A DNA stretch of 64,000 bases from Halobiforma lacisalsi AJ5. GTDB lineage: Archaea; Halobacteriota; Halobacteria; Halobacteriales; Natrialbaceae. The notes below the pieces were generated by a model. That model searched no databases. It saw only the letters and a program-made list of their open reading frames with translations, and was not told the DNA's origin. Below are positions 1 through 64,000 of this stretch, one piece after another (the first letter of the stretch is position 1; the number at the start of each line of letters is the position of its first letter). The stretch is taken from contig NZ_CP019285.1 of the NCBI RefSeq assembly GCF_000226975.2, forward strand, positions 3,596,001 through 3,660,000, in the 5' to 3' direction. The translations under genes were made by a program, and so were the position numbers.

Positions 1-78
1 CCTCGGAATTCCAGCCGACGCTTCGAAAAACGGAAACGTTCTTCACGTTGGTTCGATGATATCACGAGGACCGGTGGG

Positions 79-594
79 ATGACGCTGCAACTGCAAAAAG
101 CGGACGAAAGCGACCTCGAGACGCTGGCCGAACTCTGGCGCGCGCTGGCCACGGATATGGTACAGTATTCCGACCTGAACGAACTGTCCGATGGCGCCGC
201 GAGCGAGGCCGTCGAGGAGGAGTTTCGCAACCAACTCGAGAGCGAGGACGTCACGAATTATCTGCTCCGGGAATCGAACTCGGAGTCGGAATCGGAGTCG
301 GAGTCGGAATCGAAATCAGGAACGACGGTCGGCTTCGTCACCCTCCGGAAGGGAACTCACCCCTCGAGGGAGTACTCGGAGTACCTCCGTATCGTGAACC
401 TGTTCGTGAAAGAGGGATACCGAAGCGAGGGCTACGGGTCGGCGGTCATCGACCGCGTCGAGGAGATGGGCCGGGAAAAGGGATGTGACCTCCTCAAGGT
501 ATCCTTCGAGATCGAAAACAGCGGTGCGCGCCGGTTCTACGCCGAGAACGGCTTCGAGGAGAAACAGATCGATTCCGTGTACCGGCTCGAGTGA
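79..594 (+). CDS. GNAT family N-acetyltransferase
   Basis: Predicted cytoplasmic acetyl-CoA-dependent N-acetyltransferase of 171 residues, the usual GNAT size. The acetyl-CoA binding loop is seen as RSEGYGSA (about residues 115-122), after the strand LRIVNLFVKEGY, and the C-terminal motif ENSGARRFYAENGF is typical of GNAT motif B. Substrate is unknown. An oddity is a Ser-Glu run (about residues 68-79) encoded by repeated TCGGAG/TCGGAA hexamers, lying in a loop before the core; it looks like repeat slippage. The ATG at 79 is chosen because N-terminal GNAT sequence (LETLAELWRALATDM) follows directly. It stands alone, convergent with the downstream MscS gene. Family assignment is firm, function open. 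Confidence 0.85.
   Translation: MTLQLQKADESDLETLAELWRALATDMVQYSDLNELSDGAASEAVEEEFRNQLESEDVTNYLLRESNSESESESESESKSGTTVGFVTLRKGTHPSREYSEYLRIVNLFVKEGYRSEGYGSAVIDRVEEMGREKGCDLLKVSFEIENSGARRFYAENGFEEKQIDSVYRLE
278..316 (+). repeat. TCGGAG/TCGGAA hexamer microsatellite in a GNAT gene
   Basis: A short in-frame run of alternating Ser (TCG) and Glu (GAG/GAA) codons inside the acetyltransferase gene. The low-complexity Ser-Glu run is in frame, so changes of copy number would lengthen or shorten a loop without breaking the protein. Confidence 0.7.
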
Positions 595-644
595 TCCACC
601 GATCCCCTCGAATTATCGCAGGGGAGGAGAGGGAACCGAACCGC

Positions 645-1550
645 CTACTCGGCCGCGCCGAGAACGCCCTGTTCGTTCGCGAGGTCGAGGCCGCCCTCGA
701 GAGTCCGGACGGGGTACGGGATGTCGATCCCTTCTTCGTCGAACCGCCGTTTCACCTCGGTCACGTACTCGCCCCTGATGCGGACGAAGTCGGCCCGCGA
801 GGGGTCCGCGATCCAGAACCGCGACTGAAGCCCGACGTCGGAGTCGCCGAGTTCGGTCAACCGCACGCTCGGCGCGGGATCGTCGAGGATATCCGGGTGG
901 CGTTCCGCCTCGTCGACGATGATCCGGCGCGCCTGATCGATGTCGTCGTCGTAACCGATGCCGAAGACGAACTTCATCCGGAGCTGGTCCGCCTCGACCG
1001 GGTTCTTGATGACGCTTTCAGTCAGTTGCGCGTTCGGCACCGTCAACAGTTCGTTGTCGAAGGTACGAACGCGAGTGACCCGGAGGCTGATGTCCTCGAC
1101 GACGCCCGAGTGGTCCTCCCACTCGATCCAGTCGCCGATCCGGAACGGCTTGTCGATGTAGATGAACACACCGGAGACGAAGTTCGAGATCGTACTCTGC
1201 ATCGCGAGGCCGACCGCCAGCGCGCCGGCCGCGGCGATGCCGGCCATCGAGACCAGGAAGTTGCCGAATCCAGCGAAGCCGAACGCGACCGCGACCGCGA
1301 GGAAGACGACCCCGAACGTGGCGAGTTTGAGCAGTGGCTTCTGCGCGTGGGCGTCGAGTTCGCGCGCCTCGAGCCCACGTCGAACGATCGGCAGGAGAAC
1401 GGCCTTTCCGATGCCGTAGACGACGACGAACGCGGCGACGAAGAGGATCAGTCCCTCGAGGCTATCGGCGATCGTCGCACCCATAAACTCCTCGAGTGCG
1501 CTGCCGATCGGGCCGAGTTCGTCGGCCGCCTGCGAGGGAGCCCCGGTCAT
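645..1550 (-). CDS. MscS-family mechanosensitive ion channel
   Basis: Membrane channel of the small-conductance mechanosensitive family, expected to release solutes on hypo-osmotic shock, which matters for a halophile. Of 301 residues, three hydrophobic segments occupy about 1-130. The pore-lining helix is glycine/alanine rich (AGIAAAGALAVGLAMQ), followed by the MscS beta domain with IDKPFRIGDWIEW and VPNAQL, both hallmark motifs. The C-terminal alpha/beta domain is complete. The start ATG overlaps the stop of the upstream YhbY gene by 4 nt, so the two are probably cotranscribed and translationally coupled. Not distinguishable from related MscS paralogues by sequence alone. Confidence 0.93.
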   Translation of the reverse strand: MTGAPSQAADELGPIGSALEEFMGATIADSLEGLILFVAAFVVVYGIGKAVLLPIVRRGLEARELDAHAQKPLLKLATFGVVFLAVAVAFGFAGFGNFLVSMAGIAAAGALAVGLAMQSTISNFVSGVFIYIDKPFRIGDWIEWEDHSGVVEDISLRVTRVRTFDNELLTVPNAQLTESVIKNPVEADQLRMKFVFGIGYDDDIDQARRIIVDEAERHPDILDDPAPSVRLTELGDSDVGLQSRFWIADPSRADFVRIRGEYVTEVKRRFDEEGIDIPYPVRTLEGGLDLANEQGVLGAAE

Positions 1551-1795
1551 CGATGCAACACCGCGGTGTGCCCGCGGGTCTCGACGAGTTCGGCTCCGAC
1601 CCGTTCGGCCAGGTCAGCCGCCTTCTCCTCGGTCGAACTCCCGGCCCGGGCGGCCCGGAGGAACTTCACCTTCACCAGCTTCCGGTCCGCGAGTTGGTCG
1701 TCCAGTTCGTCGACGACGGATTCGATACCGCTCTTGCCGACCCAGACGGTGACGTCGAGGTCGTGCGCTCGTTTCTTGAGTTCCTGTCTATCCAT
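1547..1795 (-). CDS. YhbY/CRM-domain RNA-binding protein
   Basis: Small (82 residue) protein made of one CRS1/YhbY (CRM) domain, an RNA-binding fold associated with ribosome assembly. The diagnostic WVGKSGI loop is at about residues 14-20, with the later VKVKFL strand and the C-terminal GHTAVLHR. The ATG at 1795 gives the usual haloarchaeal N-terminus (MDRQELKKRAHDLD). An upstream ATG at 1816 would add only seven residues. It is followed by mscS with a 4-nt overlap. Probable role is in large-subunit rRNA maturation, inferred from the family. Confidence 0.88.
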   Translation of the reverse strand: MDRQELKKRAHDLDVTVWVGKSGIESVVDELDDQLADRKLVKVKFLRAARAGSSTEEKAADLAERVGAELVETRGHTAVLHR

Positions 1796-2064
1796 ACCCT
1801 CGAGTAATGGAGTCAAGCCGTTTGAATCTTCGCGAACTGGACTGACGGCGGGCGGACGGCGGACCGACGCCGGACCGTCGGCGTTCGATACGTTCAGCCC
1901 GGGGACGGCTCCGTGACGGCCCGGTTACCACAGGTAGTCACACGGGCGGGGCCGTCGGCCGACAATACGGGAAGCACCCGAGTCGTGATCGTGGTTCCAC
2001 ACTCCATCGGGTCGCTACCCGGCGCTCTCGTGCTCTCACATCTCGCACTCTCGAGCCCACCTGC

Positions 2065-2343
2065 TCAGTCCTCGTACGGATACCGTGCCTGCTCACCACA
2101 GTCGCAGGTGATCACGACGTGGCCGTCCTGCAGCCTGACTCGAGCGTTCCGTCCGGGTCGGAGATAGGCGTCGCAAGCGTCGCAGGTGAACCGGCGGAAC
2201 GTCCGCGGGAGACTGAGGCGGTTGCGCTCCGCGACCCGTCGCGCGAGCCGGACGTAGTATCGCGCGCGCTCCTGCTCGCCCTCTGTCGCCGCCGCTCGAG
2301 CCAGGTCGTGCAGCCGTTCGATCCGTTCGGCGGCGACGCTCAT
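2065..2343 (-). CDS. rnp4: Ribonuclease P protein component 4 (Rpp21/Rpr2 family)
   Basis: Protein subunit of archaeal RNase P, which trims the 5' leader of tRNA precursors; it partners with Rpp29. The 92-residue protein has the N-terminal helical pair (IERLHDLARAAA, YVRLARRVAERNRL) followed by a zinc-ribbon-like segment with Cys pairs CDAC and CDC at about residues 57-60 and 82-84. The internal ATG at 2343 is chosen because the family starts here; the same reading frame stays open upstream only by chance. Its neighbours on both sides point toward it or away, so it appears monocistronic. Confidence 0.9.
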   Translation of the reverse strand: MSVAAERIERLHDLARAAATEGEQERARYYVRLARRVAERNRLSLPRTFRRFTCDACDAYLRPGRNARVRLQDGHVVITCDCGEQARYPYED

Positions 2344-2381
2344 GGCGTGTCGTTTCGTCGGTTCGCCTATTGATGTTGCGT

Positions 2382-2416
2382 TCGAGACTCGAGACTCGAG
2401 ACTCGAGGCTCGAGGC
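2382..2416. repeat. Five tandem 7-bp units TCGAGAC/TCGAGGC
   Basis: Directly repeated heptamers: three copies of TCGAGAC then two of TCGAGGC, 5' of the rnp4 start. Probably slippage of the CTCGAG-rich sequence common in this genome; no function seen. Confidence 0.75.
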
Positions 2417-2537
2417 TCCGCCCCCGAGACCGACGGGTGAAAACGGCGCCCGGCAGCCAGGAGCCAGTACCGCATAGTTACCGCAAGTAGGCCGGTCCGA
2501 CGGTCCGTAACCACAATCAATACCGGAATATCGTACA

Positions 2538-2551
2538 CAATACTGTTATAT
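2538..2551 (+). promoter_or_regulatory. Promoter-like element CAATACTGTTATAT, copy 1
   Basis: This AT-rich 14-mer lies about 44 nt before the first binding-protein start codon. An identical 14-mer precedes the second binding-protein gene (5561-5574). The TTATAT part resembles an archaeal TATA box, so this is likely the core promoter with a shared regulator or BRE element. Confidence 0.6.
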
Positions 2552-2581
2552 ATCAACGACGAAGAACCCCGAAGGAAGCGA

Positions 2582-4672
2582 ATGAATCGGAACGCCCTGC
2601 CCCCATCCTCGCCCTCCACCCTCCCCGACGAGCGCGTGAGTCGTCGCTCCGTGCTCGCCGCCGCGGCCGTCGCTGCAGTGCCGACGAGCGGCTGTGCCAC
2701 CCGCGTCCGCAGCGTCGTCGACGACGGCGGCCCGCAACTCTCGGTGACGCTCGGTACCGTCCCCACCGACGACGACCGCGGCGCGATCCGGATCGCCCGC
2801 CATCTCGAGTCGACCCTCGAGGCCGTCGGCATCGACGTGGCGCTGGACGTCCGACAGTCCTCGGAATTTCTCGAGGCAGTGTTGCTGGATCACGAGTTCG
2901 ACCTCTTCGTCGGTCGGTACCCCGTCGACGGTGGTCCCGATCTCGACCCCGACTTCCTCTACGGAGCGTTGCACTCGCAGTTCGCGACCGAGGCCGGTCG
3001 ACAGAACCCCTTCGGGGTCACTGACATGGCCCTCGACGAAGCCCTCGAGACCCAGCGTCGCGCCGACGGTCGGGAACGGCGGGCGGCCGTCGAGTCGGTA
3101 CTCGCCTACGTCGCCGAACGGAAGCCGTTCGAGCCGATCTGCCGGCCGATCGAGCACCGCCTCGTCCGACCCGAGTCGATCGACGGCTGGTCGGACGGCT
3201 GGCTCGGCACCGAACTCGACTATCTCGGTCTCGACTCCGCCAGTACCACGGGCGACGGCTCGACGGATCGCCTCCACGCGCTCCTCCTCGATTCTCGGCC
3301 GTCCCGGAACTGCAACCCCCTCTCGGTGACGATGCGAGACCGCGACGTAATCGTCGACCTCCTGTACGACTCGCTTGGCACGATCGATCGCGAAACCGGA
3401 ACGATCCGGCCGTGGCTCGCCGATCGGTGGGAGTGGGAATCCAAACCGGAACCGAACCGCGACGGAACCGACTCTCCTCGGCGGACGACCGCGAGGATCA
3501 CGCTCCGGGAGGATGCATACTTTCACGACGGCGAACCGATCACCGCCGCGGACGTCGCCTTCACGTACCGGTTTCTCGCCGACACCGCCCTCGGTAACGC
3601 CCCCGTCCCTTCCCCTGCACCGCGGTACCGGGGACGCGTCGCCGCGGTCGACGACGTCGAGGTTCGCAGCGAAACCGAACTGTCGATCACGGTCGATGCC
3701 GGTCCCGAGGTCGCAAACCGGATCGCGACGGTTCCGATCCTCCCGGAACACGTCTGGATCGAGCGGCTCGCCGAATACGGCGTCGATCCGGACCGCGGCC
3801 GCGAGGACGAGGCGGACACTACCCTCGACACCGATCCCGGGCTCGACCCGGGGTACGAATCAGAACCGGACGACGAGGAAGCTGCCGTCTCGGCCCCGCA
3901 GGGGCGCTGGGGCCCCGTCGCCGGCGACGTCGAACCGATCGGGAGCGGCCCGTACCGGCTCGCCGACCGGGCGGAGCGTGATTCCATCACGCTCGAGCGA
4001 TACGAGGGACACTTCGCGGTACCCTCGTTCCCGGACGAGAGCGCGGACCGCGACGGGAACACGACCGCGACTATAGACGAAGATGGGGCGAACGACGAAC
4101 CCCACGGACGGACGGAGAGCGACGGGAACGACGGGAACGACGGGAGCGACGAGGACGCGGCGCACTCTCGCACTCCCACAGCCTCGATCGACGAGTTGTA
4201 CTTCGACATCGACCCGAGCAGCGCGTCCGCGATCCAGCGAACCGTCGCCGGGGACGCCGATCTGACGGCGTCGATGCTCGAGGCCGACGCGCTCGATCGG
4301 ATTCCGGCGGTGGCCGACGCCGACGGCTCGGTGCGCCGCCTCGAGGCCCGCTCGCCGACGTTCTACTACCTCGGGTTCAACACGCGCCGGGGGCCGGTCG
4401 GCAACGTTCATTTCCGTCGTGCGGTCGCCCACCTGATAGACAAGGCCTGGATCGTCGACGACGTCTTCCACGGTGAGGCCGACCCGATCGTAACGCCCGT
4501 CGGAGAGGAGTGGCTCCCCGACTCGGAGCCCGATCTGACGTGGGATGGTACGGACCCGGTCGCCCCGTTCCCCGGCGAAGGGGGCGAACTCGACGTCGAG
4601 GCCGCTCGAGCGCTGTTCGAAGACCGCGGGTTCCAGTACGACGAAGACGGCCGCCTGCTGCGGCGGTACTGA
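2582..4672 (+). CDS. Family-5 extracellular solute-binding lipoprotein, circularly permuted
   Basis: Predicted peptide/nickel-type (SBP_bac_5) solute-binding protein of 696 residues, exported by Tat and lipid-anchored: RR at 21-22 and a lipobox ending TSGC with Cys38. Domain order is unusual. Residues ~52-215 look like the C-terminal part of a normal SBP (helix with EAVGIDV, FDLFVGRYP, LDEALETQRR, FEPIC). Residues ~228-690 look like the normal N-terminal and central part (RPWLADRWEW, then PITAADVAFTYRF near 318-330, PILPEHVW, IGSGPYRL, FYYLGFNTRRGP), ending at AARALFEDRGF, where an ordinary SBP would continue into the piece now at the N-terminus. An acidic low-complexity insert occupies about 495-530. 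No permease or ATPase genes are adjacent; a PAP2 gene follows 17 nt after the stop. The ligand is unknown. A close paralogue lies at 5613-7634. Confidence 0.85.
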   Translation: MNRNALPPSSPSTLPDERVSRRSVLAAAAVAAVPTSGCATRVRSVVDDGGPQLSVTLGTVPTDDDRGAIRIARHLESTLEAVGIDVALDVRQSSEFLEAVLLDHEFDLFVGRYPVDGGPDLDPDFLYGALHSQFATEAGRQNPFGVTDMALDEALETQRRADGRERRAAVESVLAYVAERKPFEPICRPIEHRLVRPESIDGWSDGWLGTELDYLGLDSASTTGDGSTDRLHALLLDSRPSRNCNPLSVTMRDRDVIVDLLYDSLGTIDRETGTIRPWLADRWEWESKPEPNRDGTDSPRRTTARITLREDAYFHDGEPITAADVAFTYRFLADTALGNAPVPSPAPRYRGRVAAVDDVEVRSETELSITVDAGPEVANRIATVPILPEHVWIERLAEYGVDPDRGREDEADTTLDTDPGLDPGYESEPDDEEAAVSAPQGRWGPVAGDVEPIGSGPYRLADRAERDSITLERYEGHFAVPSFPDESADRDGNTTATIDEDGANDEPHGRTESDGNDGNDGSDEDAAHSRTPTASIDELYFDIDPSSASAIQRTVAGDADLTASMLEADALDRIPAVADADGSVRRLEARSPTFYYLGFNTRRGPVGNVHFRRAVAHLIDKAWIVDDVFHGEADPIVTPVGEEWLPDSEPDLTWDGTDPVAPFPGEGGELDVEAARALFEDRGFQYDEDGRLLRRY

Positions 4673-4673
4673 C

Positions 4674-4679
4674 GGAGGT
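4674..4679 (+). promoter_or_regulatory. Shine-Dalgarno GGAGGT for the first PAP2 gene
   Basis: A consensus GGAGGT ends 10 nt before the ATG at 4690, overlapping the end of the binding-protein gene. It supports an internal operon gene start at 4690 over more upstream in-frame starts. Confidence 0.75.
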
Positions 4680-4689
4680 ACGTACGGAT

Positions 4690-5517
4690 ATGTTCACCGA
4701 GATGTTGCTCCGCGTCGTCGTCGCAGTGGGCTGTCTCCTGCCGCTCGCGCTGGTCGCGTTCGTCGGGCGGGAGCGTCTCGCCTCCTTCCGGCGGGAGTGG
4801 CGCCAACGGCTCCGGGAGAGCGCACCAGTCGTTGCGGTACTCGCCGTCGTTCTCGTCGTGAACCGGCTATTGCGATCCTCGGCCCCGCGTCTCTCCGACG
4901 AGGTTGGCGTCCACATGACCTCGACGCTCTACGACCTCGAGGGCGAGTTCGTCTTCGTCTTCCAGTCGATCGAGACGCCGGCACTGACGGCGTACTTCTC
5001 GGTCGTGTACGTCTACGGCTACACGTTCCTGCTCGTCTTCCCGATTCTCGCGTACGTCGCGCTGTCCGACACGGTCCGGTTACGGCGGCTCCTGGCGGCG
5101 TACGCGCTGAACTACGCGATCGGGCTGGCCTGTTACCTGGTCGTGATCGCGCTCGGCCCGCGCAACGTGATGCCCGAGGCGTTCGCCGAGACGATGCTGT
5201 ACAATTCTAACCCGGAGTATCAGCATCTCACGCGACAGGTCAACCGCTACACCAACGTCTTCCCCTCGCTGCATACCTCGCTTTCGGCGACGGTAGCGAT
5301 CTTCGCCTACCGGACGCGGTCGACGTACTCAGCGTGGTTTCCGGTCGCCGGCGTCCTCGCGGTCTCGGTCGCCATCTCGACGATGTACCTGGGAATGCAC
5401 TGGGCGACCGACGTCGTCGCCGGAATCGTCCTGGCGGCCGTCTCGGTCGTGCTCTCGGTGTCCCTCGTGGGTCGAGGGTGGGCGTCGACGCTTCGCGAGC
5501 GGGTCGGACTCGAGTGA
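4690..5517 (+). CDS. PAP2-family membrane phosphatase, copy 1
   Basis: Polytopic membrane protein of 275 residues related to type 2 phosphatidic acid phosphatases. About six hydrophobic segments are seen. PAP2 motif 2 appears as PSLHTS (about 196-201), and motif 3 as the MHWATDVVAG stretch near 236-245, with catalytic-type His and Asp. The first PAP2 motif (KX6RP) is weak; PRNVMPE may occupy its place, as in the inositol-phosphorylceramide-synthase-like subgroup. It likely acts on a phospholipid or isoprenoid phosphate at the outer membrane face. The gene is coupled to the upstream binding protein, and the same pairing recurs in copy 2, suggesting a joint role that is not known. Confidence 0.85.
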   Translation: MFTEMLLRVVVAVGCLLPLALVAFVGRERLASFRREWRQRLRESAPVVAVLAVVLVVNRLLRSSAPRLSDEVGVHMTSTLYDLEGEFVFVFQSIETPALTAYFSVVYVYGYTFLLVFPILAYVALSDTVRLRRLLAAYALNYAIGLACYLVVIALGPRNVMPEAFAETMLYNSNPEYQHLTRQVNRYTNVFPSLHTSLSATVAIFAYRTRSTYSAWFPVAGVLAVSVAISTMYLGMHWATDVVAGIVLAAVSVVLSVSLVGRGWASTLRERVGLE

Positions 5518-5560
5518 CGGCCGCGTTGCGTTCGAAAGCCAAAGACCGGCCGTTCCAGCG

Positions 5561-5574
5561 CAATACTGTTATAT
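5561..5574 (+). promoter_or_regulatory. Promoter-like element CAATACTGTTATAT, copy 2
   Basis: Identical 14-mer to the one upstream of the first binding-protein gene, here 52 nt before the ATG at 5613. Conservation of the element while the surrounding bases differ points to shared control of both modules. Confidence 0.6.
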
Positions 5575-5612
5575 CACCCCTGGCGAACAGAGACAAACGA
5601 ACGAGAGACGAG

Positions 5613-7634
5613 ATGCCAGAGCCCGCTCCCCCCTCCGCCGAGACGCCGCGTCGCGATGCCGAGAGCGACCGCCACGGCCGAGGTCCGACGACGAGCCGCC
5701 GCGCGATGCTCGCCGCGACCGGGCTGACGGCGGCGACGGCCGGCTGCGTTCGGGAAGTTCGCAACGCGGTCAACCGCGACGGAATCGACCACCTGTCGCT
5801 GACGATCACCACGCTGCCCGCCGACGGCGACCGCGAAAGCATCCAGCTCTCCCGAGCGATCCGGAACGCGCTCGAGGCGGTCGGCGTCGACGTCTCGATC
5901 GCGATGCGCTCCCACGAGGAGTTCCTGCGGGAGACGCTGATCAACCACGAGTTCGACGTGTACGTCGGCCGCTACCCGACCGGGACCGAGCCGTCCTACC
6001 TCTACGAGGCACTCCACTCGCGGTACGCCGACGAGGCGGGCTGGCAGAACCCGTTCGGGTTCACGAACCTCACGTTCGACGAGCGCCTCGAGCGCCAGCG
6101 CGACGCCGGCGACCGCGAGCGACGCGACGCCATCGCGGAGACGCTGTCGGCGTTCGCCGCCGAGCAGCCGTTCGTCCCGATCTGTGCGCCCCGGGAGTAC
6201 CGACTGGCGCGGACCGACCGCTTCGACGGCTGGGAGGATCGACACCCGGCGACTCCGCCGGGATATCTCGGACTCGAGGTTCTCGACCGGGAGAACGAGA
6301 GTGGAAACGACGACAGCCGACTCCGGGCCGTCCACACGGACGCCCGCCCCTCGCAGAACCTCAATCCGCTGTCGGCCGAATACCGAAACCGGGGGCTGTT
6401 CACCGGATTGCTATACGATACGCTCGCGGTCGATGCAGACCTGCTCGAGGATTCGGGACTCGAGTCAGACGGTGAGGACGGTGAGGATGGGGAGGACGGA
6501 GAGGACGGCGAGAACGCGGATGAGGAGGACGAGGGAGACGGGGGAACGACAGGAGACGAAAACCCGGACAGGGAGACCGATGCGGACGACGCCGATGCCA
6601 CGGGACCCGACCTCCGCCCCTGGCTCGCCGACTCCTGGACCCTCGAGGACGACGTACTGACGGTACGGCTCCGCGAGGACTGTCCGTTCCACGATGGACG
6701 ACAGGTAACCGCCGACGACGTCGCCTTCACCTACCGGTTCCTCTCGGATACGACCCTCGGCGACGACCGGGTTCCGACCCCGTCGCCGCGCCATCGCGGC
6801 CAGGTCGCCCCCGTCGAAGCGGTCGACGCGGCCGGCAACGACCACGAGGTCGAGTTCCGGTTCCGACGCTCGCTCGAGGACGCGAGCCCAGCGGTCGCCG
6901 CCGCGCTGACGGTCCCGATCCTGCCGGAACACGTCTGGCGAGAGCGGTCGGCGGCCGCCGACGTCACCGGCGTCCGCATCGCCGAAGGGGTCACCGAGGC
7001 GCTCGTCGTGGACAACGTCCCGCCGATCGGGAGCGGCCCCTTCGCGTTCGCCGACCGAACGGACCGGGAACACGTCACCCTCGAGCGCAACGACGACCAC
7101 TTCACGCTACGCGAGGGCGTCGATCTCCCCGCGCCGACCGCGTCCGAGATGCGGGTCGCCATCGACCCCCGGAGCACGTCGGCCGTCGAACTCGTTTCCG
7201 ACGACGACGCCGACGTCACCACGTCGACGCTCGAGAGCTACGTGCTCGACGACGTGATCGAGGCCGCCGCCGAGGCCGACGACCTCGAGGTGCTCGAGTC
7301 GCCGCCGCGATCGTTCTACCATCTGGGTTTCAACGCGCGTAAAGCGCCGTTCAGCAATCCCCGATTCCGGCGAACGGTGGCACGACTGATCGACAAGGCG
7401 TGGGTCGTCGACGAGGTGTTCGACGGCTACGCCCGGCCGATCACGGCGCCGCTCGTGGATCAGGAGTGGGTCCCGGACGACCTCGCCAGGGGCGCCGACG
7501 GGAACGGCGACCCCGCGACACCCTTCCTCGGACAGGACGGCGAAGTCGACGTCGAGGCTGCGCGGGCGGCGTTCGAGGCGGCAGGGTTCAGGTACGACGC
7601 GAACGGCCGACTCCGTACACGGGTGAGTCGGTAA
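5613..7634 (+). CDS. Family-5 extracellular solute-binding lipoprotein, circularly permuted (paralogue)
   Basis: 673-residue paralogue of the 2582-4672 protein. The Tat motif SRR lies at 28-30 and the lipobox ATAGC has Cys45, so it should be a lipid-anchored extracellular protein. The same permuted order is seen: an SBP C-terminal-like part (LEAVGVDV, FDVYVGRYP, ALHSRYADEAG, ERLERQRDAGDRERR, PFVPIC) sits at the N-terminus, then the SBP N-terminal part (NLNPLSAEYRNRGL, RPWLADSWTL, FHDGRQVTADDVAFTYRF), PILPEHVW, IGSGPFAF, FYHLGFNARKAPF, ending AARAAFEAAGF. A Glu-Asp-Gly repeat insert lies near residues 287-330. The ATG at 5613 is preferred over far upstream in-frame starts because the signal peptide begins shortly after. 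Its stop overlaps the next start by 1 nt. Confidence 0.85.
   Translation: MPEPAPPSAETPRRDAESDRHGRGPTTSRRAMLAATGLTAATAGCVREVRNAVNRDGIDHLSLTITTLPADGDRESIQLSRAIRNALEAVGVDVSIAMRSHEEFLRETLINHEFDVYVGRYPTGTEPSYLYEALHSRYADEAGWQNPFGFTNLTFDERLERQRDAGDRERRDAIAETLSAFAAEQPFVPICAPREYRLARTDRFDGWEDRHPATPPGYLGLEVLDRENESGNDDSRLRAVHTDARPSQNLNPLSAEYRNRGLFTGLLYDTLAVDADLLEDSGLESDGEDGEDGEDGEDGENADEEDEGDGGTTGDENPDRETDADDADATGPDLRPWLADSWTLEDDVLTVRLREDCPFHDGRQVTADDVAFTYRFLSDTTLGDDRVPTPSPRHRGQVAPVEAVDAAGNDHEVEFRFRRSLEDASPAVAAALTVPILPEHVWRERSAAADVTGVRIAEGVTEALVVDNVPPIGSGPFAFADRTDREHVTLERNDDHFTLREGVDLPAPTASEMRVAIDPRSTSAVELVSDDDADVTTSTLESYVLDDVIEAAAEADDLEVLESPPRSFYHLGFNARKAPFSNPRFRRTVARLIDKAWVVDEVFDGYARPITAPLVDQEWVPDDLARGADGNGDPATPFLGQDGEVDVEAARAAFEAAGFRYDANGRLRTRVSR
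6468..6520 (+). repeat. GACGG(T/A)GAGGA acidic coding repeat
   Basis: Imperfect 9-bp repeats encoding Glu-Asp-Gly units inside the second solute-binding protein. They lie in the linker after the LEDSGLESDG segment, where copy 1 has no such insert, so it is a recent lineage-specific expansion. Confidence 0.65.
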
Positions 7635-8560
7635 TGCTTCTCGAGGTCCTGCTTCGGCTCGTCGTCGTCGTCACCGTCATGCTGATCGCCGCGACGGCCG
7701 CCTTCGTCGGCCGCTACCGGCTCCGGGACACGCGCCTCGAGTGGCGCGAGCGCGTACAGGAGGCCGCACCGATCACGGTCGTTCTCGTAGCCGTATTGCT
7801 CGGGAACGGTGTTGCCAGACAGACGGTTCCGGACCTCTCGTGGATGATCGGCTGGGAACGGACGGGACAGATCGAGGCCCTCGAGGGGTCGTTCATCGTC
7901 TGGCTGCAGTCCCAGGCGACGCCGGAGTTAACGGCGTACTTTTCGTTCGTCTACATCTACGCCTACGTCTTCCTGCTCGTCTTCCCGATCGTTGCCTACT
8001 TCGCGCTCTCGAACACGCGCCCGCTCCGGGAGTTGCTGGCGGCCTACACGTTGAACTACACGCTCGGGCTGGTCTGTTACGTCTTCGTGATCGCCTACGG
8101 GCCGCGAAACATGATGCCGGAACTGGTCGATGCCCTCCTGTACGACACGTACCCGCGATACCAGCACCTCACGCGGCAGGTCAACCGCAACACGAACGTC
8201 TTCCCTTCGTTGCACACATCGCTGGCGACGACCGTCGCCTTCCTGGCGTACCGAACACGGGAGATCTATCCGAAGTGGGCCCTCGTCGCCCTCTGGGTCG
8301 CGCTCTCGGTCGCCGTGTCGACGATGTACCTGGGGATCCACTGGGCGATCGACGTCCTCGCGGGCGTCGCACTCGCCTACGTGAGCGTCACCCTCTCCGG
8401 GTTGCTGGTCGGGCAGTGGTCGGTCCGAAACTGGCTCGAGAGCCGGGTTCCGCCCCAGTCCGAACCGAGCGGACACTCGGGAAAGAGGCCACGAGAGACG
8501 CGGGACCCCGAGCGCGACCGCGCCGTCGAACCGACCGACTCGAGCGGCGAGGAAGGGTAA
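7634..8560 (+). CDS. PAP2-family membrane phosphatase, copy 2
   Basis: 308-residue paralogue of the 4690-5517 protein, with the same topology. Motif 2 is PSLHTS and motif 3 is the IHWAIDVLAG stretch; RQVNRNTNVF before motif 2 matches RQVNRYTNVF of copy 1. The C-terminus carries a longer hydrophilic tail (about 275-308), rich in Pro, Arg and Glu. Its ATG overlaps the TAA of the binding-protein gene by one base, so translation is probably coupled. The repeated pairing of a permuted binding protein and a PAP2 phosphatase suggests the two act on the same envelope substrate; this is inference. Confidence 0.85.
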   Translation: MLLEVLLRLVVVVTVMLIAATAAFVGRYRLRDTRLEWRERVQEAAPITVVLVAVLLGNGVARQTVPDLSWMIGWERTGQIEALEGSFIVWLQSQATPELTAYFSFVYIYAYVFLLVFPIVAYFALSNTRPLRELLAAYTLNYTLGLVCYVFVIAYGPRNMMPELVDALLYDTYPRYQHLTRQVNRNTNVFPSLHTSLATTVAFLAYRTREIYPKWALVALWVALSVAVSTMYLGIHWAIDVLAGVALAYVSVTLSGLLVGQWSVRNWLESRVPPQSEPSGHSGKRPRETRDPERDRAVEPTDSSGEEG

Positions 8561-8708
8561 CCGCTGTTCGAGGGCAGTGCTATCGATGTCGGCGGAAGGC
8601 GTCGTCGAAAGGAGTAGGACTGCGATCGTTCGTCCGTTCCGGGCGTAAGCTGCCCGCACGCCGGCACTCGTAGCCGATCGATCGCCGGTTAGTCGTGGCT
8701 AGTCGTGG

Positions 8709-9074
8709 TTAGTCGTCCTCGAGCGCGTCGGCGATCCGCTTGAGCGCGCGAGTCTGGTCGCGCATCTCGTCTCGCAGCTGTCGCACCTCACGGACGAGTT
8801 CCTCGTTGCTCTCGTCCTGACCACCGCGGCCGCCCGGACCGCCGGGGCCGCCACCCATCATGCCGCCCATCATCTGTGCGAAGGGGTTGCCGCCGCCGCC
8901 CATGCCGCCGGGACCGCCACCGCCGCCACCGAACGGACTCTCGGGGGCCTCGCCCTCTTCGCCTTCCTCGGCGCGCTTCTCGCGGATCTCTTCGACGCGC
9001 TCTCGGAAGGATTTCTCCTCGCTGTCGTCTCCTTCTCCGTTCGCACCGGATTCGGCTTCGTTGTCGTCCGTCAT
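8709..9074 (-). CDS. Conserved haloarchaeal glycine-rich protein
   Basis: 121-residue soluble protein of unknown function. An acidic, charged N-terminal helix (SFRERVEEIREKRAEEGEEG) is followed by a Gly/Met-rich disordered stretch (about 50-90) and a C-terminal helix with leucine heptads (LVREVRQLRDEMRDQTRALKRI) that could form a coiled coil and oligomerise. The ATG at 9074 is chosen because the acidic haloarchaeal N-terminus MTDDNEAES begins there; an in-frame extension upstream is less acidic. It is transcribed divergently from prefoldin beta. No enzymatic motif is seen. Confidence 0.75.
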   Translation of the reverse strand: MTDDNEAESGANGEGDDSEEKSFRERVEEIREKRAEEGEEGEAPESPFGGGGGGPGGMGGGGNPFAQMMGGMMGGGPGGPGGRGGQDESNEELVREVRQLRDEMRDQTRALKRIADALEDD

Positions 9075-9315
9075 ACCCTCGGGTTCTTGACGGCCGGGGA
9101 AAAGGATTGCCATGTTTGCAACCGGGCCTACACGAGTGTTGCTTTGCAACCCCGCCCACACGAGCCGTTCACGGCCTGGCGTTGGGCACGTCGGGCCGCA
9201 CAAGCCGCGGACTCGTGTGACGACCTCGAACCCCGAAGATCGACCGTGTGCCGACGATCGCTCACTCTCGACGACAAAGCTTGGCTTTATCAGTCCGGAG
9301 GGCGAGGGTCGAGAT

Positions 9316-9714
9316 ATGCAAGGAAACCTGCCGCCGGAAGCACAGGAGAAAATCGAACAGCTCCAGGATCTTCAGGAGACAGCCCAGGAAGTCGCCGTCC
9401 AGAAGCAGGAGGCCGAAAACAGCCTCACCGAGGCCCAGAACGCCCTCACCGAACTCGAGAACATCGACGAAGGAACGACCATGTACCGACAGGTCGGCGA
9501 ACTCCTCGTCGAGACCGAATACGACGAGGCCGAGGACGACCTCGAGGACAAGGTCGACACGCTCGAACTCCGCCTCGAGACCCTCGAGAAGCAGGAGGAC
9601 CGCGTCCAGGAGCAGTTCGAGGACCTCCAGGACGACCTCGAGGAGCTGCTCGGCGGCGCCGGCGGCATGGGCGGCCCCGCGGGTCCGGGCGGTCCGGGCG
9701 CGGGTGGCGCGTAA
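9316..9714 (+). CDS. pfdB: Prefoldin subunit beta
   Basis: Beta subunit of prefoldin, the jellyfish-shaped hexameric chaperone that passes unfolded proteins to the thermosome. At 132 residues it has the family layout: an N-terminal helix ([20 protein letters not shown]), the beta-hairpin region ([12 protein letters not shown]), and a C-terminal coiled-coil helix (about 75-115), then a Gly-rich tail [13 protein letters not shown]. The ATG at 9316 follows a TATA-like TTTATC about 25 nt upstream, consistent with a leaderless transcript. A DUF3194 gene follows 45 nt later, the usual archaeal neighbour. Confidence 0.95.
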
Positions 9715-9759
9715 ACTCGTACTCGTAGCGACCGATAATCGACTCGATTCCCTCGACAC

Positions 9760-10050
9760 ATGACCTCGGATACCGACGCGGACGCCGACGTAGGCAGCGA
9801 GACAGACGGGCCGTCCGACGAGACCGTCGTCCAGACGGCGTCGGACGCCGCGGAAGGGCTGATCTTCTCGCGGTACAAGCAGTCCGAGGTCCGCGATTAC
9901 GACGTGACTATCACCTTCGAGGACGGCGTTCTCGAGGTCGATGTCTACCTCAACGCTCCGGACGAGGAGGACGGACCGGATCCGGAGCGAGTCGCGGACG
10001 ACGCCGCGCTTGCGGCGCGACGGGCGGTCGACGAACTGTTCGGGCAGTAA
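9760..10050 (+). CDS. DUF3194 family protein
   Basis: 96-residue protein of the archaeal DUF3194 family, usually found beside prefoldin beta. It begins with a disordered acidic tail (about 1-22), then helix-strand elements (ASDAAEGLIFSRYKQSEVRDY, ITFEDGVLEVDVYL, ADDAALAARRAVDELF). Function is unknown; conserved adjacency to pfdB is the only clue and suggests a role in protein folding or translation. Confidence 0.85.
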   Translation: MTSDTDADADVGSETDGPSDETVVQTASDAAEGLIFSRYKQSEVRDYDVTITFEDGVLEVDVYLNAPDEEDGPDPERVADDAALAARRAVDELFGQ

Positions 10051-10287
10051 TCGATACCCGACTTTCCGGTCGACCGCTCGCTACTCGCCGTTCTCACGTG
10101 GGCCACAACTGATAAGTATCGTTCCCGTGAATCGAACGTCGAGGACTATGGAGACCTCTTCTCAGTAGTTCGGCGCTCTCGCCTCGCGATAGTAGCTACA
10201 CTTCCGTGAGTGGTGAGTGCCGCGTGCTTCCCGGCGATAGCCGCCGGACCGTATCGTTTACTCGATAGCCATGACGCCACCAACCCC

Positions 10288-11607
10288 ATGTCACGAACGC
10301 ACAACGCAGAGAGACGAACAGCCGTCGCGAAGAAATCGGAGACCACCCCCATCGAGACGAACGAGATAGAAGCGCTCGTCCGGGCGGCAGGCGACGAGCT
10401 CGTCGCCACCGTAACCCAGGCCGGCCGAGCGGATCCAGGAACCTACTTCGGTCGCGGAAAGGTCGCCGAACTCGCCGAGACCGTGGCCGCGAGCGATGCC
10501 CACCGCGTCGTCGTCGACGACGAACTCACGCCGGGCCAACACCACGCCCTCGAGTCGGCGATGCCCGACGGTACGGCGGTCGTCGACCGCCACCGACTCG
10601 TCCTCGAGATTTTCGAGGCGGGCGCAGGCTCGAGACGGGCGAAGCGACAGGTCGAACTCGCCCAGCTCCGGTACGACCTGCCGCGGCTGATCGAGTCGGC
10701 CGACGAGGGCATGCTCAACGAGATGACCGAGAAGGGATCGCCCGTCTACGACGTGCGCGACCGGATCGATCGACTCGAGCGGAAACTCGAGGAACTCCCC
10801 GAACCGGCGGCACAGTTCCGCGCACGCCGCCGTGAGGAGGGGTTCGACCTCGTCACGCTCGCCGGCTACACGAACGCGGGGAAGTCGACGCTGCTGCGCC
10901 GACTCGCGGACGAGCTGTCGCTCCGGAACTCGAGCCGCGAGGTGGGCGACGCCAGTACGGAGAAAGGCGCTACCGCAACCGTCCGGGACCGGTTGTTCGA
11001 GACGCTCGAGACGACGACCCGTCGGGCGACGGTCGACGGCCGACCGCTGCTCGTGACGGACACGGTCGGGTTCGTCGACGACCTCCCGCACGATCTCGTC
11101 GAGTCGTTCAGTTCGACGCTATCCGAGGCGGGTGCGGCCGACGCCGTCGTGCTCGTGGTCGACGCGAGCGATCCCGAACCGCTGTTTCGGGAACGGCTCG
11201 ACGTCTCACTCGCGGTACTGAAATCCCAGGGCGTCGAGGACGAACGGATCGTCCCGGCGTTGAACAAGGTCGACTGCCTCCCGGCTGACGCTCGAGGGCG
11301 CCGACTGGACCTCGCCGAGAAACGGTTGCCACCGGCGGCCGCCAATCCGATCCCGGTGAGCGTACTCGAGGGGACGAACCTCGAACGCCTTCGCGACCGG
11401 ATTCTGAAGCGGTTGCCCACCGACGCTGCGGCCCTCGAGGTCCCCAACTGCGACGAGGCGATGACGCTCGTCTCGCGGGCCTACGACCGAACGTCCGTCG
11501 AAACCGTCGACTACGACGACGCGGTGACGATCCGGTGTCGGGGCCCGCCGCGAGTCCTCGAGCAGTTACGGGCGCGGGCCGAACGGATCGCCGGCGAACG
11601 CGCCTAG
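10288..11607 (+). CDS. hflX: GTPase HflX
   Basis: Ribosome-associated GTPase of 439 residues. The N-terminal HflX domain contains YFGRGKVAEL (about 53-62) and the helical linker SRRAKRQVELAQLRYDLPRL. The G domain has a P-loop AGYTNAGKST (about 191-200), G3 DTVGFVDDLPHDLVESF (about 253), and G4 NKVD (about 326). In bacteria HflX splits stalled ribosomes under stress; a similar role is inferred. The ATG at 10288 gives the normal N-terminal length. It converges with the lactate-utilisation operon: the two TAG stops share the sequence CTAG at 11604-11607. Confidence 0.93.
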   Translation: MSRTHNAERRTAVAKKSETTPIETNEIEALVRAAGDELVATVTQAGRADPGTYFGRGKVAELAETVAASDAHRVVVDDELTPGQHHALESAMPDGTAVVDRHRLVLEIFEAGAGSRRAKRQVELAQLRYDLPRLIESADEGMLNEMTEKGSPVYDVRDRIDRLERKLEELPEPAAQFRARRREEGFDLVTLAGYTNAGKSTLLRRLADELSLRNSSREVGDASTEKGATATVRDRLFETLETTTRRATVDGRPLLVTDTVGFVDDLPHDLVESFSSTLSEAGAADAVVLVVDASDPEPLFRERLDVSLAVLKSQGVEDERIVPALNKVDCLPADARGRRLDLAEKRLPPAAANPIPVSVLEGTNLERLRDRILKRLPTDAAALEVPNCDEAMTLVSRAYDRTSVETVDYDDAVTIRCRGPPRVLEQLRARAERIAGERA

Positions 11608-13871
11608 CGATCCGGCCCCAGTACCTCGATCGGGTGCGGTACCGGCCGCTCGAGTAGCGTCTCGAGCTGGTCGCTACAGGACGTCCCGGAAGCGACCACC
11701 CGCTCACTCCCCTCGAGTTCCTCCGCCAGTTGCTCCCCCGCGTCCACGCTCACGTCGTAGTACTCCCGCTTGTAGCCGAACGAACCGGCCATGCCACAGC
11801 ACTCGCTACCCGTCGTCTCCGGTGTATAGCCACACCGCTCGAGGACGGCCGTCGTCGGGGCCTCCAGATCGAGCGTGCGCTGCTGGCAGTGGGAGTGGTA
11901 GGCGATCGGTTCGTCGCCGTCGGCGGTCGAGAGCGCCCCGACGTCAGCGCCGTTCTCGAGGAGGCCGTAGACGTACTCACAGATCTCGTAGCTGTTCGAC
12001 CGGAGCCGCTCGAACGACGCCTCGGGGAGCAGTCGTTCGTACTCCCGCCGAAAGGCAGCCAAGTCGGAGGGTTCGATCACGACCACGTCCCGGCCGGCAT
12101 CGATGTCCGCGGCGAGTTCCCCGTAGAGTTCGCTCGCCCGTCGATCCGCCGTCGCGATCATCCCCTGGGAGAGCGCTGCGCGGCCGCTTTCCGGGAGAGA
12201 CGGAACCGAGACGGGCACGCCGAGTGCCTCGAGCGTCCGGACGGTAGCCTTCCCCCGAGCGACGTCGACGTAGTTCGTGTAGACGTCGGGGTAGAGGACC
12301 GCCTCGCGCTCGAGGGCCGTCCCCACTCGAGCGCGGCGTCGGGACGCCTCGGCGCCGCCGTTCGCCTCGAACCAGTCGACGAGCGACTGGCGCTGGAACA
12401 CAGGGAGGTCCCGTCGCCGGTCGATCCCGATGGTTCGCTCGAGGAGCGCGCGAACCGGACCCGTGCCGGCGAGCCAGTTCGAGAGCGGCGCGGTCGCGCT
12501 CGCCAGTTTCGCGACGGTCCCGACGTTCCCGAAGAACCGCTTGTCGAGGGGGACGCCCGACCCGGACTCTGCGTCGGGCGTAAGCCCGTCGACGAGAAAA
12601 TCGTAGGTCCCGGGGTCTTTCCCGCGGTTGATCCGATCGCGAACGACGGTGTTGATCCACGGGATGTCGATCTCGACCGGACAGGCATCGACACAGCGCG
12701 TACAGCCAGTACAGAGGTCGTTGAACTCGGCTGCGGCGTCCTGACCGTGAAGGCCGGCCTCCCAGCCGGTCGCGATCCCCCCGGAGTAGGTCTCGCCGCC
12801 GAAGCCGTGGCCGCCGACCGACTGGAAGTTCACACAGGCGTTCGAGCAGGCACCACAGCGGATACAGTACAGCGTCTCCCTGAGCTGGTCGTCCTCGCGC
12901 ATCGCCGTCCGGCCGTTGTCGAGCAGGACGAGGTGGAACTCGCGGTCCGACTCCCCGTCCGACGCGGTGATCGGCTCGTCGGCGTCGGGACCGTCGAACT
13001 CGAGCGTCGGCGACGGCGTCGGGGGCGTAAGCATCGTCACGTACTGGGAGATCGGCTGGCCCGTCGCGCTCCTGGCGATCAGGTTCACGAACGGCTCGAG
13101 GTCTTCCATCGACGGGATCAGTTTCTCGATTCCGGCGACGGCGACGTGGGTGTCCGGCGTGACCGCACACTTGCGGGCGTTGCCCTCGTTCGTGACGAGC
13201 GTGATCGTCCCGCTGTCGGCGACGACGAAGTTCGCGCCGGTGATTCCGACGTCGGCTTCGCGGATGCGTTCGCCGAGGTAGTCGCGGGCGAACGCCGTGA
13301 GATCCGCAGCGGTCTCGAACTCGACGTCGGGATCGAACTCCTCGCGAAGCAACTCGGCGATTCGCTCGCGACTGAGATGCATCGCCGGCCCGACGATGTG
13401 GGAGGGCGACTCGTCCGCGACCTGGATCACCCACTCCCCGAGGTCCGTCTCGTAGACGTCGACCCCCTCCCGCTCCAGGGCGTCGTTGAGGTCGATCTCC
13501 TCGGTGGTCATCGACTTGGACTTGACGACCGACGGTCGGTCGTGGTCGGATCGGCCGTCGGCCTCGGCGACGTCGACGACGTCGGCTACGTAGGCGTTCG
13601 CATCCGCGGCGTCGTCCGCAACGTAGACCGTGCCGCCGTTTTCCTCGACGGCCGTTCGGACGGTTTGGATCAACTCCGGCAGGCGCTCGATCGCCTCCTC
13701 CTTGATCGCTCTCGCTTCGGTTCGCAGCGTCTCGAGATCCGCCAGTTCGTCGTACGCCGCCTCGCGGCGGGCGTTGTCCTCGCTCGCTCGCGGTCGGACG
13801 ATCTCTCCCTCGGTCTCGAGCAGGTGACGCAGCCGTTCTGCGGTCTCGCCGCGGGACGGGTCGCTCGCCAT
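11604..13871 (-). CDS. LUD-domain iron-sulfur lactate oxidation protein, LutB-LutA-like fusion
   Basis: Large (755 residue) redox protein, probably feeding electrons from lactate (or glycolate) into the respiratory chain. Residues ~1-300 form a LUD/DUF162 domain (GITGANFVVADSGTITLVTNEGNAR). Two 4Fe-4S motifs follow: CIRCGACSNAC near 336 and CTGCTRCVDACP near 388. The C-terminal ~280 residues match the CCG (heterodisulfide-reductase/LutA) region, with HSHC and ECCGMAGSFGY. An earlier CCG-like segment has lost its cysteines (PESGR where CCG is expected). The ATG at 13871 or an in-frame GTG at 13877 could start it. The partner LUD gene lies just upstream with near-contact. Substrate is inferred from the family. 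Confidence 0.88.
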   Translation of the reverse strand: MASDPSRGETAERLRHLLETEGEIVRPRASEDNARREAAYDELADLETLRTEARAIKEEAIERLPELIQTVRTAVEENGGTVYVADDAADANAYVADVVDVAEADGRSDHDRPSVVKSKSMTTEEIDLNDALEREGVDVYETDLGEWVIQVADESPSHIVGPAMHLSRERIAELLREEFDPDVEFETAADLTAFARDYLGERIREADVGITGANFVVADSGTITLVTNEGNARKCAVTPDTHVAVAGIEKLIPSMEDLEPFVNLIARSATGQPISQYVTMLTPPTPSPTLEFDGPDADEPITASDGESDREFHLVLLDNGRTAMREDDQLRETLYCIRCGACSNACVNFQSVGGHGFGGETYSGGIATGWEAGLHGQDAAAEFNDLCTGCTRCVDACPVEIDIPWINTVVRDRINRGKDPGTYDFLVDGLTPDAESGSGVPLDKRFFGNVGTVAKLASATAPLSNWLAGTGPVRALLERTIGIDRRRDLPVFQRQSLVDWFEANGGAEASRRRARVGTALEREAVLYPDVYTNYVDVARGKATVRTLEALGVPVSVPSLPESGRAALSQGMIATADRRASELYGELAADIDAGRDVVVIEPSDLAAFRREYERLLPEASFERLRSNSYEICEYVYGLLENGADVGALSTADGDEPIAYHSHCQQRTLDLEAPTTAVLERCGYTPETTGSECCGMAGSFGYKREYYDVSVDAGEQLAEELEGSERVVASGTSCSDQLETLLERPVPHPIEVLGPDR

Positions 13872-13873
13872 CG

Positions 13874-14380
13874 TCACCGGTCCTCCAGCACGACGACGTG
13901 TCCCTCGCCGGGGCCGTGGACGCCGTGGACCAGCCCGCCCATGTCAGCGGTCGCGCTGCGGCCGGTCGCGAAGACGACGCTCTCCCGGCCGTCCGAAAAG
14001 CCCTCGAGCAGTCGGTCGAATCCGTCCCCGAGGTCGGCGACGACGTCGCTTCCGGCGACGACCGCGACGTGACGGTCCGGGTAGAGACTGACCGGTTCGT
14101 CGCCTCGTTCGCTCGATGCGATCGCGACCGTTCCGTGCTCCGCGACCGCGAACGACGCCGGCGTCACGCCGGTCGCGGCGTTCTCGAGTTCCGCGGGCGT
14201 CGGCTCCGCGGTCACGGCGTCGGGCAGCGAAGCCCCCTCGAACGGGAGCGCGGTACCGACTGCGGGATCGTCGACCGCCGTGCCGATTCGCTCGCTCGCA
14301 GCACTGGCCGGCACGACCTCGCTCGTGACTTCGAGGGCCGCGAGCGAGCGTTCGAACCGACCGATCGTATCGGTCGTCAT
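13874..14380 (-). CDS. LUD-domain protein, LutC/LldG-like
   Basis: 168-residue protein with a single LUD domain, the third component of Lut/Lld lactate oxidation complexes. Motifs seen are ATGVTPASFAVAEHGTVAIAS and the C-terminal VHGVHGPGEGHVVVLEDR. It is shorter than bacterial LutC (about 230) because the N-terminal region is reduced. It precedes and touches the fusion gene at 13871/13877, forming a two-gene operon transcribed leftward. Confidence 0.87.
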   Translation of the reverse strand: MTTDTIGRFERSLAALEVTSEVVPASAASERIGTAVDDPAVGTALPFEGASLPDAVTAEPTPAELENAATGVTPASFAVAEHGTVAIASSERGDEPVSLYPDRHVAVVAGSDVVADLGDGFDRLLEGFSDGRESVVFATGRSATADMGGLVHGVHGPGEGHVVVLEDR

Positions 14381-14496
14381 TACGAACCGAATGCCGGCGA
14401 ACGAGCAAGACCCTGGTGGTCACTGCCGATGTTACCGCCGGAAGACGAAATCGAGACCGAAAACCGGAACGAGAGAGTGAGAGAAAGAGCGTGTCC

Positions 14497-15051
14497 TCAG
14501 GCTGACTCGCAGATCTCGAGGAAGTTCTCGAAGATCTCGTCGCCTTCCTCGGTGTGGGCGACCTCGGGGTGCCACTGGACGCCGTAGAGGTCGCGATCGG
14601 TGTCGCTCATCGCTTCGACCCCGCAGACGTCGCTCGTGGCGGTCAGTTCGAACCCCTCGGGAAGTTCCTTGACCTCGTCCGCGTGGCTCGCCCAGACGCG
14701 CGTTTCCGGGTGCAGGGAGCCGGTCAGCGGGTCGTCCTCGTCGACGATGTCGACGGTGACGTCCGCGTATCCGCCGTAATCGCCGCCGCCGACGCGGCCG
14801 CCGAGTTCCTCGGCGATCAACTGCATGCCCAGACAGATCCCAAGCACGGGGACGTCGGCCTCGAGGTAGTCGGGGGAGTGGCCGATCCGATCCATGTCGG
14901 GGCCGCCCGAGAGAACGACGCCGTCGGCGTCGACGTCCTCGGGTGGCGTCTCGTTGTCGATCAACTCGGTGTCGACGCCGAGGTCGCGAAGCGCCCGGCG
15001 CTCCAGATGCGTGAACTGTCCGTGGTTGTCCACCACGACGATTTTCGTCAT
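14497..15051 (-). CDS. guaAA: GMP synthase glutaminase subunit (class I amidotransferase)
   Basis: Glutamine amidotransferase subunit of the split archaeal GMP synthase; it releases ammonia for amination of XMP by the separate ATP-pyrophosphatase subunit. The 184-residue domain shows oxyanion motif LSGGPDMDRIG, nucleophile elbow GICLGMQL with Cys near 74, and the catalytic HPE in VQWHPEVAH near 162-164. The N-terminus MTKIVVVDNHGQFTHL at 15051 is typical, so the in-frame upstream start at 15072 is rejected. The synthetase subunit gene is not in this window. Confidence 0.93.
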   Translation of the reverse strand: MTKIVVVDNHGQFTHLERRALRDLGVDTELIDNETPPEDVDADGVVLSGGPDMDRIGHSPDYLEADVPVLGICLGMQLIAEELGGRVGGGDYGGYADVTVDIVDEDDPLTGSLHPETRVWASHADEVKELPEGFELTATSDVCGVEAMSDTDRDLYGVQWHPEVAHTEEGDEIFENFLEICESA

Positions 15052-15133
15052 TACGCGTCCATAGCCAGTCACCCGGTAAAAACGACCCGGAACGTGCTCT
15101 CGGTCGATCGCACCCTCGGCTGCCGGTCGTCGA

Positions 15134-15781
15134 CTACTGCCCGTAGGACTCGAACTTCTCGAGGACCGTCTCGAGTTGCTCGTCGGACAGCGTCTGTGGC
15201 TCCAGCCCCGCAGAACGGCTCTCGAGGTACAGCCGCGCGAGGCTCTCGACGTGGTGGGTGTTCTCGAGGGCTGTCGGGAGGTCCGGCGCGGTGACGACGA
15301 GCCCGTGGTTCTCGATCAGCGCGGCGGTCGAGTCGGCCTCGTCCATCGCGGCGACGATGTTCGCCGCGAGGTCGTCGGTCCCGTATGGCGCGTAGTCGGC
15401 GACGGGGACGCGCTTGCCGACCGCGACGATCATGTAGTGGATCGGCGGCAACGGCTCGTCGGCGACGGCCAGCGCGGTCGTCCACGGCGAGTGGGTGTGG
15501 ACGATCGCGCCGACGTCCTCGCGCCGGTAGATGGCGCTGTGCATCGGGACCTCGCTACTCGGGGCCATCTCGCCGGCTACTCGCTCGCCGTCGGTTCCGA
15601 CCACCGGCACGTCCGCGAGATCGAAGGCATTGTAGGGGACGCCGGTCGGCGTGATCGCGAACGCGTCGGCGTCCTCGCCCTCGCCGCGGACGCTCAGGTT
15701 CCCCGTTCGGCCCGGCGTGAGATCGGCCAGTTCGGACGCGTGCTCGACGACGGCTCGCCGCTCGGCCTCAAGTCGTGTCAT
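15134..15781 (-). CDS. Class II aldolase/adducin family protein (fuculose-phosphate-aldolase-like)
   Basis: Zinc-dependent class II aldolase of 215 residues. Seen are GRTGNLSVR near the N-terminus, the catalytic acid region APSSEVPMH, the metal-binding HTH in IVHTHSPW near 94-98, and the third His in ENHGLVV near 155. Family members cleave 5- or 6-carbon sugar 1-phosphates to DHAP and an aldehyde. The start overlaps the stop of a HAD hydrolase gene by 4 nt. Such pairs fit salvage of a (deoxy)pentose phosphate; the exact substrate cannot be read from the sequence. Confidence 0.88.
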
Positions 15782-16479
15782 AGTACCCGCTCAGTTAGCT
15801 CCTCGAGACTATCTATCCTGTGGTCGGGTTCGCGACGGCCCTCGAGGCCCTCGTCGCCGACGTCGCCGTTGAAAAGCACCGTCTCGATGCCGACCGCGTT
15901 CGCGCCGACGATATCGGAGGCGACGGAGTTGCCGACCATCACGGCCTCCGAGGCCCGGCGGTCGAGCCGCGCAAGCGGCAGCGTGTACATGACCGAATCG
16001 GGCTTCTCGCGGCCGACCTCCTCGGAGGTCAACAGCAGGTCGATGTCGTCGGCGATCCCGAGTCGCTCGAGTTTGCGTAGCTGGATCCGGGTCGTGAGGT
16101 TCGTCACGATCGCCACGTCGATCCCGCGGTCCCGAAGCGTCTCGAGGGTCCCGCGGGTGCCGGGGAACGGCTCCATCGCATCCAGGAACCCGTTCCAGTA
16201 CGCGTCCCCGAGCGCGAGCGCGTCCGCCGGCTGGGGACGACCCGTGTGCTCCTCGAGCGCGTGCTTGAAGTACAGCAGGCGTTCGTGCGAGGCCGCGGTG
16301 CCGGAGAGGTGACGCTTGACCTCGCTGCGTCCGGTCCGGTAGAAGTCTTCGAACTCCCCGTCGTCGAACTCGTAGCCGCGCTCCCGGGCCGCTTCCTTCG
16401 CGGCCTCCTTTCCGGCGCGGTTGCACGGCGGGTAGGGGTAGAGCGTGTCGTCGAGGTCGAAGAGAACGGCAGTCGCCAT
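15778..16479 (-). CDS. HAD-superfamily hydrolase
   Basis: 233-residue haloacid-dehalogenase-fold phosphatase. Motif I is [11 protein letters not shown] (about 6-16) with the two catalytic Asp; motif II is VTNLT near 126, motif III the Lys in GREKPDS near 157, and motif IV the [11 protein letters not shown] stretch near 182. A helical cap lies between motif I and II. It is likely a sugar-phosphate or nucleotide phosphatase. It overlaps the aldolase gene by 4 nt, suggesting both act on one carbohydrate route. Confidence 0.88.
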
Positions 16480-16625
16480 ACGAGGGTCGTCGGACGCGAC
16501 GGAAAAACGAGTATCGGTCCCGGTGCTGGACTCGAGCGTCGACGGCGGGCGGTCGAAGCGGAAACTCGGCGCGTGCGGTCCCCGGTTCCGGTACGTTTAT
16601 GCGTCAGTCACCGGAGACTACGCGT

Positions 16626-16763
16626 ATGCCAGTCGATCTGAGCGAGTTCGACCACCCGTCGTGGATCACCGCAGCGGGGATGGGCGTCGGCTATCTGCTG
16701 ATCCTCGCGCTCCTGACGCTCGCGCTGTTCGTCCTCCCCTGGCTCGCGTTCAGCGCGCTATAA
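16626..16763 (+). CDS. Small single-pass membrane protein
   Basis: A 45-residue ORF starting ATG at 16626 and ending TAA at 16761-16763. The N-terminus MPVDLSEFDHPSWIT is hydrophilic, then a single long hydrophobic helix (about residues 16-44). Codon use matches the neighbouring genes and the GC3 is high, which supports coding. It has no recognised family motif; function is unknown. It lies between divergent and convergent genes in a gap that otherwise holds nothing. Confidence 0.65.
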   Translation: MPVDLSEFDHPSWITAAGMGVGYLLILALLTLALFVLPWLAFSAL

Positions 16764-16933
16764 CCTCGCGGTCTCCTCGCGTTCCGTCGCGGTCCCTTCG
16801 TTTCGTTCGCCGTCCGCTACGAGCCTCGCGCAGTCGGGGCTACGTCGTGGGTGTGTCGAAGAAGGTAGATCCGAAACCGCGAATCGAACCGAACGAACCG
16901 AGGTCGACCTCCCGTTCTCGAGCGGCCGTTCCG

Positions 16934-18154
16934 TTACGCGAACGTCTTCGAGACGTCCGCGGTGTCGTCGGAGTCGGCCTGGACCTTGTCCCAGGCGTCG
17001 TAGAAGTCCTCCATCCGGATCTCGGTGCGGTCGTCGCGGATGGCGAACATCCCCGCCTCGGTACAGACGGCCTTGATGTCGGCCCCCGAGGCGTCCTCGG
17101 CCTCCTCGGCCAGTTCCGCGAAGTCGACGTCGTCGCTGACGTTCATCCCGCGGGTGTGGATGTCGAAGATGATCTCGCGGCCCTCCGCGTTCGGCTTGGG
17201 CACCTCGATGAGGCGGTCGAACCGGCCGGGGCGGAGGATGGCGCGGTCGAGCATGTCGAATCGATTCGTGGCGGCGATGATCCGGATCTCGCCGCGCTCC
17301 TCGAAGCCGTCCATTTCGCTCAGGAGCTGCATCATCGTCCGCTGGACCTCGGCGTCGCCGGAGGTCTTCGACTCCGTTCGCTTCGCGGCGATGGCGTCGA
17401 TCTCGTCGATGAAGATCACGGCAGGCTCGTGCTCGCGGGCGACCTTGAAGAGGTCACGGACGAGTTTCGCACCCTCGCCGATGAACTTGTGGACCAGTTC
17501 CGAGCCGGCCATCTTGATGAAGGTGGCGTCGGTCTGGTTCGCGACGGCCTTCGCGAGCATCGTCTTCCCGGTCCCCGGCGGGCCGTACAGCAGGACGCCG
17601 CTCGGCGGGTCGATCCCCACGTCGTCGAACATGTCGGGGTTCTTCAGCGGCATTTCCACGGTCTCGCGGACCTCCTGCATCTGGTCCTCGAGGCCGCCGA
17701 TGTCCTCGTAGCTGACGTCCGGGCTCTCGGTGACTTCCATCACGCGGGCGCGGACGTCCGTCTCGCTCGAGAGGCTCTTGACGATCGACAGCGAGTTGTT
17801 GACCGCCACCCGGTCGTCGGGATCGAGGTCTTCCCGCATCTCCTCGGTGACCTCGGTCAGAGCTTCCTGGTTGTTCCCGTGTTGTTTGATGATGACGCCC
17901 TCGTCCGTGATCTCCTGGACGGTGGCGACGAACAGCGGGGACTGTTTGAGCTTCTTGTTCTCGTGAGTCAGTCGCTCGAGCTTCTGTTGGTACTTGTTGT
18001 TCTCGGCGTTCGCGTCGAGGAGTTTGTCGCGCATCTCCTCGTTTTGGGCCTCGAGGACCTCCAGACGTTCCTCGAGTGCCTGAATCTTTTCCTGTTGGGA
18101 CGCCTCGTCCTCGTCGTACGGGAGGTCGACGTCGTCCACGGTGTCGGTCATCAT
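16934..18154 (-). CDS. pan: Proteasome-activating nucleotidase (PAN)
   Basis: AAA ATPase that unfolds substrates and opens the gate of the 20S proteasome. Of ~406 residues, the N-terminal coiled coil (about 15-75) is followed by the OB domain (LFVATVQEITDEGVIIKQHG), then the AAA module with Walker A GPPGTGKT near 190, Walker B VIFIDEIDAI near 245, and the second region of homology TNRFDMLDRAILRPGRFD. The last three residues are TFA rather than a clean hydrophobic-Tyr-X motif. The start MMTDTVDD at 18154 is typical of haloarchaeal PanA; ATG at 18151 is the alternative. Confidence 0.95.
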   Translation of the reverse strand: MMTDTVDDVDLPYDEDEASQQEKIQALEERLEVLEAQNEEMRDKLLDANAENNKYQQKLERLTHENKKLKQSPLFVATVQEITDEGVIIKQHGNNQEALTEVTEEMREDLDPDDRVAVNNSLSIVKSLSSETDVRARVMEVTESPDVSYEDIGGLEDQMQEVRETVEMPLKNPDMFDDVGIDPPSGVLLYGPPGTGKTMLAKAVANQTDATFIKMAGSELVHKFIGEGAKLVRDLFKVAREHEPAVIFIDEIDAIAAKRTESKTSGDAEVQRTMMQLLSEMDGFEERGEIRIIAATNRFDMLDRAILRPGRFDRLIEVPKPNAEGREIIFDIHTRGMNVSDDVDFAELAEEAEDASGADIKAVCTEAGMFAIRDDRTEIRMEDFYDAWDKVQADSDDTADVSKTFA

Positions 18155-18312
18155 CGTTGCTTTGGGTGTTGGCTCATAAGAGACTTCGGGTCGGGACACC
18201 CCGCGTGACGGACTGACCGCCCCCTATGAGGGCATACGTGTCCGTATCGCGGTAAATCCGGGGGGCTTGACGGTCGTTTTCCCGTCGGTTCCAGCGTCGT
18301 TTCTCGAGGGTG

Positions 18313-19110
18313 TCACGCCGGTTCGATCCGGCCGAAGGAGAAAGAGGAGGAGGCGGACGAGGAGGAAGACCGCGTCGCCTCGGAGTGTTCGACGACCCAG
18401 GGGACGACGACCTCGGCCAGCCGATCGTGTGCCTCGTCGTAGGGTATCGACGCGGGTCGGTCCCCGCGCTGGCCGTGATAGGAGCCGAACTGCGTGTGGT
18501 TCATCCCCCGTATCTCGTGGCTCTCCGCGCTCGGCGGGAGCTTCGCCCGACTCTCGCGGTACGCCTCGCGGTCGAGGACGCCGTCCGCGCTTCCGGTCAC
18601 GCTCAGGACGGCCATCGACCGGTCGCTCACGTCGGCGTCGCAGTAGGAGGCAAACAGCAGGAGGCCACGAACCTCGTTCGACGCCGCGTACTCGCAGGCG
18701 GCGACGCCGCCGAGGGAGTGGCCGCCGACGAACCAGGTCCGAACCTCGGTCCGTTCCCTCCGGATATCGTCGGCGGCGTCCGTATCGAGCAGCGCGACGT
18801 TGAGCGGCATCTCCGGAACGACAACCGTTACGTTTGCCTCCGTCACGAGCGGGGCGAGGGAACTGTAGTACGCATCCGGTGCGACCCGTGCGCCCGGATA
18901 GAAGACGAGGCCGACGCTCGAGGTCCCGTCCGCCGGCTCGAGCGTGGTCACCCCGTCCTCCCTCGTGACTGAAACCTGCGGATCGTCCTCGACCGTCTCG
19001 ATCGACGACTGCGAGCCGTGGTACGGAACGGAGAAATAGGCCGCAACGCCGCCAACGACGAGCACGACTCCCACGAGTACGACGATCGCGACCCGTTTCC
19101 ACGAAGGCAT
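18313..19110 (-). CDS. Membrane-anchored alpha/beta hydrolase
   Basis: 265-residue alpha/beta-hydrolase-fold protein with one N-terminal transmembrane anchor (about residues 8-30), so the catalytic domain should face outside. Visible are the nucleophile elbow GGHSLGGVAA (Ser about 134), the oxyanion region FYPGARV, and a probable catalytic His in GMNHTQFG near 215. Residues from about 248 form a Ser-rich tail. The ATG at 19110 puts the charged MPSWKR just before the anchor; upstream in-frame codons are not membrane-like. Substrate unknown, dienelactone-hydrolase-like subgroup. Confidence 0.82.
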   Translation of the reverse strand: MPSWKRVAIVVLVGVVLVVGGVAAYFSVPYHGSQSSIETVEDDPQVSVTREDGVTTLEPADGTSSVGLVFYPGARVAPDAYYSSLAPLVTEANVTVVVPEMPLNVALLDTDAADDIRRERTEVRTWFVGGHSLGGVAACEYAASNEVRGLLLFASYCDADVSDRSMAVLSVTGSADGVLDREAYRESRAKLPPSAESHEIRGMNHTQFGSYHGQRGDRPASIPYDEAHDRLAEVVVPWVVEHSEATRSSSSSASSSFSFGRIEPA

Positions 19111-19275
19111 ACGCGGAGAGGGACGCCCCTTCGTCAAAACAGTTCGCCCACCGGGACGGTCCGAGAGCCGACCGATCGCCGCGGCTGCTCGAGTTCGATC
19201 CACGCCCGTTTGATAACTGATGTGCATTAGAAGAAACAGAAAATATTATCACGCTGTATTCGATATGGGTATACG

Positions 19276-19554
19276 ATGAGTGCATCAGAGCCTGTTCGAC
19301 AGGGGACCGACGACGCCGACGAGCGCGGAACCTGGGAAGACGTGCGCGACCTCCCGCCCAGCGCCAAACTGGTCGCGAAGGTACTCGAGTACAACGACAC
19401 GATGACCCAACAGCAGATCGCCGAGGAGACCCTGCTGCCCTCGCGGACGGTCCGCTACGCGCTGAACCGTCTCGACGAGGAGAACGTGGTCGACTCCCGC
19501 TTTTCCTTTGCGGACGCTCGCAAGCGACTCTACACGCTCGACATCGACTGTTAA
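19276..19554 (+). CDS. Small winged-helix transcriptional regulator (MarR-like)
   Basis: 92-residue DNA-binding protein: disordered acidic N-terminus, then a winged helix with the recognition helix LLPSRTVRYALNRLDEENVV (about 56-75) and a wing ending RKRLYTLDI. Size fits the short haloarchaeal MarR/TrmB-like regulators. It is 94 nt upstream of mre11 on the same strand and has an AT-rich promoter before it (AAAATATTATC at about 19240-19250). Target genes are unknown. Confidence 0.85.
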   Translation: MSASEPVRQGTDDADERGTWEDVRDLPPSAKLVAKVLEYNDTMTQQQIAEETLLPSRTVRYALNRLDEENVVDSRFSFADARKRLYTLDIDC

Positions 19555-19648
19555 CTCTTCGCCCAGCCCGAAGCGTTCGCCTCGCTTTACTTTCAGTCCG
19601 GTCGCAGAACTCCTATAGGGGCCGGTCTCGAACGATCGGTAGAAATAG

Positions 19649-20992
19649 ATGACGCGGGTGATACACACGGGCGACACCCACATCGGGTACCAGCAGTACA
19701 ACGCGCCCGAGCGACGGCGGGACTTCCTCGCGGCCTTCGAGGCCGTGATCGAGGACGCGATCGAGGACGACGTCGACGCGGTGCTCCACGCCGGCGACCT
19801 CTTTCACGACCGCCGGCCGACCCTGGTTGACCTCCAGGGTACCGTCGACGTCCTCCGTCGGCTCGCCGACGCCGACATCCCCTTTCTCGCCGTCGTCGGC
19901 AACCACGAGGGGAAACGGGACGCCCAGTGGCTCGACCTCTTCGCCGACCTCGAGCTGGCGACCCGGCTCGGGGCCGAGCCCGAACTGGTCGGCGACGTCG
20001 CCGTCTACGGCCTGGACTTCGTCCCGCGGTCGCGCCGCGAGGACCTCGAGTACGAGTTCGCCGCCCCGCCCGAGGCGGCCGAACACGCCGCCCTCGTGAG
20101 CCACGGCCTGTTCGAGCCGTTCGCCCACGCCGACTGGGACACCGAACGGCTCCTCGAGGAGTCGACGGTCGAGTTCGACGCCGTCCTCCTGGGGGACAAC
20201 CACCACCCCGACACCGCCGAGGTGAACGACACCTGGGTCACCTACTGTGGCTCGACCGAACGGGCCAGCGCCAGCGAGCGGGAGGACCGGGGGTACAACC
20301 TCGTGACGTTCGAGGACGATACCGTCGGAATCAGCCGACGCGGGCTCCCCTCGACGCGGGACTTCGTCTTCGTCGACGTCTCCCTCGAGGAGGGCGAAGG
20401 GATCGACCGCGTCCAGGAGCGAGTCCGCCAGCACGACCCCGACCTCGAGGACGCCGTCGTCATCGTCACGATCGAGGGCGAGGGGAAGCCGATCACCCCC
20501 GCCGCGATCGAGGAACTGGCGATCGACCGGGGCGCGCTGGTCGCCCGGGTCAACGACCGCCGCGAGTTGCCCGAGGAGGACGAGGAGATGTCGGTGAGCT
20601 TCGCCGATCCCGACGAGGCCGTCCGCGAGCGGGTCCGCGACCTCGGGCTGAGCGACGCCGCCCTCGAGATCGACGGGACGGTCCGCGACGGCGAGGTCGC
20701 GGATTCGAACGTCCGCGAGTCGGTCGAGCGCCGGGTTCGGGAGTTGCTCGAGGACGACGAGTCGGCCTTTACCCCCGCGCCGGAACGGGAGCCCGACGAC
20801 GAGGAGGTGACGACGGTTGCGGACCAGTTGTCGGGTCCGGAGTCGGCGTCCGCGGAGGGCGACGACGTCGAAGCCGAACCCGAAGCCGCGGCCGCCTCGA
20901 GCGACGACCCAGCGGACGAATCGGCAAATGAACCCACAGAGGAACCGACCGACGAACCCGTCGAACACGCCTCACTGGGTGATTTCGAATGA
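19649..20992 (+). CDS. mre11: DNA double-strand break repair protein Mre11
   Basis: Manganese-dependent nuclease of the Mre11-Rad50 complex, 447 residues. The calcineurin-like phosphoesterase motifs are all seen: GDTHIG (8-13), GDLFHD (about 50), GNHEG (about 88), VSHG (about 149) and GDNHHPD (about 188). A capping domain follows, and the last ~80 residues are a disordered acidic tail typical of haloarchaea. The ATG at 19649 starts MTRVIHTGDTHIG. The gene ends in an ATGA overlap with rad50, indicating coupled translation of the complex. Confidence 0.95.
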   Translation: MTRVIHTGDTHIGYQQYNAPERRRDFLAAFEAVIEDAIEDDVDAVLHAGDLFHDRRPTLVDLQGTVDVLRRLADADIPFLAVVGNHEGKRDAQWLDLFADLELATRLGAEPELVGDVAVYGLDFVPRSRREDLEYEFAAPPEAAEHAALVSHGLFEPFAHADWDTERLLEESTVEFDAVLLGDNHHPDTAEVNDTWVTYCGSTERASASEREDRGYNLVTFEDDTVGISRRGLPSTRDFVFVDVSLEEGEGIDRVQERVRQHDPDLEDAVVIVTIEGEGKPITPAAIEELAIDRGALVARVNDRRELPEEDEEMSVSFADPDEAVRERVRDLGLSDAALEIDGTVRDGEVADSNVRESVERRVRELLEDDESAFTPAPEREPDDEEVTTVADQLSGPESASAEGDDVEAEPEAAAASSDDPADESANEPTEEPTDEPVEHASLGDFE

Positions 20993-23688
20993 GGGTCGAC
21001 CGCGTCCGCCTGCGGAACTTCAAGTGCTACGGCGACGCCGACCTCTCGCTCGAGCGCGGCGTCACCGTCGTCCACGGCGTCAACGGCAGCGGCAAGTCGA
21101 CGCTGCTCGAGGCCGTCTTCTTCGCGCTGTACGGCTCGAAGGCCTTGGACGACCGCACGCTCGACGACGTGATCACCACCGGCGAAGAGGAGGCCGAGGT
21201 GGAACTGTGGTTCACCCACGACGGCCGGGAGTACCACGTCGAGCGCCGGCTCAAACTCCGGGGCGACCGCGCGACGACGACCAAGTGCGTCCTCGAGACG
21301 CCGTCGGCGACGGTCGAGGGCGCTCGCGACGTCCGCCACGAGGTCACCGAACTCCTGCGAATGGACGCCGAGGCGTTCGTCAACTGCGCGTACGTCCGCC
21401 AGGGCGAGGTGAACAAGCTCATCCACGCCTCGCCGGGCGACCGCCAGGACATGATCGACGACCTGCTCCAGCTCGGCGCGCTCGAGGACTACCGCGAGCG
21501 CGCAAGCGACGCCCGCCTCGGCGTCAAGTCGGTGCTGGACGGCCAGCGCGAGGTCCTCGAGGACGTCCGTAAACAGGTCGAACGAAAGGAAGAGAAGGGG
21601 CTCCACGACCGACTGAACGAACTCGAGTCCCAACGCGGCGAGGTCGACGAGGAGATCGACCACTACGAGAGCCAGCGCGACCAGGCCCGAGAGACGCTCG
21701 AGGCCGCGACGGACGTCATCGAGCGCCACGCCGAGACCCGCGAGGAGATCGCGGACCTCGAGGAGGGGATCGAGGAGCTTCGATCGAAGATCTCCGAGAC
21801 CGAACAGCAACGCGAGGACGCGAAAGCACGGATCCGCGAACTCGAGGCCGAGCGCGAGGAACTGGCCGAGGAGCGCGCCGACCTGCTCGCCGAGGTCGAG
21901 GTCGAGGCCGACGCCGACCTCGATCCGAACGCGGATACCGCCACCGTCGAGGAGTGCGTCGACGACCTCGAGGCCCGCGACGAGGAGTTGCGGGACGACC
22001 TCGAGGACGTCCGCGTCGCGATCACGGAGACCAACGGCGAGATCGAACGGCTCCGCGAGGAGGCCGACGACCTCGAGACCCAGGCCGACGAGGCCCGCGA
22101 GGAGGCAGGAGACCTCGCCGAGCGGATCGAACGCGACGAGAACGATATCGACGACCGCGAGGCGAAACTCGAGGAACTCGCCGAGGAGATCGAGTCGGTC
22201 CGCGACCGGTTCGAGACGGCACCGATCGCGTTCGGCGAAGCTGGGGCCCACCTCGAGGATCTGGAAGCCGAACGCGAGGAGCTGACCGAGGAGATCGGCG
22301 ACGTCACCGCCGACATCCGGGCCGCCGAGAACGCCATCGAGGAGGGTGAGCGGCTGCTCGAGGAGGGGAAGTGTCCGGAGTGTGGCCAGCCCGTCGAGGA
22401 CTCGCCGCACGTCGACGTTCTGGACGACAGACGCGAGGAACTCGCGGCCCTCGAGGACCGACTCGCGGACCTCGAGGCCGAACGCGACGATCTCGACGAG
22501 CGGATCGACCGCGCCGAGGACCTGCGCGAAGCCGAGCGCCGCGTCGACCGCCTCGAGGAGAACCGGGACAACGTCGAGCAGTTGCTCGCCGAGAAACGCG
22601 AGAGCCTTGCCGAGCGACGGGAACAGCGCGAGGGACTGCTCGAGGACGCCGAGGAGTACGAAGCCGACGCCAGGGAGGCCCGCGAAGACGCCGACGACCT
22701 CGAGGACGACGTCGAGGAGAAACGCGCCGAACTCGGCGAGATCAACGCCGAGCGGAGCGATATCAGGGAGTCGCTCGAGGCGCTACGCCGCATCGTCGAG
22801 ATCGACGGCGAGCGCGACGACCTCGAGGGGGAAATAGAGAACTGCCGCGAGCGCCGGCGGAACTGGCAGCAACTCAACGACGAGCGCCGCGAGACGCTCT
22901 CGGACAAGCGCGACCGCAAGCGTGACCTCGAGTCGGAGTTCGACGAGGAACGCGTCGAGACCGCACGGGAGGACAAGCGAAACGCCGAGGAGTACCTCGA
23001 TCAGGTCGACGAAAAGCTCGCGGAACTCGAGGAACGGCGGACGAACCTCCAGAACGCGATCGGCGCGGTCGAACGCGAGATCGAGGAACTCGAGGAGGAT
23101 CGTCAGCGCCTCGAGACGCTCGAGGAGCGCTGTGAGCGGCTCGAATCGCTGTACGACGAGGCCGAGACGCTCCAGACGACCTACGGCGAGTTGCGGTCCG
23201 AACTGCGCCAGCGCAACGTCGAGACCCTCGAGCGGCTGCTCAACGAGACGTTCGATCTGGTCTACCAGAACGACTCCTACGCCTCCATCGAACTGGACGG
23301 CGACTACCGGCTGACGGTCTACCAGAAGGACGGCGAGGCCCTAGAGCCCGAGCAGCTCTCGGGCGGCGAGCGGGCGCTGTTCAACCTCAGCCTGCGGTGT
23401 GCGATCTACCGCCTGCTCGCGGAGGGCGTCGAGGGAACGGCCCCGATGCCGCCGTTGATCCTCGACGAGCCGACGGTGTTCCTCGACTCGGGACACGTCA
23501 CGCAACTCGTCTCGCTGGTCGAGTCGATGCGGGACCTCGGTGTCGAACAGATCGTCGTCGTCAGCCACGACGAGGAACTGGTCGGTGCCGCGGACTCGCT
23601 GGTCCGGGTCGAGAAAGACGCCACGTCGAACCGCTCGCGCCTCGAGCGCGGGGAGCCGCCGGAGGCGGAACTGCTTGCGTCGAACTGA
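20989..23688 (+). CDS. rad50: DNA double-strand break repair ATPase Rad50
   Basis: SMC-like ATPase of 899 residues that works with Mre11 in end processing. Walker A is GVNGSGKST near 29-37. Two long acidic coiled coils (about 190-450 and 490-740) flank the zinc hook CPEC (about 463-466), which dimerises complexes through Zn. The C-terminal half has signature LSGGERALF and Walker B LILDEPTVFLD, followed by the His-switch VVVSHDEEL. Length agrees with haloarchaeal Rad50. It starts inside the mre11 stop by a 4-nt overlap. Confidence 0.96.
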   Translation: MRVDRVRLRNFKCYGDADLSLERGVTVVHGVNGSGKSTLLEAVFFALYGSKALDDRTLDDVITTGEEEAEVELWFTHDGREYHVERRLKLRGDRATTTKCVLETPSATVEGARDVRHEVTELLRMDAEAFVNCAYVRQGEVNKLIHASPGDRQDMIDDLLQLGALEDYRERASDARLGVKSVLDGQREVLEDVRKQVERKEEKGLHDRLNELESQRGEVDEEIDHYESQRDQARETLEAATDVIERHAETREEIADLEEGIEELRSKISETEQQREDAKARIRELEAEREELAEERADLLAEVEVEADADLDPNADTATVEECVDDLEARDEELRDDLEDVRVAITETNGEIERLREEADDLETQADEAREEAGDLAERIERDENDIDDREAKLEELAEEIESVRDRFETAPIAFGEAGAHLEDLEAEREELTEEIGDVTADIRAAENAIEEGERLLEEGKCPECGQPVEDSPHVDVLDDRREELAALEDRLADLEAERDDLDERIDRAEDLREAERRVDRLEENRDNVEQLLAEKRESLAERREQREGLLEDAEEYEADAREAREDADDLEDDVEEKRAELGEINAERSDIRESLEALRRIVEIDGERDDLEGEIENCRERRRNWQQLNDERRETLSDKRDRKRDLESEFDEERVETAREDKRNAEEYLDQVDEKLAELEERRTNLQNAIGAVEREIEELEEDRQRLETLEERCERLESLYDEAETLQTTYGELRSELRQRNVETLERLLNETFDLVYQNDSYASIELDGDYRLTVYQKDGEALEPEQLSGGERALFNLSLRCAIYRLLAEGVEGTAPMPPLILDEPTVFLDSGHVTQLVSLVESMRDLGVEQIVVVSHDEELVGAADSLVRVEKDATSNRSRLERGEPPEAELLASN

Positions 23689-23706
23689 ACGGGACGGTGA
23701 ACACCC

Positions 23707-24240
23707 TTACTCGTCGGGAACCGTTTCTGGGCCGGGTTCGTCACCGTCGGGGTTCGGCTCCGCGTCTCCCCTCACAGCGTCGTCTGTGTCTTCGCCATCG
23801 GAGTCCGTCCCCGGCCGAAGCACCTCGAGCGCCCGCCGACACTCCTCGGTGACGCGATACCCGCGCTCGGCGGCGACGGCCCCCTCGACTTCCGTCTCCT
23901 CGAGCAATCCGGCGGTGGCGAGCACGGTCACCCGCCCGTGCAGATCGCTCTCGCAGAGGTCGTACGAGTCGAGCAACTGCCGGACGCCCATCGGCCCGCG
24001 ATCAGCGAGTTCGATCAGCAGACCCAGCGTCTCCTCGTCGTGCACGTTCGTGAGCAGGGTTCGGACGGAGTCGTCGACCGTCGCGGCCGCCGTCTCGAGG
24101 CCGGACTGATCGACGAACTCGAGGCGGTCGTTCCGGATGTAACACTCGTCGCCAGTCGCGGGGTCGCGAACCAGGCTCGCGCTCTCGGAGCGTTTCAGAA
24201 GCAGGTATCGGTTGCCGCGGTCGTCTCGGACTGTGTTCAT
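23707..24240 (-). CDS. Conserved haloarchaeal winged-helix-like protein
   Basis: 177-residue protein. The N-terminal part (NTVRDDRGNRYLLLKRSESASLVRDPATG) resembles a small beta domain; the middle (LGLLIELADRGPMGVRQLLDSYDLCESDLHGRVTVLATAGLLEE) reads like a winged helix-turn-helix, followed by GYRVTEECRRALEVL. A disordered acidic tail follows. No catalytic motif, so it may be a regulator or adaptor. It begins inside the stop of the upstream membrane protein gene with a 4-nt overlap, so both are likely cotranscribed. Confidence 0.78.
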   Translation of the reverse strand: MNTVRDDRGNRYLLLKRSESASLVRDPATGDECYIRNDRLEFVDQSGLETAAATVDDSVRTLLTNVHDEETLGLLIELADRGPMGVRQLLDSYDLCESDLHGRVTVLATAGLLEETEVEGAVAAERGYRVTEECRRALEVLRPGTDSDGEDTDDAVRGDAEPNPDGDEPGPETVPDE

Positions 24241-24794
24241 GGGTTGTCGGATGGGGGTGTGCCGTCGGCATTGGCATCGGCGTCGGGGTCGGGGTCGGCG
24301 TCGGCCGCCTCACCCGTCTCGGATCGGTGCTGGCCGCCGTTCGTCGCCCGTTCGGTTGCGCGATCGTCGGTCGCTTCCTCGGCTCGATCGGGCGTCGGCC
24401 CCGAAGACTCGGGACCGTCGTACGACCGGTAGCGATGGACCGCAAAGCCCAGGAGGACGATGCCGCCGGCGACCAGCCAGCCGCCGTGGCTCGTCGGCCC
24501 CTCGAACAGCAACAGGAGAAGCCCGACCGACAGGGCGAGAAGCGCTGCGTTGACTACGAGCACGACGGCCCAGAACGTCTTCGCGAGTTCCGGCGGGACG
24601 TCCATCTCGTCGGTCGAGACTTCGGGGATCGGCGGCCCGATGTGCTCGTTCGACTCGTCGCTTGGCTCGGCATCGATGTCGGGGATCGTCAGGGAGTCGC
24701 TGTCCGGATCGCGAAACTCCGCCTCCGGATCGTACTCCTCGGGCTCGTCGGGTTCGTGGTCGCGCTCGCTCCGGTCGAATCCCACAGTCGCCAC
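24237..24794 (-). CDS. Conserved haloarchaeal two-helix membrane protein
   Basis: 185-residue protein starting at GTG. An acidic N-terminal domain (about 1-65) precedes a helix pair (VVLVVNAALLALSVGLLLLL and GGWLVAGGIVLLGFAVHRY, about 76-118), then a disordered Ala/Asp/Asn-rich tail. It is likely an integral membrane protein with both tails in the cytoplasm. Function unknown. It is the first gene of a two-gene unit with the winged-helix-like protein. Confidence 0.78.
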   Translation of the reverse strand: MATVGFDRSERDHEPDEPEEYDPEAEFRDPDSDSLTIPDIDAEPSDESNEHIGPPIPEVSTDEMDVPPELAKTFWAVVLVVNAALLALSVGLLLLLFEGPTSHGGWLVAGGIVLLGFAVHRYRSYDGPESSGPTPDRAEEATDDRATERATNGGQHRSETGEAADADPDPDADANADGTPPSDNP

Positions 24795-24917
24795 GAGGGC
24801 AACCGGGAAGAAAAGGATTCGCGTTCGAACTGGACCAGTACGGATTGCTGTACCGATGTCCCGCTCAACCGCGAGCTGGGCGGCGGTCGTGCTGGATATG
24901 GCTCACAGTACACCGCA

Positions 24918-25106
24918 TCAGGCGAGGTCCTCGAGAGTTAGGGTTCGCGAGGTTTCCACCCATGCGAGCGGATTCTCGGCGTCGTAGAAGACGACGCCGT
25001 CTTCGGTCTCGTAGGACTCGATCGTCTCGGTTCCAGCGGGTGCGCTACTCGGTTCGCCTCGATCCGTCGTTTCGTCGTCGTTCACACGGGTGGACACGTC
25101 GATCAC
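24918..25106 (-). CDS. Small haloarchaeal protein (DUF7331-like)
   Basis: 62-residue acidic protein starting with GTG. The segment ETIESYETEDGVVFYDAENPLAWVET is a pattern I recognise from a small conserved haloarchaeal family of unknown function. The upstream region has an AT-rich stretch (TATATGT near 25133) that could be its promoter. Confidence 0.7.
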   Translation of the reverse strand: MIDVSTRVNDDETTDRGEPSSAPAGTETIESYETEDGVVFYDAENPLAWVETSRTLTLEDLA

Positions 25107-25404
25107 CTCATGTCGTGTTATGTGTTACCACACTATATGTCTTGTTGCACCCGCAATCACCGCCGGTCGATCGCCAGTCGTCGCCAGGAACGGTGAGACG
25201 GCCCGAATTTACCGCTTCACGGCGGGGCGACGGCCATGGTACGGACGGTGCCAGAGGACTCGGCACGAAATCGACACGCTATCGAAATCGTGAATAGCCG
25301 ATCGGTCCCGTCACCGATCGGTGTGGGACGAAAAGTGGCTGCCGGAGGGCGACGACCTGCGAAGAGCACTTCTCCGAGTACGAGACGGGGCAACTCCGCG
25401 CTCT

Positions 25405-25767
25405 CTATCGGCTACCCGACCGGTCGTCGTCCCCGGCTTCGCAGCGTTCCGTGAGCAGCGCATCGACGATGGCGCTTTTTCTGTGGCTGACGAGCAGGTG
25501 TTTGTAGACGTCGTCTTCGTTCCGGTCCCGGTCCCAGTCCCGATCCCTGTCGGGACCAGTCCCCCCGAACGCACATAGCGGGCACCCCCGGCTCGAGTCC
25601 CCCTCGAGGTCGGTCTCCGGATCGGTCCGCTCGCGGCTGTCGTCTCGGGTTTCATCAGTTGCGGTGTCTCGGGGTTGCCGATGGGCAGTCGTCTGGTCGG
25701 CTACCGCGAGCGCGTCCGTCTCGACGTTCGGTCCGTCACGGCGGGACTGCGGGGGATCGGATACCAT
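25405..25767 (-). CDS. Small C2H2-type zinc-finger protein
   Basis: 120-residue protein. The first ~70 residues are disordered and charged. A zinc-binding pattern follows: CPLC, a variable Asp/Arg-rich spacer, then HLLVSH (C-X2-C...H-X4-H), ending in a helix (RKSAIVDALLTERCE). Small haloarchaeal zinc-finger proteins with HLLVSHRKS-like helices are known; several regulate gene expression. The spacer here contains DRDRDWDRDRNED and makes the finger longer than usual. The ATG at 25767 is chosen since upstream sequence is out of character. Confidence 0.7.
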   Translation of the reverse strand: MVSDPPQSRRDGPNVETDALAVADQTTAHRQPRDTATDETRDDSRERTDPETDLEGDSSRGCPLCAFGGTGPDRDRDWDRDRNEDDVYKHLLVSHRKSAIVDALLTERCEAGDDDRSGSR

Positions 25768-25976
25768 CTCGAGTGAATACACGATGAGTCGACACAAGGC
25801 AGTTGCTAGGAGAAGTATCGAACCCCATCGACCGGCCCGTACCGGTACGTAGCCGTTCGGTACGGGTCCAACCGGGCGACGGTGACCGGAACCCGTCCGC
25901 TTCGCGCCGCGGCTCTGACCGTGACCGGGGGTCCACAACGGTTTCGACTCCCCGCGAACCGGGAACCCCGCCCAAG

Positions 25977-26459
25977 TCAGTACGATTCGCCGTCGCGCGC
26001 CCGCTCCATGAACGCTTCGTGAACGTCGACCGATGAGCCATCCGCCGACGTTGTGGCGCGGTGATAGCTCCCGTCGGCCGCCATGCACCACCTGTTTTCC
26101 GTATCCGCGAGCAGCGTTTCGATGATCGTCTCGAGTTGTGACTGTAACTTCGTATCGCGGATGGGTGCCACCGCTTCGACACGGTTGTCGAAGTTTCGCT
26201 CCATCCAGTCGGCCGATCCGACGTAGTAGCGTTCCTCGCCACCCGCGTGGAAGTAGTAGATCCGGGAGTGTTCGAGGAAGCGACCGACGATGCTGTGGAC
26301 GTCGATCGTCTCGCTCACTCCCTCGAGGTTCGGTCGGAGGCGACAGATGTCCCGGACGATCAGGTCGATCTCGACGCCGGCCATCGACGCTTCGTAGAGT
26401 TCTCGGACGAGCGCCGGATCCTCGAGGCGGTTGGCCTCGACCGCACCCGCGCTACTCAT
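25977..26459 (-). pseudogene. ppk1: Polyphosphate kinase (ppk1) C-terminal remnant
   Basis: A 160-codon open frame that aligns only with the last fifth of PPK1, which is normally about 690 residues or longer. Recognisable are LEDPALVRELYEASMAGVEI, DLIVRDICRLRPNLEGVSE, the segment around the second catalytic His (VGRFLEHSRIYYF) and YVGSADWMERNFDNRVE. The N-terminal ATP-binding and first catalytic-His domains are missing. The frame starts at ATG 26459, 8 nt inside the end of the PhoU/AbrB gene, as if a deletion joined the two. A short peptide could still be made but cannot be a working kinase. Loss of the upstream part is seen directly; the cause (deletion) is inferred. Confidence 0.82.
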
Positions 26460-27462
26460 CGATCGTCGACTCCGCCGTCGCTCGAGCGACGTTACCGCCG
26501 ATTTCGGCGGTCCGTTCCAGGCTTCGAAGGACGGTCCCGTAGAGGAATGCGTCGGAGCCGCCCCGGTCGTACAACCGGCGATCGAGCTCCGAAATCGATC
26601 GCCTGACCTCGGATCGGGCCGAAAGCGCCGGTTCGATCTCGTCGGCCAGGGCCAGTTCGACCACCCGTCGCGCGTCGCCGCCAATCGTCTCGAGGCGATC
26701 GGCCAGCTCCGCTTCGGGCGGCGACGATTGCCGGGCCGGGACCTCCGCGATCCGTTCGGCGTGGTCCGCGACCCGTTCGAGTTGACGGGCGATGCGGTAC
26801 TGTCGGAAGGCCGCGGTACGATCCGTGCCGAGGCGATCGATTTCGTGGACGTCCTCGAGTCCGCGGTGGAAGCCCCGGCTCACGAACGCGAAGAGGCGGT
26901 CGACGTCGTCGTCGCGGCCGATCACCCGTCGGGCGAGGTCCTCGTCGTCGTCTCGAACGGCGCGGACGGCATCCTCGTGCATCTCGAGGGCGAGCTGGCG
27001 GGCCTGGGCGACGGTCTGGGGGAGCGACACCTCGCCGACGTCGAGTACGCTCGTCGCCGTGAGCGCGTCGGCCGCGACCGTTTCGATCTCCATCCCGACC
27101 AGCCGACCGATCGCCCGTTCCAGGGTACGACGCGCGTCCGGCTCGAGCGCGTCCGCGTTCTCGACAGTGATCCGGTCGTAGCCGGCCAGGTAGGCCGCAC
27201 GTGCACGCTGGAGGACCGATTCGTCGTCGATCGGTTCGGCGTCGATGGCGACGCTCCGGTCCCGGCAGGAGACGGTTCCCGCTGCGGCTACGAGCCGGTC
27301 CTCGAGCGGGTAGAGGAACATCGAACTGCCGGACTCGAGGCCCTGTTCGGTGGCCCACTCCTTCGGCAACGAAACCACGAACGTCGAGTTGCCGGCGATC
27401 TGTACTTTCCGCTCGACGGGGGTTCGGACGTCGTCGGTGTCCGGGGTTCGGTTCGCGCTCAT
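26452..27462 (-). CDS. AbrB/SpoVT-like N-terminal domain plus PhoU domain regulator
   Basis: 336-residue haloarchaeal phosphate regulator. The N-terminal ~50 residues form a swapped-hairpin AbrB-like DNA-binding domain (RKVQIAGNSTFVVSLPKEWATEQGL), followed by PhoU helices with the metal-binding-like motifs RDDDVDR and RQLERVADHAERIAE. Such proteins probably sense PstSCAB activity and act directly on DNA, bypassing PhoR/PhoB, which archaea lack; this is inference. It is one of three PhoU proteins in this locus. It starts 3 nt after the plain PhoU stop and so lies in the pst operon. Confidence 0.9.
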   Translation of the reverse strand: MSANRTPDTDDVRTPVERKVQIAGNSTFVVSLPKEWATEQGLESGSSMFLYPLEDRLVAAAGTVSCRDRSVAIDAEPIDDESVLQRARAAYLAGYDRITVENADALEPDARRTLERAIGRLVGMEIETVAADALTATSVLDVGEVSLPQTVAQARQLALEMHEDAVRAVRDDDEDLARRVIGRDDDVDRLFAFVSRGFHRGLEDVHEIDRLGTDRTAAFRQYRIARQLERVADHAERIAEVPARQSSPPEAELADRLETIGGDARRVVELALADEIEPALSARSEVRRSISELDRRLYDRGGSDAFLYGTVLRSLERTAEIGGNVARATAESTIDE

Positions 27463-27465
27463 CGA

Positions 27466-28257
27466 TCAGAAGATCAGTTCGTCGTCGTTTTCGACCATGT
27501 ACAGCGTCCGTGCGGCGATGTTGACTGCGTGGTCGCCGACCCGCTCGAGGTCGCGGATCGTCAGCAGGAGCCGTTCGACGTCCTCAAGGAGAATCTCGTC
27601 GGGCGTGATGTCGGTGCGGGTTTCGGCGGTATCGATGTCGGTATCGTCCGTGTATGCGTACGCGCTTCCATCGTCGTCGGCATCGGCAGCGGTTCCCGAT
27701 GTGGTTCCCAACTCGGTCCCGGCTCCGGTCCCAGTCTCGAGGAGATCACGAACGATCGCTTCGCTCGCCCGCTCGCAGAGGGTGTCGATCTCCTCGTCCG
27801 CGGCCGCGACGTCGTAGGTGGCGTTCGCGTCGTCGTCTGCGTACGCTCGCACCGCCGCCTCGACCATCTCGACCGTGCGCTCGCCGATGTGCTGGACGTC
27901 GATCTGGGGGTACCGATCGTGGCTCGTTCCGCCGGCGGAACCGGCGTATCCCGCGACGTTCGTCGCCAGGTCGCCGATCCGCTCGAGATCGGTGATGATC
28001 TTGAACGACGCGGCGATAAAGCGGAGATCGCCCGCGACCGGCTGCTGGAGCGCGAACAACTCGATGCAGTCGCCCTCGAGATCGAGGTACAGTTCGTTGA
28101 TCTCGTCGTCGCCCTCGATCACCTCCCGGGCGAGTTCGTCGTCGTTTCGCTCGCGGGCCTCCAGGGCGGTCCGGAGGCGGGCACACACGAGGTCGCTCAT
28201 CTCGACTACGTTCGCACGGAGCCGTTCGAGTCGTCGCTGGTACTCCTCTCGTGACAT
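27466..28257 (-). CDS. phoU: Phosphate signalling complex protein PhoU
   Basis: 263-residue PhoU with two three-helix bundles; metal-binding-like motifs GDDEINELYLDLE and IITDLERIGDLATNVA, and a second set DLERVGDHAVNIAART. Between the bundles is an acidic low-complexity insert (about 173-213) absent from shorter PhoU proteins. PhoU negatively controls phosphate uptake by contacting PstB and sensor proteins. Here its usual partner PstB is only a remnant two nucleotides upstream, so its regulatory role is uncertain. Confidence 0.92.
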   Translation of the reverse strand: MSREEYQRRLERLRANVVEMSDLVCARLRTALEARERNDDELAREVIEGDDEINELYLDLEGDCIELFALQQPVAGDLRFIAASFKIITDLERIGDLATNVAGYAGSAGGTSHDRYPQIDVQHIGERTVEMVEAAVRAYADDDANATYDVAAADEEIDTLCERASEAIVRDLLETGTGAGTELGTTSGTAADADDDGSAYAYTDDTDIDTAETRTDITPDEILLEDVERLLLTIRDLERVGDHAVNIAARTLYMVENDDELIF

Positions 28258-28259
28258 AG

Positions 28260-28390
28260 TTAGCCGAATTTGCTGGTGATGTCGTCCTCGACGCGGTGTT
28301 CGTTCTCGAAGGTCCCGTCCGTCTCGTCGAACTCGACGAGACGACCGCCGTGAGGAAGACGGCCGTCCCGTCCGGGATGTGTGCGACCTC
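28260..28390 (-). pseudogene. pstB: pstB remnant: C-terminal end of phosphate ABC ATPase with frameshift
   Basis: About 43 codons match only the C-terminus of PstB. Reading leftward on the minus strand from the pstA stop, one frame gives VAHIPDGTAVFLT, like the AARISD-TAVFLT of PstB. The next frame gives GGRLVEFDETDGTFENEH, then RVEDDITSKFG and a stop. A single missing G restores one frame, so the remnant carries a 1-nt deletion. The Walker A, Walker B and signature regions (~210 residues) are absent. The remnant abuts the pstA stop and lies 2 nt before phoU, exactly where pstB belongs in the operon. The small ORF extending upstream over pstA is coincidental. Confidence 0.85.
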
Positions 28391-30034
28391 TCATCGGCGT
28401 TCGAACCTGTCGCGCAGTACGATCGCCGCGGCGTTCATCCCGAGTAACACGACGAGCAGTGTCACGACACCGGCTGCGACGACCCCGTATCTGAACTCCG
28501 GCTGGACGCTCCCTCGCCACGCGTAGATCTGCAACGGCATCGCGGTGACAGTCGAGAACAGCGATTCGGGTGGACTCGAGACGGATGTCGCCGCACCGAT
28601 CATGATCAGCGGTGCGGTTTCGCCGATCGCTCGGCCGAGCGCGAGGATCGTCCCTGTGAGAATGCCGGGGAACGCTTCAGGGAGGACGACGTTGCGAGTC
28701 GTTTGCCAGCGGCTCGCTCCCATTCCGTAGGAGGCACGTCGTACCGACTTCGGAACCGATCTGATCGCTTCCTGAGCAGAGATGATGACGATCGGCAGGA
28801 CCAGCAATCCGACGGTCAGACCGGCCGTTAAGACCGTTCCGAGTCCGAGACCCAGATCGATGGAAACCGACCCAGCCTCGAGGGTAACTCCTCGGGCGAA
28901 AACTGCCAGTCCGAGCAACCCGTAAACGACCGATGGAACGCCAGCAAGGTTCGAGAGATTGACCTGAATCAGTTGTGTGAGGCGATTGTCGCCCGCGTAC
29001 TCCTCGAGGTAGATCGCTGCGCCGACGCCGAGCGGGAAGACTGCAACGATCATCACGCCAAGCATGAAGACCGAACCGATGATCGGCGGATACAGTCCGG
29101 ATCGCTCGGGGAGACGGGACGGTCCTTGCTGGAAGAATGCCGAGCGGACCCAGGGATCCGGCGAACTGCTACCCAGAAGGTCGGGCAGGAACACAGCAAG
29201 GAGAACGCTGCCTGCGATGACGACCGGTGCGCCGAGTCCAAGCCGGGCCGTCGACGATTCGGCTATCGTTTCCCGCTGGCCGGTCAGTACGATCACGGCA
29301 GGAATCGACAGCCCACCGAGGAAGACGATCGCCAGGTCACCAGCAACGAGTACCCCGATTTCGACGAGACCCCCGACGAGAAGACTACCGCCGACGACAC
29401 CAGCGGCGGCTAGTTCTCCGATTCGACTTCGGCCCTCGCGGGAGACTGACCACTGCCGTAACGCGAGCGCGGTCGGACCTGCGAACGTCAAGAAGTACAA
29501 CAGCCAGGGTTTGATGAGCGCGAGGACCCCGGTCAGCGGAGCACGGGCGACCGAGGCGACGAGGGCCCCGACGACGGCGACGCCGAGCGCCCATCTGTGT
29601 GCGTCGGATACCTGCTCGATTCGGTCACCGTAGACGAGGAGGGCACCTGCAGGGAAGATCGCCAGCAGGAAGTATGCCGCCCATATCTGGGGTGAAACGA
29701 TGATGGACACGACGACGAGGAAGAGCCCGAATCCGACGCTCAGCAACAGTCCTCCCGTCGTCGTCTTCGCGACGTCGATCGCAGGCGTTCCGCGAATTCG
29801 CCACCAGTACGCTGTGATCGGAGCCCCGATCGAGAGTACGAACACCGCGTACCATTCCGTGCTCGCCTCGGCTAGCTGGAAGGCGTCGATCGTGACGTAC
29901 GTGAGTAACACGAGGAGAGTCACGATACCGAAAAGCGCTGCGGAGAGGCAGGCGTACTTGAACGCGCTTCCCTTGATGCGAGCGGCGACGTTCGACGCAC
30001 CGGCCCAGTCGTGGCGCTCGGTTTCAGTACTCAT
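28391..30034 (-). CDS. pstA: Phosphate ABC transporter permease PstA
   Basis: 547-residue inner-membrane permease of the Pst phosphate importer. The haloarchaeal form has an N-terminal extension of several hydrophobic segments (about 1-270) before the conserved permease domain. Typical motifs are GLYPPIIGSVFMLGVMI, FPLGVGAAIYLEEYA, NLAGVPSVVYGLLGL, and EAIRSVPKSVRRASYGMGAS with the ATPase-contact loop, then GRAIGETAPLIMIG. The ATG at 30034 is preferred to a GTG at 30043. The operon is pstS-pstC-pstA, but the expected pstB after it is destroyed, so transport by this copy alone is not expected. Confidence 0.93.
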   Translation of the reverse strand: MSTETERHDWAGASNVAARIKGSAFKYACLSAALFGIVTLLVLLTYVTIDAFQLAEASTEWYAVFVLSIGAPITAYWWRIRGTPAIDVAKTTTGGLLLSVGFGLFLVVVSIIVSPQIWAAYFLLAIFPAGALLVYGDRIEQVSDAHRWALGVAVVGALVASVARAPLTGVLALIKPWLLYFLTFAGPTALALRQWSVSREGRSRIGELAAAGVVGGSLLVGGLVEIGVLVAGDLAIVFLGGLSIPAVIVLTGQRETIAESSTARLGLGAPVVIAGSVLLAVFLPDLLGSSSPDPWVRSAFFQQGPSRLPERSGLYPPIIGSVFMLGVMIVAVFPLGVGAAIYLEEYAGDNRLTQLIQVNLSNLAGVPSVVYGLLGLAVFARGVTLEAGSVSIDLGLGLGTVLTAGLTVGLLVLPIVIISAQEAIRSVPKSVRRASYGMGASRWQTTRNVVLPEAFPGILTGTILALGRAIGETAPLIMIGAATSVSSPPESLFSTVTAMPLQIYAWRGSVQPEFRYGVVAAGVVTLLVVLLGMNAAAIVLRDRFERR

Positions 30035-30082
30035 CAAACTCACCTCGACGGTCGTCGGATAGTTGGTCTGGTCGTCGTTGCA

Positions 30083-31051
30083 TCAGTACACCTCCCTGTA
30101 CCGTCGTTTGACGTACTCTGCCACCAGATTCATCGTGAACGTGAACGCAAACAGCGCCAGACCGAGGGCAAACATCGACCAGTAGACCGGCGTGCCACCG
30201 ACGACGTCGGAGCCAGCGGCCTGGACCATCGCTGCCGTGATCGTCTGAATCGAGTCGTAGAGGTTCTCGTGGATACTCGTCGGCTCGAGGATCAACATCT
30301 GCGGGTTCTGTCCGGCCGCCATCGTCACGATCATCGTCTCGCCGATCGCTCGCGAAATCGCGAGGATGAACGACGAGAAGATCCCCGACAGCGCCGCCGG
30401 AACCACGACCCGCGTGGAGACGTCGAACTTCGTCGCGCCCAGCCCGTATCCGGCCTGTCTGAGTTCGTCCGGGACGGAACTCAGGGCGTCCTCGCTGATC
30501 GAGGAGACCATCGGAATGATCATGATTCCGACCATGATCGACGCCGACATCGCGTTGAACGTGCTCAGCGGCAAGATCTTCTGGAGCCACGGCGTGATGT
30601 ACACCAGCGCGAAGTAGCCGTAGACGACCGTCGGAACGCCCGCGAGAATCTCGAGGGCGGGTTTGAGGTACGCTCGCGTTCGTTCGGTCGCATACTCGCT
30701 GATATAGATCGCGGCCCCCAGCCCGCAGGGAAGCGCGACTGCAGCGGAGGCGACGGTGACGACGATCGTTCCGCTCAACAGCGGCAACAGACCGTACCGG
30801 TACGGCTGAATCGTCGGCCGCCAGTTCGTCCCGAACAGGAAGTCACGAATCGCGTTCGTCCAGGACGTCTCGAGCACGCCCGCGTACTGGTCAACGAAGT
30901 AGATGGCGTCCGAGAAGAGGCTGTAGATGATACCGACGGTGATCAACACCGTCAGCGTCATACAGCCGAACAGGACGTACTCGTAGAGCCGTTCACGTCT
31001 CACCGTCTCGGCCGGGCGTTGCCACTCCGACTCGATAGTATCGCTACTCAC
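30083..31051 (-). CDS. pstC: Phosphate ABC transporter permease PstC
   Basis: 322-residue membrane permease partner of PstA, starting at GTG. Six hydrophobic segments are visible; conserved features include LLPLLSGTIVVTVAS, LPCGLGAAIYISEYA, LAGVPTVVYGYFALVYITP, and the ATPase-contact region EDALSSVPDELRQAGYGLGATKFD, followed by RAIGETMIVTMAAGQNP. It sits 49 nt upstream of pstA and 64 nt downstream of pstS in the same direction. Intact, unlike its ATPase. Confidence 0.94.
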   Translation of the reverse strand: MSSDTIESEWQRPAETVRRERLYEYVLFGCMTLTVLITVGIIYSLFSDAIYFVDQYAGVLETSWTNAIRDFLFGTNWRPTIQPYRYGLLPLLSGTIVVTVASAAVALPCGLGAAIYISEYATERTRAYLKPALEILAGVPTVVYGYFALVYITPWLQKILPLSTFNAMSASIMVGIMIIPMVSSISEDALSSVPDELRQAGYGLGATKFDVSTRVVVPAALSGIFSSFILAISRAIGETMIVTMAAGQNPQMLILEPTSIHENLYDSIQTITAAMVQAAGSDVVGGTPVYWSMFALGLALFAFTFTMNLVAEYVKRRYREVY

Positions 31052-31115
31052 AATAACTCACCACCATCTGCGTTTGCGGTTCGATCATTGGTAGAAGACG
31101 GATCGGCAGTTTAGT

Positions 31116-32162
31116 TCAGTTCATCGAGGGGATCGCCTCGTCTTCACTGAGATCCCCGTCGATGGCAGCCTCGAGTCGATCGAGGTTCTCTTGAACCTCC
31201 TGATCGTTCATCGCAACGTAGCCGATGTCCTCCGAGACGATACTCCGGTCGCCGCTCAGTTCGATCGCGAACCGCATGAACTCCTGGAGCGCCTCGTTCT
31301 CCTGTAGTTTCTGCTGGTTGACATACCAGAAGATCGGACGTGCGAGCGGATACGATCCCTCGGAGGCCGCCTCGAGGCTCGGCGCGGTACAGCCGTCGCC
31401 GGCGTCGATCTCGAGGGCTTTGACGCTGTCGGGGTTGTTGTCGTAGTACGCGTACGGAAGGTAGCCGTGGGCGTACTCGTTCCCGGCGACACCCTGGGCG
31501 ATCTCATCGTCTTCCTCGGTGCCGTCGAAGTCCTCGCGGATGACCCGGAGCTCGCCGACGACCTCTTCGGTCCAGTAGTCGAAGGTTCCTGACGTCGTTG
31601 CCGCACCGAACAGTTCGATCTCCTCGTCGGGCCAGTCGGAGTTGATGTCGGCCCACGTCTCGGGAGCGCTGTCGGGATGCCAGATCTCGCTGAGCTGGTC
31701 CAGATCCGCACAGTCGAGCCAGTCGTTGTCGTTGTTGACGACGGCCGTCAGCGCGTCACCAGCACACTGGAACTCGACCGGCTGGAAACCGGTATCGCTC
31801 GCTTCCTGGATTTCTTCTTCCATAATCGGGCGGCTCGCACCGTTGATGTCGCTGTCTCCGGGCAAGAAGAAGTTCTCGAACCCGCCCGTACTCCCATCGC
31901 TGGACAGTTCGTAATCGAACCCGTCCTGTTCACGGGCGAACTCTTCGCCGGCCGCTTCGGACACCGGATAAACGGTACTGCTACCCGAAATTCGGATAGT
32001 TCCGGAAACGCTGTTACCGCTGCCACTGTCACTACCGGTTTCCCCGCTCGTTCCCTCCTCCTCGGTACACCCTGCAAGTGCGACGGCCCCCGCGCCACCG
32101 GCCACCGAAATGAATCGTCGTCGCGATACACCGATACCGGACTGGGACGTGTCGTCCGTCAT
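31116..32162 (-). CDS. pstS: Phosphate-binding lipoprotein PstS
   Basis: 348-residue phosphate-binding protein. The Tat/lipobox signal SRRRFISVAGGAGAVALAGC places the lipid-anchored Cys near residue 32, followed by a Ser/Gly/Asp linker. Binding-site motifs seen are ISGSSTVYPVSEAAG, SSDGSTGGF and FGAATTSGTFDYW. It captures phosphate outside the cell and delivers it to PstCA. The ATG at 32162 is favoured over the GTG at 32165. A TATA-like CTTTATA (minus strand, 32186-32192) is about 24-30 nt before it, as expected for a leaderless transcript. Confidence 0.94.
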   Translation of the reverse strand: MTDDTSQSGIGVSRRRFISVAGGAGAVALAGCTEEEGTSGETGSDSGSGNSVSGTIRISGSSTVYPVSEAAGEEFAREQDGFDYELSSDGSTGGFENFFLPGDSDINGASRPIMEEEIQEASDTGFQPVEFQCAGDALTAVVNNDNDWLDCADLDQLSEIWHPDSAPETWADINSDWPDEEIELFGAATTSGTFDYWTEEVVGELRVIREDFDGTEEDDEIAQGVAGNEYAHGYLPYAYYDNNPDSVKALEIDAGDGCTAPSLEAASEGSYPLARPIFWYVNQQKLQENEALQEFMRFAIELSGDRSIVSEDIGYVAMNDQEVQENLDRLEAAIDGDLSEDEAIPSMN

Positions 32163-32545
32163 CACCTGAGAGCAATCAGGACACGTATAAAGAGGATTCT
32201 AATATCTATATACTCAACCAGATACGCCAATAGAGTACTATTTTCGGCAACGTAGATATCGGTATTACGACCGATCGATCGGCCTCCACTGCTGACCCGT
32301 CGTTCGAAGGGAGACGACTGATTTGAGGGGTCTTTCACCCATCGATATTCCGGGTCTGCGTAACGCGGTCAGCAATTGACGTCTCGTATAGGGCAATACC
32401 TTCACCGATATATTAATATATAGTACTATATATTGGTATGATTCGCACGTTCGAAAACGGACAACGCTCGGGATAAATACGGGGTAAATGGATTTACTCA
32501 ATAGATTCGAAGGGATTTATATCCCCCCTGACGAAACGTTCCGCT
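32163..32545. promoter_or_regulatory. Divergent pstS/phoU intergenic region
   Basis: 383 nt without a gene. On the minus strand it has the pstS TATA-like CTTTATA (32186-32192) and AT-rich bases; on the plus strand several AT-rich stretches precede the third phoU. A 20-bp palindrome sits at 32415-32434. The remainder is AT-rich compared with the genome, as expected for a regulatory region. Confidence 0.6.
32415..32434. promoter_or_regulatory. Perfect 20-bp palindrome AATATATAGTACTATATATT
   Basis: All 20 bases are self-complementary. It lies 112 nt upstream of the plus-strand phoU and 253 nt upstream of pstS. It overlaps the TATATATT expected of a TATA box, so binding would block the promoter. 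It is a candidate operator for a phosphate-responsive regulator such as the PhoU/AbrB proteins encoded next door. Confidence 0.5.
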
Positions 32546-33541
32546 ATGGAGACTCGTAAGGTCCAGGTGACCGGGGGGTCGACGTACACGGTCTCGCTGC
32601 CGAAGGAATGGGCAACGGAAAACAGCGTCTCGAGCGGCGATACCGTCGAGATCTACTCCGAGGACGATACGCTGCTGGTCACGCCGCGGAGCGACGCCGA
32701 CCATCAGGAAGGGACGCTCGACGTCTCGACGCTCGAGGGCGAGCGCCTCACCCGGGCCGTGCTCACGATGTACGTCAGCGGCTTCGACGTGATCCGACTC
32801 GAAGCCGGCCGGATCACGACGGAACAGCGGCGGGCGATCCGGTCGGCGATCCAGGGGCTGATCGGCGTCGAGGTCGTCGAGGAGACGACCGACGGCGTCG
32901 TCATTCAGGACCTGCTCGATTCCTCGGAGCTGTCGATCGTCAACGCCGTCACGCGAATGCGCCTGATCGCGACGTCGATGCTCGAGGACGCGGTGACGGC
33001 GCTGGTCGAGAACGACGACGACATCGCTCACGACGTCATCGAACGCGACGACGACGTCGACCGACTCTGGCTCGTCGTCTCGCGGATCTTCCGCGCGACG
33101 CTGCGCTCGCCCGGGGCGGCGGAGGAACTCGGCGTCTCCCGCGAGGACTGTTTCGACTTCCACTCCAGCGCCCGCCAACTCGAGCGCGTCGCCGACCACG
33201 CCGTCAAGATCAGCCAGCTCGCGCTCAAACTCGAGGAGATCCCCGAGGACGTCGCGGACGCGTTGCTCGAACTCCACGCGGACGCCTCGGACATCCTCGA
33301 GAAGTCGATGGACGCGTTGTTCGCCGAGGAGAGCGGTGAGGCGACCGAACTGGGCCACGACGCGCTCGAGTCGGTTCTGAGCATCGACGAACACACGCGC
33401 CACATCGACGACATGCTCCGCGAACAGGAGTCAGTCCAGGCCCAGTCGCTCGGGCTGATCCTCGATTCGCTCTCCCGAAGCGCCGACTACGGCGGGAACG
33501 TCGCCGAGACGGCCCTGCAGAAGGCGGCACCCAGCCCGTAG
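32546..33541 (+). CDS. PhoU-domain regulator with AbrB/SpoVT-like domain
   Basis: 331-residue paralogue of the 26452-27462 protein. METRKVQVTGGSTYTVSLPKEWATENSV is the AbrB-like DNA-binding hairpin, followed by PhoU helices with RDDDVDRLWLVVSR and SARQLERVADHAVKISQLALKLEEIPED. It is transcribed divergently from the pst operon, so it could control the shared regulatory region. The haloarchaeal family is thought to regulate phosphate genes; this is family knowledge, not evidence from here. Confidence 0.9.
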   Translation: METRKVQVTGGSTYTVSLPKEWATENSVSSGDTVEIYSEDDTLLVTPRSDADHQEGTLDVSTLEGERLTRAVLTMYVSGFDVIRLEAGRITTEQRRAIRSAIQGLIGVEVVEETTDGVVIQDLLDSSELSIVNAVTRMRLIATSMLEDAVTALVENDDDIAHDVIERDDDVDRLWLVVSRIFRATLRSPGAAEELGVSREDCFDFHSSARQLERVADHAVKISQLALKLEEIPEDVADALLELHADASDILEKSMDALFAEESGEATELGHDALESVLSIDEHTRHIDDMLREQESVQAQSLGLILDSLSRSADYGGNVAETALQKAAPSP

Positions 33542-33651
33542 CGTAGTTACGTATCGTTTCTTGCCGACCTCGAGCCGATGGGGACGATGTCCACGCGCGT
33601 CGATCGAGGCCACGGGGTTTTCACGCTGTCTCTCGTAGTCTCGTTTCACCT

Positions 33652-34140
33652 ATGCCGACCTACGAGCGACGGACGACAGTTCGGGCCCCGCTCGAGGAGG
33701 TCTGGGAGTTTCACTCCCGGATCGACGGCCTCGAGGCGGTAACGGCCGACTGGATGAACCTCCGCGTCGAGGGCCTGCTAGGACCGGACGGCGAGCCGGA
33801 CCCGGACGTTCTCGAGGTGGGGACCGAGATCTCGCTTTCGATGCAACCGTTCGACGTCGGGCCGCGACAGCACTGGACCTCGCTCATCACCGAGCGCGAG
33901 CGGGGCGACGGCTCCGCGTACTTCCGGGACGAGATGGTTCACTCGCCGTTCGCGTTCGAGCGCTGGGAGCACACCCACGCGTTCTACGCCGACGGCGATC
34001 GGACGGTCCTCCGCGACCGCGTCGAGTACGAACTTCCGCTGGGTGCGCTCGGAGAAGCCGCGTCCCCGCTGTCGGGCGTCGGTTTCGAGGCGATGTTCCG
34101 CGATCGTCACCGCCGGACGAAGGCCCACCTGGAGCCGTGA
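33652..34140 (+). CDS. SRPBCC family protein
   Basis: 162-residue single-domain START/SRPBCC-fold protein (MPTYERRTTVRAPLEEVWEFHSRIDGLEAV start; WTSLITERERG and DRVEYELPLGALGEA near the end). These helix-grip proteins bind hydrophobic ligands or act as cyclases; no ligand can be assigned. Its stop is 55 nt before the next start. It appears to be a separate short gene. Confidence 0.85.
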   Translation: MPTYERRTTVRAPLEEVWEFHSRIDGLEAVTADWMNLRVEGLLGPDGEPDPDVLEVGTEISLSMQPFDVGPRQHWTSLITERERGDGSAYFRDEMVHSPFAFERWEHTHAFYADGDRTVLRDRVEYELPLGALGEAASPLSGVGFEAMFRDRHRRTKAHLEP

Positions 34141-34195
34141 CGGGCAGCGAGCCGTTCGACGGACGGACCACACCCGTTTTGTCCCGACGGGTCGT

Positions 34196-34849
34196 ATGAC
34201 GGGTATGATCGGGAGCACGAGCGGAGCGGTCGACCGCCGTCGCCTGCTCGGCTTGCTCGCGGCCGGGACGACTGCCGGCGTCGCGGGCTGTCTCGGAGGC
34301 GACGATGGGGGCGACGGTGAGGGTGAGGATGGGAACGGGGACGACTCCACCGGCGAGGACGAAGACGACGACCACGTCTACGACCGGAACGCGTTCTCCC
34401 ACCCCGGCGAGGAACCGGTCGAGTTCACCGAGAGCCAGCGCTGTCCAGTCTGTACCATGACGCCGCTGATGTATCCCAACTGGCGGTGTCAACTCGCCCA
34501 CGAGAACGGCGACGGCGTCGCCTTCGACACGCCCGGCTGTCTGTTCGCGTACTACGCGTTCCTGCCGATCGATTCGCCCGTGACGGCCGGCTGGGTGACC
34601 GAATACGAGCAGCGCGAACTCATCGACGCCACCGAGGCCTACTACGTGGTCGTGACCGACGACACTGCCGAGGAAGCCGACGACGACGTGATGAAACTCA
34701 ACCCCCGGCCGTTCGCCGACCGCGAGGACGCCGTGGCCTACCTCGAGGAGTGGGAGGCCGAACCGTTGACGGAGGACGACGTGATCCGACTCGAGGACAT
34801 CGACCGGGGGCACGCCGAGATCTACCGAGGGAACCGGCTCCCGAACTGA
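34196..34849 (+). CDS. NosL-family lipoprotein
   Basis: 217-residue secreted lipoprotein: twin-Arg DRRRLLGLLAAGTTAGVAGC lipobox, an acidic linker, then a NosL domain with the metal-binding CPVCTM motif, YPNWRCQLAHENGDGVAFDTPGC, and the helical C-terminus. NosL delivers Cu(I) to nitrous oxide reductase in denitrifiers; in archaea NosL homologues may serve other copper enzymes. No nos genes are adjacent. Two ATG codons (34196, 34205) could start it. Confidence 0.86.
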   Translation: MTGMIGSTSGAVDRRRLLGLLAAGTTAGVAGCLGGDDGGDGEGEDGNGDDSTGEDEDDDHVYDRNAFSHPGEEPVEFTESQRCPVCTMTPLMYPNWRCQLAHENGDGVAFDTPGCLFAYYAFLPIDSPVTAGWVTEYEQRELIDATEAYYVVVTDDTAEEADDDVMKLNPRPFADREDAVAYLEEWEAEPLTEDDVIRLEDIDRGHAEIYRGNRLPN

Positions 34850-34905
34850 CCGAGCGACAGGCCGGTTCCGGAAAGCGTTTGCCGTCCCGCGGGCGTTCTG
34901 CTGAC

Positions 34906-35904
34906 GTGACCGGAACCAGGGTCGGGATCGGAGCGGATCTCGAGGCCACACCGTACGTCGCGCTCGCTTTCGCGGTCTTCGCGGCGAGCACGAGCGCCAT
35001 CCTCGTCCGCTGGAGCGGGGCCCCGAGTTCGGTGGCAGCGTTCTACCGGGTCCTGTTCACGACGGCGATGGTCGCACCCGTCGCCGTCCTGCGGTATCGC
35101 GGAGAGTTCGCCCGGCTCTCCGTCCCGGACTTCGGGTTCGCCGTCGTCGCCGGGGTCGCGCTCGCGATTCACTTCGCGGCCTGGTTCGAGAGCCTGAACC
35201 ACACGAGCGTCGCCGCGAGCGTGACGCTCGTCCAGACCCAGCCGATCTTCGTCGCCGTCGGGGCCGCGCTCGTCCTCGGGGAGCGGGTCTCCCGGGAGAC
35301 CGTCGTCGGCATCGCCGTCGCGATCGTCGGCGCGGCCGCCATGTCGCTTGGCGACGCCGGCGAGGCGCCGATCTCCGACGCGACGGTCTACGGCAACGCC
35401 CTGGCGCTGCTCGGGGCTATCACCGTGGCCGGCTACGTGCTCGCCGGGCGGTCGATCCGCCAGCGCGTCTCGCTGTTCCCGTACGTCACCGTCGTCTACA
35501 CCGCCTGTGCGGTGACACTGGCGGTCCTCGTCGGCGCCCAGGGCCACGACTTCGTCGCCTACCCGGCCCGCGAGTGGCTCCTCTTTCTCGGGATGGCCCT
35601 CGGGCCCGGCGTCTTCGGGCACACGATCGTCAACTGGGTGCTGAAACACCTCGAGTCGGTCGTGGTCAGCGTCGCCTGGCTCGGCGAGCCGGTGGGGTCA
35701 ACGATCCTCGCGCTCGTCCTGCTCGCGGAAGTCCCCGACGCGATCACGCTGGTCGGCGGCGCGGTGGTCCTCGCAGGGATCTACGTGACGACGATCGAAC
35801 GCGAGCGCCGGAAGGGGGATGATCCCGGCGACGAGGGATCGGAGACGAGTGCGGGTGCCGGAACCGATGCGGAGCCGGAGCCTGATCCGGAACCCGATCC
35901 CTGA
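34906..35904 (+). CDS. EamA/DMT family permease
   Basis: 332-residue polytopic membrane protein with ten hydrophobic segments in two EamA repeats. Seen are FRVLF-like YRVLFTTAMVAP, HFAAWFESLNHTSVAASVTLVQTQPIFV, and the second repeat ending VAWLGEPVGSTILALVLLAEVPDAITLVGGAVVLAGIYV. The GTG at 34906 is chosen because upstream in-frame sequence overlaps the NosL gene. Family members export metabolites or nucleotide sugars. The acidic C-terminal tail (about 305-332) is disordered. The NosL gene ends 56 nt upstream. Confidence 0.86.
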   Translation: MTGTRVGIGADLEATPYVALAFAVFAASTSAILVRWSGAPSSVAAFYRVLFTTAMVAPVAVLRYRGEFARLSVPDFGFAVVAGVALAIHFAAWFESLNHTSVAASVTLVQTQPIFVAVGAALVLGERVSRETVVGIAVAIVGAAAMSLGDAGEAPISDATVYGNALALLGAITVAGYVLAGRSIRQRVSLFPYVTVVYTACAVTLAVLVGAQGHDFVAYPAREWLLFLGMALGPGVFGHTIVNWVLKHLESVVVSVAWLGEPVGSTILALVLLAEVPDAITLVGGAVVLAGIYVTTIERERRKGDDPGDEGSETSAGAGTDAEPEPDPEPDP

Positions 35905-35952
35905 TACGAACGAGCGGAGAGAAAAGAACCGACCACGGACGGCCGACTGGGG

Positions 35953-36696
35953 TCAGTTCGTCGACGAGCCGTCGATGATCGCGTCGCCCTCGCGGTCCTC
36001 GTCCCGTTCGCGGTCCCGGCCGAGACCGCGATCGAGGTCCAGATCCGCGTCGCCTTCCAGTTCTCGCTCGCCACCTTCGTCGTCGGTCAGTTCGGCGTCG
36101 ATTTTCTCGAGCAGCAACTCCAGGGCCGACCGGTTTGCCCCCTCGGGAATGATGACGTCCGCGTTCTTCTTCGTCGGTTCGACGAACTGCTCGTGCATCG
36201 GCTTGACCGTCTCTAAGTACTGGTCCATGACGCCCTCGAGGTCCCGGCCGCGGTCGACGACGTCGCGTTCGATCCGTCGCAGGATGCGGACGTCGGCGTC
36301 GGTCATCACGTAGATCCGCAGATCGAGCATGTCGAGGATCTCCTCGTCGTACAGCGAGAAGATGCCCTCGACGACGATCACGTCGGTCGGCTCGACGGTG
36401 ACGCGCTCGTCCTTGCGGTTGTGGATCTCGAAGTCGTACTGGGGCATCTCGATAGGCTGGCCCATCAACAGCGTGTCCAGTTGTTCGCGGAGCAGTTCCC
36501 ACTCGAATGCCGAGGGGTGGTCGTAGTTGACGTCGGCTCGTTCCTCGTACTCGAGGTTCGAGAGGTCTTCGTAGTAGTTGTCAAGCGGGATTCGGGTGAC
36601 GGGTTCGCCGACTTCCTCGGCGAGTGTCCGCGCCACGGTGGTCTTGCCGGCCCCCGTGCCCCCGGCGATCCCGATGACGAACGACGGGATACTCAT
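35953..36696 (-). CDS. udk: Uridine kinase
   Basis: 247-residue nucleoside kinase that makes UMP and CMP in pyrimidine salvage. The P-loop is GGTGAGKT (about 11-18), with DNYYEDL (substrate-binding Asp), DHPSAFEWELL and VVEGIFSLYDEEILDMLDLRIYV, plus RRIERDVVDRGRD. The last ~35 residues are a disordered Asp/Arg-rich tail not needed for the fold. The ATG at 36696 gives MSIPSFVIGIAGGTGAGKT; the in-frame upstream start is less likely. Confidence 0.92.
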   Translation of the reverse strand: MSIPSFVIGIAGGTGAGKTTVARTLAEEVGEPVTRIPLDNYYEDLSNLEYEERADVNYDHPSAFEWELLREQLDTLLMGQPIEMPQYDFEIHNRKDERVTVEPTDVIVVEGIFSLYDEEILDMLDLRIYVMTDADVRILRRIERDVVDRGRDLEGVMDQYLETVKPMHEQFVEPTKKNADVIIPEGANRSALELLLEKIDAELTDDEGGERELEGDADLDLDRGLGRDRERDEDREGDAIIDGSSTN

Positions 36697-36833
36697 CACT
36701 CGAGTCTGGATACGGGCCGTAATCAATCCCCTGAAATGCGGTCGCTCTCGGTAACAGGGTGCGTGGCCGCCGACGGGAACGACTGCGAGCGGGAACGCGG
36801 TGGCTTCTTTACCGTTCGTGCGCAGACCCCGGT

Positions 36834-37535
36834 ATGCACGTCGTCGTCAACGCCGCCGCGAGCGCGGACGGCAAGCTCTCCTCGAGGCGGCGCGAACAGA
36901 TCGCCATCAGCGGCGAGGCCGACTTCGACCGCGTCGACCGGCTCCGGGCCGACAGCGACGCCGTCGTCGTCGGCGTCGGGACCGTTCTCGCCGACGATCC
37001 GAGCCTCACCGTCAAGGATGCCGAGCGGCGGAAACGACGGCAGGAGGCCGGCAAGCCCGGAAATCCCGCGCGAGTGGTCGTCGACTCGAGGGCTCGCACT
37101 CCGCCGGACGCCGAGGTCGCCGACGACGCGGCGACGACCTACGTCTGCGTGAGCGAGGCCGCGCCGGTCGACCGCCGGCTGGCGCTGTCCGAGCGAGCGG
37201 ACACGGAACTCGTGACTGCCGGGGAGGAGCGGGTCGACCTCCTGCCCGCCTTCGCCGCGCTGCAAGAGGAAGGACTCGAGCAAATCATGGTCGAGGGCGG
37301 CGGCGAACTCATCTTCTCGCTGTTCGAGGCCGGACTGGTCGACGAACTCCAGGTCTTCGTCGGGCCGAAAGTGATCGGCGGCCGCGACGCGCCGACGCTG
37401 GCCGACGGCGAGGGGTTCGTCGAAGAGTTCCCCCGGCTCGCACTCGAGGACGTCGAACGGATCGACGAGGGTATCCTGCTGAGCTGGCGGGTGGAGCCGG
37501 ACGCGACGGCGGCAAACGACTGGAGCGAAGGCTGA
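36834..37535 (+). CDS. Archaeal riboflavin biosynthesis reductase (RibD C-terminal family)
   Basis: 233-residue NADPH-dependent 2,5-diamino-6-ribosylamino-pyrimidinone 5'-phosphate reductase, which acts before deamination in archaeal riboflavin synthesis. Motifs are VNAAASADGKLSS, VGVGTVLADDPSLTV, VVVDSRARTP, the MVEGGGELIFSLF phosphate loop, and GLVDELQVFVGPKVIGGRDAPT. The ATG at 36834 is close to a typical haloarchaeal start. It is monocistronic, with msrA 55 nt after. Confidence 0.9.
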   Translation: MHVVVNAAASADGKLSSRRREQIAISGEADFDRVDRLRADSDAVVVGVGTVLADDPSLTVKDAERRKRRQEAGKPGNPARVVVDSRARTPPDAEVADDAATTYVCVSEAAPVDRRLALSERADTELVTAGEERVDLLPAFAALQEEGLEQIMVEGGGELIFSLFEAGLVDELQVFVGPKVIGGRDAPTLADGEGFVEEFPRLALEDVERIDEGILLSWRVEPDATAANDWSEG

Positions 37536-37590
37536 CCGCTTCCCGCGACGTCCCGTCACATCTTTCCTCGCCGGGCCCGTCCACTCGAGC

Positions 37591-38124
37591 ATGGAACGCG
37601 CGACATTCGGTGGCGGCTGTTTCTGGTGTGTCGAGGCGGCCTTCGAGGAACTCGAGGGCGTCGAATCGGTGACCTCCGGTTACGCCGGCGGCCACGTCGA
37701 AGACCCGACCTACGAGGAAGTCTGTTCCGGCGAGACCGGCCACGCGGAGGTCGTCCAGCTCGAGTACGACCCCGAGGCCGTCGCCTACGAGGACCTGCTC
37801 GAGGTCTTCTTTACCATCCACGACCCCACGACGAAGGACCGCGAGGGTCCGGACGTCGGCTCGCAGTATCGCTCGGCGATCTACGCTCACGACGAAGACC
37901 AACTCGAGACCGCCCGCCGGTTCGCCGAGGAACTCGAGAACGAAGGACTCTACGAGGGGATCGTGACCGAGATCGAGCCGCTCGAGACGTTCTACGAGGC
38001 CGAGGAGTACCACCAGAACTACTTCGAGAAGAACCCCAACGACGCCTACTGTACGATGCACGCGGCCCCGAAAGTCGAGAAGGTCCGCGAGAAGTTCGAC
38101 GGGAAGGTGACGGCAAGCGAGTAG
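37591..38124 (+). CDS. msrA: Peptide-methionine (S)-S-oxide reductase MsrA
   Basis: 177-residue repair enzyme that reduces methionine-S-sulfoxide in proteins. The catalytic Cys lies in GGCFWCVEAAF (Cys about 10), with the conserved YAGG, HAEVV, and GSQYRSAIY motifs. The resolving Cys is in YCTMHAAPK near the C-terminus. Length is normal. Stands alone; an oxidative-stress role is consistent with the family. Confidence 0.94.
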   Translation: MERATFGGGCFWCVEAAFEELEGVESVTSGYAGGHVEDPTYEEVCSGETGHAEVVQLEYDPEAVAYEDLLEVFFTIHDPTTKDREGPDVGSQYRSAIYAHDEDQLETARRFAEELENEGLYEGIVTEIEPLETFYEAEEYHQNYFEKNPNDAYCTMHAAPKVEKVREKFDGKVTASE

Positions 38125-38166
38125 TCGGGCCGTCGCGGCGTCGGCTCCGACCGGCCGTTCGACGAG

Positions 38167-38541
38167 TTACGCGATCGATCCGTCCCGGTCCGATGCCTCC
38201 GAGAGGTGTTCTTTCCCCCACTCGGTCATCGCTTCGATCACCGGCTCGAGCGATTTGCCCAGGTCGGTCAGCGAGTACTCGACCCGGACTGGCTTCTCGT
38301 TGACGATCTCGCGGTCGACCAGTCGCTTCTCCTCGAGGTCGTCGAGCACCTCCGAGAGCACCTTGCTCGAGATGCCGCCGACTTCGTCCTGCAACGCGTT
38401 GAATCCGAGCGGGCCGTTCGCGAGCAGTCGCTGGACGATCACTGGGTGCCACTTCTTGCCGATCAGCGTCGCGGTAGAGGTGACGGGACACCAGTCCTCG
38501 CCCGCACACCAGACCTGAAGGTCGTCAGTCGGTTCAGTCAT
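38167..38541 (-). CDS. HxlR-family winged-helix transcriptional regulator
   Basis: 124-residue HxlR-type regulator. The family N-terminal Cys is in EDWCPVTST (about 18), followed by GKKWHPVIVQRLL, the recognition helix LSEVLDDLEEKRLV, and the wing VRVEYSLTDLGKSLEPVIEAM. HxlR proteins often sense redox or aldehydes through the Cys. It is divergent from the flavoprotein gene at 40407, with an IS element now between. The sites GTTAC-N5/6-GTAAT/C flank both genes. Confidence 0.9.
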   Translation of the reverse strand: MTEPTDDLQVWCAGEDWCPVTSTATLIGKKWHPVIVQRLLANGPLGFNALQDEVGGISSKVLSEVLDDLEEKRLVDREIVNEKPVRVEYSLTDLGKSLEPVIEAMTEWGKEHLSEASDRDGSIA

Positions 38542-38571
38542 GGGTCACCCAACGGGGCTGACGGATTTAAC

Positions 38572-38586
38572 GTTACCTCACGTAAT
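38572..38586. promoter_or_regulatory. Inverted repeat GTTAC-CTCAC-GTAAT upstream of hxlR-type gene
   Basis: An interrupted inverted repeat about 30 nt upstream of the HxlR start codon on its promoter side. A matching GTTAC-N6-GTAAC lies at 40321-40336 on the far side of the IS. It is a candidate HxlR operator. Confidence 0.5.
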
Positions 38587-38607
38587 CCACTTACCGACTG
38601 ACATCCT

Positions 38608-38627
38608 CCCACGGCTAAAGCCGTGGG
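38608..38627. repeat. Right-end hairpin CCCACGGCTAAAGCCGTGGG
   Basis: Perfect 8-bp stem with a 4-nt loop. The tnpB stop codon (minus-strand TAG at 38615-38617) falls inside this hairpin, so the coding end and the structural end overlap. It is the expected recognition hairpin of TnpA and the 3' scaffold of the guide RNA. Confidence 0.75.
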
Positions 38628-38760
38628 GTTCCCCCACTGGGGGTTGAACCCACGGATACGGAGAGGTTCGCAGGTTCGTCGTCACGTTGGACGATGACCT
38701 GCGTTTCGGACTGTGCCAGTACAGCCCCCGCCTCGGACAGCGGTTTCGAGAACTTGCCCA
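38608..38760 (-). ncRNA. Candidate omega/reRNA scaffold at the 3' end of tnpB
   Basis: In IS200/IS605 elements the guide RNA (omegaRNA, reRNA) derives from the 3' end of the tnpB transcript and runs through the right end. Here the region ends in the hairpin at 38608-38627. Boundaries are inferred from the family, not seen. Confidence 0.3.
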
Positions 38761-39769
38761 AGGCTCGTTTGCCGATATTCAGCGCACCGTTTTTGTCCGC
38801 GTTGTCGTCCAGTCCACACGCAGGACACTTGAACCGCCCCTGCGTCTCGCGGTCGCCTTCGCAGGTACAACGGTTGCACGTCTTCGACGTGTCGTATTCT
38901 TTGACCAACTGTACGTCGATACCCGCGTCGTGGGCCTTGTACTCGATGTAGTTCAAGAGGCGGGCGAACGGCATCTTGTGGGTCTTGTCGTTGACGTACC
39001 GTCCCTTGTCGTTGTCCTTACGAATCCCACCAAGGTCGCCCACGACGATAACTGCGTTCCGCTCCTCGGCGTCCTCCACAATCTGTCGAGCAATCTTGTG
39101 GAGGCGGTCGTCCACCTTCCGCGCTTCCGCGTCACCGATTTGCTCAACCACCTGTTGCCCCTGTCGAGGTTTCGCCTTCCCGATGGACTTTCGGAGTTGC
39201 TTGTAGTGTTCGCGGATACGGCGAACTTCCTCGCCGTAGAACGTGGTTTTGCGGTCAGAGAGGAACGCGCAGGTGGCGACCCACCGTGCGCCCATGTCGA
39301 TAGCCAGTACGTCGTCATACTCGTCTCGAACAGTCACAGACCGCTTGACGACGAGATGAACGTACCAGTCACCGTCACGGCGCACCAACTCACTGTCCCG
39401 AATATCGCCCTCACGGATGAGTTGTTCGTCCTTATGCGGGAGGTAGGCGGGACACCAGATGGAGTTGCCCCGTCCACGCTCGGGGTCGAAGACAGGGACT
39501 TTGACCCACCACGACGAGAGAACGGTGTTCTCGTCGTGGGCTACGTCGAACACGTCGTTGCGGAGAACAACGGGTTGTTCGGTGTCGTGGTTCGGGTCTT
39601 TCTGTCGCTGGACTTTCGACGCCTGCTGTTTGGTCGCAGAGTAGAGGTCGGCGTCTCCACCGTGAACCTCGCGTTGGAACGCCTCGTACTCACGGGCGAG
39701 TAGGTCAGCCTTCCTGTTGGTCAGCGAGTGGAGTTTGACCCGCACCGTGGTCGAGACGTTTCGTTGCAT
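38615..39769 (-). CDS. tnpB: TnpB, RNA-guided endonuclease-like protein of IS605
   Basis: 384-residue TnpB, ancestor-type of Cas12. An N-terminal OB/helical region is followed by RuvC-I (LAIDMGARWVA, about 155-165), RuvC-II region VIVVGDLGGIRKDN (about 252-262), zinc ribbon CNRC...CPAC (about 318-339), and RuvC-III DDNADKNGALNIG. At RuvC-II the usual Glu (VVxEDL) is Gly, followed by Asp, as in many haloarchaeal TnpB; activity is uncertain. It follows tnpA after 2 nt. The stop lies in the right-end hairpin. Confidence 0.9.
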   Translation of the reverse strand: MQRNVSTTVRVKLHSLTNRKADLLAREYEAFQREVHGGDADLYSATKQQASKVQRQKDPNHDTEQPVVLRNDVFDVAHDENTVLSSWWVKVPVFDPERGRGNSIWCPAYLPHKDEQLIREGDIRDSELVRRDGDWYVHLVVKRSVTVRDEYDDVLAIDMGARWVATCAFLSDRKTTFYGEEVRRIREHYKQLRKSIGKAKPRQGQQVVEQIGDAEARKVDDRLHKIARQIVEDAEERNAVIVVGDLGGIRKDNDKGRYVNDKTHKMPFARLLNYIEYKAHDAGIDVQLVKEYDTSKTCNRCTCEGDRETQGRFKCPACGLDDNADKNGALNIGKRALGKFSKPLSEAGAVLAQSETQVIVQRDDEPANLSVSVGSTPSGGTPRL

Positions 39770-39771
39770 GG

Positions 39772-40161
39772 CTATTCACCTGCTTGGGCGTCGATGTACT
39801 CTTCGATGACCTCGCTGGATACGTCACCCGCGCTCGACACGAAGTATGAGCGCGTCCACAGCGAGGGCAGGCCGAAGTCGAACTCGTCACGGAGGTGGCG
39901 CGAGGAGTAGCCCTTGACCTGTTGCATTATCTTGTTCGGCGCGAGCGTCGGGTCGCCCGTGATGAACAAGTGTACGTGGTCGGGGCGAATCGCCAACTCC
40001 AGTATCTCTAAGCCGAGTTCGTCGGCTTTCTCCTCGATGAGTTCTTCGAGACGGTCGTGTACCTCGCCTTCCAGTACCGATTTGCGGTACTTCGGGCACC
40101 AGATGAAGTGGTACTGGAGTTTGTGGACGTTGGTACGTTCCCTGTCGAACCCACGAGGCAT
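39772..40161 (-). CDS. tnpA: TnpA, Y1 HUH transposase of IS200/IS605
   Basis: 129-residue single-strand transposase. The HUH motif is DHVHLFI (about 66-72), preceded by YHFIWCPKYRKSVL, and the catalytic Tyr is in VIEEYIDAQ near the C-terminus. The ATG at 40161 gives MPRGFDRERTN, the usual haloarchaeal start; ATGs at 40164 and 40185 would add one or eight residues. A TATA-like TATATAC precedes it. Confidence 0.9.
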   Translation of the reverse strand: MPRGFDRERTNVHKLQYHFIWCPKYRKSVLEGEVHDRLEELIEEKADELGLEILELAIRPDHVHLFITGDPTLAPNKIMQQVKGYSSRHLRDEFDFGLPSLWTRSYFVSSAGDVSSEVIEEYIDAQAGE

Positions 40162-40259
40162 CATCAGTATATAGAAACTATTCACCTAAAGATATTACGT
40201 AAGCATCTAACCACAGCCGTGGCTACGAACGTGGATAGATTCCCAGTCGTCGGCTTCAT

Positions 40260-40279
40260 CCCACCCGTAAACGGGTGGG
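40260..40279. repeat. Left-end hairpin CCCACCCGTAAACGGGTGGG
   Basis: Perfect 8-bp stem, 4-nt loop, upstream of tnpA on the minus strand. It has the same length and build as the right-end hairpin but a different sequence, typical of IS605 left ends. Confidence 0.75.
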
Positions 40280-40320
40280 CTTTCGCCTCACTACCGCTGT
40301 AATAGCCGCTGGCGATCCCG

Positions 40321-40336
40321 GTTACCGGCTCGTAAC
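40321..40336. promoter_or_regulatory. Inverted repeat GTTAC-CGGCTC-GTAAC
   Basis: A perfect 5-bp inverted repeat spaced by 6 nt, about 71 nt before the flavoprotein start. With ATTAC-N9-GTAAT at 40365-40383 it forms a pair of similar sites, matching the one next to the HxlR gene. Candidate HxlR operator. Confidence 0.5.
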
Positions 40337-40406
40337 CCGGTGTGGGGCCGGTTGGCTCGAGTTTATTACTAACGAGTCGTAATCCGGTTACGAGACGAAA
40401 CCACCA

Positions 40407-41435
40407 ATGACGACGCCATCCACTCCGGACGAGCGCCGGTACGAAGTCGCCGTGGTCGGCGGCGGACCGGCCGGACTGACGACTGCACTGTACGCGACCC
40501 GACTCGGCCACGAGACCGCGGTCTTCGACCGTGGCGGCGGCCGCGCCGCGATGATGCAGGAGACCCACAACGTCATCGGCGTCCCCGAGTCGGTCTCGGG
40601 CACCGAGTTCCTCGAGACGGCCGTCGACCAGCTACGGTCGTACGGCGCGGACTACCGCCAGGAGTTCGTGACCGGCGTCGACCGGCGCGACGACGAGTTC
40701 GTGCTCGAGACGACGGAGGGAACGGCCGTCGCCGATCGGGTCGTGCTCGCGACCGGCTTCTCCGACGGTCGTCCGGAGCCGCCGCTGCCCCGCACCGGCC
40801 GCGGTCTGCACTACTGCCTCCACTGTGACGCCTACATGTTCGTCGACGAGCCGGTCTACGTGATGGGCCACGGAGACAGCGCCGCCTACGTGGCGATGAT
40901 CATGCTGAACTTCACCGACGATGTCGATCTGCTGTTGCGGGACGACGACCCGACCTGGAGCGACGAGACCGCGACGCTGCTCGAGAACCACCCCGTCGAC
41001 GTCGTCCGCGAGGAGGTCACCGGCGTCCGGAACGGCGAGGACGGCTGGCTCGAGGCCCTGGAGTTCGCGGACGGTTCGGTCCGGGAGTACGCAGGCGGGT
41101 TCGCGATGTACGGCTCCGACTACAACGACGGGCTCGCGGCGTCGCTCGGCGCGGAACTGAACGACGACGGCACGGTTGCGGTGGACGACCACGGCCGCAC
41201 GTCGGTCGACGGGCTCTACGCCGTCGGCGACCTGACGCCCGGCCACAACCAGATCCCCGTCGCGATGGGCCAGGGGGCGAAGGCGGGCATCGCGATCCAC
41301 AAGAGCCTCCGCGCGTTCCCGAAGTCGCTCGCGGAACTCGAGGCCGAAGGCGCGGTCGGTCTCGAGGACGTCCCCGCCATCGCACCCGAACTGCGACGGC
41401 AGGCGAACGCCCACGCACCGGCCGAAGGCGACTGA
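40407..41435 (+). CDS. FAD-dependent thioredoxin-reductase-like protein
   Basis: 342-residue flavoprotein of the class II pyridine nucleotide disulfide reductase family. The FAD-binding motif GGGPAGLTTALYATR is at about 17-31, the redox CLHC pair in HYCLHCDAYMF at about 136-139, the NAD(P)H motif GHGDSAAYV near 155, and the C-terminal FAD motif GLYAVGDLTPGHNQIPVAMGQGAKAGI. The Cys pair marks it as thioredoxin-reductase-like rather than a ferredoxin:NADP reductase. It has an inverted-repeat-rich promoter and lies opposite the HxlR gene beyond the IS. Confidence 0.88.
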   Translation: MTTPSTPDERRYEVAVVGGGPAGLTTALYATRLGHETAVFDRGGGRAAMMQETHNVIGVPESVSGTEFLETAVDQLRSYGADYRQEFVTGVDRRDDEFVLETTEGTAVADRVVLATGFSDGRPEPPLPRTGRGLHYCLHCDAYMFVDEPVYVMGHGDSAAYVAMIMLNFTDDVDLLLRDDDPTWSDETATLLENHPVDVVREEVTGVRNGEDGWLEALEFADGSVREYAGGFAMYGSDYNDGLAASLGAELNDDGTVAVDDHGRTSVDGLYAVGDLTPGHNQIPVAMGQGAKAGIAIHKSLRAFPKSLAELEAEGAVGLEDVPAIAPELRRQANAHAPAEGD

Positions 41436-41896
41436 TAGGAGACGCGATCCGGGTATTCCGTCTCGAGCCGCGTCGTGAGTTCGGCGTCGGAGTCGATCCC
41501 GGTCAACTAGCGCGATGTCGGTACCCCTCTGCCATTCATCCTCGACCCGTGACGGCTCCGTTCTACCCCACCCCGTCCGCTCGCACCTGGTCTACGGAGT
41601 GGTCGGAGACGTACCGACCGCGAGCCGTTCCGGTTCCGGGGTCGAACGGTGCACGCTCTCGCCCGGGACCGAAATCGACCGAGGGAACGGCTCGACACGG
41701 AACCCTCGATTCACGAAATCACACGCTGTCCTCGGTAAGGTCGGATTAGCCCGGCACCCGACCGATCGACGCCGACTCCCGCCGTAAGGGCGGGCAGGAT
41801 CCGCTATTAAAATCTTGCGCGAACGGGTATCTATCACGCCACAACGATGGGGTCCTTTCTTCCCTCGAACTTCCTCACCGATTCCTGTGGTACCAT
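41436..41896. other. Intergenic region without a recognised gene
   Basis: 461 nt between the flavoprotein and the cupredoxin protein. Open frames here have no family resemblance and look like shadows. An AT-rich stretch ATTAAAATC (about 41806-41814) could be the promoter of the cupredoxin gene. No repeat or RNA gene seen. Confidence 0.6.
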
Positions 41897-43345
41897 ATGA
41901 CGGACGATAACGAATCGAACCACGGCGTAGCACGACGGACCCTGCTGGCGGCCGGTGGCACGGCGACGATCGGGGCGCTCGCGGGACGTGCGGGAGCCAG
42001 GCTAGACGAGCACGAGACCGACGCCGGCGGCGATAGCGACGGCGATGGGACCGATGAACCGAGCCGGGAAGTCACGGTACGGCAGGAGCCGGGAAACGCC
42101 TTCTACTGGGTGTTACCCGGCGAACGACGACTGAGTCCGCAGGTTTTCGGCACGCCAGAGAATCCACGGCGCGGGAGTGCCCTGCTCGAGTCACGGATCG
42201 AACAGGCAAAGGGGTTTCCCGAACCGCTCGACGAAGCGATCCCGCAGTTGCTCGAGGACCTCCCGCCGCTCGTGGCCGCACCGGAAGCGGGCCGGGAACC
42301 GATCGAAGACGGGGAATCGGACGGGATCGCCCAGGAGCGATTCACCGAGCCGACGCTGTACAGCGACGATGCCGAGGTGACCAGCGGCTCGTTCGAGATT
42401 TCGTATCAGGATCACCAGCCCTACGATCTTCCGGGGGCACCGGGTGACACGACCGATTCGATCGAACTCGACGCACAGTTCACCGACCCGGCTGGCAACG
42501 AGTACGAACTCGAACACGACCACGTCGTGCAACCACCGATCCCCGGCTACGAGACCGGCGGCGGCGTCCTGACGGGGAGTTGGCTCCACGGGATCACGGG
42601 GACGGGTTCGCCGCTGTTGACGGAAACGTACACCTACGGTGGGTCGTGGGGCGTCGGCGACGTCCGTATCAACGGCGAGTTGGCGACCGAAGACGGGTTC
42701 CGCGTCATCCACTTCATGACGACCCAGACCGTTCGAGACGAACGGTACCGAATGGCGCTCGACGAGGAGATGCCGCTCGCCCCCGACGAGACGATCGCGG
42801 GACAGATCCACCACACCCACGGCGTCGTCCTGCCGATCAGGCCGACGCCCGACGGGCCCGTGTACGACCCGGTCCCAACCGCGATGGAACTGCCCAGCGG
42901 CGAGACCCAGCCGTTCATCCACGCGATGTGGGAACAGGAGGAACTCGTCGAGGGACCGTTCGCCGACTGGGAGTTTCCCGATCAGCCCGCCGAGGCCGAG
43001 CCGGACGATCAGGATACGGCCGACGATTCGGGACCCGACTTCCGGTTCCTCGGCGACGCGTCGGCCTGGCAGGGCGAAGCGCCCGACGGTATCGCGGGCG
43101 AAGAGAACCCGACGCTCAGCCTCGAGGCGGGGGCCGAGTACGAACTGGTGTGGGAAAACGCCGACGGCCTCCAGCACAACTTCGCGATCGAAGACGAGGA
43201 CGGGTCGGACCTGCAGGCGTCGGAGTTGCTAGGCGAGGAAGGGGCGACCCAGACGGTCACGTTCACGGCGACGGCGGAGATGTCGGAGTACTACTGTCAG
43301 GTCCACCCCGGGAGTATGCGCGGGTCGATCGAAGTCGAGGGCTGA
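41897..43345 (+). CDS. Tat-exported protein with C-terminal cupredoxin domain
   Basis: 482-residue exported protein; twin-Arg RRTLLAAGGTATIGALAG at about 13-30. Residues ~60-360 form a His-rich domain of no recognised family (HDHVVQP, HHTHGVVLPI). The C-terminal ~100 residues are a cupredoxin (halocyanin/plastocyanin-like) with type-1 copper ligands: His in LQHNF, Cys and His in YYCQVHPGSM, and that Met. The metal site implies electron transfer or copper binding. The start ATG follows a T/A-rich promoter. It appears monocistronic. Confidence 0.78.
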   Translation: MTDDNESNHGVARRTLLAAGGTATIGALAGRAGARLDEHETDAGGDSDGDGTDEPSREVTVRQEPGNAFYWVLPGERRLSPQVFGTPENPRRGSALLESRIEQAKGFPEPLDEAIPQLLEDLPPLVAAPEAGREPIEDGESDGIAQERFTEPTLYSDDAEVTSGSFEISYQDHQPYDLPGAPGDTTDSIELDAQFTDPAGNEYELEHDHVVQPPIPGYETGGGVLTGSWLHGITGTGSPLLTETYTYGGSWGVGDVRINGELATEDGFRVIHFMTTQTVRDERYRMALDEEMPLAPDETIAGQIHHTHGVVLPIRPTPDGPVYDPVPTAMELPSGETQPFIHAMWEQEELVEGPFADWEFPDQPAEAEPDDQDTADDSGPDFRFLGDASAWQGEAPDGIAGEENPTLSLEAGAEYELVWENADGLQHNFAIEDEDGSDLQASELLGEEGATQTVTFTATAEMSEYYCQVHPGSMRGSIEVEG

Positions 43346-43367
43346 GGACTGAGGGCTGAGGCCTGAC
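43340..43367 (+). repeat. Four 7-bp units (GGCTGAG-type) at a stop codon
   Basis: GGCTGAG, GACTGAG, GGCTGAG, GCCTGAC in tandem, starting in the last codons of the cupredoxin gene, with the TGA inside the first unit. Slippage-type repeat. Confidence 0.6.
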
Positions 43368-43469
43368 CGCGACCGGACGCATCGACTCATACGGATCGCC
43401 GTACCGATTTGTCGGTGCAACCGCCGCCCGGGTCGCTGTTGCACCGGAGATGACGTCCAGTAAACCGTA

Positions 43470-45329
43470 TCACTCCTCGAGGTCCACGATCGGGTCCCCG
43501 AGGCGAATTCCCATCGGAGCGGGCCCCGGGGTCTCGTACCCCCGGACGTAGCCGAGGTAGAGGGCGCTGTTGACGATCCCGATGTGGCTGAACGCCTGGG
43601 GGAAGTTCCCGAGGTGTGCGCCGCTTTCGGGGTCGATTTCCTCCGCGACGAGGCCGACCGGGTTCACGTACTCGAGCAACGTCTCGAACCGGGCGGTCGC
43701 CTCCTCGATGCGGCCCGAGAGCGCGAGCGCGTCGATCAACCAGCAGGAACAGAGCACGAACGCTCCCTCCTCGCCCGGTAGACCGTCGTCGCCGTCGTAG
43801 CGGGACACGAAGACGTCGTCCTCGACCAGCTCCGCCTCGATGGCCTCGATCGTCCCCTGGATCCGGTCGTCGTCGAACGGCAGGAAGCCGACGATCGGGA
43901 ACAGCAGGGCCGTCGCGTCGAGGGCGTCTGCTCCGTAGGACTGGACGAAGGCCCCGACGTCCTCGTCGTACCCGCGCTCGAGGACCTCGGTCCGGATTTC
44001 CGCGCGCGTCTCCCGCCAGGCGTCCAGCGGCGCGTCGAAGTCGCCGTCGGTCGCGATCGCGATTCCCCGGTCGAGCGCGGCCCAGCACAGGACCTTCGAG
44101 TGGACGAAGTGGCGGTCGCCGCCCCGGACCTCCCAGATGCCCGCGTCCGGCTCGGTCCAGATCCCGCGGACGTACTCGACGATGTCCCGGATTCGAACCC
44201 ACTCGTCGTCCGCGAGCGTTCGCCCGTGACGGCACATTTCGTCGACTGCCAGCAGAAGTTCGCCGTAGACGTCGTGTTGGCGTTGCTCGACGGCCCCGTT
44301 GCCGATCCGGACCGGTCGCGAGCCGCGATACCCCTCGAGGTGATCCAGTTCCCGTTCCTCGAGGTCGGACTCGCCGTGGAGGCCGTACAGGGGCTGGATC
44401 GCCGCCGGCTCGTCCGCCTGGCAGAGGTCCATGAACCAGTCGAAGTAGTCGTTCGCCTCGTCGGTCGTACCGAGGTTCAGCAGCGCCTGGACGGTGAACC
44501 CGGCGTCGCGCAGCCAGTTGAACCGGTAGTCCCAGTTGCGGACGCCGCCGACGTCCTCGGGCAGTGACGCCGTCGGCGCGGCCGCGATCGCGCCGGACTC
44601 GGCGTGAGTTAGGAGCTTCAGGACGAGTTCGGAGCGAACGATCTCGTCGTGCCACGGGCCCGCGAACGTGCAGTCGTCCGCCCCGCAGGTGTGCGCCCGG
44701 TCGGTCCAGAACCGGATCGTCTCCTCGAGCGCGGCCTCCGGATCGGTGCTCGCGTCCTCGGCTCCGGTACACCGCAGCAGGAACCAGGCGTCCTCCCCCG
44801 CCTCGAGCGTCAGATCGCCGGTGACCCGGCCGTCCTCGATCGCGAGGTCGATCGGCGCCTCGAGCAGGGTCCGTTCCTCCGCGCCCGCGGCGAGGATGCC
44901 GTCCTCGACGGGTTCGATCGTCGGCTCCGTGCGGCCGTAGTCGAACTGCGGCTCGAGATCGACCCCGAGTTCGACCCGCCCCTCCGCACAGGCGGCCTTC
45001 CGGTAGAGGACCTTCTTCGGGTCGTCGACCCGACCGGCCGGCGGCATGAAGTCCGTCACCGTCGCCGTGCCGCCCTCGGTCCGGAAGGTCGTCTCGAGGA
45101 CGTTCGTGTCCCCGACGTACCGACGCTCCGACTCGAAGGCATCGGTGGGCGCCACCCGGAACCGGCCGCCGCGGTCGTGATCCAGGATCGCCGCGAAGAT
45201 CGTCGGCGACTCGAGGTGCGGAAACGGGAACCAGTCGATCGAGCCGTCCGGGCCGACGAGCGCACACGTCTCGAGGTTCCCGACGACGCCGTAGGACTCG
45301 ATCGGCGGGTACGCTTCGGAGTCAGTCAT
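43470..45329 (-). CDS. Glycoside hydrolase family 15 protein (glucoamylase/trehalase-like)
   Basis: 619-residue cytoplasmic GH15 enzyme. The N-terminal GH15-associated beta-domain (YPPIESYGVVGNLETCALVGPDGSIDWFPFP) is followed by the (alpha/alpha)6 barrel, with VRNWDYRFNWLRDAGF and LLAVDEMCRHGRTL among the recognisable active-site loops. GH15 members release glucose from alpha-glucans or cleave trehalose; the specificity is not readable. No signal peptide. The ATG at 45329 is favoured over an in-frame start 9 nt upstream. Confidence 0.9.
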   Translation of the reverse strand: MTDSEAYPPIESYGVVGNLETCALVGPDGSIDWFPFPHLESPTIFAAILDHDRGGRFRVAPTDAFESERRYVGDTNVLETTFRTEGGTATVTDFMPPAGRVDDPKKVLYRKAACAEGRVELGVDLEPQFDYGRTEPTIEPVEDGILAAGAEERTLLEAPIDLAIEDGRVTGDLTLEAGEDAWFLLRCTGAEDASTDPEAALEETIRFWTDRAHTCGADDCTFAGPWHDEIVRSELVLKLLTHAESGAIAAAPTASLPEDVGGVRNWDYRFNWLRDAGFTVQALLNLGTTDEANDYFDWFMDLCQADEPAAIQPLYGLHGESDLEERELDHLEGYRGSRPVRIGNGAVEQRQHDVYGELLLAVDEMCRHGRTLADDEWVRIRDIVEYVRGIWTEPDAGIWEVRGGDRHFVHSKVLCWAALDRGIAIATDGDFDAPLDAWRETRAEIRTEVLERGYDEDVGAFVQSYGADALDATALLFPIVGFLPFDDDRIQGTIEAIEAELVEDDVFVSRYDGDDGLPGEEGAFVLCSCWLIDALALSGRIEEATARFETLLEYVNPVGLVAEEIDPESGAHLGNFPQAFSHIGIVNSALYLGYVRGYETPGPAPMGIRLGDPIVDLEE

Positions 45330-45537
45330 CGACACCACCCTTCAGTACGGGGTTGCCGGACTCGAAGCGACCTGGACGGGGGTCGATGGTCATGTCGTCC
45401 CGTTCCACGACCAACAGCAAAAAGGCGAACCGTAGTAGACGAAAGCACACGCCAACGCCGGAATCGGTCGCCGAGGGGACTCCCGGACACGCAGTCGCCG
45501 CGGCAACCCCTTTCGGCGTCGGACCCGCAGGTCGGCC

Positions 45538-46374
45538 ATGGACTACGAGCGTTGGTCCGAGAGACAGGAGTCGACGACGATCGGGGTCGACGAGCACGAC
45601 CTCGAGGTCGCCTACTACGACGAGGGGTCGGGAGAACCGGTGGTGTTCTGTCACGGAATTCCGACCGCTTCGTTCCTGTGGCGCCACGCCGCGCCAGAAC
45701 TGGCCGACGACTATCGGGTGATCGCGCCCGACATGGTCGGGTACGGAAACTCGGCGACCCACGATGGGTTCGATCGCTCGATCCGCGCCCAGGAGGAGCT
45801 GATCGCCGGCCTGGTCGATCGACTGGATCTCGGGACGGTCTCGTTCGTCGGCCACGACCTCGGCGGGGGCGTCGGCCTCCGGTACGCGGCCCATCGGCCC
45901 GACGAGGTGTCGAAACTGGTGCTCTCGAACGCAGTCTGTTACGACTCCTGGCCGATCGAGCAGATCGTCGATCTCGGTTTGCCGGCGACGATCGAGGGGA
46001 TGAGCGTCGACGACCTCCAGAAAACTCTCCGCGGCCTCTACAGGGAGACCCTCTACGGCGACGATCCCGACGAAGCGTTCGTCGAGGGTATGGTCTCGCA
46101 GTGGGACTCCGAGGAAGCGATGGTCTCGCTGTCGCGAAACGCGATCGGGACCAACACCAGCCACACGACGGAGATCGATCCGGCCGACGTGACGGCCGAG
46201 ACGCTCCTGCTCTGGGGGGCCGAGGACGAGTTCCAGCCGATCGAGTACGCCGAACGCCTCGCGGACGACGTCGACGACGCCGAGGTGGTCGGACTGAACG
46301 ACGCCTATCACTGGGTGCCGGAGGATCGGCCCGACGCCTACACCGAGCACCTCGCGGAGTTTCTGGCGTCCTGA
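45538..46374 (+). CDS. Alpha/beta hydrolase, haloalkane-dehalogenase-like
   Basis: 278-residue alpha/beta hydrolase. The oxyanion motif is HGIPTASFLW. The nucleophile position in FVGHDLGGGVG is Asp rather than Ser, which is the pattern of haloalkane dehalogenases and related enzymes. The catalytic His lies in NDAYHWVPED near the C-terminus. True dehalogenase activity is not proven; epoxide hydrolase or esterase are alternatives. The gene stands alone, 73 nt before the IMPDH-like gene. Confidence 0.83.
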   Translation: MDYERWSERQESTTIGVDEHDLEVAYYDEGSGEPVVFCHGIPTASFLWRHAAPELADDYRVIAPDMVGYGNSATHDGFDRSIRAQEELIAGLVDRLDLGTVSFVGHDLGGGVGLRYAAHRPDEVSKLVLSNAVCYDSWPIEQIVDLGLPATIEGMSVDDLQKTLRGLYRETLYGDDPDEAFVEGMVSQWDSEEAMVSLSRNAIGTNTSHTTEIDPADVTAETLLLWGAEDEFQPIEYAERLADDVDDAEVVGLNDAYHWVPEDRPDAYTEHLAEFLAS

Positions 46375-46429
46375 GACGCCGGGAGCTGCCGAGGCGGCGG
46401 GAAATCCGACGAACTTATTTCCATCGACT

Positions 46430-46445
46430 CCCTCTTTTTTGAGGG
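46430..46445 (+). promoter_or_regulatory. Hairpin CCCTC-TTTTTT-GAGGG just before a start codon
   Basis: A 5-bp stem with a six-T loop ends 2 nt before the ATG at 46448. It may be a terminator for the preceding hydrolase gene or a leader hairpin; a TATA-like CTTATTT lies at about 46414-46420. Confidence 0.4.
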
Positions 46446-46447
46446 TC

Positions 46448-47533
46448 ATGGACGAACTCAGGACGGGACTCAGTTACGGAGACGTGCTACTGGTTCCGCA
46501 GCGATCGCCCGTCGACAGCCGCAGCGACGTCGATCTCTCTACGAACCTCACGCCGAACATCGAACTCGAGACGCCGCTGGTTTCGGCCGCGATGGACACC
46601 GTTACCGAGAGCGATCTCGCGATCGCGCTCGCCGAGAGCGGCGGGATCGGGACGATCCATCGGTTCCTCACGGTCGACGAGCAGGCCGCGGAAGTCGAGA
46701 CGGTCGCCGACGCCGGCCACCCCGTCACGGCGGCCGTCGGCATCAACGAGGACTACGTCGACCGGACGGCGGCGCTGCTCGAGGCCGGCGCGTCGGCGAT
46801 CGTCGTCGACGTCGCCCACGGCCACCTCGAGCGGGCGCTCGACGCGACGGCGGAACTCCGGTCCGAGTTCCCGGGTGCCGAACTGATCGCGGGGAACGTG
46901 GCGACGCCGGACGGCGTCGAGGACCTCTACGAAGCGGGTGCCGACAGCGTCAAGGTGGGGATCGGCCCGGGATCGCACTGTACGACCCGAAAGGTCGCAG
47001 GGGCGGGCGTCCCGCAGTTGACTGCGGTCGACGACTGCGCCGAGGTCGCGCGGGATCTGGGCATTACCATCGTCGCGGACGGCGGGATCCGGACCTCGGG
47101 GGACGCCGTCAAGGCCCTGATGGCCGGCGCGGACACGGTGATGATGGGGAGCCTCTTCGCGGGGACCGACGAGGCACCCAGCGAGATCGTCACGGTCGAC
47201 GGCGTCAGGTACAAGCGATCCCGCGGGATGGCGACGACGGCGGCCGCCGAGGACCGCGACGACAAGCCCGAAAACGTCGACGCCGACGAGGGAGTCGAGG
47301 GGCTGACGCCGTACAAGGGACCCGCGGCGGACGTCGCCGAGGAGTTCTGTGCGGGCATCCGGTCCGGCCTCTCGTACTGCGGCGGGCACACGATCCCCGC
47401 GGCCCGCGAGAAGGCGGAGTTCATCCGCGTCGCGGCCAGCGCCCAGGAACGCGAAGGCGCTCACACCGACGACGAGTGGGAGACCGTCAGCGTCGATAGC
47501 GTCGGCGAGGCGGCGACGAACGCCGACGACTGA
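46448..47533 (+). CDS. IMP dehydrogenase/GMP reductase family protein, lacking CBS domains
   Basis: 361-residue TIM barrel. Motifs: [50 protein letters not shown] with the catalytic Cys, [31 protein letters not shown], and [10 protein letters not shown]. Length is short for IMPDH (about 480-500) because the CBS pair is missing, so it could be a GMP reductase or a CBS-less IMPDH. The residue before Cys in the loop is His (GSHC), usually Ile or Val. Role in purine nucleotide interconversion is inferred. The ATG at 46448 follows the hairpin. Confidence 0.85.
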
Positions 47534-47872
47534 CCGCGTTCACGGCCGTCCCGTTTCGCCGATCCGGGGCCCGAGTCCGACTCGTAACTCGAGTCGCGCC
47601 GTCCCGGTCGAGCGTCCCCGTCGGGACCGCTGTACCCGGCCACGCGTTCTCGAGGGTGTCCATTCGACCGACACACACGCCGATCAGGAGGAGTGACAGG
47701 AGGAATGCCGAAAATGACGAGCGATTTCTGGACAGTATAACACGAATCGGGGGTCCGCTGGGCAAGTATTGGCACGCAGTGGAGTACTTACATCGTTCGT
47801 CTCCTTATCCCGGCTCATGATGACACATACCAGACTCGAGGGTGCCGACCGCCCGGTCGGCGCGGTGGTGGG
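47534..47872. promoter_or_regulatory. Intergenic region upstream of the urease operon
   Basis: 339 nt. Reading frames here are shadows. Close to the urease start a short leader ORF (47817-47876) overlaps the ureB start. AT-rich stretches, such as CAGTATAACACG (about 47734-47745) and CTCCTTATCC (about 47801-47810), are candidate promoter elements. No binding-site repeat is seen. Confidence 0.5.
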
Positions 47873-47876
47873 ATGA
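47817..47876 (+). CDS. Possible 19-residue upstream ORF overlapping ureB start
   Basis: ATG at 47817 opens a 20-codon frame ending with a TGA at 47874-47876 that overlaps the ureB ATG in an ATGA arrangement. The predicted peptide is [19 protein letters not shown]. Translational coupling to ureB is possible. It is too short for a family call and may be chance. Confidence 0.3.
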
Positions 47877-48283
47877 CGAACCTCGTGCCGGGAGAACTTG
47901 ACCCCGCAGGCGACCCGGTCCGGATCAACGAGGGGCGACCGACGGCGACCGTCACCGTCGAGAACATCGGCGATCGACCGGTCCAGGTCGGCTCGCACTT
48001 TCACTTCTTCGAGGTCAACCCCGGCCTCGAGTTCGACCGCGAGTCGGCCTACGGGATGCGACTGGACGTTCCCGCCGGAACGGCGGTCCGGTTCGAACCC
48101 GGCGTCGAACGCGACGTCGACCTCGTCGCGATCGGCGGCGACCGTATCGTCCGCGGGATGGCCGGCCTCGTCGAGGGCGAACTCGACGACGACGCCGTGA
48201 AAGAGCGAGCGCTGGAACGGGCTCGAGAACGGGGCTACATCGCGGAGTCGGAGCCTGATACGAGCGGAGGCGACCGTCCGTGA
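47873..48283 (+). CDS. ureB: Urease subunit beta
   Basis: 136-residue structural subunit of urease, a nickel enzyme that hydrolyses urea to ammonia and CO2. The family core is visible: [47 protein letters not shown]. Its stop overlaps the ureC GTG by 4 nt. In haloarchaea the gene order is B-C-A rather than the bacterial A-B-C. Confidence 0.96.
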
Positions 48284-49986
48284 GCCGCGACCTCCCCCGG
48301 TCGGAGTACACCGACCTGTTCGGGGCTACCGAGGGCGACCGGCTACGGCTCGGCGATACGGACCTGTTCGCGAGGATCGAAAGCGACCACGCCGTCCCGG
48401 GCGAGGAGGCCGTCTTCGGCGGCGGGAAGACGATGCGGGACGGGATGGGAATGCAGTCCGGCGTTACGCAGGCCGAGGGAGCCCTCGACTGGGCCGTGAC
48501 GAACGCCGTGATCGTCGACCCCGTCCTCGGCGTCCGCAAGGGCGACATCGGCGTCCGAAACGGGGAGATCGCCGGCATCGGGAAGGCCGGCAACCCCGAT
48601 ACCATGGACGGCGTCGATATGGTGATCGGCCCGAGCACGGACACGATCCCCGGCGACGGGCTGATCGCGACGCCCGGCGCGCTCGACATTCACGTCCACT
48701 TCAACAGCCCGCAACTCGTCGATCACGCCCTCGGCTCCGGCGTGACGACGATGCTTGGCGGCGGCTTCGGCGGCGGCGCGACGACCTGCACGCCCGGACC
48801 CGAGAACGTCAAACGGTTCCTGCAAGCCGCCGAGGCGTGGCCCGTCAACGTCGGCCTCTACGGCAAGGGCAACAGCAGTCGGCCCGCGGCGCTACGCGAA
48901 CAGATCGAGGCCGGCGCGTGCGGCATGAAACTCCACGAGGACTGGGGGTCGACGCCCGCCGCGATCGACACCTGCCTCGAGGTCGCCGACGAGGAAGACG
49001 TCCAGGTCTGTATCCACACGGACACGTTAAACGAGTCGGGCTTCGTCGAGCACACGTTCGATGCGATCGACGGGCGCGCGATCCACACGTTCCACATCGA
49101 GGGCGCCGGCGGCGGTCACGCGCCGGACGTCCTCGAGTTGATCGGCCACGAGCACATGCTGCCGTCCTCGACGAACCCGTCGATGCCCTACACCGAGAAC
49201 ACGTTCGACGAGCACCTGGACATGGTGATGGTCTGTCATCACCTCAACCCGGACGTCCCCGAAGACGTCGCGTTCGCCGAGTCCCGGATCCGGGCGGAGA
49301 CCATCGGCGCGGAGGACGTGCTCCACGACACCGGCGCGATCAGCATGATGACCTCCGACTCCCAGGCGATGGGACGCATGGCGGAGGTCATCAGCCGCAC
49401 GTGGCAGACCGCCCACAAGATGAAGAACCAGCGCGGGCCGCTGCCGGCCGACGAGGGGACGAACGCGGACAACGCCCGCATCGAACGGTACGTCGCCAAG
49501 TACACGATCAACCCGGCGATCACCGCCGGGATCGACGACTACGTCGGCTCGCTCGAGCCCGGAAAGCTCGCGGACATCGTCCTCTGGGAGCCTGGCTTCT
49601 TCGGGATCAAGCCGGAGGTCGTCCTCAAGGGCGGGTTCCCGGTCTGGTCCCAGATGGGAGAGGCGAACGGCTCGCTGATGACCTGCGAACCGGTAATCGG
49701 CCGCGAACGGGCCGGCGCACAGGGTCGGGCGAGACACGGCCTCTCGGTGACGTTCGTCAGCGAGGCGGCGAGCGAGAACGACGTGGGCGAGGCCTACGGC
49801 CTCGAGACGCCGGTCCGGCCGGTCAGCGACACGCGGGAGGTCCGGAAGTCGGACATGCTACACAACGACCACTGCCCGGACGACATCGAGATCGACGCCC
49901 AGACGTTCGAAGTGAAAGTCGACGGCGAGCACGTCACCTGCGACCCGGCGGAGGAAGTGCCGCTCGCACAGCGATACCTGCTCTGA
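48280..49986 (+). CDS. ureC: Urease subunit alpha (catalytic)
   Basis: 568-residue catalytic subunit starting at GTG. The two-nickel site is complete: HVHFNS (about 144-149), the carbamylated Lys in GMKLHEDWG (about 217), the HTDTLNESG His near 247, [13 protein letters not shown] His near 272, and Asp in [18 protein letters not shown] near 360. The flap contains [18 protein letters not shown]. Full-length. It is followed by ureA after 94 nt containing no gene. Confidence 0.97.
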
Positions 49987-50066
49987 CTCCGATCATGGAC
50001 CACAGCACACCCACCACGGACGTACCAGCACCGACGAGCCGACCACCCGCTCGCTCGAGCCACCGC

Positions 50067-50076
50067 GGGGAGGTGA
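50067..50076 (+). promoter_or_regulatory. Shine-Dalgarno GGGGAGGTGA before ureA
   Basis: A long anti-16S match ends 4 nt before the ATG at 50081. It fixes this start over ATG at 50087. Confidence 0.75.
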
Positions 50077-50080
50077 GCCG

Positions 50081-50461
50081 ATGGGCATGAACCTCTCTCC
50101 GAAGGAGATGGAGCGACTCACGGTATTCATGGCGGCCGAACTCGCCCGCCGGCGGAAGGACCGCGGGGTGAAGCTCAACCACCCCGAGACGGTCGCGTAC
50201 ATCTCCGACTGGGCCTGCGAGGCCGCCCGCGAGGGGAAGTCCGTCTCGCGGATCCGCTCGGAGGCGACCCAACTGCTCACCCGCGAGGACGTCATGGAGG
50301 GCGTCCCGGAACTGGTCGACATGATACAGGTCGAGCCCGTCTTCCCGGACGGGACGAAGCTCGTCACCATCCACGACCCGATCCGGGCCGACGACCCGGA
50401 GCAACTCGAGACGGTCGATCCGGCGCCGGACGCGGACCTCGAGACGGAGGGGAGCCGCTGA
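50081..50461 (+). CDS. ureA: Urease subunit gamma
   Basis: 126-residue small structural subunit. The family start [27 protein letters not shown] is followed by [14 protein letters not shown] and [28 protein letters not shown] strong ribosome-binding site directs the start. A disordered tail of ~20 residues is added relative to bacteria. Its last base is the first base of the ureG ATG. Confidence 0.96.
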
Positions 50462-51081
50462 TGGGGTACCGAGACGTCGCCAAGGTCGGGCTCGGCGGTC
50501 CCGTCGGCTCCGGGAAGACGGCGCTCGTCGAACGGCTCGTCCCCGAACTCGTCGCCCGCGATTACGACGTCGGCGTCATCGCCAACGACATCATGACTCA
50601 GGAGGACGCCGACGTCTTCCGGGAGTCGTTCGCGGACCTGCTGCCCGCCGACCTCGTCGCGGGCGTCGAGACGGGCGCGTGTCCGCACACCGGCATCCGG
50701 GAGGACCCCTCGATGAACCTCGCGAAGATCGACGAGTTCACCGAGCGCCACCCGGACCTCGACGTCGTCCTCGTCGAGAGCGGCGGCGACAACCTCGCCG
50801 CGACGTTCAACCCCGAACTCGCGGACTACTTCCTGTTCGTCATCTCGGTCGCGGAGGGCGAGGACATCCCCCGCAAGCGAGGGCCCGGTGTCACCCAGGC
50901 CGATCTGCTCGTGGTCAACAAGACCGACCTCGCGCCCCACGTGGACGCCGACCTCGAGGTGATCGAGGACGACGCGGCGGCCGTTCGAGGAAACGACCCG
51001 TTCGTCTTCACGAACTGCAAGGACGGCACGGGCGTCGACAGCGTCCTCGAGCACGTCGAACGCGAGGTGCTGTTCGCATGA
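50461..51081 (+). CDS. ureG: Urease accessory GTPase UreG
   Basis: 206-residue G-protein that drives nickel insertion with UreD, UreF and UreE. The P-loop [15 protein letters not shown] is at about 11-25, with [15 protein letters not shown], the switch region [17 protein letters not shown] (nickel ligands Cys-Pro-His), [25 protein letters not shown] and NKTDLAPHV. It overlaps the ureD start in an ATGA. Confidence 0.96.
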
Positions 51082-52016
51082 GCGCCGATTCGCGTCCTGC
51101 GGCGGCCGTCCGCCCGCCGATCCCGCCCGCATTCGAGACCTACGCGGACGAACCGCTCGCGCAGGCTCCCGCCGCCGGCCCCGGAAAGAACGGCTTGCTC
51201 GAGGCGACCTTCGCCCGTCGCGGGGATGGCCCGACCCGCCTCGTCCGGGATCGGGTCGAAGTCCCGTACCACCTGACGGGCACCCTCGAGACCGACCCCG
51301 CGCCGGGACTGACGACCCTGGTCGCCCAGGAGCCGACCGGCGGCGTCGCCCAGGGGGATCGCCACCGGATCGCGCTGGATGCTCGAGCCGACGCCCGCGC
51401 TCACGTGACGACCCAGAGCGCGACGAAGGTCCACAGCATGACCGACAACTACGCCCACCTCGACGCCGCCCTGCGGGTCGAGTCCGGCGGCTACCTCGAG
51501 TACCTCCCCGGAGCGACGATCGTCAACGAGGGCGCACGCTGTCTCCAGACCGTGACGGTCGACCTCGCCGAGGACGCTCGCGCCGTCGTCGCCGACGTCC
51601 TCGTCCCGGACGGGTTGAGCGATCACGAACCGTTCAGTTTCGATCACTACCACGCGCGCCTCGAGGCCGAGCGCGACGGGCAACTGGTCTGTGCCGACGC
51701 CGTCGACCTCCGCCCCGACGAGCGCGACCCGCGAGACCCCGCCAGCGTCGGCGAGGACGGCGTCGTCGGCTCGCTGTACGTCTTCGCGCCTCCCTCGAGC
51801 GTCGACGGGCTCCTCGCGGACGTCCGCGACCGGCTCCCGGATCGCGACCGCGACGCCGTGGAGGCCGGCGTCTCGACGCTCCCCCGCGAGTCCGGGGTGA
51901 TCGTCCGGCTGCTCGGCCGCCGCGAGGCGGACGTGACCGAAACGCTGCGGGCCGCGTGGGACGCCGCGCGGCGAACCCTGCTGGGGGTCGGCGTACCCGC
52001 CGACCGGCGATACTGA
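51078..52016 (+). CDS. ureD: Urease accessory protein UreD
   Basis: 312-residue UreD/UreH scaffold that binds the urease apoprotein with UreF and UreG. The segment [16 protein letters not shown], followed by [31 protein letters not shown], is characteristic. The ATG at 51078 overlaps the ureG stop. The N-terminus is disordered. It ends at the ureE start by a 1-nt overlap. Confidence 0.92.
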
Positions 52017-52687
52017 TGGAGCGAATCGACGGCATCGTCGGCAACGTCCACGCCGACGACGACCTCGTGGCCGCCCGCGACGCCCACGACGAGCGGGGCA
52101 CGCTCGAGCGCGTCGTCGTCGACGCGGACGAGCGCCGCCGGTCGCGGTTCCGGGCGACGACCGACGCCGGGACGGACGTCGGCGTCGTGGTCGATCGCGC
52201 CGCGGTATCGGCGGGGGACGTCCTCCACCTCACTGACGAGCGGATGATCGTCGTCGCGTTCGAACCCCGGGACGCCCTCGCCGTCGACCTCCCTCGGGCG
52301 ACCGACGAACGGCTCGAGGCGGCGATCGAACTCGGCCACCGGATCGGCAACCAGCACTGGGATCTGGCGGTCGAGGACGGCGTGGCGTACGTCCCGCTCG
52401 CGGCCGACCGACACATCGTCGAGCGGGTGGTATCGGACGTGGTTCCGGGATCGACGGTCAGCGAGACGACCGTGGAGGCAGACCTGTTCGTCACGGACGC
52501 CGACGGAGCGAAGGCAGGGCACGGCCATGGCGGTGGTCACGAACACGGGCACGAGCACACCCACGACCACGATCACTCCAGCACCCACGACCACGATCAC
52601 TCCGGCACCCACGACCACGATCACTCCAGCACCCACGACCACGGCGACGGCGACCACTCACACACCCACCATGACCACGACCCCTGA
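52016..52687 (+). CDS. ureE: Urease nickel chaperone UreE with His-rich tail
   Basis: 223-residue metallochaperone. The N-terminal domain carries AVSAGDVLHLTDERMIVVAFEP, and the second domain LGHRIGNQHWDLAVEDG has the nickel-binding His. The tail from about residue 168 is made of HDHDH units including three 24-bp DNA repeats (52559-52630) and likely stores nickel. The length matches bacterial UreE with tail. ATG at 52016 overlaps the ureD stop by 1 nt. The last 17 nt overlap ureF. Confidence 0.93.
   Translation: MERIDGIVGNVHADDDLVAARDAHDERGTLERVVVDADERRRSRFRATTDAGTDVGVVVDRAAVSAGDVLHLTDERMIVVAFEPRDALAVDLPRATDERLEAAIELGHRIGNQHWDLAVEDGVAYVPLAADRHIVERVVSDVVPGSTVSETTVEADLFVTDADGAKAGHGHGGGHEHGHEHTHDHDHSSTHDHDHSGTHDHDHSSTHDHGDGDHSHTHHDHDP
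52559..52630 (+). repeat. Three tandem 24-bp units encoding THDHDHSS
   Basis: Near-identical direct repeats (units start at 52559, 52583, 52607; only one base differs in the middle copy, AGC versus GGC), in frame in ureE. Coding repeat for a metal-binding tail, prone to change in length. Confidence 0.8.
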
Positions 52688-53393
52688 TCCCGACGCGAGC
52701 GCGTTCCTGACCGCGCTCCGCCTCTCGGACTCGTTCCTGCCGGTCGGCGGGTACACCGCCTCCTACGGCCTCGAGCAGTACGTCAACGAGGGCCGGATCG
52801 AAGACGGCGACGACCTCCGGGAACTGCTCGCGGCCTACCTCCGGCGGATCGTCGGTCCCTGTGAGACCGTCGCGCTGGCGAACGCACACGCGGCGAGCGC
52901 CGCTGGCGATCTCGAGGCCCTGCTCGCGGTCGACGAACGGCTCCACGCGGTGACGATGCCCCGGGAGTTCCGCGAGAGTTCGACGAAAGCGGGGGCAAAA
53001 CTCTGCGAGTTACTGGTGGGCGACACGACCGACGGGGCCGGGAACGGCGACCTCGAGAACGCGGTCGCCGACGCGGTCGCGACCGACGCCACGCCCGGTC
53101 ACTACCCGGTCGTCTACGGCGTCGTCGCACAGCGACGAGGGCTCTCGCGGCGCGAGGCGTGTCTCTCCCACGCCTACTCGTTCGTCACGGGATTGCTCGG
53201 CGCGGCCCAGCGACTCGGGCGGTTCGGCCACACGGAGATCCAGGCCGTGCTCGAGGCGCTCGAGCCGATCATCGCCGAGGTGTGTACGCGCCACGTCGAC
53301 GACGAACCGGCCGCGATGGCCTCGTTCGCGCCGCTCGCGGAGATCATGGGCATGCGACACGAACGGGCGGGCCGGCGGCTGTTCATGAGTTGA
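52671..53393 (+). CDS. ureF: Urease accessory protein UreF
   Basis: 240-residue helical accessory protein: LTALRLSDSFLPVGGYTASYGLEQYV is the family signature, with VVYGVVAQRRGLSRREACLSHAYSFVTGLLGAAQRLGRFGHTEIQAVL. The ATG at 52671 is inside ureE (17-nt overlap). It is the last gene of the operon. UreF mediates UreD-UreG binding and acts as a GTPase checkpoint in the family. Confidence 0.93.
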   Translation: MTTTPDPDASAFLTALRLSDSFLPVGGYTASYGLEQYVNEGRIEDGDDLRELLAAYLRRIVGPCETVALANAHAASAAGDLEALLAVDERLHAVTMPREFRESSTKAGAKLCELLVGDTTDGAGNGDLENAVADAVATDATPGHYPVVYGVVAQRRGLSRREACLSHAYSFVTGLLGAAQRLGRFGHTEIQAVLEALEPIIAEVCTRHVDDEPAAMASFAPLAEIMGMRHERAGRRLFMS

Positions 53394-53416
53394 GTTTCCG
53401 ATTCCGTTTCCGACTC

Positions 53417-53842
53417 TCACTCGCGGTCCGGCCGCGGCGCGTTCTCGTATTTGACCATCTTCTTCGGCTTGTCCGAGATCGTCTCGTAGATCCGCTGGAG
53501 CGTCTCCTCGGCCTCGAGCAGGTTGTGCGCCTCGAGGAACGCCCGGCCCTCGTCGGTCAGGCCGTAGAACTTCCAGGGGTAGCCCTGGCGGCGCTCGTCT
53601 TCGGGCAGGGTGACCTCCTCGACGATGCCCGCCTCGATCAGCTTCTGGACGTGCTTGTAGACGGTCGCCTCGCTCACGCTCGGATTCAACTGCTCGAGTT
53701 CGTACATCGAGGGCAGTTGCTCCGGGTGCTGGAGGATGTTGCTCACGATGGCAAAGCGGGTCTCCTGCGTGACGAAGTGGAGGAGTTCGCGGGTCTCAGC
53801 TTCCGTCTTCGATCCCCCACCGACGCCCGCGTCGGTACTCAT
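53417..53842 (-). CDS. Winged-helix transcriptional regulator
   Basis: 141-residue HTH regulator. The sequence ELLHFVTQETRFAIVSNILQHPEQLPSMYELEQLNPSVSEATVYKHVQKLIEAGIV is the winged helix, followed by wing DERRQGYPWKFYGLTDEGRAFLEAHNLLEAEETLQRIY and a C-terminal helical part. The ATG at 53842 gives MSTDAGVGGG. It points away from DUF5788, with operators GTTTAC... between. Convergent with ureF; no link to urease is shown. Confidence 0.85.
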   Translation of the reverse strand: MSTDAGVGGGSKTEAETRELLHFVTQETRFAIVSNILQHPEQLPSMYELEQLNPSVSEATVYKHVQKLIEAGIVEEVTLPEDERRQGYPWKFYGLTDEGRAFLEAHNLLEAEETLQRIYETISDKPKKMVKYENAPRPDRE

Positions 53843-53872
53843 GGGGCTACGTACGGAGCCGATCACCAAGTA

Positions 53873-53890
53873 GTTTACCCTGGAGTAAAC
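53873..53890. promoter_or_regulatory. Operator-like inverted repeat GTTTACCCTGGAGTAAAC
   Basis: An 18-bp near-palindrome 31 nt from the regulator start. A related site GGGGTAAATTACTC follows at 53897-53910, and a half-site GGGGTAAA lies at 53971-53978 before the DUF5788 gene. These are likely autoregulatory operators of the winged-helix protein. Confidence 0.55.
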
Positions 53891-54011
53891 CACCCTGGGG
53901 TAAATTACTCTCGCGTAAGCTGGTGGTTCGACCCGCCCCGATCCAACGGAAACTTTCGGAAACGGAACCAGTGGGGTAAATGCTATTTCCGTACCGTCTG
54001 AACGTAACTCC

Positions 54012-54566
54012 ATGACCGACGAGTCGCCGCCCGTTCCCGACGACGTCCTGACGAGCGTCACCGACCGTCTCGAGGACGAGGAACTCTCCCTGGCCGACAA
54101 CGAGGAACTGCTCAAGGCCCTGAGCGACCTGGCGCCGCTGTACGAGCGCGAGCGGTCGTACTTCGTCCTCGGGAACTACGACCCCGAGCAGCGCCGCCGC
54201 CTCGAACTCGTCGTCGACCGTCTCGAGCGCCGGGAGGACACGTACGCCTTCCTGATGTCCGACGTCCGGGGCGGCTGGGACAACGGCATCCAGAAGTTCT
54301 GTCTGCTCGCGGACATGGTCACCCACGTCGTCGGTGTCGCCGAGCGGGAGCCGAGCGGCTTCCTCGTCGAGCAGGGCCTGCTCGTCGGCAGCGAGGAGTA
54401 CTTCGACAAGAGCCACGTGCTCAAACGCACTTATCCCGACGCCGACGAGGATCACCCTTACGGCTGGATGGAGGACGCCGTGTTCGAGTTGCTCGAGGCT
54501 GAGGACCGACTCTACGAGTGGCGGACCGAGGACGACCTCCTGGATGCGGTCGAACGGATCCCCTGA
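54012..54566 (+). CDS. DUF5788 family protein
   Basis: 184-residue haloarchaeal protein of unknown function. A helical N-terminus (TSVTDRLEDEELSLADNEELLKALSDLAPLYERERSYFVLGNY) is followed by ELVVDRLERREDTYAFLMSDVRGGWDNGIQKFCLLADMVTHVVGVAEREPSGF. No catalytic motif is recognised. It is divergent from the winged-helix regulator and shares operators, so it may be its target. Confidence 0.75.
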   Translation: MTDESPPVPDDVLTSVTDRLEDEELSLADNEELLKALSDLAPLYERERSYFVLGNYDPEQRRRLELVVDRLERREDTYAFLMSDVRGGWDNGIQKFCLLADMVTHVVGVAEREPSGFLVEQGLLVGSEEYFDKSHVLKRTYPDADEDHPYGWMEDAVFELLEAEDRLYEWRTEDDLLDAVERIP

Positions 54567-54602
54567 CGCGACCGTCAGGCGCTCGCCCGACCCGACACCC
54601 GC

Positions 54603-55577
54603 TCAGGAGTGACCCGACACCGCCACCGGCTCGTAGGGCTCCTCGAGGTAGGCGATGTCCGAGGCCGACAGCGAAATCTCGAGCGCCTCGACGGCTTGCT
54701 CCAGGTGCTCGACGCTCGTCGTCCCGACGATCGGCGCGTCGACCCAGTCTTTGTGCAGTAGCCACGCGAGCGCGATCTGGGCCATCGTCACGCCCTTCTC
54801 GGCGGCCAGTTCGGCGACGCGCTCGTTGATCTCCCGGCCGCCGCCCTCGCGGTAGGGGTGGTCGTAGAGGTGTTCCTCGGTCTCGCCGCGGGTCGTCGCG
54901 TCGATCTCCTCGTGGGGCCGCGTGAGGTAGCCCCGGGCCAGCGGCGACCACGGAAGGACGCCGACGTCCTCCTTCTCACAGAGGGGCAGCATCTCGCGTT
55001 CCTCCTCGCGGTAGACGAGGTTGTAGTGGTTCTGCATCGTCCCGAACCGCTCGAGGCCCAGCCGATCGCTGGTGTACAGCGACTCCGCGAACTGGTGGGC
55101 CCACATCGAGGACGCGCCGACGTACCGGACGTGGCCCCGACGGACTGCGTCGTCCAGCGCCCGCAGCGTCGTCTCGATCGGCGTGTCGTCGTCCCAGCGG
55201 TGGATCTGGTAGAGGTCGATCGTGTCCATTCCCAGCCGTTCCCGGCTGGCCGCGAGTTCCTGCTCGATGGCCTTCCGCGAGAGCCCGCCCGAATTGGGGT
55301 CGTCCTCGCGCATCTGGAAATACCCTTTCGTGGCCACGACCGACTCCTCGCGGTAGCCCTCGAGGGCGTCGCCGAGGATCCGCTCGGATTCGCCCTTCGA
55401 ATACATGTTGGCCGTGTCGAAGAAGTTGATTCCGAGGTCGATCGCTCGCTCGATGATCTCTTTGCTCTCGTCCTCGTCGAGAACCCACTCGCGCCAGTCG
55501 CTCGAGCCGAAACTCATGCAGCCGAGACAGAGCCGACTGACCTCCATGCCGGTCGAACCGAGCGTCGTGTACTCCAT
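54603..55577 (-). CDS. Aldo/keto reductase
   Basis: 324-residue NAD(P)H-dependent oxidoreductase with a TIM barrel. The catalytic tetrad is seen: Asp and Tyr in NFFDTANMYSKGESERILG (about 51 and 56), Lys in VVATKGYF, His in LYQIHRWDDD. GVTMAQIALAWLLHKDWVDAPIVGTTSVEHLEQ carries the cofactor-binding end. Resembles the general stress/xylose-type group; the substrate is unknown. It starts with ATG at 55577. Confidence 0.92.
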   Translation of the reverse strand: MEYTTLGSTGMEVSRLCLGCMSFGSSDWREWVLDEDESKEIIERAIDLGINFFDTANMYSKGESERILGDALEGYREESVVATKGYFQMREDDPNSGGLSRKAIEQELAASRERLGMDTIDLYQIHRWDDDTPIETTLRALDDAVRRGHVRYVGASSMWAHQFAESLYTSDRLGLERFGTMQNHYNLVYREEEREMLPLCEKEDVGVLPWSPLARGYLTRPHEEIDATTRGETEEHLYDHPYREGGGREINERVAELAAEKGVTMAQIALAWLLHKDWVDAPIVGTTSVEHLEQAVEALEISLSASDIAYLEEPYEPVAVSGHS

Positions 55578-55661
55578 GGACAGCGGTAGAACGACCGGGT
55601 AAAAAACGGTGGCTGTCCCGGCGATCGGTCGCTCCGCTCCGTTACGTTTTAGTTCAGCAGT

Positions 55662-55678
55662 TCAGTATTGCATACTGA
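55662..55678. promoter_or_regulatory. Palindrome TCAGTAT-TGC-ATACTGA
   Basis: Seven-base perfect arms with a 3-nt centre, ending 3 nt before a possible 29-codon ORF. It sits between divergent genes (aldo/keto reductase and the small ORF) and looks like an operator for an unknown regulator. Confidence 0.5.
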
Positions 55679-55681
55679 CGT

Positions 55682-55771
55682 ATGGCGGACGAACACAACG
55701 ATCGAGACGCGAACCGAAACGACGACCGAGGCATCGTTTCGCGAATCAAGAGCGTCTTCAGTCGCGACTGA
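55682..55771 (+). CDS. Possible 29-residue small protein
   Basis: ATG at 55682 to TGA at 55769-55771: MADEHNDRDANRNDDRGIVS followed by RIKSVFSRD. Short, charged, no family recognised. A preceding palindrome and A/T-rich bases support a promoter, but coding status is uncertain. Confidence 0.35.
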   Translation: MADEHNDRDANRNDDRGIVSRIKSVFSRD

Positions 55772-55810
55772 TCGTTCGTTCGGCCGCCACCGGCCGAGTG
55801 GCGTCGTTTT

Positions 55811-56290
55811 TTAGCGAACCAACCTGATCAGTGACCCGAATACCGGGAGCCCGAGCGCCGCCCCGACCGCAACGTAGACGATCGGCGTCGTCTCCGCCGC
55901 GACGACCGCCGAGTCGCCGAGGGTCGCCGCGAAGACGGCGAGGACGAGGACGCCGAAGCCGAGTCCCCCCAGCACGGCCCGCTTGGGCGTCGCCGAGACG
56001 AGTCCCACGAGCGCGCCCCCGACGATCAACCCGAGCCAGTGGAGCCACGACAGCGCGAGGCCAACGGCGACCGCGACGAAGAGCGCGACGGCGTGGACCG
56101 TCGAGTCCGTCCGAACCCGCTCGAGGCCGTCCTGGTGTTGCCGATCCGAGGTTCGAGTCCCGACGTTTGCCTCGCCGGTGCGCTCGTCGGTTGCGGGTTC
56201 GACGTTCCCGTTCTCGTTCCCGTTCCCGTCGGTCCCGCGTTCGCTCTCGTCGGTCGGCTCGTCCGCGGCCGGCGAGTCGCTCGCGGTCAT
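55811..56290 (-). CDS. Conserved membrane protein of unknown function
   Basis: 159-residue protein. The first ~60 residues are disordered and acidic. Hydrophobic segments then follow (VHAVALFVAVAVGLALSWLHWLGL, IVGGALVGLVSA, AVLGGLGFGVLVLAVFAATLG, TTPIVYVAVGAALGLPVFGSLI), suggesting four membrane helices. It overlaps the upstream penicillin-acylase gene stop by 4 nt and is probably cotranscribed. No function can be assigned. Confidence 0.72.
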   Translation of the reverse strand: MTASDSPAADEPTDESERGTDGNGNENGNVEPATDERTGEANVGTRTSDRQHQDGLERVRTDSTVHAVALFVAVAVGLALSWLHWLGLIVGGALVGLVSATPKRAVLGGLGFGVLVLAVFAATLGDSAVVAAETTPIVYVAVGAALGLPVFGSLIRLVR

Positions 56291-58773
56291 TGTGATCCCT
56301 CCGTCTCTGCCGCCTCGAAGACGACGTCCGGATCCCCATCATCGACCGAGCGATCCATCGGTTTCTGCTCGCCGTCGAGCCACGCCTCGAACTGGTCGTC
56401 GTAGTGTTCGGAGAAGTAATCGCCCGAGTTGCCGCCGGGGAGGATCGCCGTCGCGTCGCCGCCCGGTTCGACGACCATGCGCCAGCTCGAGCCCACGGCG
56501 TCGTCGACGCGGTAGTTCTTGACCGTCGCCGCCGAGCCGTCGGCCGGCCGATCGTCGTAGTCCAGAAACGGTGCCTCGACGCCGAACGGATGCTCGATCG
56601 GACCGGTCGTGTTCCGATCGCCGTAGGTCTCCCATCCTTCCTCGTCGATCTCCGCGAGCGCGGCCTCGAGCGCGTCGACCATGCGTTCGGGCCGCGATCC
56701 GTCGAACCAGTCGCTGTCGGCAGGCAACGTTGCGAGCACCCAGTCGTTAGGGTAGTACGACTCATCGAGATCGGCGTCCTCGAACGCGGGTTCGAAGACC
56801 TCCCGCCGGAAGCCCTCGAGCCAGCGGTCGAAGACCAGCGCCGAAGATGAGTCCCGTTCCATGCGGTAGTCCCAGTCGGCGAGCTCGTCGGCGGCGTCCT
56901 CGAGGCCGTCCGAGGCCCCGTCGTGGCTCGCGACGGCGTCGACGAGGTCCGGGACCAACTGCGCGGCACGGCCGTCGTAGGTGTCGTCCTGCAACTCACG
57001 GTGGAAGTCGTGGTCGGCAGGCTCGCCGGACTCGAGGCGCTCGTCGAGCCGTTCGTAGATCCGGCCGCCGCGGTACGGCGTGGCGTATGCGACCCCCACG
57101 TAGTGGTTGGGGTCGTCCACGACGCGCTGGTTCGCCGTCGCGAGGACGTCTGGATCGATCGCGTGGGGTTTCTCCTCGAAGGGGACGAACCCGTCCCACG
57201 AGGACTCGCCGAACGGGGTGAACCCGGACCACTCGCCCTCGCCGGCGGAGCCGTCGAAGAGCCGGTTGCCCGAGACGGGATCGCCGTCGATCCGTCTGAT
57301 CGGAAGTTTCCCAGTCACGTAGTACATCGTTCGCCCATCCGCGTCGGCGTAGACGAGGTTCTGTGTCGGCAGGTCGAACTTGCGGGTCGACTCGAGGAGA
57401 TCCTCGAGGCCGTCGCTGCGCTCGAACTCGTAGATGGCTTCGGTCGTCCGTGTCGCGGTGTGGCCCGTCCAGGCGACGCCGACCGTCTGTCCCTCGCGCT
57501 CGAGGACGGGGCCGTGAACGGTCTTCTTGATCGTGAACGTCCGGTCCTCGCCGTCGGCGACCGGGATCGCCCGCTCCTCGGTCTCGAACGCGCGCCACTC
57601 GTCGCCGTAGCGGTACTCGTCGGCGTCGGTGCTCGAGAGGCGCCGGTGGCCCGCACTCGAGCCGTCGTCGCCCCGCATCTCGTACTCGTAGCAGTCTAGC
57701 ACGTCCGCGCCGACGTTCGTGAACGACCACGTCCCCGTTTCGTTCGCGCCCGTGATGACGAACGGGACCCCCGGGAACGTGGCACCGCGGACCGACGTCT
57801 CCGGCGTCTCGACGTGCTGTTCGTACCACAGCGGCGGCGTCATCAGCGTGAGGTGGGGGTCGTAGGCGACGAGCGGGCCGCCGCTGTCGGTGTGCTCGCC
57901 CGAGACGACCCAGCTGTTCGATCCGACCCCCGTAGGCGATTCGAACCGTGAGAGCCAGCTCGCCAGTTCCCGGTCGACGGCGTCGGTCTCGAGGGCGCCG
58001 GACCGTGAGTTCCTGGTCCCGTCGTTCCCGTCGTTCCCGTCGTCCTCATTGTCACCGTCGAGCCGCTCCCCATCGACCCTCTCCCGCAGGATCGGCACGT
58101 CGTGGTTCAGTCGCTCGGGATACAGTTCCTCGAGGGCGTCCGCGCCCAGCCGGTCGGCGATCACCGCCCGACGGAGTTCGCCGAAGTTGCCCGTCAGGTC
58201 CCACGAGATCTGTTTCTCCATCAGGATCGTGTCGACGGGCGTCCACTCGCGGGGCTCGTAGCCCAGCAGTTCGAACTCGAGGGGGAGTTGCTCGGTTTCC
58301 ATCGCGGCGGTGACCCCCTCGGCGTACGCCTCGACGAGCGGCCCCGCGGGGGTGTCCGCGACGCGCTCCCACGTCGCCTCGGCGGCCCCCGCGAAGTCCA
58401 TCGCCACGTGGAACGCGTCGTCCTCGAGGGTGGCCTCGCCGACGAGTTCGGACAATCGGCCGCGCATGACCCGCCGCTGTAGATCGAGCTGGAAGGCCCG
58501 GTCGAACGCCTGGACGTAGCCGACGGCGAAGTACGCGGCCGCCTCGTCGTCGGCCTCGATCGTCGGCACGCCGTACCCGTCGTACCGGACGGTAGCGTCG
58601 CCATACGGGTTCTCTACCGACTCCGACAGCTCCCTGTCCGCGGCGTCCCACGCCGACCCCGACAGCGGCGCGAACGACTCGAGGAGTTCGCTCGCGCCGC
58701 TGACGGTCAGCCCCCCGACGCCGGCGGCGAGCGCGCCGGCGAGTAGTCCTCGACGCGTGGTGTCATTGCTCAC
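56287..58773 (-). CDS. Penicillin-acylase-family Ntn hydrolase
   Basis: 828-residue N-terminal-nucleophile amidohydrolase, starting at GTG. Twin-Arg TRRGLLAGALAAGVGGL at 5-22 suggests Tat export. The precursor is self-cleaved; the catalytic Ser is the first residue after Gly in GVGSNSWVVSG (about 283-287). The downstream chain has FPGVPFVITGANETGTWSFTNVGADVLD and a C-terminal lobe ending with EPGGDATAILPGGNSGDYFSEHYDDQ. Family members cleave amides or acyl-homoserine lactones; here the substrate is unknown. A small membrane protein gene overlaps the end. Confidence 0.88.
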   Translation of the reverse strand: MSNDTTRRGLLAGALAAGVGGLTVSGASELLESFAPLSGSAWDAADRELSESVENPYGDATVRYDGYGVPTIEADDEAAAYFAVGYVQAFDRAFQLDLQRRVMRGRLSELVGEATLEDDAFHVAMDFAGAAEATWERVADTPAGPLVEAYAEGVTAAMETEQLPLEFELLGYEPREWTPVDTILMEKQISWDLTGNFGELRRAVIADRLGADALEELYPERLNHDVPILRERVDGERLDGDNEDDGNDGNDGTRNSRSGALETDAVDRELASWLSRFESPTGVGSNSWVVSGEHTDSGGPLVAYDPHLTLMTPPLWYEQHVETPETSVRGATFPGVPFVITGANETGTWSFTNVGADVLDCYEYEMRGDDGSSAGHRRLSSTDADEYRYGDEWRAFETEERAIPVADGEDRTFTIKKTVHGPVLEREGQTVGVAWTGHTATRTTEAIYEFERSDGLEDLLESTRKFDLPTQNLVYADADGRTMYYVTGKLPIRRIDGDPVSGNRLFDGSAGEGEWSGFTPFGESSWDGFVPFEEKPHAIDPDVLATANQRVVDDPNHYVGVAYATPYRGGRIYERLDERLESGEPADHDFHRELQDDTYDGRAAQLVPDLVDAVASHDGASDGLEDAADELADWDYRMERDSSSALVFDRWLEGFRREVFEPAFEDADLDESYYPNDWVLATLPADSDWFDGSRPERMVDALEAALAEIDEEGWETYGDRNTTGPIEHPFGVEAPFLDYDDRPADGSAATVKNYRVDDAVGSSWRMVVEPGGDATAILPGGNSGDYFSEHYDDQFEAWLDGEQKPMDRSVDDGDPDVVFEAAETEGSQ

Positions 58774-58864
58774 GATTACCGTCCCCTACGTCTCTCCGAT
58801 CCTACATAACTCTGCTGTCGCCGCGGTCCGATCGCCACCTCTCCCCGTCCGGCCCGAAAGAGGG

Positions 58865-60058
58865 CTACAGGTCCGCCGGATCGACCCGTTCGACCGTCGC
58901 TCGGACCGCGAAGAACGCACCGACGCCGAGCGCTCCGTAGAGCACGAGCAACAGCCACGTCGTGACCGTCGCGCTCCCGAGCCCGAGCTTCGCGACGCTG
59001 TTCGCCGGGTGCTCGGGCAGGAGCGTCGACACCACCAGCGCGCCGACGATGGCGACCGAGTACAGCAACTGGGCCTGTCTGCGATCCGGCGCGACGAGTG
59101 CGACGACCGTCCCGAGGCCGACGACCAGCAAGGCCAGCGCGGCGACGAGCCCGATCAGTGCGACCGGGTGGGCGACGGTCGTCCCGTTGACCGCCAGCAG
59201 GGCGAGCCAGGCGACGGCCTGGACGGGCGCGAGCGCGGCCGTCGCAGCGAGTTTCGCGTCGACTACGTCGCCCAGCGACAGCGGCGTTACCCGGAGCAAC
59301 TCGAGCGTACCCCGTTCGCGTTCCTCGACCAGCGAGTCGACGACGATCGAGCCGCTGATGAACGCCGGCAGGAACAGCAACAGCGGCAGCAGGATCGTGT
59401 ACGTGAACCCGACGTACGGGCTCGCGTCGACCTCGTCGGGGACCGATAGCGGGAGCGACTCGAGCCGGTCCGCGTTCCCGACGCGTTCGGCGTGTTCGAC
59501 GGCCTCGAGGGTCTCCCGGAGCTGGACGACGAGCAGGGTCGTCTCGATCCCCTCCTCCGGCGCGGCGACGTCGACGAGCAATCGTCCCTGATCGTCTCTG
59601 GTGGTCTCGAGGACGGCGGCTACCTGTCCGTTCTCGAAAGTGCCATAAGCCGCGTCACGGTTGTCGTATCTGACGGTATTCAGCCCCTCCTGTTCGTCGG
59701 CCGCGGCCTCGAGCGCCGCCCGGTCCTCGCCGACGATGGCGACGTCGATCTCCTGACCGCCGAGCCCGTCGGGATCGTACATGGAGACGAAGCCGACGAC
59801 GAGAAACGAGGAAAACGCCGCGATGAACAACTGGATCGCGATCGCGAGCACGATCGTTTTTTCGGAGCGCAGCGAACGCAGTTCCCGGCGGACGACGGCC
59901 ATTCGGGGCCCGAACCGGGACTCGCGCCCGGCGCCGCTCGCGGCTGCGTGTTCGGACGGTTTCGGTGGGTTCGGTCCCCGCTGGATGGAGTCCGCCGAAC
60001 TGCCAATATCGTGGCCCGTCTCGTTCGAGTCGCCTCGAGACGGCTGATCACGCGACAA
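58865..60058 (-). CDS. ABC-2 family transporter permease
   Basis: 397-residue membrane protein of the NatB/ABC-2 type. A soluble extracellular domain lies between helix 1 (IVLAIAIQLFIAAFSSFLVVG) and the next hydrophobic group. Then FTYTILLPLLLFLPAFISGSIVVDSLVEERERGTLELLRVTPLSLGDVVDAKL is the family signature. The first start is a TTG at 60058; a better-supported ATG is at 59902 (MAVVRRELRSL). It follows the PrsW-like permease with an 11-nt overlap and forms an exporter with the ATPase gene. Confidence 0.86.
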   Translation of the reverse strand: MSRDQPSRGDSNETGHDIGSSADSIQRGPNPPKPSEHAAASGAGRESRFGPRMAVVRRELRSLRSEKTIVLAIAIQLFIAAFSSFLVVGFVSMYDPDGLGGQEIDVAIVGEDRAALEAAADEQEGLNTVRYDNRDAAYGTFENGQVAAVLETTRDDQGRLLVDVAAPEEGIETTLLVVQLRETLEAVEHAERVGNADRLESLPLSVPDEVDASPYVGFTYTILLPLLLFLPAFISGSIVVDSLVEERERGTLELLRVTPLSLGDVVDAKLAATAALAPVQAVAWLALLAVNGTTVAHPVALIGLVAALALLVVGLGTVVALVAPDRRQAQLLYSVAIVGALVVSTLLPEHPANSVAKLGLGSATVTTWLLLVLYGALGVGAFFAVRATVERVDPADL

Positions 60059-62087
60059 GGAGGATCACCCCGAGGTTGTAGCCGACGTGAACGGCGGTTG
60101 CGACCGCCAGCGCGACGGCGTAGCTCGTTCGACCGCGGGTCGCGCCGGCCGCTGAGACGACCGCCGTCACCACGTGGAGTACGAGCGGCGCGAGCACGAT
60201 GCCGGCGAAGACGAACGGGCCGTCCGCGACCGCCGGGGCCGCCGTCTCCGGCCCAAAGGCCGCGACTGCACCCTCGAACTCCTGGAGGCCGACGAGCTGG
60301 ATGATCTGGGTCGCCTTCTCGGCGACGAAGAACGCGGCACCCGAGAGCGTCCCGAGAACCGCGGCGACCTCGAGTGTCGGTTCGAACCGGGCCCGACTGA
60401 AGCCGGCGTAGACGTGGATGCTCTTCGCGACCTCCTCGAGGACCGCCGCGACGACGAGGATGATCGGGACGGCCGCGAACGGGGGTGCGGCGAACAGCAG
60501 GGCGACCGTGAGCAACTGGGCCGCGAAGACGAAGGGGAGAAACACGACGGAGAGGACTGGAACGCTACGTTTCCCCCGAACTCGGACCGCGATGGCGTCG
60601 ACGACCTTCGACGGCACCGGCTTCTGGGCGAACATGTCCTCCTCGCGGTAGGTGCCGATCCCGAGCAGGAAGAGCACCGCGGCGGTGAGATACGCCGGTC
60701 CGGTCGAGACGAGGTACGCGCCGAGCGTCGGCGTCTCGCCCTGGAGGTCCATCACGACCAGCGTCAGCGGCGAGATCAGCGCGATCGGGGTGACGTCCGT
60801 GAAGATCGCCGGGATGAACGCGTAGGTCGTGAGCCCGACGCTGATCGCGACGGTGACGAAGGTCAGTTCCTTGAACGACCGCGCGAACATCGCGCCGGAG
60901 AACGTGGCCGCGAGGAAGAGGAGGGCCACCGGGAGGGTGGCCGCCACCGACAGCGGCCCGCCATCGATGGCGACCGTGATCGCGACGACGATCGCGACGA
61001 GTGCGCCGAGGTACGGCACCGTCTTGCCCGCGACGATCTCGCGGCTCGAGGCCGGCGAGACCAGCAGGAGTTCGCCCCGGCGGTTGATCCGCTCGTCCAT
61101 GATCGTGCTTCCGTAGGCCTGGATGACGAAGTTCATCGGCACGACGAACAGGAACGCGAGGACCAGCGACCGGAACGGGAATGGCGGCGAGAGCGTGCTC
61201 GGCGACCCGGGAACCGCAACGGCCCCGTCCGAGGAATCCGCGACGCTCGGCGTCTCGGTCTCGAGGTCGGTCGTGTTCGTGTCACCGTCGGAATCGCTGC
61301 CCGCGTCGCTGCTTTCGCTCTCGCGTTCGTCTCCGTCTCCCTCTCCGCTCCCGCTTTGGGTGCCGCTCGAGTCGGTGTCCCCGGTAGCGTCGCCACCGTC
61401 GGCGCTCCCGCCGCCGTCTGTCCCGGCCTCCGTCCCGTCTCCGTCTTTCTCCCGGGTGTCGGTGGCCTCGCCGTCGCTGTCGCCGGCCGAGTCGGCTGGC
61501 GCGCCAGCGTCTTCGCCATCGCTCGAGGGCTCGATCGCCCCCTCGAAGCTCCGGTCCTGGTAGTCGATCTCGACGAGCACCGGGTAGGCCGCCGCCTCGT
61601 CTTCCTCCTGAGCCATCAGCCCCTCGTTGTACCGGTCGATCGCGTCCCGAAAGGCGTCGTAGGCGGCCTCGCCGTTCTCCCCGACGTAGCCAATCTGCCC
61701 GTCTTCGATCACGACGTCGACGTCCGGGTCGTCGGCGGCGTAGACCCCGTCGAGTCCGCTCTCGTGGAGCGGCACCGTCCTGAACTGGTCGCTCGCGGCC
61801 GCGACGTCGTAGTACGGATCGTCTTCGTCGACGCCGACGACGTAGATCTCGTCCTCGAGGCCGAGTCCCTCGTCGGCGACCGAGAGCCCCACGGTCGCGA
61901 CCGCGATGGCAACCACGGCGAGGACGAAAAGCGTCTTCCGGTCGACAGTCCCGGTCGTCCGCGAGACTTCCCAGCGGGCGACGCGAGCGATTCTCGAGAC
62001 CGACTCGAGAACGCGTCGGGCGCGTCGTCGGAGGGCACCGGGACCGTCGCCGCGGTCGCCTTCGCCGGACTGGTGATCCCCGCTCAC
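60048..62087 (-). CDS. ABC-2 permease fused to a PrsW-like intramembrane protease domain
   Basis: 679-residue protein starting at GTG. The N-terminal part resembles ABC-2 permeases (TLFVLAVVAIAVATVGL helix, large extracellular domain with an acidic Ser/Gly/Asp repeat near 175-290, then FVVPMNFVIQAYGSTIMDERINRRGELLLVSPASSREIVAGKTVPYL). The C-terminal ~170 residues contain the PrsW/CPBP motifs: EEVAK (about 551), FFVAEK Glu near 583, His in PLVLHVVTA near 637 and VHVGYN near 669. These are the family's catalytic residues. It forms one operon with the ATPase gene. Joint function is not known. Confidence 0.8.
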   Translation of the reverse strand: MSGDHQSGEGDRGDGPGALRRRARRVLESVSRIARVARWEVSRTTGTVDRKTLFVLAVVAIAVATVGLSVADEGLGLEDEIYVVGVDEDDPYYDVAAASDQFRTVPLHESGLDGVYAADDPDVDVVIEDGQIGYVGENGEAAYDAFRDAIDRYNEGLMAQEEDEAAAYPVLVEIDYQDRSFEGAIEPSSDGEDAGAPADSAGDSDGEATDTREKDGDGTEAGTDGGGSADGGDATGDTDSSGTQSGSGEGDGDERESESSDAGSDSDGDTNTTDLETETPSVADSSDGAVAVPGSPSTLSPPFPFRSLVLAFLFVVPMNFVIQAYGSTIMDERINRRGELLLVSPASSREIVAGKTVPYLGALVAIVVAITVAIDGGPLSVAATLPVALLFLAATFSGAMFARSFKELTFVTVAISVGLTTYAFIPAIFTDVTPIALISPLTLVVMDLQGETPTLGAYLVSTGPAYLTAAVLFLLGIGTYREEDMFAQKPVPSKVVDAIAVRVRGKRSVPVLSVVFLPFVFAAQLLTVALLFAAPPFAAVPIILVVAAVLEEVAKSIHVYAGFSRARFEPTLEVAAVLGTLSGAAFFVAEKATQIIQLVGLQEFEGAVAAFGPETAAPAVADGPFVFAGIVLAPLVLHVVTAVVSAAGATRGRTSYAVALAVATAVHVGYNLGVILLVA

Positions 62088-63049
62088 GTATCGACCACCT
62101 GCTCGCGCTGCCCGTCGGCGCGTTCCTGTTCCGCTTCGCGCCGCCGTTCGGCGTTCTCCGCGTCGCCGCTTGCCACCTCGAGGAAGACGTCCTCGAGACT
62201 CGGCGTCTCCGTCTGGATGTCGGTCACGCGGCCGCCCCGTTTCTCGACGGCCGTCCTGATCGACTCCACCGCGTCCATGTCCGCGACGACGTGGCGAATC
62301 CCCTCGTCGGCGGGTTCGGCCGAGACCCGCGAGACCGCATCGCTCGCGTCGACCGTCGCGTACACGTGGTACTCCGTCCCGCCGTGGTCGTCGCGGATTC
62401 CCTCGAGGGTGCCCCGGGCGACGATCCGGCCGTCGTTCATGATGACGACCCGGTCGCAGACGCTTTCGACGTGATAGAGGTTGTGCGCGCTGAAGACGAC
62501 CGTCTTGCCCTCCTCGCTCAACTCCTCGGTAAACTCGATCACGTGGTTGGTCGTCAGCGGATCGAGCCCGGAAGCGGGTTCGTCGAAGATGAGGACGTCC
62601 GGATCGTTGATCAGCGCGCGGGCGATCGCGACCTTGCGTTTCATTCCCTTCGACATGTTGCCGATCCGGCGGTCGCGGTGTTCGAGGTCGAGCCGATCCA
62701 GCGACGATTCGATGCGGTCGGCCGCAACGTGGCCGGGCACGTCGTAGAGATCCGCAAAGAACTCCAGATAGTCGGTCGCGGTCATCTCCTCGTACAGCGG
62801 GGACTCCTCCGGGAGGAACCCGAGCCGCCGTTGCATCGCCCGCTCGCCGGGCGTGTGTCCGGCAACGACGGCGGTCCCTGCGGTCGGTTCGACGAGGCCG
62901 GCGAGCATCTTCAGCGTCGTCGTCTTCCCGGCGCCGTTGGGTCCGACGACGCCGAACACCTCGCCGCGTTCGATCGAGAAGCTACTGCCTTCGACGGCGG
63001 TGAACCCGTCGTACTCCTTGCGGAGCCCCTCCACTTCGAGTATCGCCAT
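62084..63049 (-). CDS. ABC transporter ATP-binding protein
   Basis: 321-residue ATPase of the ABC-2/NatA type. Walker A GPNGAGKTTTLKML (about 39-52), signature NMSKGMKRKVAIA, and Walker B VLIFDEPASGLDP, then switch His in VFSAHNLYHVE. A C-terminal domain of ~100 residues (HVYATVDASDAVSRVSAEP) follows, typical of exporter ATPases. The ATG at 63049 is favoured, as upstream in-frame sequence is unrelated. It couples to the permeases by a 4-nt GTGA overlap. Confidence 0.94.
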   Translation of the reverse strand: MAILEVEGLRKEYDGFTAVEGSSFSIERGEVFGVVGPNGAGKTTTLKMLAGLVEPTAGTAVVAGHTPGERAMQRRLGFLPEESPLYEEMTATDYLEFFADLYDVPGHVAADRIESSLDRLDLEHRDRRIGNMSKGMKRKVAIARALINDPDVLIFDEPASGLDPLTTNHVIEFTEELSEEGKTVVFSAHNLYHVESVCDRVVIMNDGRIVARGTLEGIRDDHGGTEYHVYATVDASDAVSRVSAEPADEGIRHVVADMDAVESIRTAVEKRGGRVTDIQTETPSLEDVFLEVASGDAENAERRREAEQERADGQREQVVDT

Positions 63050-63202
63050 TCGTTGGTCGATGGAGGGAGCGACTCCAGTAAAGTCTAGCGACCGGGGACA
63101 GTCGTGCGATCCGAACGGTCGATGCTTTGCGGCTCGGCCCTCGAGTCGTCGCTCGGAACCCCGCGGGTAACGCCCATTGTGGTTCGGACCGTAGTCTCGA
63201 CG

Positions 63203-63700
63203 ATGACCCGACTCCACCCCGTACGTACCTCGGACGGCCGCCAGCTCGAGGCCTCGCACGTGATCGCCGCCCCGGCCGACGAGGCCTGGGATCTCCTCGT
63301 CGACACGACCCGCTGGCCCGAGTGGTCCCCGACGATCCGTGAGGTGGAGGCTACCGACCGCAGGATCCGCGCCGGGACCAGGGGACGGGTCCGCGTTCCC
63401 GGCGTCTGGCTCCCGTTTCGCGTGACTCACGTCGACCAGGCCGAACGCCGCTGGGAGTGGCGCGTGGTCGGGCTCCCCGGACCCGGCCACCGCGTCGACG
63501 ACCTCGGGCCCGACCGCTGCCGTGTCGCGTTCGAACTCCCGCTCGGCGCGGCCGGATACGCGCCGGTCTGTCTCGAGGCCCTCGAATCGATCGCGGCAGT
63601 GCTCGAAGAACCCGGCCACGACAGCGACGACGTGCAGGACGAGCGGTCCGGGACCGACGTCGGCGGGAACGCCGGCACTGACGTCGACGCGAACGCGTAG
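63203..63700 (+). CDS. SRPBCC family protein
   Basis: 165-residue helix-grip-fold protein. ASHVIAAPADEAWDLLVDTTRWPEWSPTIREVEATDR is the family start; GVWLPFRVTHVDQAERRWEWRVVGLPGPGHRV is the ligand-binding part, and a disordered Asp/Gly tail follows. Divergent from the ABC exporter operon. The ATG at 63203 starts MTRLHPVRTSDGRQL. Ligand unknown. Confidence 0.85.
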   Translation: MTRLHPVRTSDGRQLEASHVIAAPADEAWDLLVDTTRWPEWSPTIREVEATDRRIRAGTRGRVRVPGVWLPFRVTHVDQAERRWEWRVVGLPGPGHRVDDLGPDRCRVAFELPLGAAGYAPVCLEALESIAAVLEEPGHDSDDVQDERSGTDVGGNAGTDVDANA

Positions 63701-63722
63701 CTTCGTAACCCGATACAACCTG

Positions 63723-63736
63723 GTTCGGTTCCGAAC
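63723..63736. promoter_or_regulatory. Inverted repeat GTTCGG-TT-CCGAAC
   Basis: Six-base inverted repeat 37 nt before the start of the HxlR-type gene. Likely autoregulatory operator. Confidence 0.5.
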
Positions 63737-63772
63737 TGCTATACCGTTCGAGTCCCAATCCGGATTCAGACG

Positions 63773-64000
63773 ATGTCACGACCCCAGACCCCGCCCCAGG
63801 AGGAACAATCCGACGCCTGCCCCGTGATCGCGTCCCTCGAGCAGATCGGTTCGAAGTGGCGACTGGCCGTACTACACGAACTGCTCGAAGGCGAACAGCG
63901 GTTCAACGAACTCAAGCGATCGACGGGCGCGAACGCACGCACTCTCTCGCGGGTGCTCGACGACCTCGGCGAGATGGGGTTCGTCGAACGACGAATGGAA
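63773..64000 (+). CDS. HxlR-family regulator, truncated by the window end
   Basis: The first 76 codons of a winged-helix regulator. The family Cys is in DACPVIASLEQIGSKW (Cys about 16), followed by RLAVLHELLEGEQRFNELKR and the recognition helix NARTLSRVLDDLGEMGFVERRME. It is cut by the end of the window, so the wing is missing. Start ATG at 63773. Confidence 0.85.
   Translation, partial: MSRPQTPPQEEQSDACPVIASLEQIGSKWRLAVLHELLEGEQRFNELKRSTGANARTLSRVLDDLGEMGFVERRME

Follow-up and report, generated by a model that had tools for sequence, protein, structure and literature searches.

The window analysed here is a stretch of 64,000 nucleotides from the haloarchaeon Halobiforma lacisalsi AJ5 (contig NZ_CP019285.1, positions 3,596,001 to 3,660,000, forward strand). 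It contains two genes for family-5 solute-binding proteins (SBPs), referred to below as P0001 and P0002, each accompanied by a gene for a PAP2 family phosphatase. In the description that follows, piece A denotes the part of a family-5 SBP that is normally N-terminal together with the middle part, and piece B denotes the part that is normally C-terminal. Separate HMMs for A and B were trained on 80 proteins of normal order only (normal-order-only HMMs) and run on all 127 permuted proteins considered in this work. The features of the locus are as follows, with the basis of each assignment in brackets.

2538–2551, + strand: promoter-like element CAATACTGTTATAT ahead of the first SBP gene (exact copy at 5561–5574)
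2582–4672, + strand: first circularly permuted family-5 SBP, P0001, 696 aa (ORF translation, Pfam, normal-order-only HMMs)
2582–2695, + strand: P0001 twin-arginine type signal and lipobox Cys, residue 38 (RR and GC motif in the translation)
2738–3190, + strand: P0001 piece B, residues 53–203 (normal-order-only HMM, domain E 2.5e-14)
3191–3313, + strand: P0001 joint where the original C- and N-termini meet, residues 204–244 (stretch separating the two HMM matches)
3314–4648, + strand: P0001 piece A, residues 245–689 (normal-order-only HMM, domain E 6.7e-44; Pfam profile 2–284)
4690–5517, + strand: PAP2 family membrane phosphatase (Pfam PAP2_3, E 1.2e-17; start 18 bases past the P0001 stop codon)
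5561–5574, + strand: second copy of the promoter-like element CAATACTGTTATAT, ahead of the second SBP gene
5613–7634, + strand: second circularly permuted family-5 SBP, P0002, 673 aa (translation, Pfam, AlphaFold, normal-order-only HMMs)
5613–5747, + strand: P0002 twin-arginine type signal and lipobox Cys, residue 45 (conservation of R29, R30, G44 and C45)
5799–6239, + strand: P0002 piece B, residues 63–209 (normal-order-only HMM, domain E 8.5e-17)
6321–7631, + strand: P0002 piece A, with an acidic (DGE)n insert near residues 281–330 (normal-order-only HMM)
7634–8560, + strand: second PAP2 family phosphatase (Pfam PAP2_3, E 2.6e-19; start codon overlaps the P0002 stop, TAATG)

The promoter-like element, the SBP gene and the PAP2 gene form a unit that is duplicated in tandem (2582–8560 for the genes). 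The 14-mer CAATACTGTTATAT has two matches with at most 2 mismatches in the window, compared to 0.01 expected, and may act as a promoter. The coordinates given in the original prediction, 2582–7634, are correct, with the two genes at 2582–4672 and 5613–7634; the start of P0002 is most likely 5613, within a longer open frame that begins at 5334. Both proteins carry what appear to be the export signal and lipoprotein anchor expected of an SBP, namely an RR motif and a lipobox cysteine. The four signal residues listed for P0002 are at least 90% conserved among 61 homologues, and the P0001 signal matches the Pfam TAT_signal model weakly (E 0.29). Piece A ends just past the helix AARALFEDxGF in both proteins. 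It contains acidic inserts in P0001 as well; the low-complexity insert of P0002 (DGEDGEDGED..., window about 6450–6600) is predicted to be disordered, with pLDDT below 50 over most of its length in the AlphaFold model, and is absent or different in most relatives.

Both window proteins match the Pfam family SBP_bac_5 (PF00496), with E values of 1.3e-42 and 5.2e-45 and scores above the 32.4-bit cut-off, and in each of them the match consists of two stretches. The large stretch, residues 275–690 of P0001 and 334–665 of P0002, corresponds to positions 2–284 of the 368 profile positions, and the excised N-terminal pieces match positions 294–363 and 288–355, the latter scoring weakly when each is taken singly (E 0.0076 and 0.00055). 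This is the split into two pieces in reversed order that the original prediction, which claimed that family-5 binding proteins had been circularly permuted here, proposed to look for; a single collinear match over residues 50–690 is not seen. The normal-order-only HMMs agree in placing B ahead of A in both proteins, and they do so in all 127 of the 127 permuted proteins, the worst domain E being 2e-10, while a control with reversed sequences gave 0 matches. The same swapped order emerges from comparison of P0001 with PDB sequences, where residues 58–202 correspond to residues 365–504 of 5u4o, residues 54–190 to 374–504 of 6ofq, and residues 256–395 to 33–152 of 4pfu.

Membership of the SBP_bac_5 family rests on homology and not on order, and consequently the window proteins, as judged from their sequences, are permuted members of it in which B precedes A instead of following it. 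Profile alignment puts the permutation point at about position 285 of 368, and the C-terminal quarter of the normal chain now comes right after the signal peptide. The proteins have, at the sequence level, the properties of natural circular permutants: all segments are kept, the old termini are joined, and the new termini are located in a loop. The junctions were compared between permuted and normal orthologues in the family of P0003, a further permuted SBP of the same genome, and across all permuted lineages. By sequence comparison, the new chain ends are in one loop, after helix DPEKAKELLEEAGY and before the next strand; the helix ahead of this loop has the form KAKELLEEAGY.

The AlphaFold model of P0002, built with 61 homologues, consists of one compact fold with pLDDT of 84.8 and pTM of 0.82 (the latter being a measure of the model's internal confidence), and its low confidence is mainly confined to the signal and the acidic insert. 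Foldseek comparison of this model with the PDB found AppA, NikZ, AccA and DppA at probability 1.00, with TM-scores by target of only 0.25–0.55 against family-5 structures; the scores are low because Foldseek aligns in chain order. In contrast, a relative of normal order handled in the same way had TM-scores of 0.70–0.86 over about 600 columns, that is, over its whole length (for example, 0.81 versus 0.44 for P0002 against 1xoc, and 0.86 versus 0.30 against 5isu). This difference is what would be expected for a permuted but otherwise similar fold, although it amounts to prediction and not proof. The model, taken together with the normal-order control, supports the earlier suggestion that the binding fold is kept. 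Sequence searches of the PDB, each followed down to its 60 best matches, turned up no solved structure of a permuted member. The permuted chain most likely folds as the usual bilobed binding protein, in the order signal and lipobox, B, the joint between the two old termini, and A, and the membrane tether would be relocated to the loop between helix DPEKAKELLEEAGY and the next strand.

Proteins of this kind are common in haloarchaea. With a threshold of E 1e-60, a match to P0002 was obtained in 224 of the 391 haloarchaeal genomes, and all of the distinct window-family homologues that were examined (72/72) are permuted. Together with the permuted members of the wider clade described below, this bears out the claim that the break common to both paralogues predates their duplication. 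The source genome encodes seven SBP_bac_5 proteins, of which four are permuted. One of the four is P0003, whose gene stands at the head of a complete dppBCDF operon, and more permuted haloarchaeal lineages have full permease/ATPase operons. Outside the haloarchaea, a second archaeal family from the same phylum (code f15) has permuted members in which both pieces score strongly, and permuted members are also encoded on plasmids of Alphaproteobacteria (Nitratireductor, Ketogulonicigenium, Roseomonas, Maritalea and Microvirga); permuted members are found at the head of complete dppBCDF operons in both haloarchaea and Alphaproteobacteria. None of the permuted proteins tested reached an NCBIfam model, and the database records examined name them simply substrate-binding protein. 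Two individual proteins can be mentioned separately. A permuted SBP of another archaeal family (L183:5730-7472, genome G549) has a C-terminal PGF-CTERM-like membrane tail, so that the anchor of a permuted chain can also sit at the opposite end. A 553-aa permuted SBP with a permease gene downstream of it (L121:3816-5477, genome G091) branches outside the P0003 family and perhaps represents a further separate permutation.

The window family differs from these transporter-associated relatives in its gene neighbourhood. The gene directly downstream of the SBP gene encodes a PAP2 phosphatase, not a permease, in 67 of the 71 members of the window family where this could be tested, and the stop codon of the one often overlaps the start codon of the other (TGATG or TAATG). 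No permease was found beside the window SBPs or beside the inspected relatives. The permease and ATPase genes that accompany the SBP of a Dpp/Opp importer are present alongside the permuted relatives P0003, L165, L166 and L223–L226, whereas the window genes have PAP2 neighbours instead; the latter match the PAP2 superfamily phosphatases (PF14378, PF01569) above cut-off. The window SBP may capture its solute on the outer side of the membrane and cooperate with the PAP2 phosphatase. Gene order suggests, tentatively and with slightly less than even confidence on our part, that the ligand handled by the pair is phosphorylated or lipid-linked. It is nevertheless conceivable that the permuted window SBPs are ordinary feeders of a Dpp/Opp permease encoded elsewhere and that the PAP2 gene shares their operon without a functional link, given that permuted cousins head full permease/ATPase operons and that a Dpp permease is present elsewhere in the genome. 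We consider this somewhat unlikely, though far from negligible, since an arrangement maintained across many haloarchaeal genera in the proportion given above, often with overlapping codons, is unlikely to have been kept by chance. No described pairing of a PAP2 phosphatase with an SBP was found in the open-access literature. The SBP-PAP2 pair amounts to a widespread haloarchaeal surface system.

The most direct view of the change in order is offered by the P0003 family, in which, at an identity of at least 45%, 24 distinct members are permuted and 19 have the normal order. The normal form is arranged as signal-A-B and the permuted form as signal-B-joint-A, so that the same piece is N-terminal in some proteins and C-terminal in others among close relatives with 60–72% identity. 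Signal peptides and downstream dppB genes correspond between the permuted and the normal members. In the joint, the old C-terminus (...EQVxWLDRE) runs into what used to be the N-terminal linker (DLQEG-GTLR); both old termini are retained, which means that little or nothing has been lost from the mature chain. In the family tree, three normal proteins nest beside P0003, and normal L100 is sister to permuted L122 with support of 100/99 and matching signal peptides, a pairing that is recovered in the A-only and B-only trees. A single permuted clade inside the family is rejected by the AU test (dlnL 116, p 3.4e-11). The history of the family would require either one gain and two returns or three gains, each of which takes three changes if one weak fork is shifted. 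A possible reading, for which we see arguments almost as good as those against it, is that chain order at this loop can be switched both ways, and that the SBP of a haloarchaeal dppABCDF operon was permuted and then restored in place at least once while the transporter remained unchanged.

To place all permuted lineages relative to each other, trees were computed with A and B restored to the usual order and the joint left out. In two quick trees some permuted members of the wider clade were only weakly placed. The careful tree contains 57 proteins. The trees are deep, many of their rows have odd composition, and some of their forks are weak. The window family falls inside a permuted clade of 22 that includes bacterial members (support 97/83), and the f15 pair, L121 and the P0003 family are placed elsewhere, among normal proteins. 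Six changes of order are needed on this tree, at least five of them forced by well-supported branches. A clade of all permuted proteins is rejected by the AU test (dlnL 550, p 1.6e-8), as is a clade formed by the window clade and the f15 pair (p 3.3e-4). The exact cut also varies by lineage by up to some 20 residues within one loop, which further supports separate events. A careful reading would be that there were at least three origins (the window clade, f15 and the P0003 group), the number of separate outer lineages resting on moderately supported forks. It could be argued that there was one ancient permutation and that mixing of orders within groups reflects errors in the trees, considering that the break is in the same loop everywhere and that parts of the tree are weakly supported; this is very improbable in view of the AU tests for all rows and for the P0003 family, which reject a single origin, and also of the L100/L122 pair and the differing cut sites. 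We instead propose that the window pair inherited its permutation from a broad and old permuted clade that extends into Alphaproteobacteria, and that independent permutations occurred at the same loop in at least two further lineages. The likely route would be tandem duplication and fusion followed by loss of the outer parts, as in the established mechanism (PMC3320104). Duplicated intermediates, with two B pieces or with B but without A, were not found among the ORFs that were examined.

Considered as a whole, the window genes very probably encode lipid-anchored, truly permuted family-5 SBPs that have kept their fold, belong to a type of protein with recurrent origins, and are paired with PAP2 phosphatases. 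That the proteins are not permuted at all, an unrelated N-terminal domain or one from a different SBP having been fused to a truncated family-5 protein, might be suggested by the weak Pfam scores of the N-terminal piece alone and by a weak OpuAC match of piece B in P0002 that stays under the cut-off (E 0.097), but this has hardly any probability left, because HMMs that have seen only the normal order match the piece at 1e-14 to 1e-17, AlphaFold predicts one compact fold, and fusion with an unrelated domain is ruled out by the P0003 family with its orthologues differing in piece order.

Like DppA, OppA, NikA and AppA, which belong to SBP_bac_5 (PF00496), the window proteins have pieces A and B and the FHDG / TAxDV region, and the fold predicted for them is of this type as well; they differ in being permuted and in the part of the fold to which the lipobox is attached. 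A natural circular permutation is, as a rule, one ancient event that is seen across large distances. Here, both orders exist among proteins that are 60–72% identical and whose permeases are of the same kind, and this provides natural pairs for testing the constraints on chain order in folding, export and docking to the ABC permease. Computational tools and models based on order split or under-score the permuted SBPs.

Natural circular permutation in the SBP fold, with the ligand site kept, is known among glycine-betaine, molybdate and CysB-type binding proteins (OpuAC/ProX/MoBP), whose mutual identity is below 24% (PMC2395249). The present case differs from these in that it concerns the three-domain family 5, one recurrent loop, and both orders in orthologous operons. 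Permutation by duplication has been described for DNA methyltransferases and saposin/swaposin (reviewed in PMC3320104), and the same route is likely here, where the joint of the P0003 family keeps both old termini; the difference is that both orders coexist among close relatives and that the duplicated intermediate is missing from our data. Permuted SBPs are already known in other families (OpuAC/ProX), and the family-5 case is apparently undescribed in the open-access literature, which was the scope of our search.

Three other features of the window lie on the reverse strand. A PBP-like binding protein and two permease genes at 28391–32165 probably form a phosphate-type ABC importer. A TnpB/OrfB-like protein with a Cas12f1-like TNB domain is encoded at 38618–39769, and a penicillin-amidase family protein with a signal-like N-terminus is encoded at 56287–58773.

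Follow-up and report, generated by a model that had tools for sequence, protein, structure and literature searches.

A pstB pseudogene in a divergent pst operon of Halobiforma lacisalsi and recurrent loss of cis-encoded pstB in related haloarchaea: a phosphate importer probably powered in trans

The window, that is, the whole stretch of 64,000 nucleotides of Halobiforma lacisalsi AJ5 that was analysed (contig NZ_CP019285.1, positions 3,596,001 to 3,660,000), carries on its minus strand an operon for a Pst phosphate importer (Table 1). A sequence-only reading of this DNA had described pstB as a frameshifted C-terminal scrap in front of phoU, pstS, pstC and pstA as intact, and ppk1 as truncated at the other end of the operon. 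These descriptions held: about 43 codons of pstB with a 1-nt deletion are seen on the minus strand, PstS, PstC and PstA each score over their curated NCBIfam cut-offs within one operon, and ppk1 is reduced to a 160-aa remnant, with no other ppk1 match in the genome. The only pstB in this operon is the pseudogene.

Table 1. Features of the pst locus in the window and intact pstB genes elsewhere in the genome
Feature	Position	Strand	Remarks
ppk1 C-terminal remnant, 160 aa, joined to short new start	25977..26459	-	matches positions 516-672 of 673
Second PhoU-domain regulator	26452..27462	-	syntenic flank; 93% aa identity to congener
phoU, intact	27466..28257	-	TIGR02135, 170.5 bits (cut-off 130.25); putative allele breakpoint near 27540-27600
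Putative allele-swap block spanning mature pstS to phoU	27600..32064	-	GC 0.621 vs flanks 0.659 and 0.679
pstB pseudogene	28260..28390	-	C-terminal ~43 codons; deletions of 1 nt at 28350/28351 and 6 nt at 28301/28302
pstA, long form, 550 aa, intact	28391..30043	-	TIGR00974, 216.5 bits (cut-off 193.45); stop directly before scrap
pstC, 322 aa, intact	30083..31051	-	TIGR02138, 253.5 bits (cut-off 196.45)
pstS, 349 aa, intact	31116..32165	-	TIGR02136, 222.3 bits (cut-off 206.6); putative allele breakpoint in signal-peptide part near 32065
Divergent AbrB-like + PhoU-domain regulator, upstream of pstS	32546..33541	+	syntenic flank; 98% aa identity to congener
pstB, intact	C1:2585824-2586696		TIGR00972 over cut-off, no internal stops
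pstB, intact	C1:2581756-2582562		TIGR00972 over cut-off, no internal stops

Read on the minus strand, the scrap adjoins the pstA stop codon TGA (28393-28391) and starts with 13 codons, EVAHIPDGTAVFL (28390-28352). After the 1-nt deletion, GGRLVEFDETDGTFEN continues for 16 codons in another frame, and past the 6-nt deletion EHRVEDDITSKFG runs for 13 codons to a TAA (28262-28260) located 2 bases upstream of the phoU ATG. Over ~125 nt the scrap is 80-84% identical in nucleotides to the intact pstB of its own genome and of a congener, and its homology to pstB is far above chance. With ~43 C-terminal codons in two frames it lacks the full ATPase domain and falls outside the PstB family (TIGR00972); its locus is absent from the 75 genome matches to that profile. 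We also compared the scrap with 29 near-invariant columns of the PstB tail, each with a conservation of at least 97% among 58 haloarchaeal PstB. Of the 29, the scrap violated 8, whereas the intact tails, used as a control, had no violation in 53 of the 58 and one in the remaining 5. The 6-nt deletion and these substitutions at conserved sites had not been part of the earlier account. Because 8 of the 29 conserved tail positions differ, the scrap is a decayed pseudogene and not an assembly slip. A deletion presumably reached the pstA stop and took ~85% of pstB from its N-terminal side; the leftover tail then decayed. We also considered that the tail might be kept as a translation signal for phoU, but this found no support, since pstB-less relatives, for instance G062 and G006, have a phoU without a C-terminal tail.

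The other genes of the operon gave a different result in the corresponding leave-one-out test of near-invariant sites, for which 55 PstS, 55 PstC, 54 PstA and 39 PhoU sequences were kept. Violations amounted to 0 of 30 sites in PstS, 1 of 71 in PstC, 0 of 46 in PstA and 0 of 34 in PhoU. By this measure, the permease side appears free of relaxed selection; purifying selection on the permease before the allele swap described below would be an alternative cause of its intact look. PhoU carries an acidic insert of ~40 residues (~27600-27733) at the allele breakpoint, and the congener's PhoU is without this insert.

The locus of congener G001 is syntenic with that of the window, with amino-acid identities of 98% and 93% for the regulators on either side. 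Between them, tblastn of the window against G001 gave identities of 50% for PstS, 53% for PstC, 42% for PstA and 63% for PhoU; a second comparison put PstC at 56% identity, with flanks above 90% in nucleotides. Nucleotide identity to G001 drops from >90% to ~60-75% from ~27540-27600, within phoU, to 32065, within the pstS signal peptide. If the block were resident, it should group with the congener. However, in the PstC tree the window protein groups with Halalkalirubrum (100/99) and G001 with G031 (100/99), with other congeners elsewhere, and in the PstA tree the window protein groups with G069 and G080; a resident block is thus not supported. An operon tree with two added genomes likewise placed the window permease with G069, G080 and Halalkalirubrum. 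The latter has retained pstB; G069 and G080 have a permease of the window type without its own pstB, followed directly by a second, complete pstSCAB. We suggest that a divergent pst allele replaced the resident segment from pstS to phoU through homologous recombination; the pst locus would then be a site of allele swapping, with one breakpoint in phoU and the other in the pstS signal peptide, and the first pst locus a probable hotspot of such swaps. The lower GC content of the window block is suggestive of this block, and not that of G001, being the newcomer; the pst block of G001 also differs from those of other congeners. Among all congeners the first pst locus differs, with PstC at 48-56% identity to that of the window and the flanking regulator 82-98% conserved.

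At the ppk1 end, the chimeric ppk1 ORF starts at the stop codon of the second PhoU-domain regulator. Compared with G001, 2.76 kb are missing at window position 26425-26433. This deletion cost the 5' part of ppk1 and also removed a 230-aa gene present in G001, which resembles a metallophosphoesterase. No other ppk1 and no PPK2 were found in the genome. The gene is patchy in the family, with matches in 7 of 25 genomes (6 over the cut-off), and among the five genomes of the genus a full ppk1 is present only in G001. The truncation lies outside the swapped block and is a separate event. From the two broken genes, recent decay of the phosphate genes had been proposed. Both pstB and ppk1 are indeed broken, but PstS, PstC, PstA and PhoU are without decay, the pst block is best taken as a swapped allele and ppk1 was cut separately by a deletion; a general recent decay was therefore rejected on the retained near-invariant sites of the four proteins.

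Two intact PstB are encoded at a second Pst locus with the gene order pstB1-pstS-pstC-pstA-pstB2; the nearest is ~1.04 Mb from the scrap. They reached 385.4 and 382.7 bits against the TIGR00972 cut-off of 343.2, and Walker A, signature and Walker B motifs are readable in both translations. The genome thus has two PstB and two permease sets. The sequence-only reading had left the transporter unpowered unless a pstB existed elsewhere; such genes do exist, and an unpowered transporter is unlikely. An operon without an ATPase gene together with an intact ATPase of the right family elsewhere is the gene content of a trans-served importer of the PhoT or MsmX type. PstB1 is located upstream of pstS and downstream of no pstA, and such a pstB is called unpaired here. 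The PstB tree places PstB1 in a starred set of 20 rows; 17 of these are apart from pstA, and many have an N-terminal MTAN motif. An unpaired PstB1 is found in congener G001 too, where the operon retains its own pstB; therefore, PstB1 did not arise to serve the pstB-less operon of the window. In their coupling-helix stretches, the window PstA and PstC are similar to their counterparts in the genome's second operon. Intact PstB are mostly 66-86% identical between operons, and PstC of the window operon is 48-66% identical to that of the genus's other operons; PstB is thus more conserved than the permeases it serves.

To place the scrap in the family, 76 related genomes, each at least 95% complete, were surveyed. 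They contain 129 pstA of the window type in 74 genomes. A pstB was found up to 400 nt downstream of pstA in 95 of the 129 and at 0.4-3 kb in 11; none was present within 3 kb in 23, a call that is weaker for G090, whose pstA is 2 kb from a contig end. These 23 pstB-less operons belong to 21 genomes in 11 of the 27 genera, and every one of the 21 genomes has an intact pstB elsewhere. An unpaired pstB is present in 19 of the 21 and, among the matches listed, in 4 of the 53 other genomes (Fisher p = 7.5e-12, genomes counted as independent despite kinship), an association that is partly definitional, because some genomes may owe their unpaired pstB simply to relocation of the operon's own gene. By genus, a hand count gave 10 of 11 versus 3 of 16 (p = 3e-4), the latter again among the matches listed. 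The matches listed comprise 150 pstB and are complete for the 21 genomes with pstB-less operons; 17 of the 150, which belong to a more diverged Pst type, were left out of the unpaired count. All 17 lie directly downstream of the pstA of that type and none is unpaired, so that the more diverged type appears to keep its pstB.

The remaining 2 of the 21 genomes, G078 and G064, have a pstB-less operon but no unpaired pstB; therefore, the pstB of another operon would need to be shared there. In three genomes, G006, G009 and G042, no pstA of the window type has a pstB within 3 kb downstream. In G006, one operon carries a pstB ahead of pstS. The sole permease set of G009 is 471 kb from its only PstB gene, and G042 combines two permease sets with just one PstB over the cut-off, encoded on its own. 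On a tree of 71 operons, from which eight loci had been excluded (three non-haloarchaeal, four on short contigs, one duplicate), the cis-pstB state changed at least 13 times, with 12 changes forced by starred branches; pstB-less operons were collected deliberately for this tree, and their share of 23 in 71 is no frequency. Remnants of pstB are visible at several junctions: G088 has an N-terminal stretch and the last ~16 residues, G076 an 11-residue C-terminal tail, and G078 and G006 have N-terminal pieces, the N-terminal remnants being called by position and reading without a scored match. These data show that cis pstB was lost or detached many times in this haloarchaeal family.

A few other arrangements were seen. 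In G047 and G076 (L129 1212-3939, L130 11711-14444) a stand-alone pstB-phoU pair adjoins a regulator of the AbrB/PhoU type, several kb from a pstB-less pstSCA. The 81% complete genome G031 has a pstSCA (L078 5007-9346) and no pstB at an E value of 1e-70; the ORF after its pstA resembles a low-molecular-weight phosphatase. In G025, a genome 78% complete, pstB (G025:C22:6912-7739) has one in-frame TAA.

How would a pstB-less permease be powered? That a full pstB is really there and was missed by assembly or sequencing has a negligible probability: the scrap, which sits within a 4.16-Mb contig of an assembly that is 99.99% complete, combines two deletions, of 1 and 6 nt, with several conserved-site substitutions, and relatives lost pstB independently at the same pstA junction. 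Because of these several independent lesions and the parallel losses, we rejected an artefact. If instead the operon were dead or dying, with a motorless permease and the second Pst operon doing all the work, the certainly broken pstB, the complete second operon and the loss of ppk1 nearby would all fit. However, PstS, PstC, PstA and PhoU have lost one near-invariant site in all, against 8 of 29 in the scrap, pstB-less operons are spread over 11 of the 27 genera, and in G042, G009 and G006 a dead operon would mean no Pst uptake of the window type at all; we consider this explanation unlikely. Still less probable is that PstSCA-PhoU serves phosphate sensing instead of transport, or that an unrelated ATPase drives it. 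PhoU is retained beside pstA here and in several pstB-less relatives, but in others, such as G069 and G080, pstA is without an adjoining PhoU. The genome does encode a PstB-like ATPase at C1:54181, with 301.8 bits, under the cut-off of 343.2, but this ATPase adjoins two permeases of its own, and the genome also has true PstB proteins, which are much closer to the ATPases that usually accompany these permeases.

With a probability of roughly 0.78, we therefore favor the following reading. The scrap is a true pstB pseudogene, in what is best taken as a swapped, divergent allele. The PstS-PstC-PstA importer would most likely be functional, with the intact PstB of the second Pst operon, either one or both, assembling with the permease and driving it in trans. 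Cis pstB has been lost or detached repeatedly, probably because more than one Pst permease can be driven by a stand-alone PstB. The genomic data are best read as PstB acting in trans, probably as a shared subunit, and one PstB for two permeases is best supported by G042, whose gene content of two permease sets and one PstB over the cut-off would fit a multitask ATPase of the MsmX type. We hold it somewhat less firmly, but still lean towards it, that in this haloarchaeal family several Pst permeases share a stand-alone PstB as a multitask ATPase, which would leave pstSCA(-phoU) modules free to swap between species without a motor gene and to lose pstB repeatedly.

A single scrap of this kind is ordinary; it is the family-wide pattern that merits a second look. 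With their repeated losses of cis pstB, haloarchaea offer natural replicates for asking what would let one ATPase drive several permeases; one genome among them has two permease sets but one PstB. It is also a warning for annotation: an operon without pstB should not be called non-functional.

In the open-licence literature, we found no paper on loss or sharing of pstB in haloarchaea. Haloferax volcanii has two phosphate ABC operons, both important at low phosphate, and a double pst deletion did not grow in synthetic medium (PMC6560208). This is a further haloarchaeon with two Pst operons, but there each operon was treated as a complete unit, and loss of pstB is not among the points described in the available excerpt of that paper. 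PstB1 and PstB2 of E. faecalis are ~60% identical and not equivalent: excess PstB2 compensates for a lack of PstB1, whereas excess PstB1 does not compensate for a lack of PstB2 (PMC12096839). This system also has more than one PstB, with one-way cover; unlike here, both genes are in one complete pst operon, and the abstract mentions no second permease without pstB. Such partial exchangeability is the main published caution against sharing of PstB. A close likeness in gene content is Pst-1 of M. tuberculosis, a pstS-pstC-pstA operon without pstB whose missing subunit would be a PstB-like ATPase encoded elsewhere (PMC11708021, PMC13192937). Deletion of the distant phoT phenocopies deletion of pstA1, and PhoT was proposed as the trans PstB of Pst-1 (PMC11708021). 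The case described here differs in that it is archaeal, that the loss is recurrent with remnants still visible, that the putative trans PstB lies beside a second Pst operon and that G042 has one PstB for two permease sets. MsmX and MsmK are multitask ATPases for several CUT1 sugar importers, and according to a 2020 paper, sharing of ATPases had until then been reported only in CUT1 importers (PMC7658222). Like these, a stand-alone PstB would serve several importers without an ATPase gene of their own, whereas MsmX and MsmK act on bacterial sugar importers and the haloarchaeal phosphate importers are linked to a putatively shared PstB by genome content. If true, ATPase sharing among ABC importers would extend to archaea and to a substrate other than sugar.
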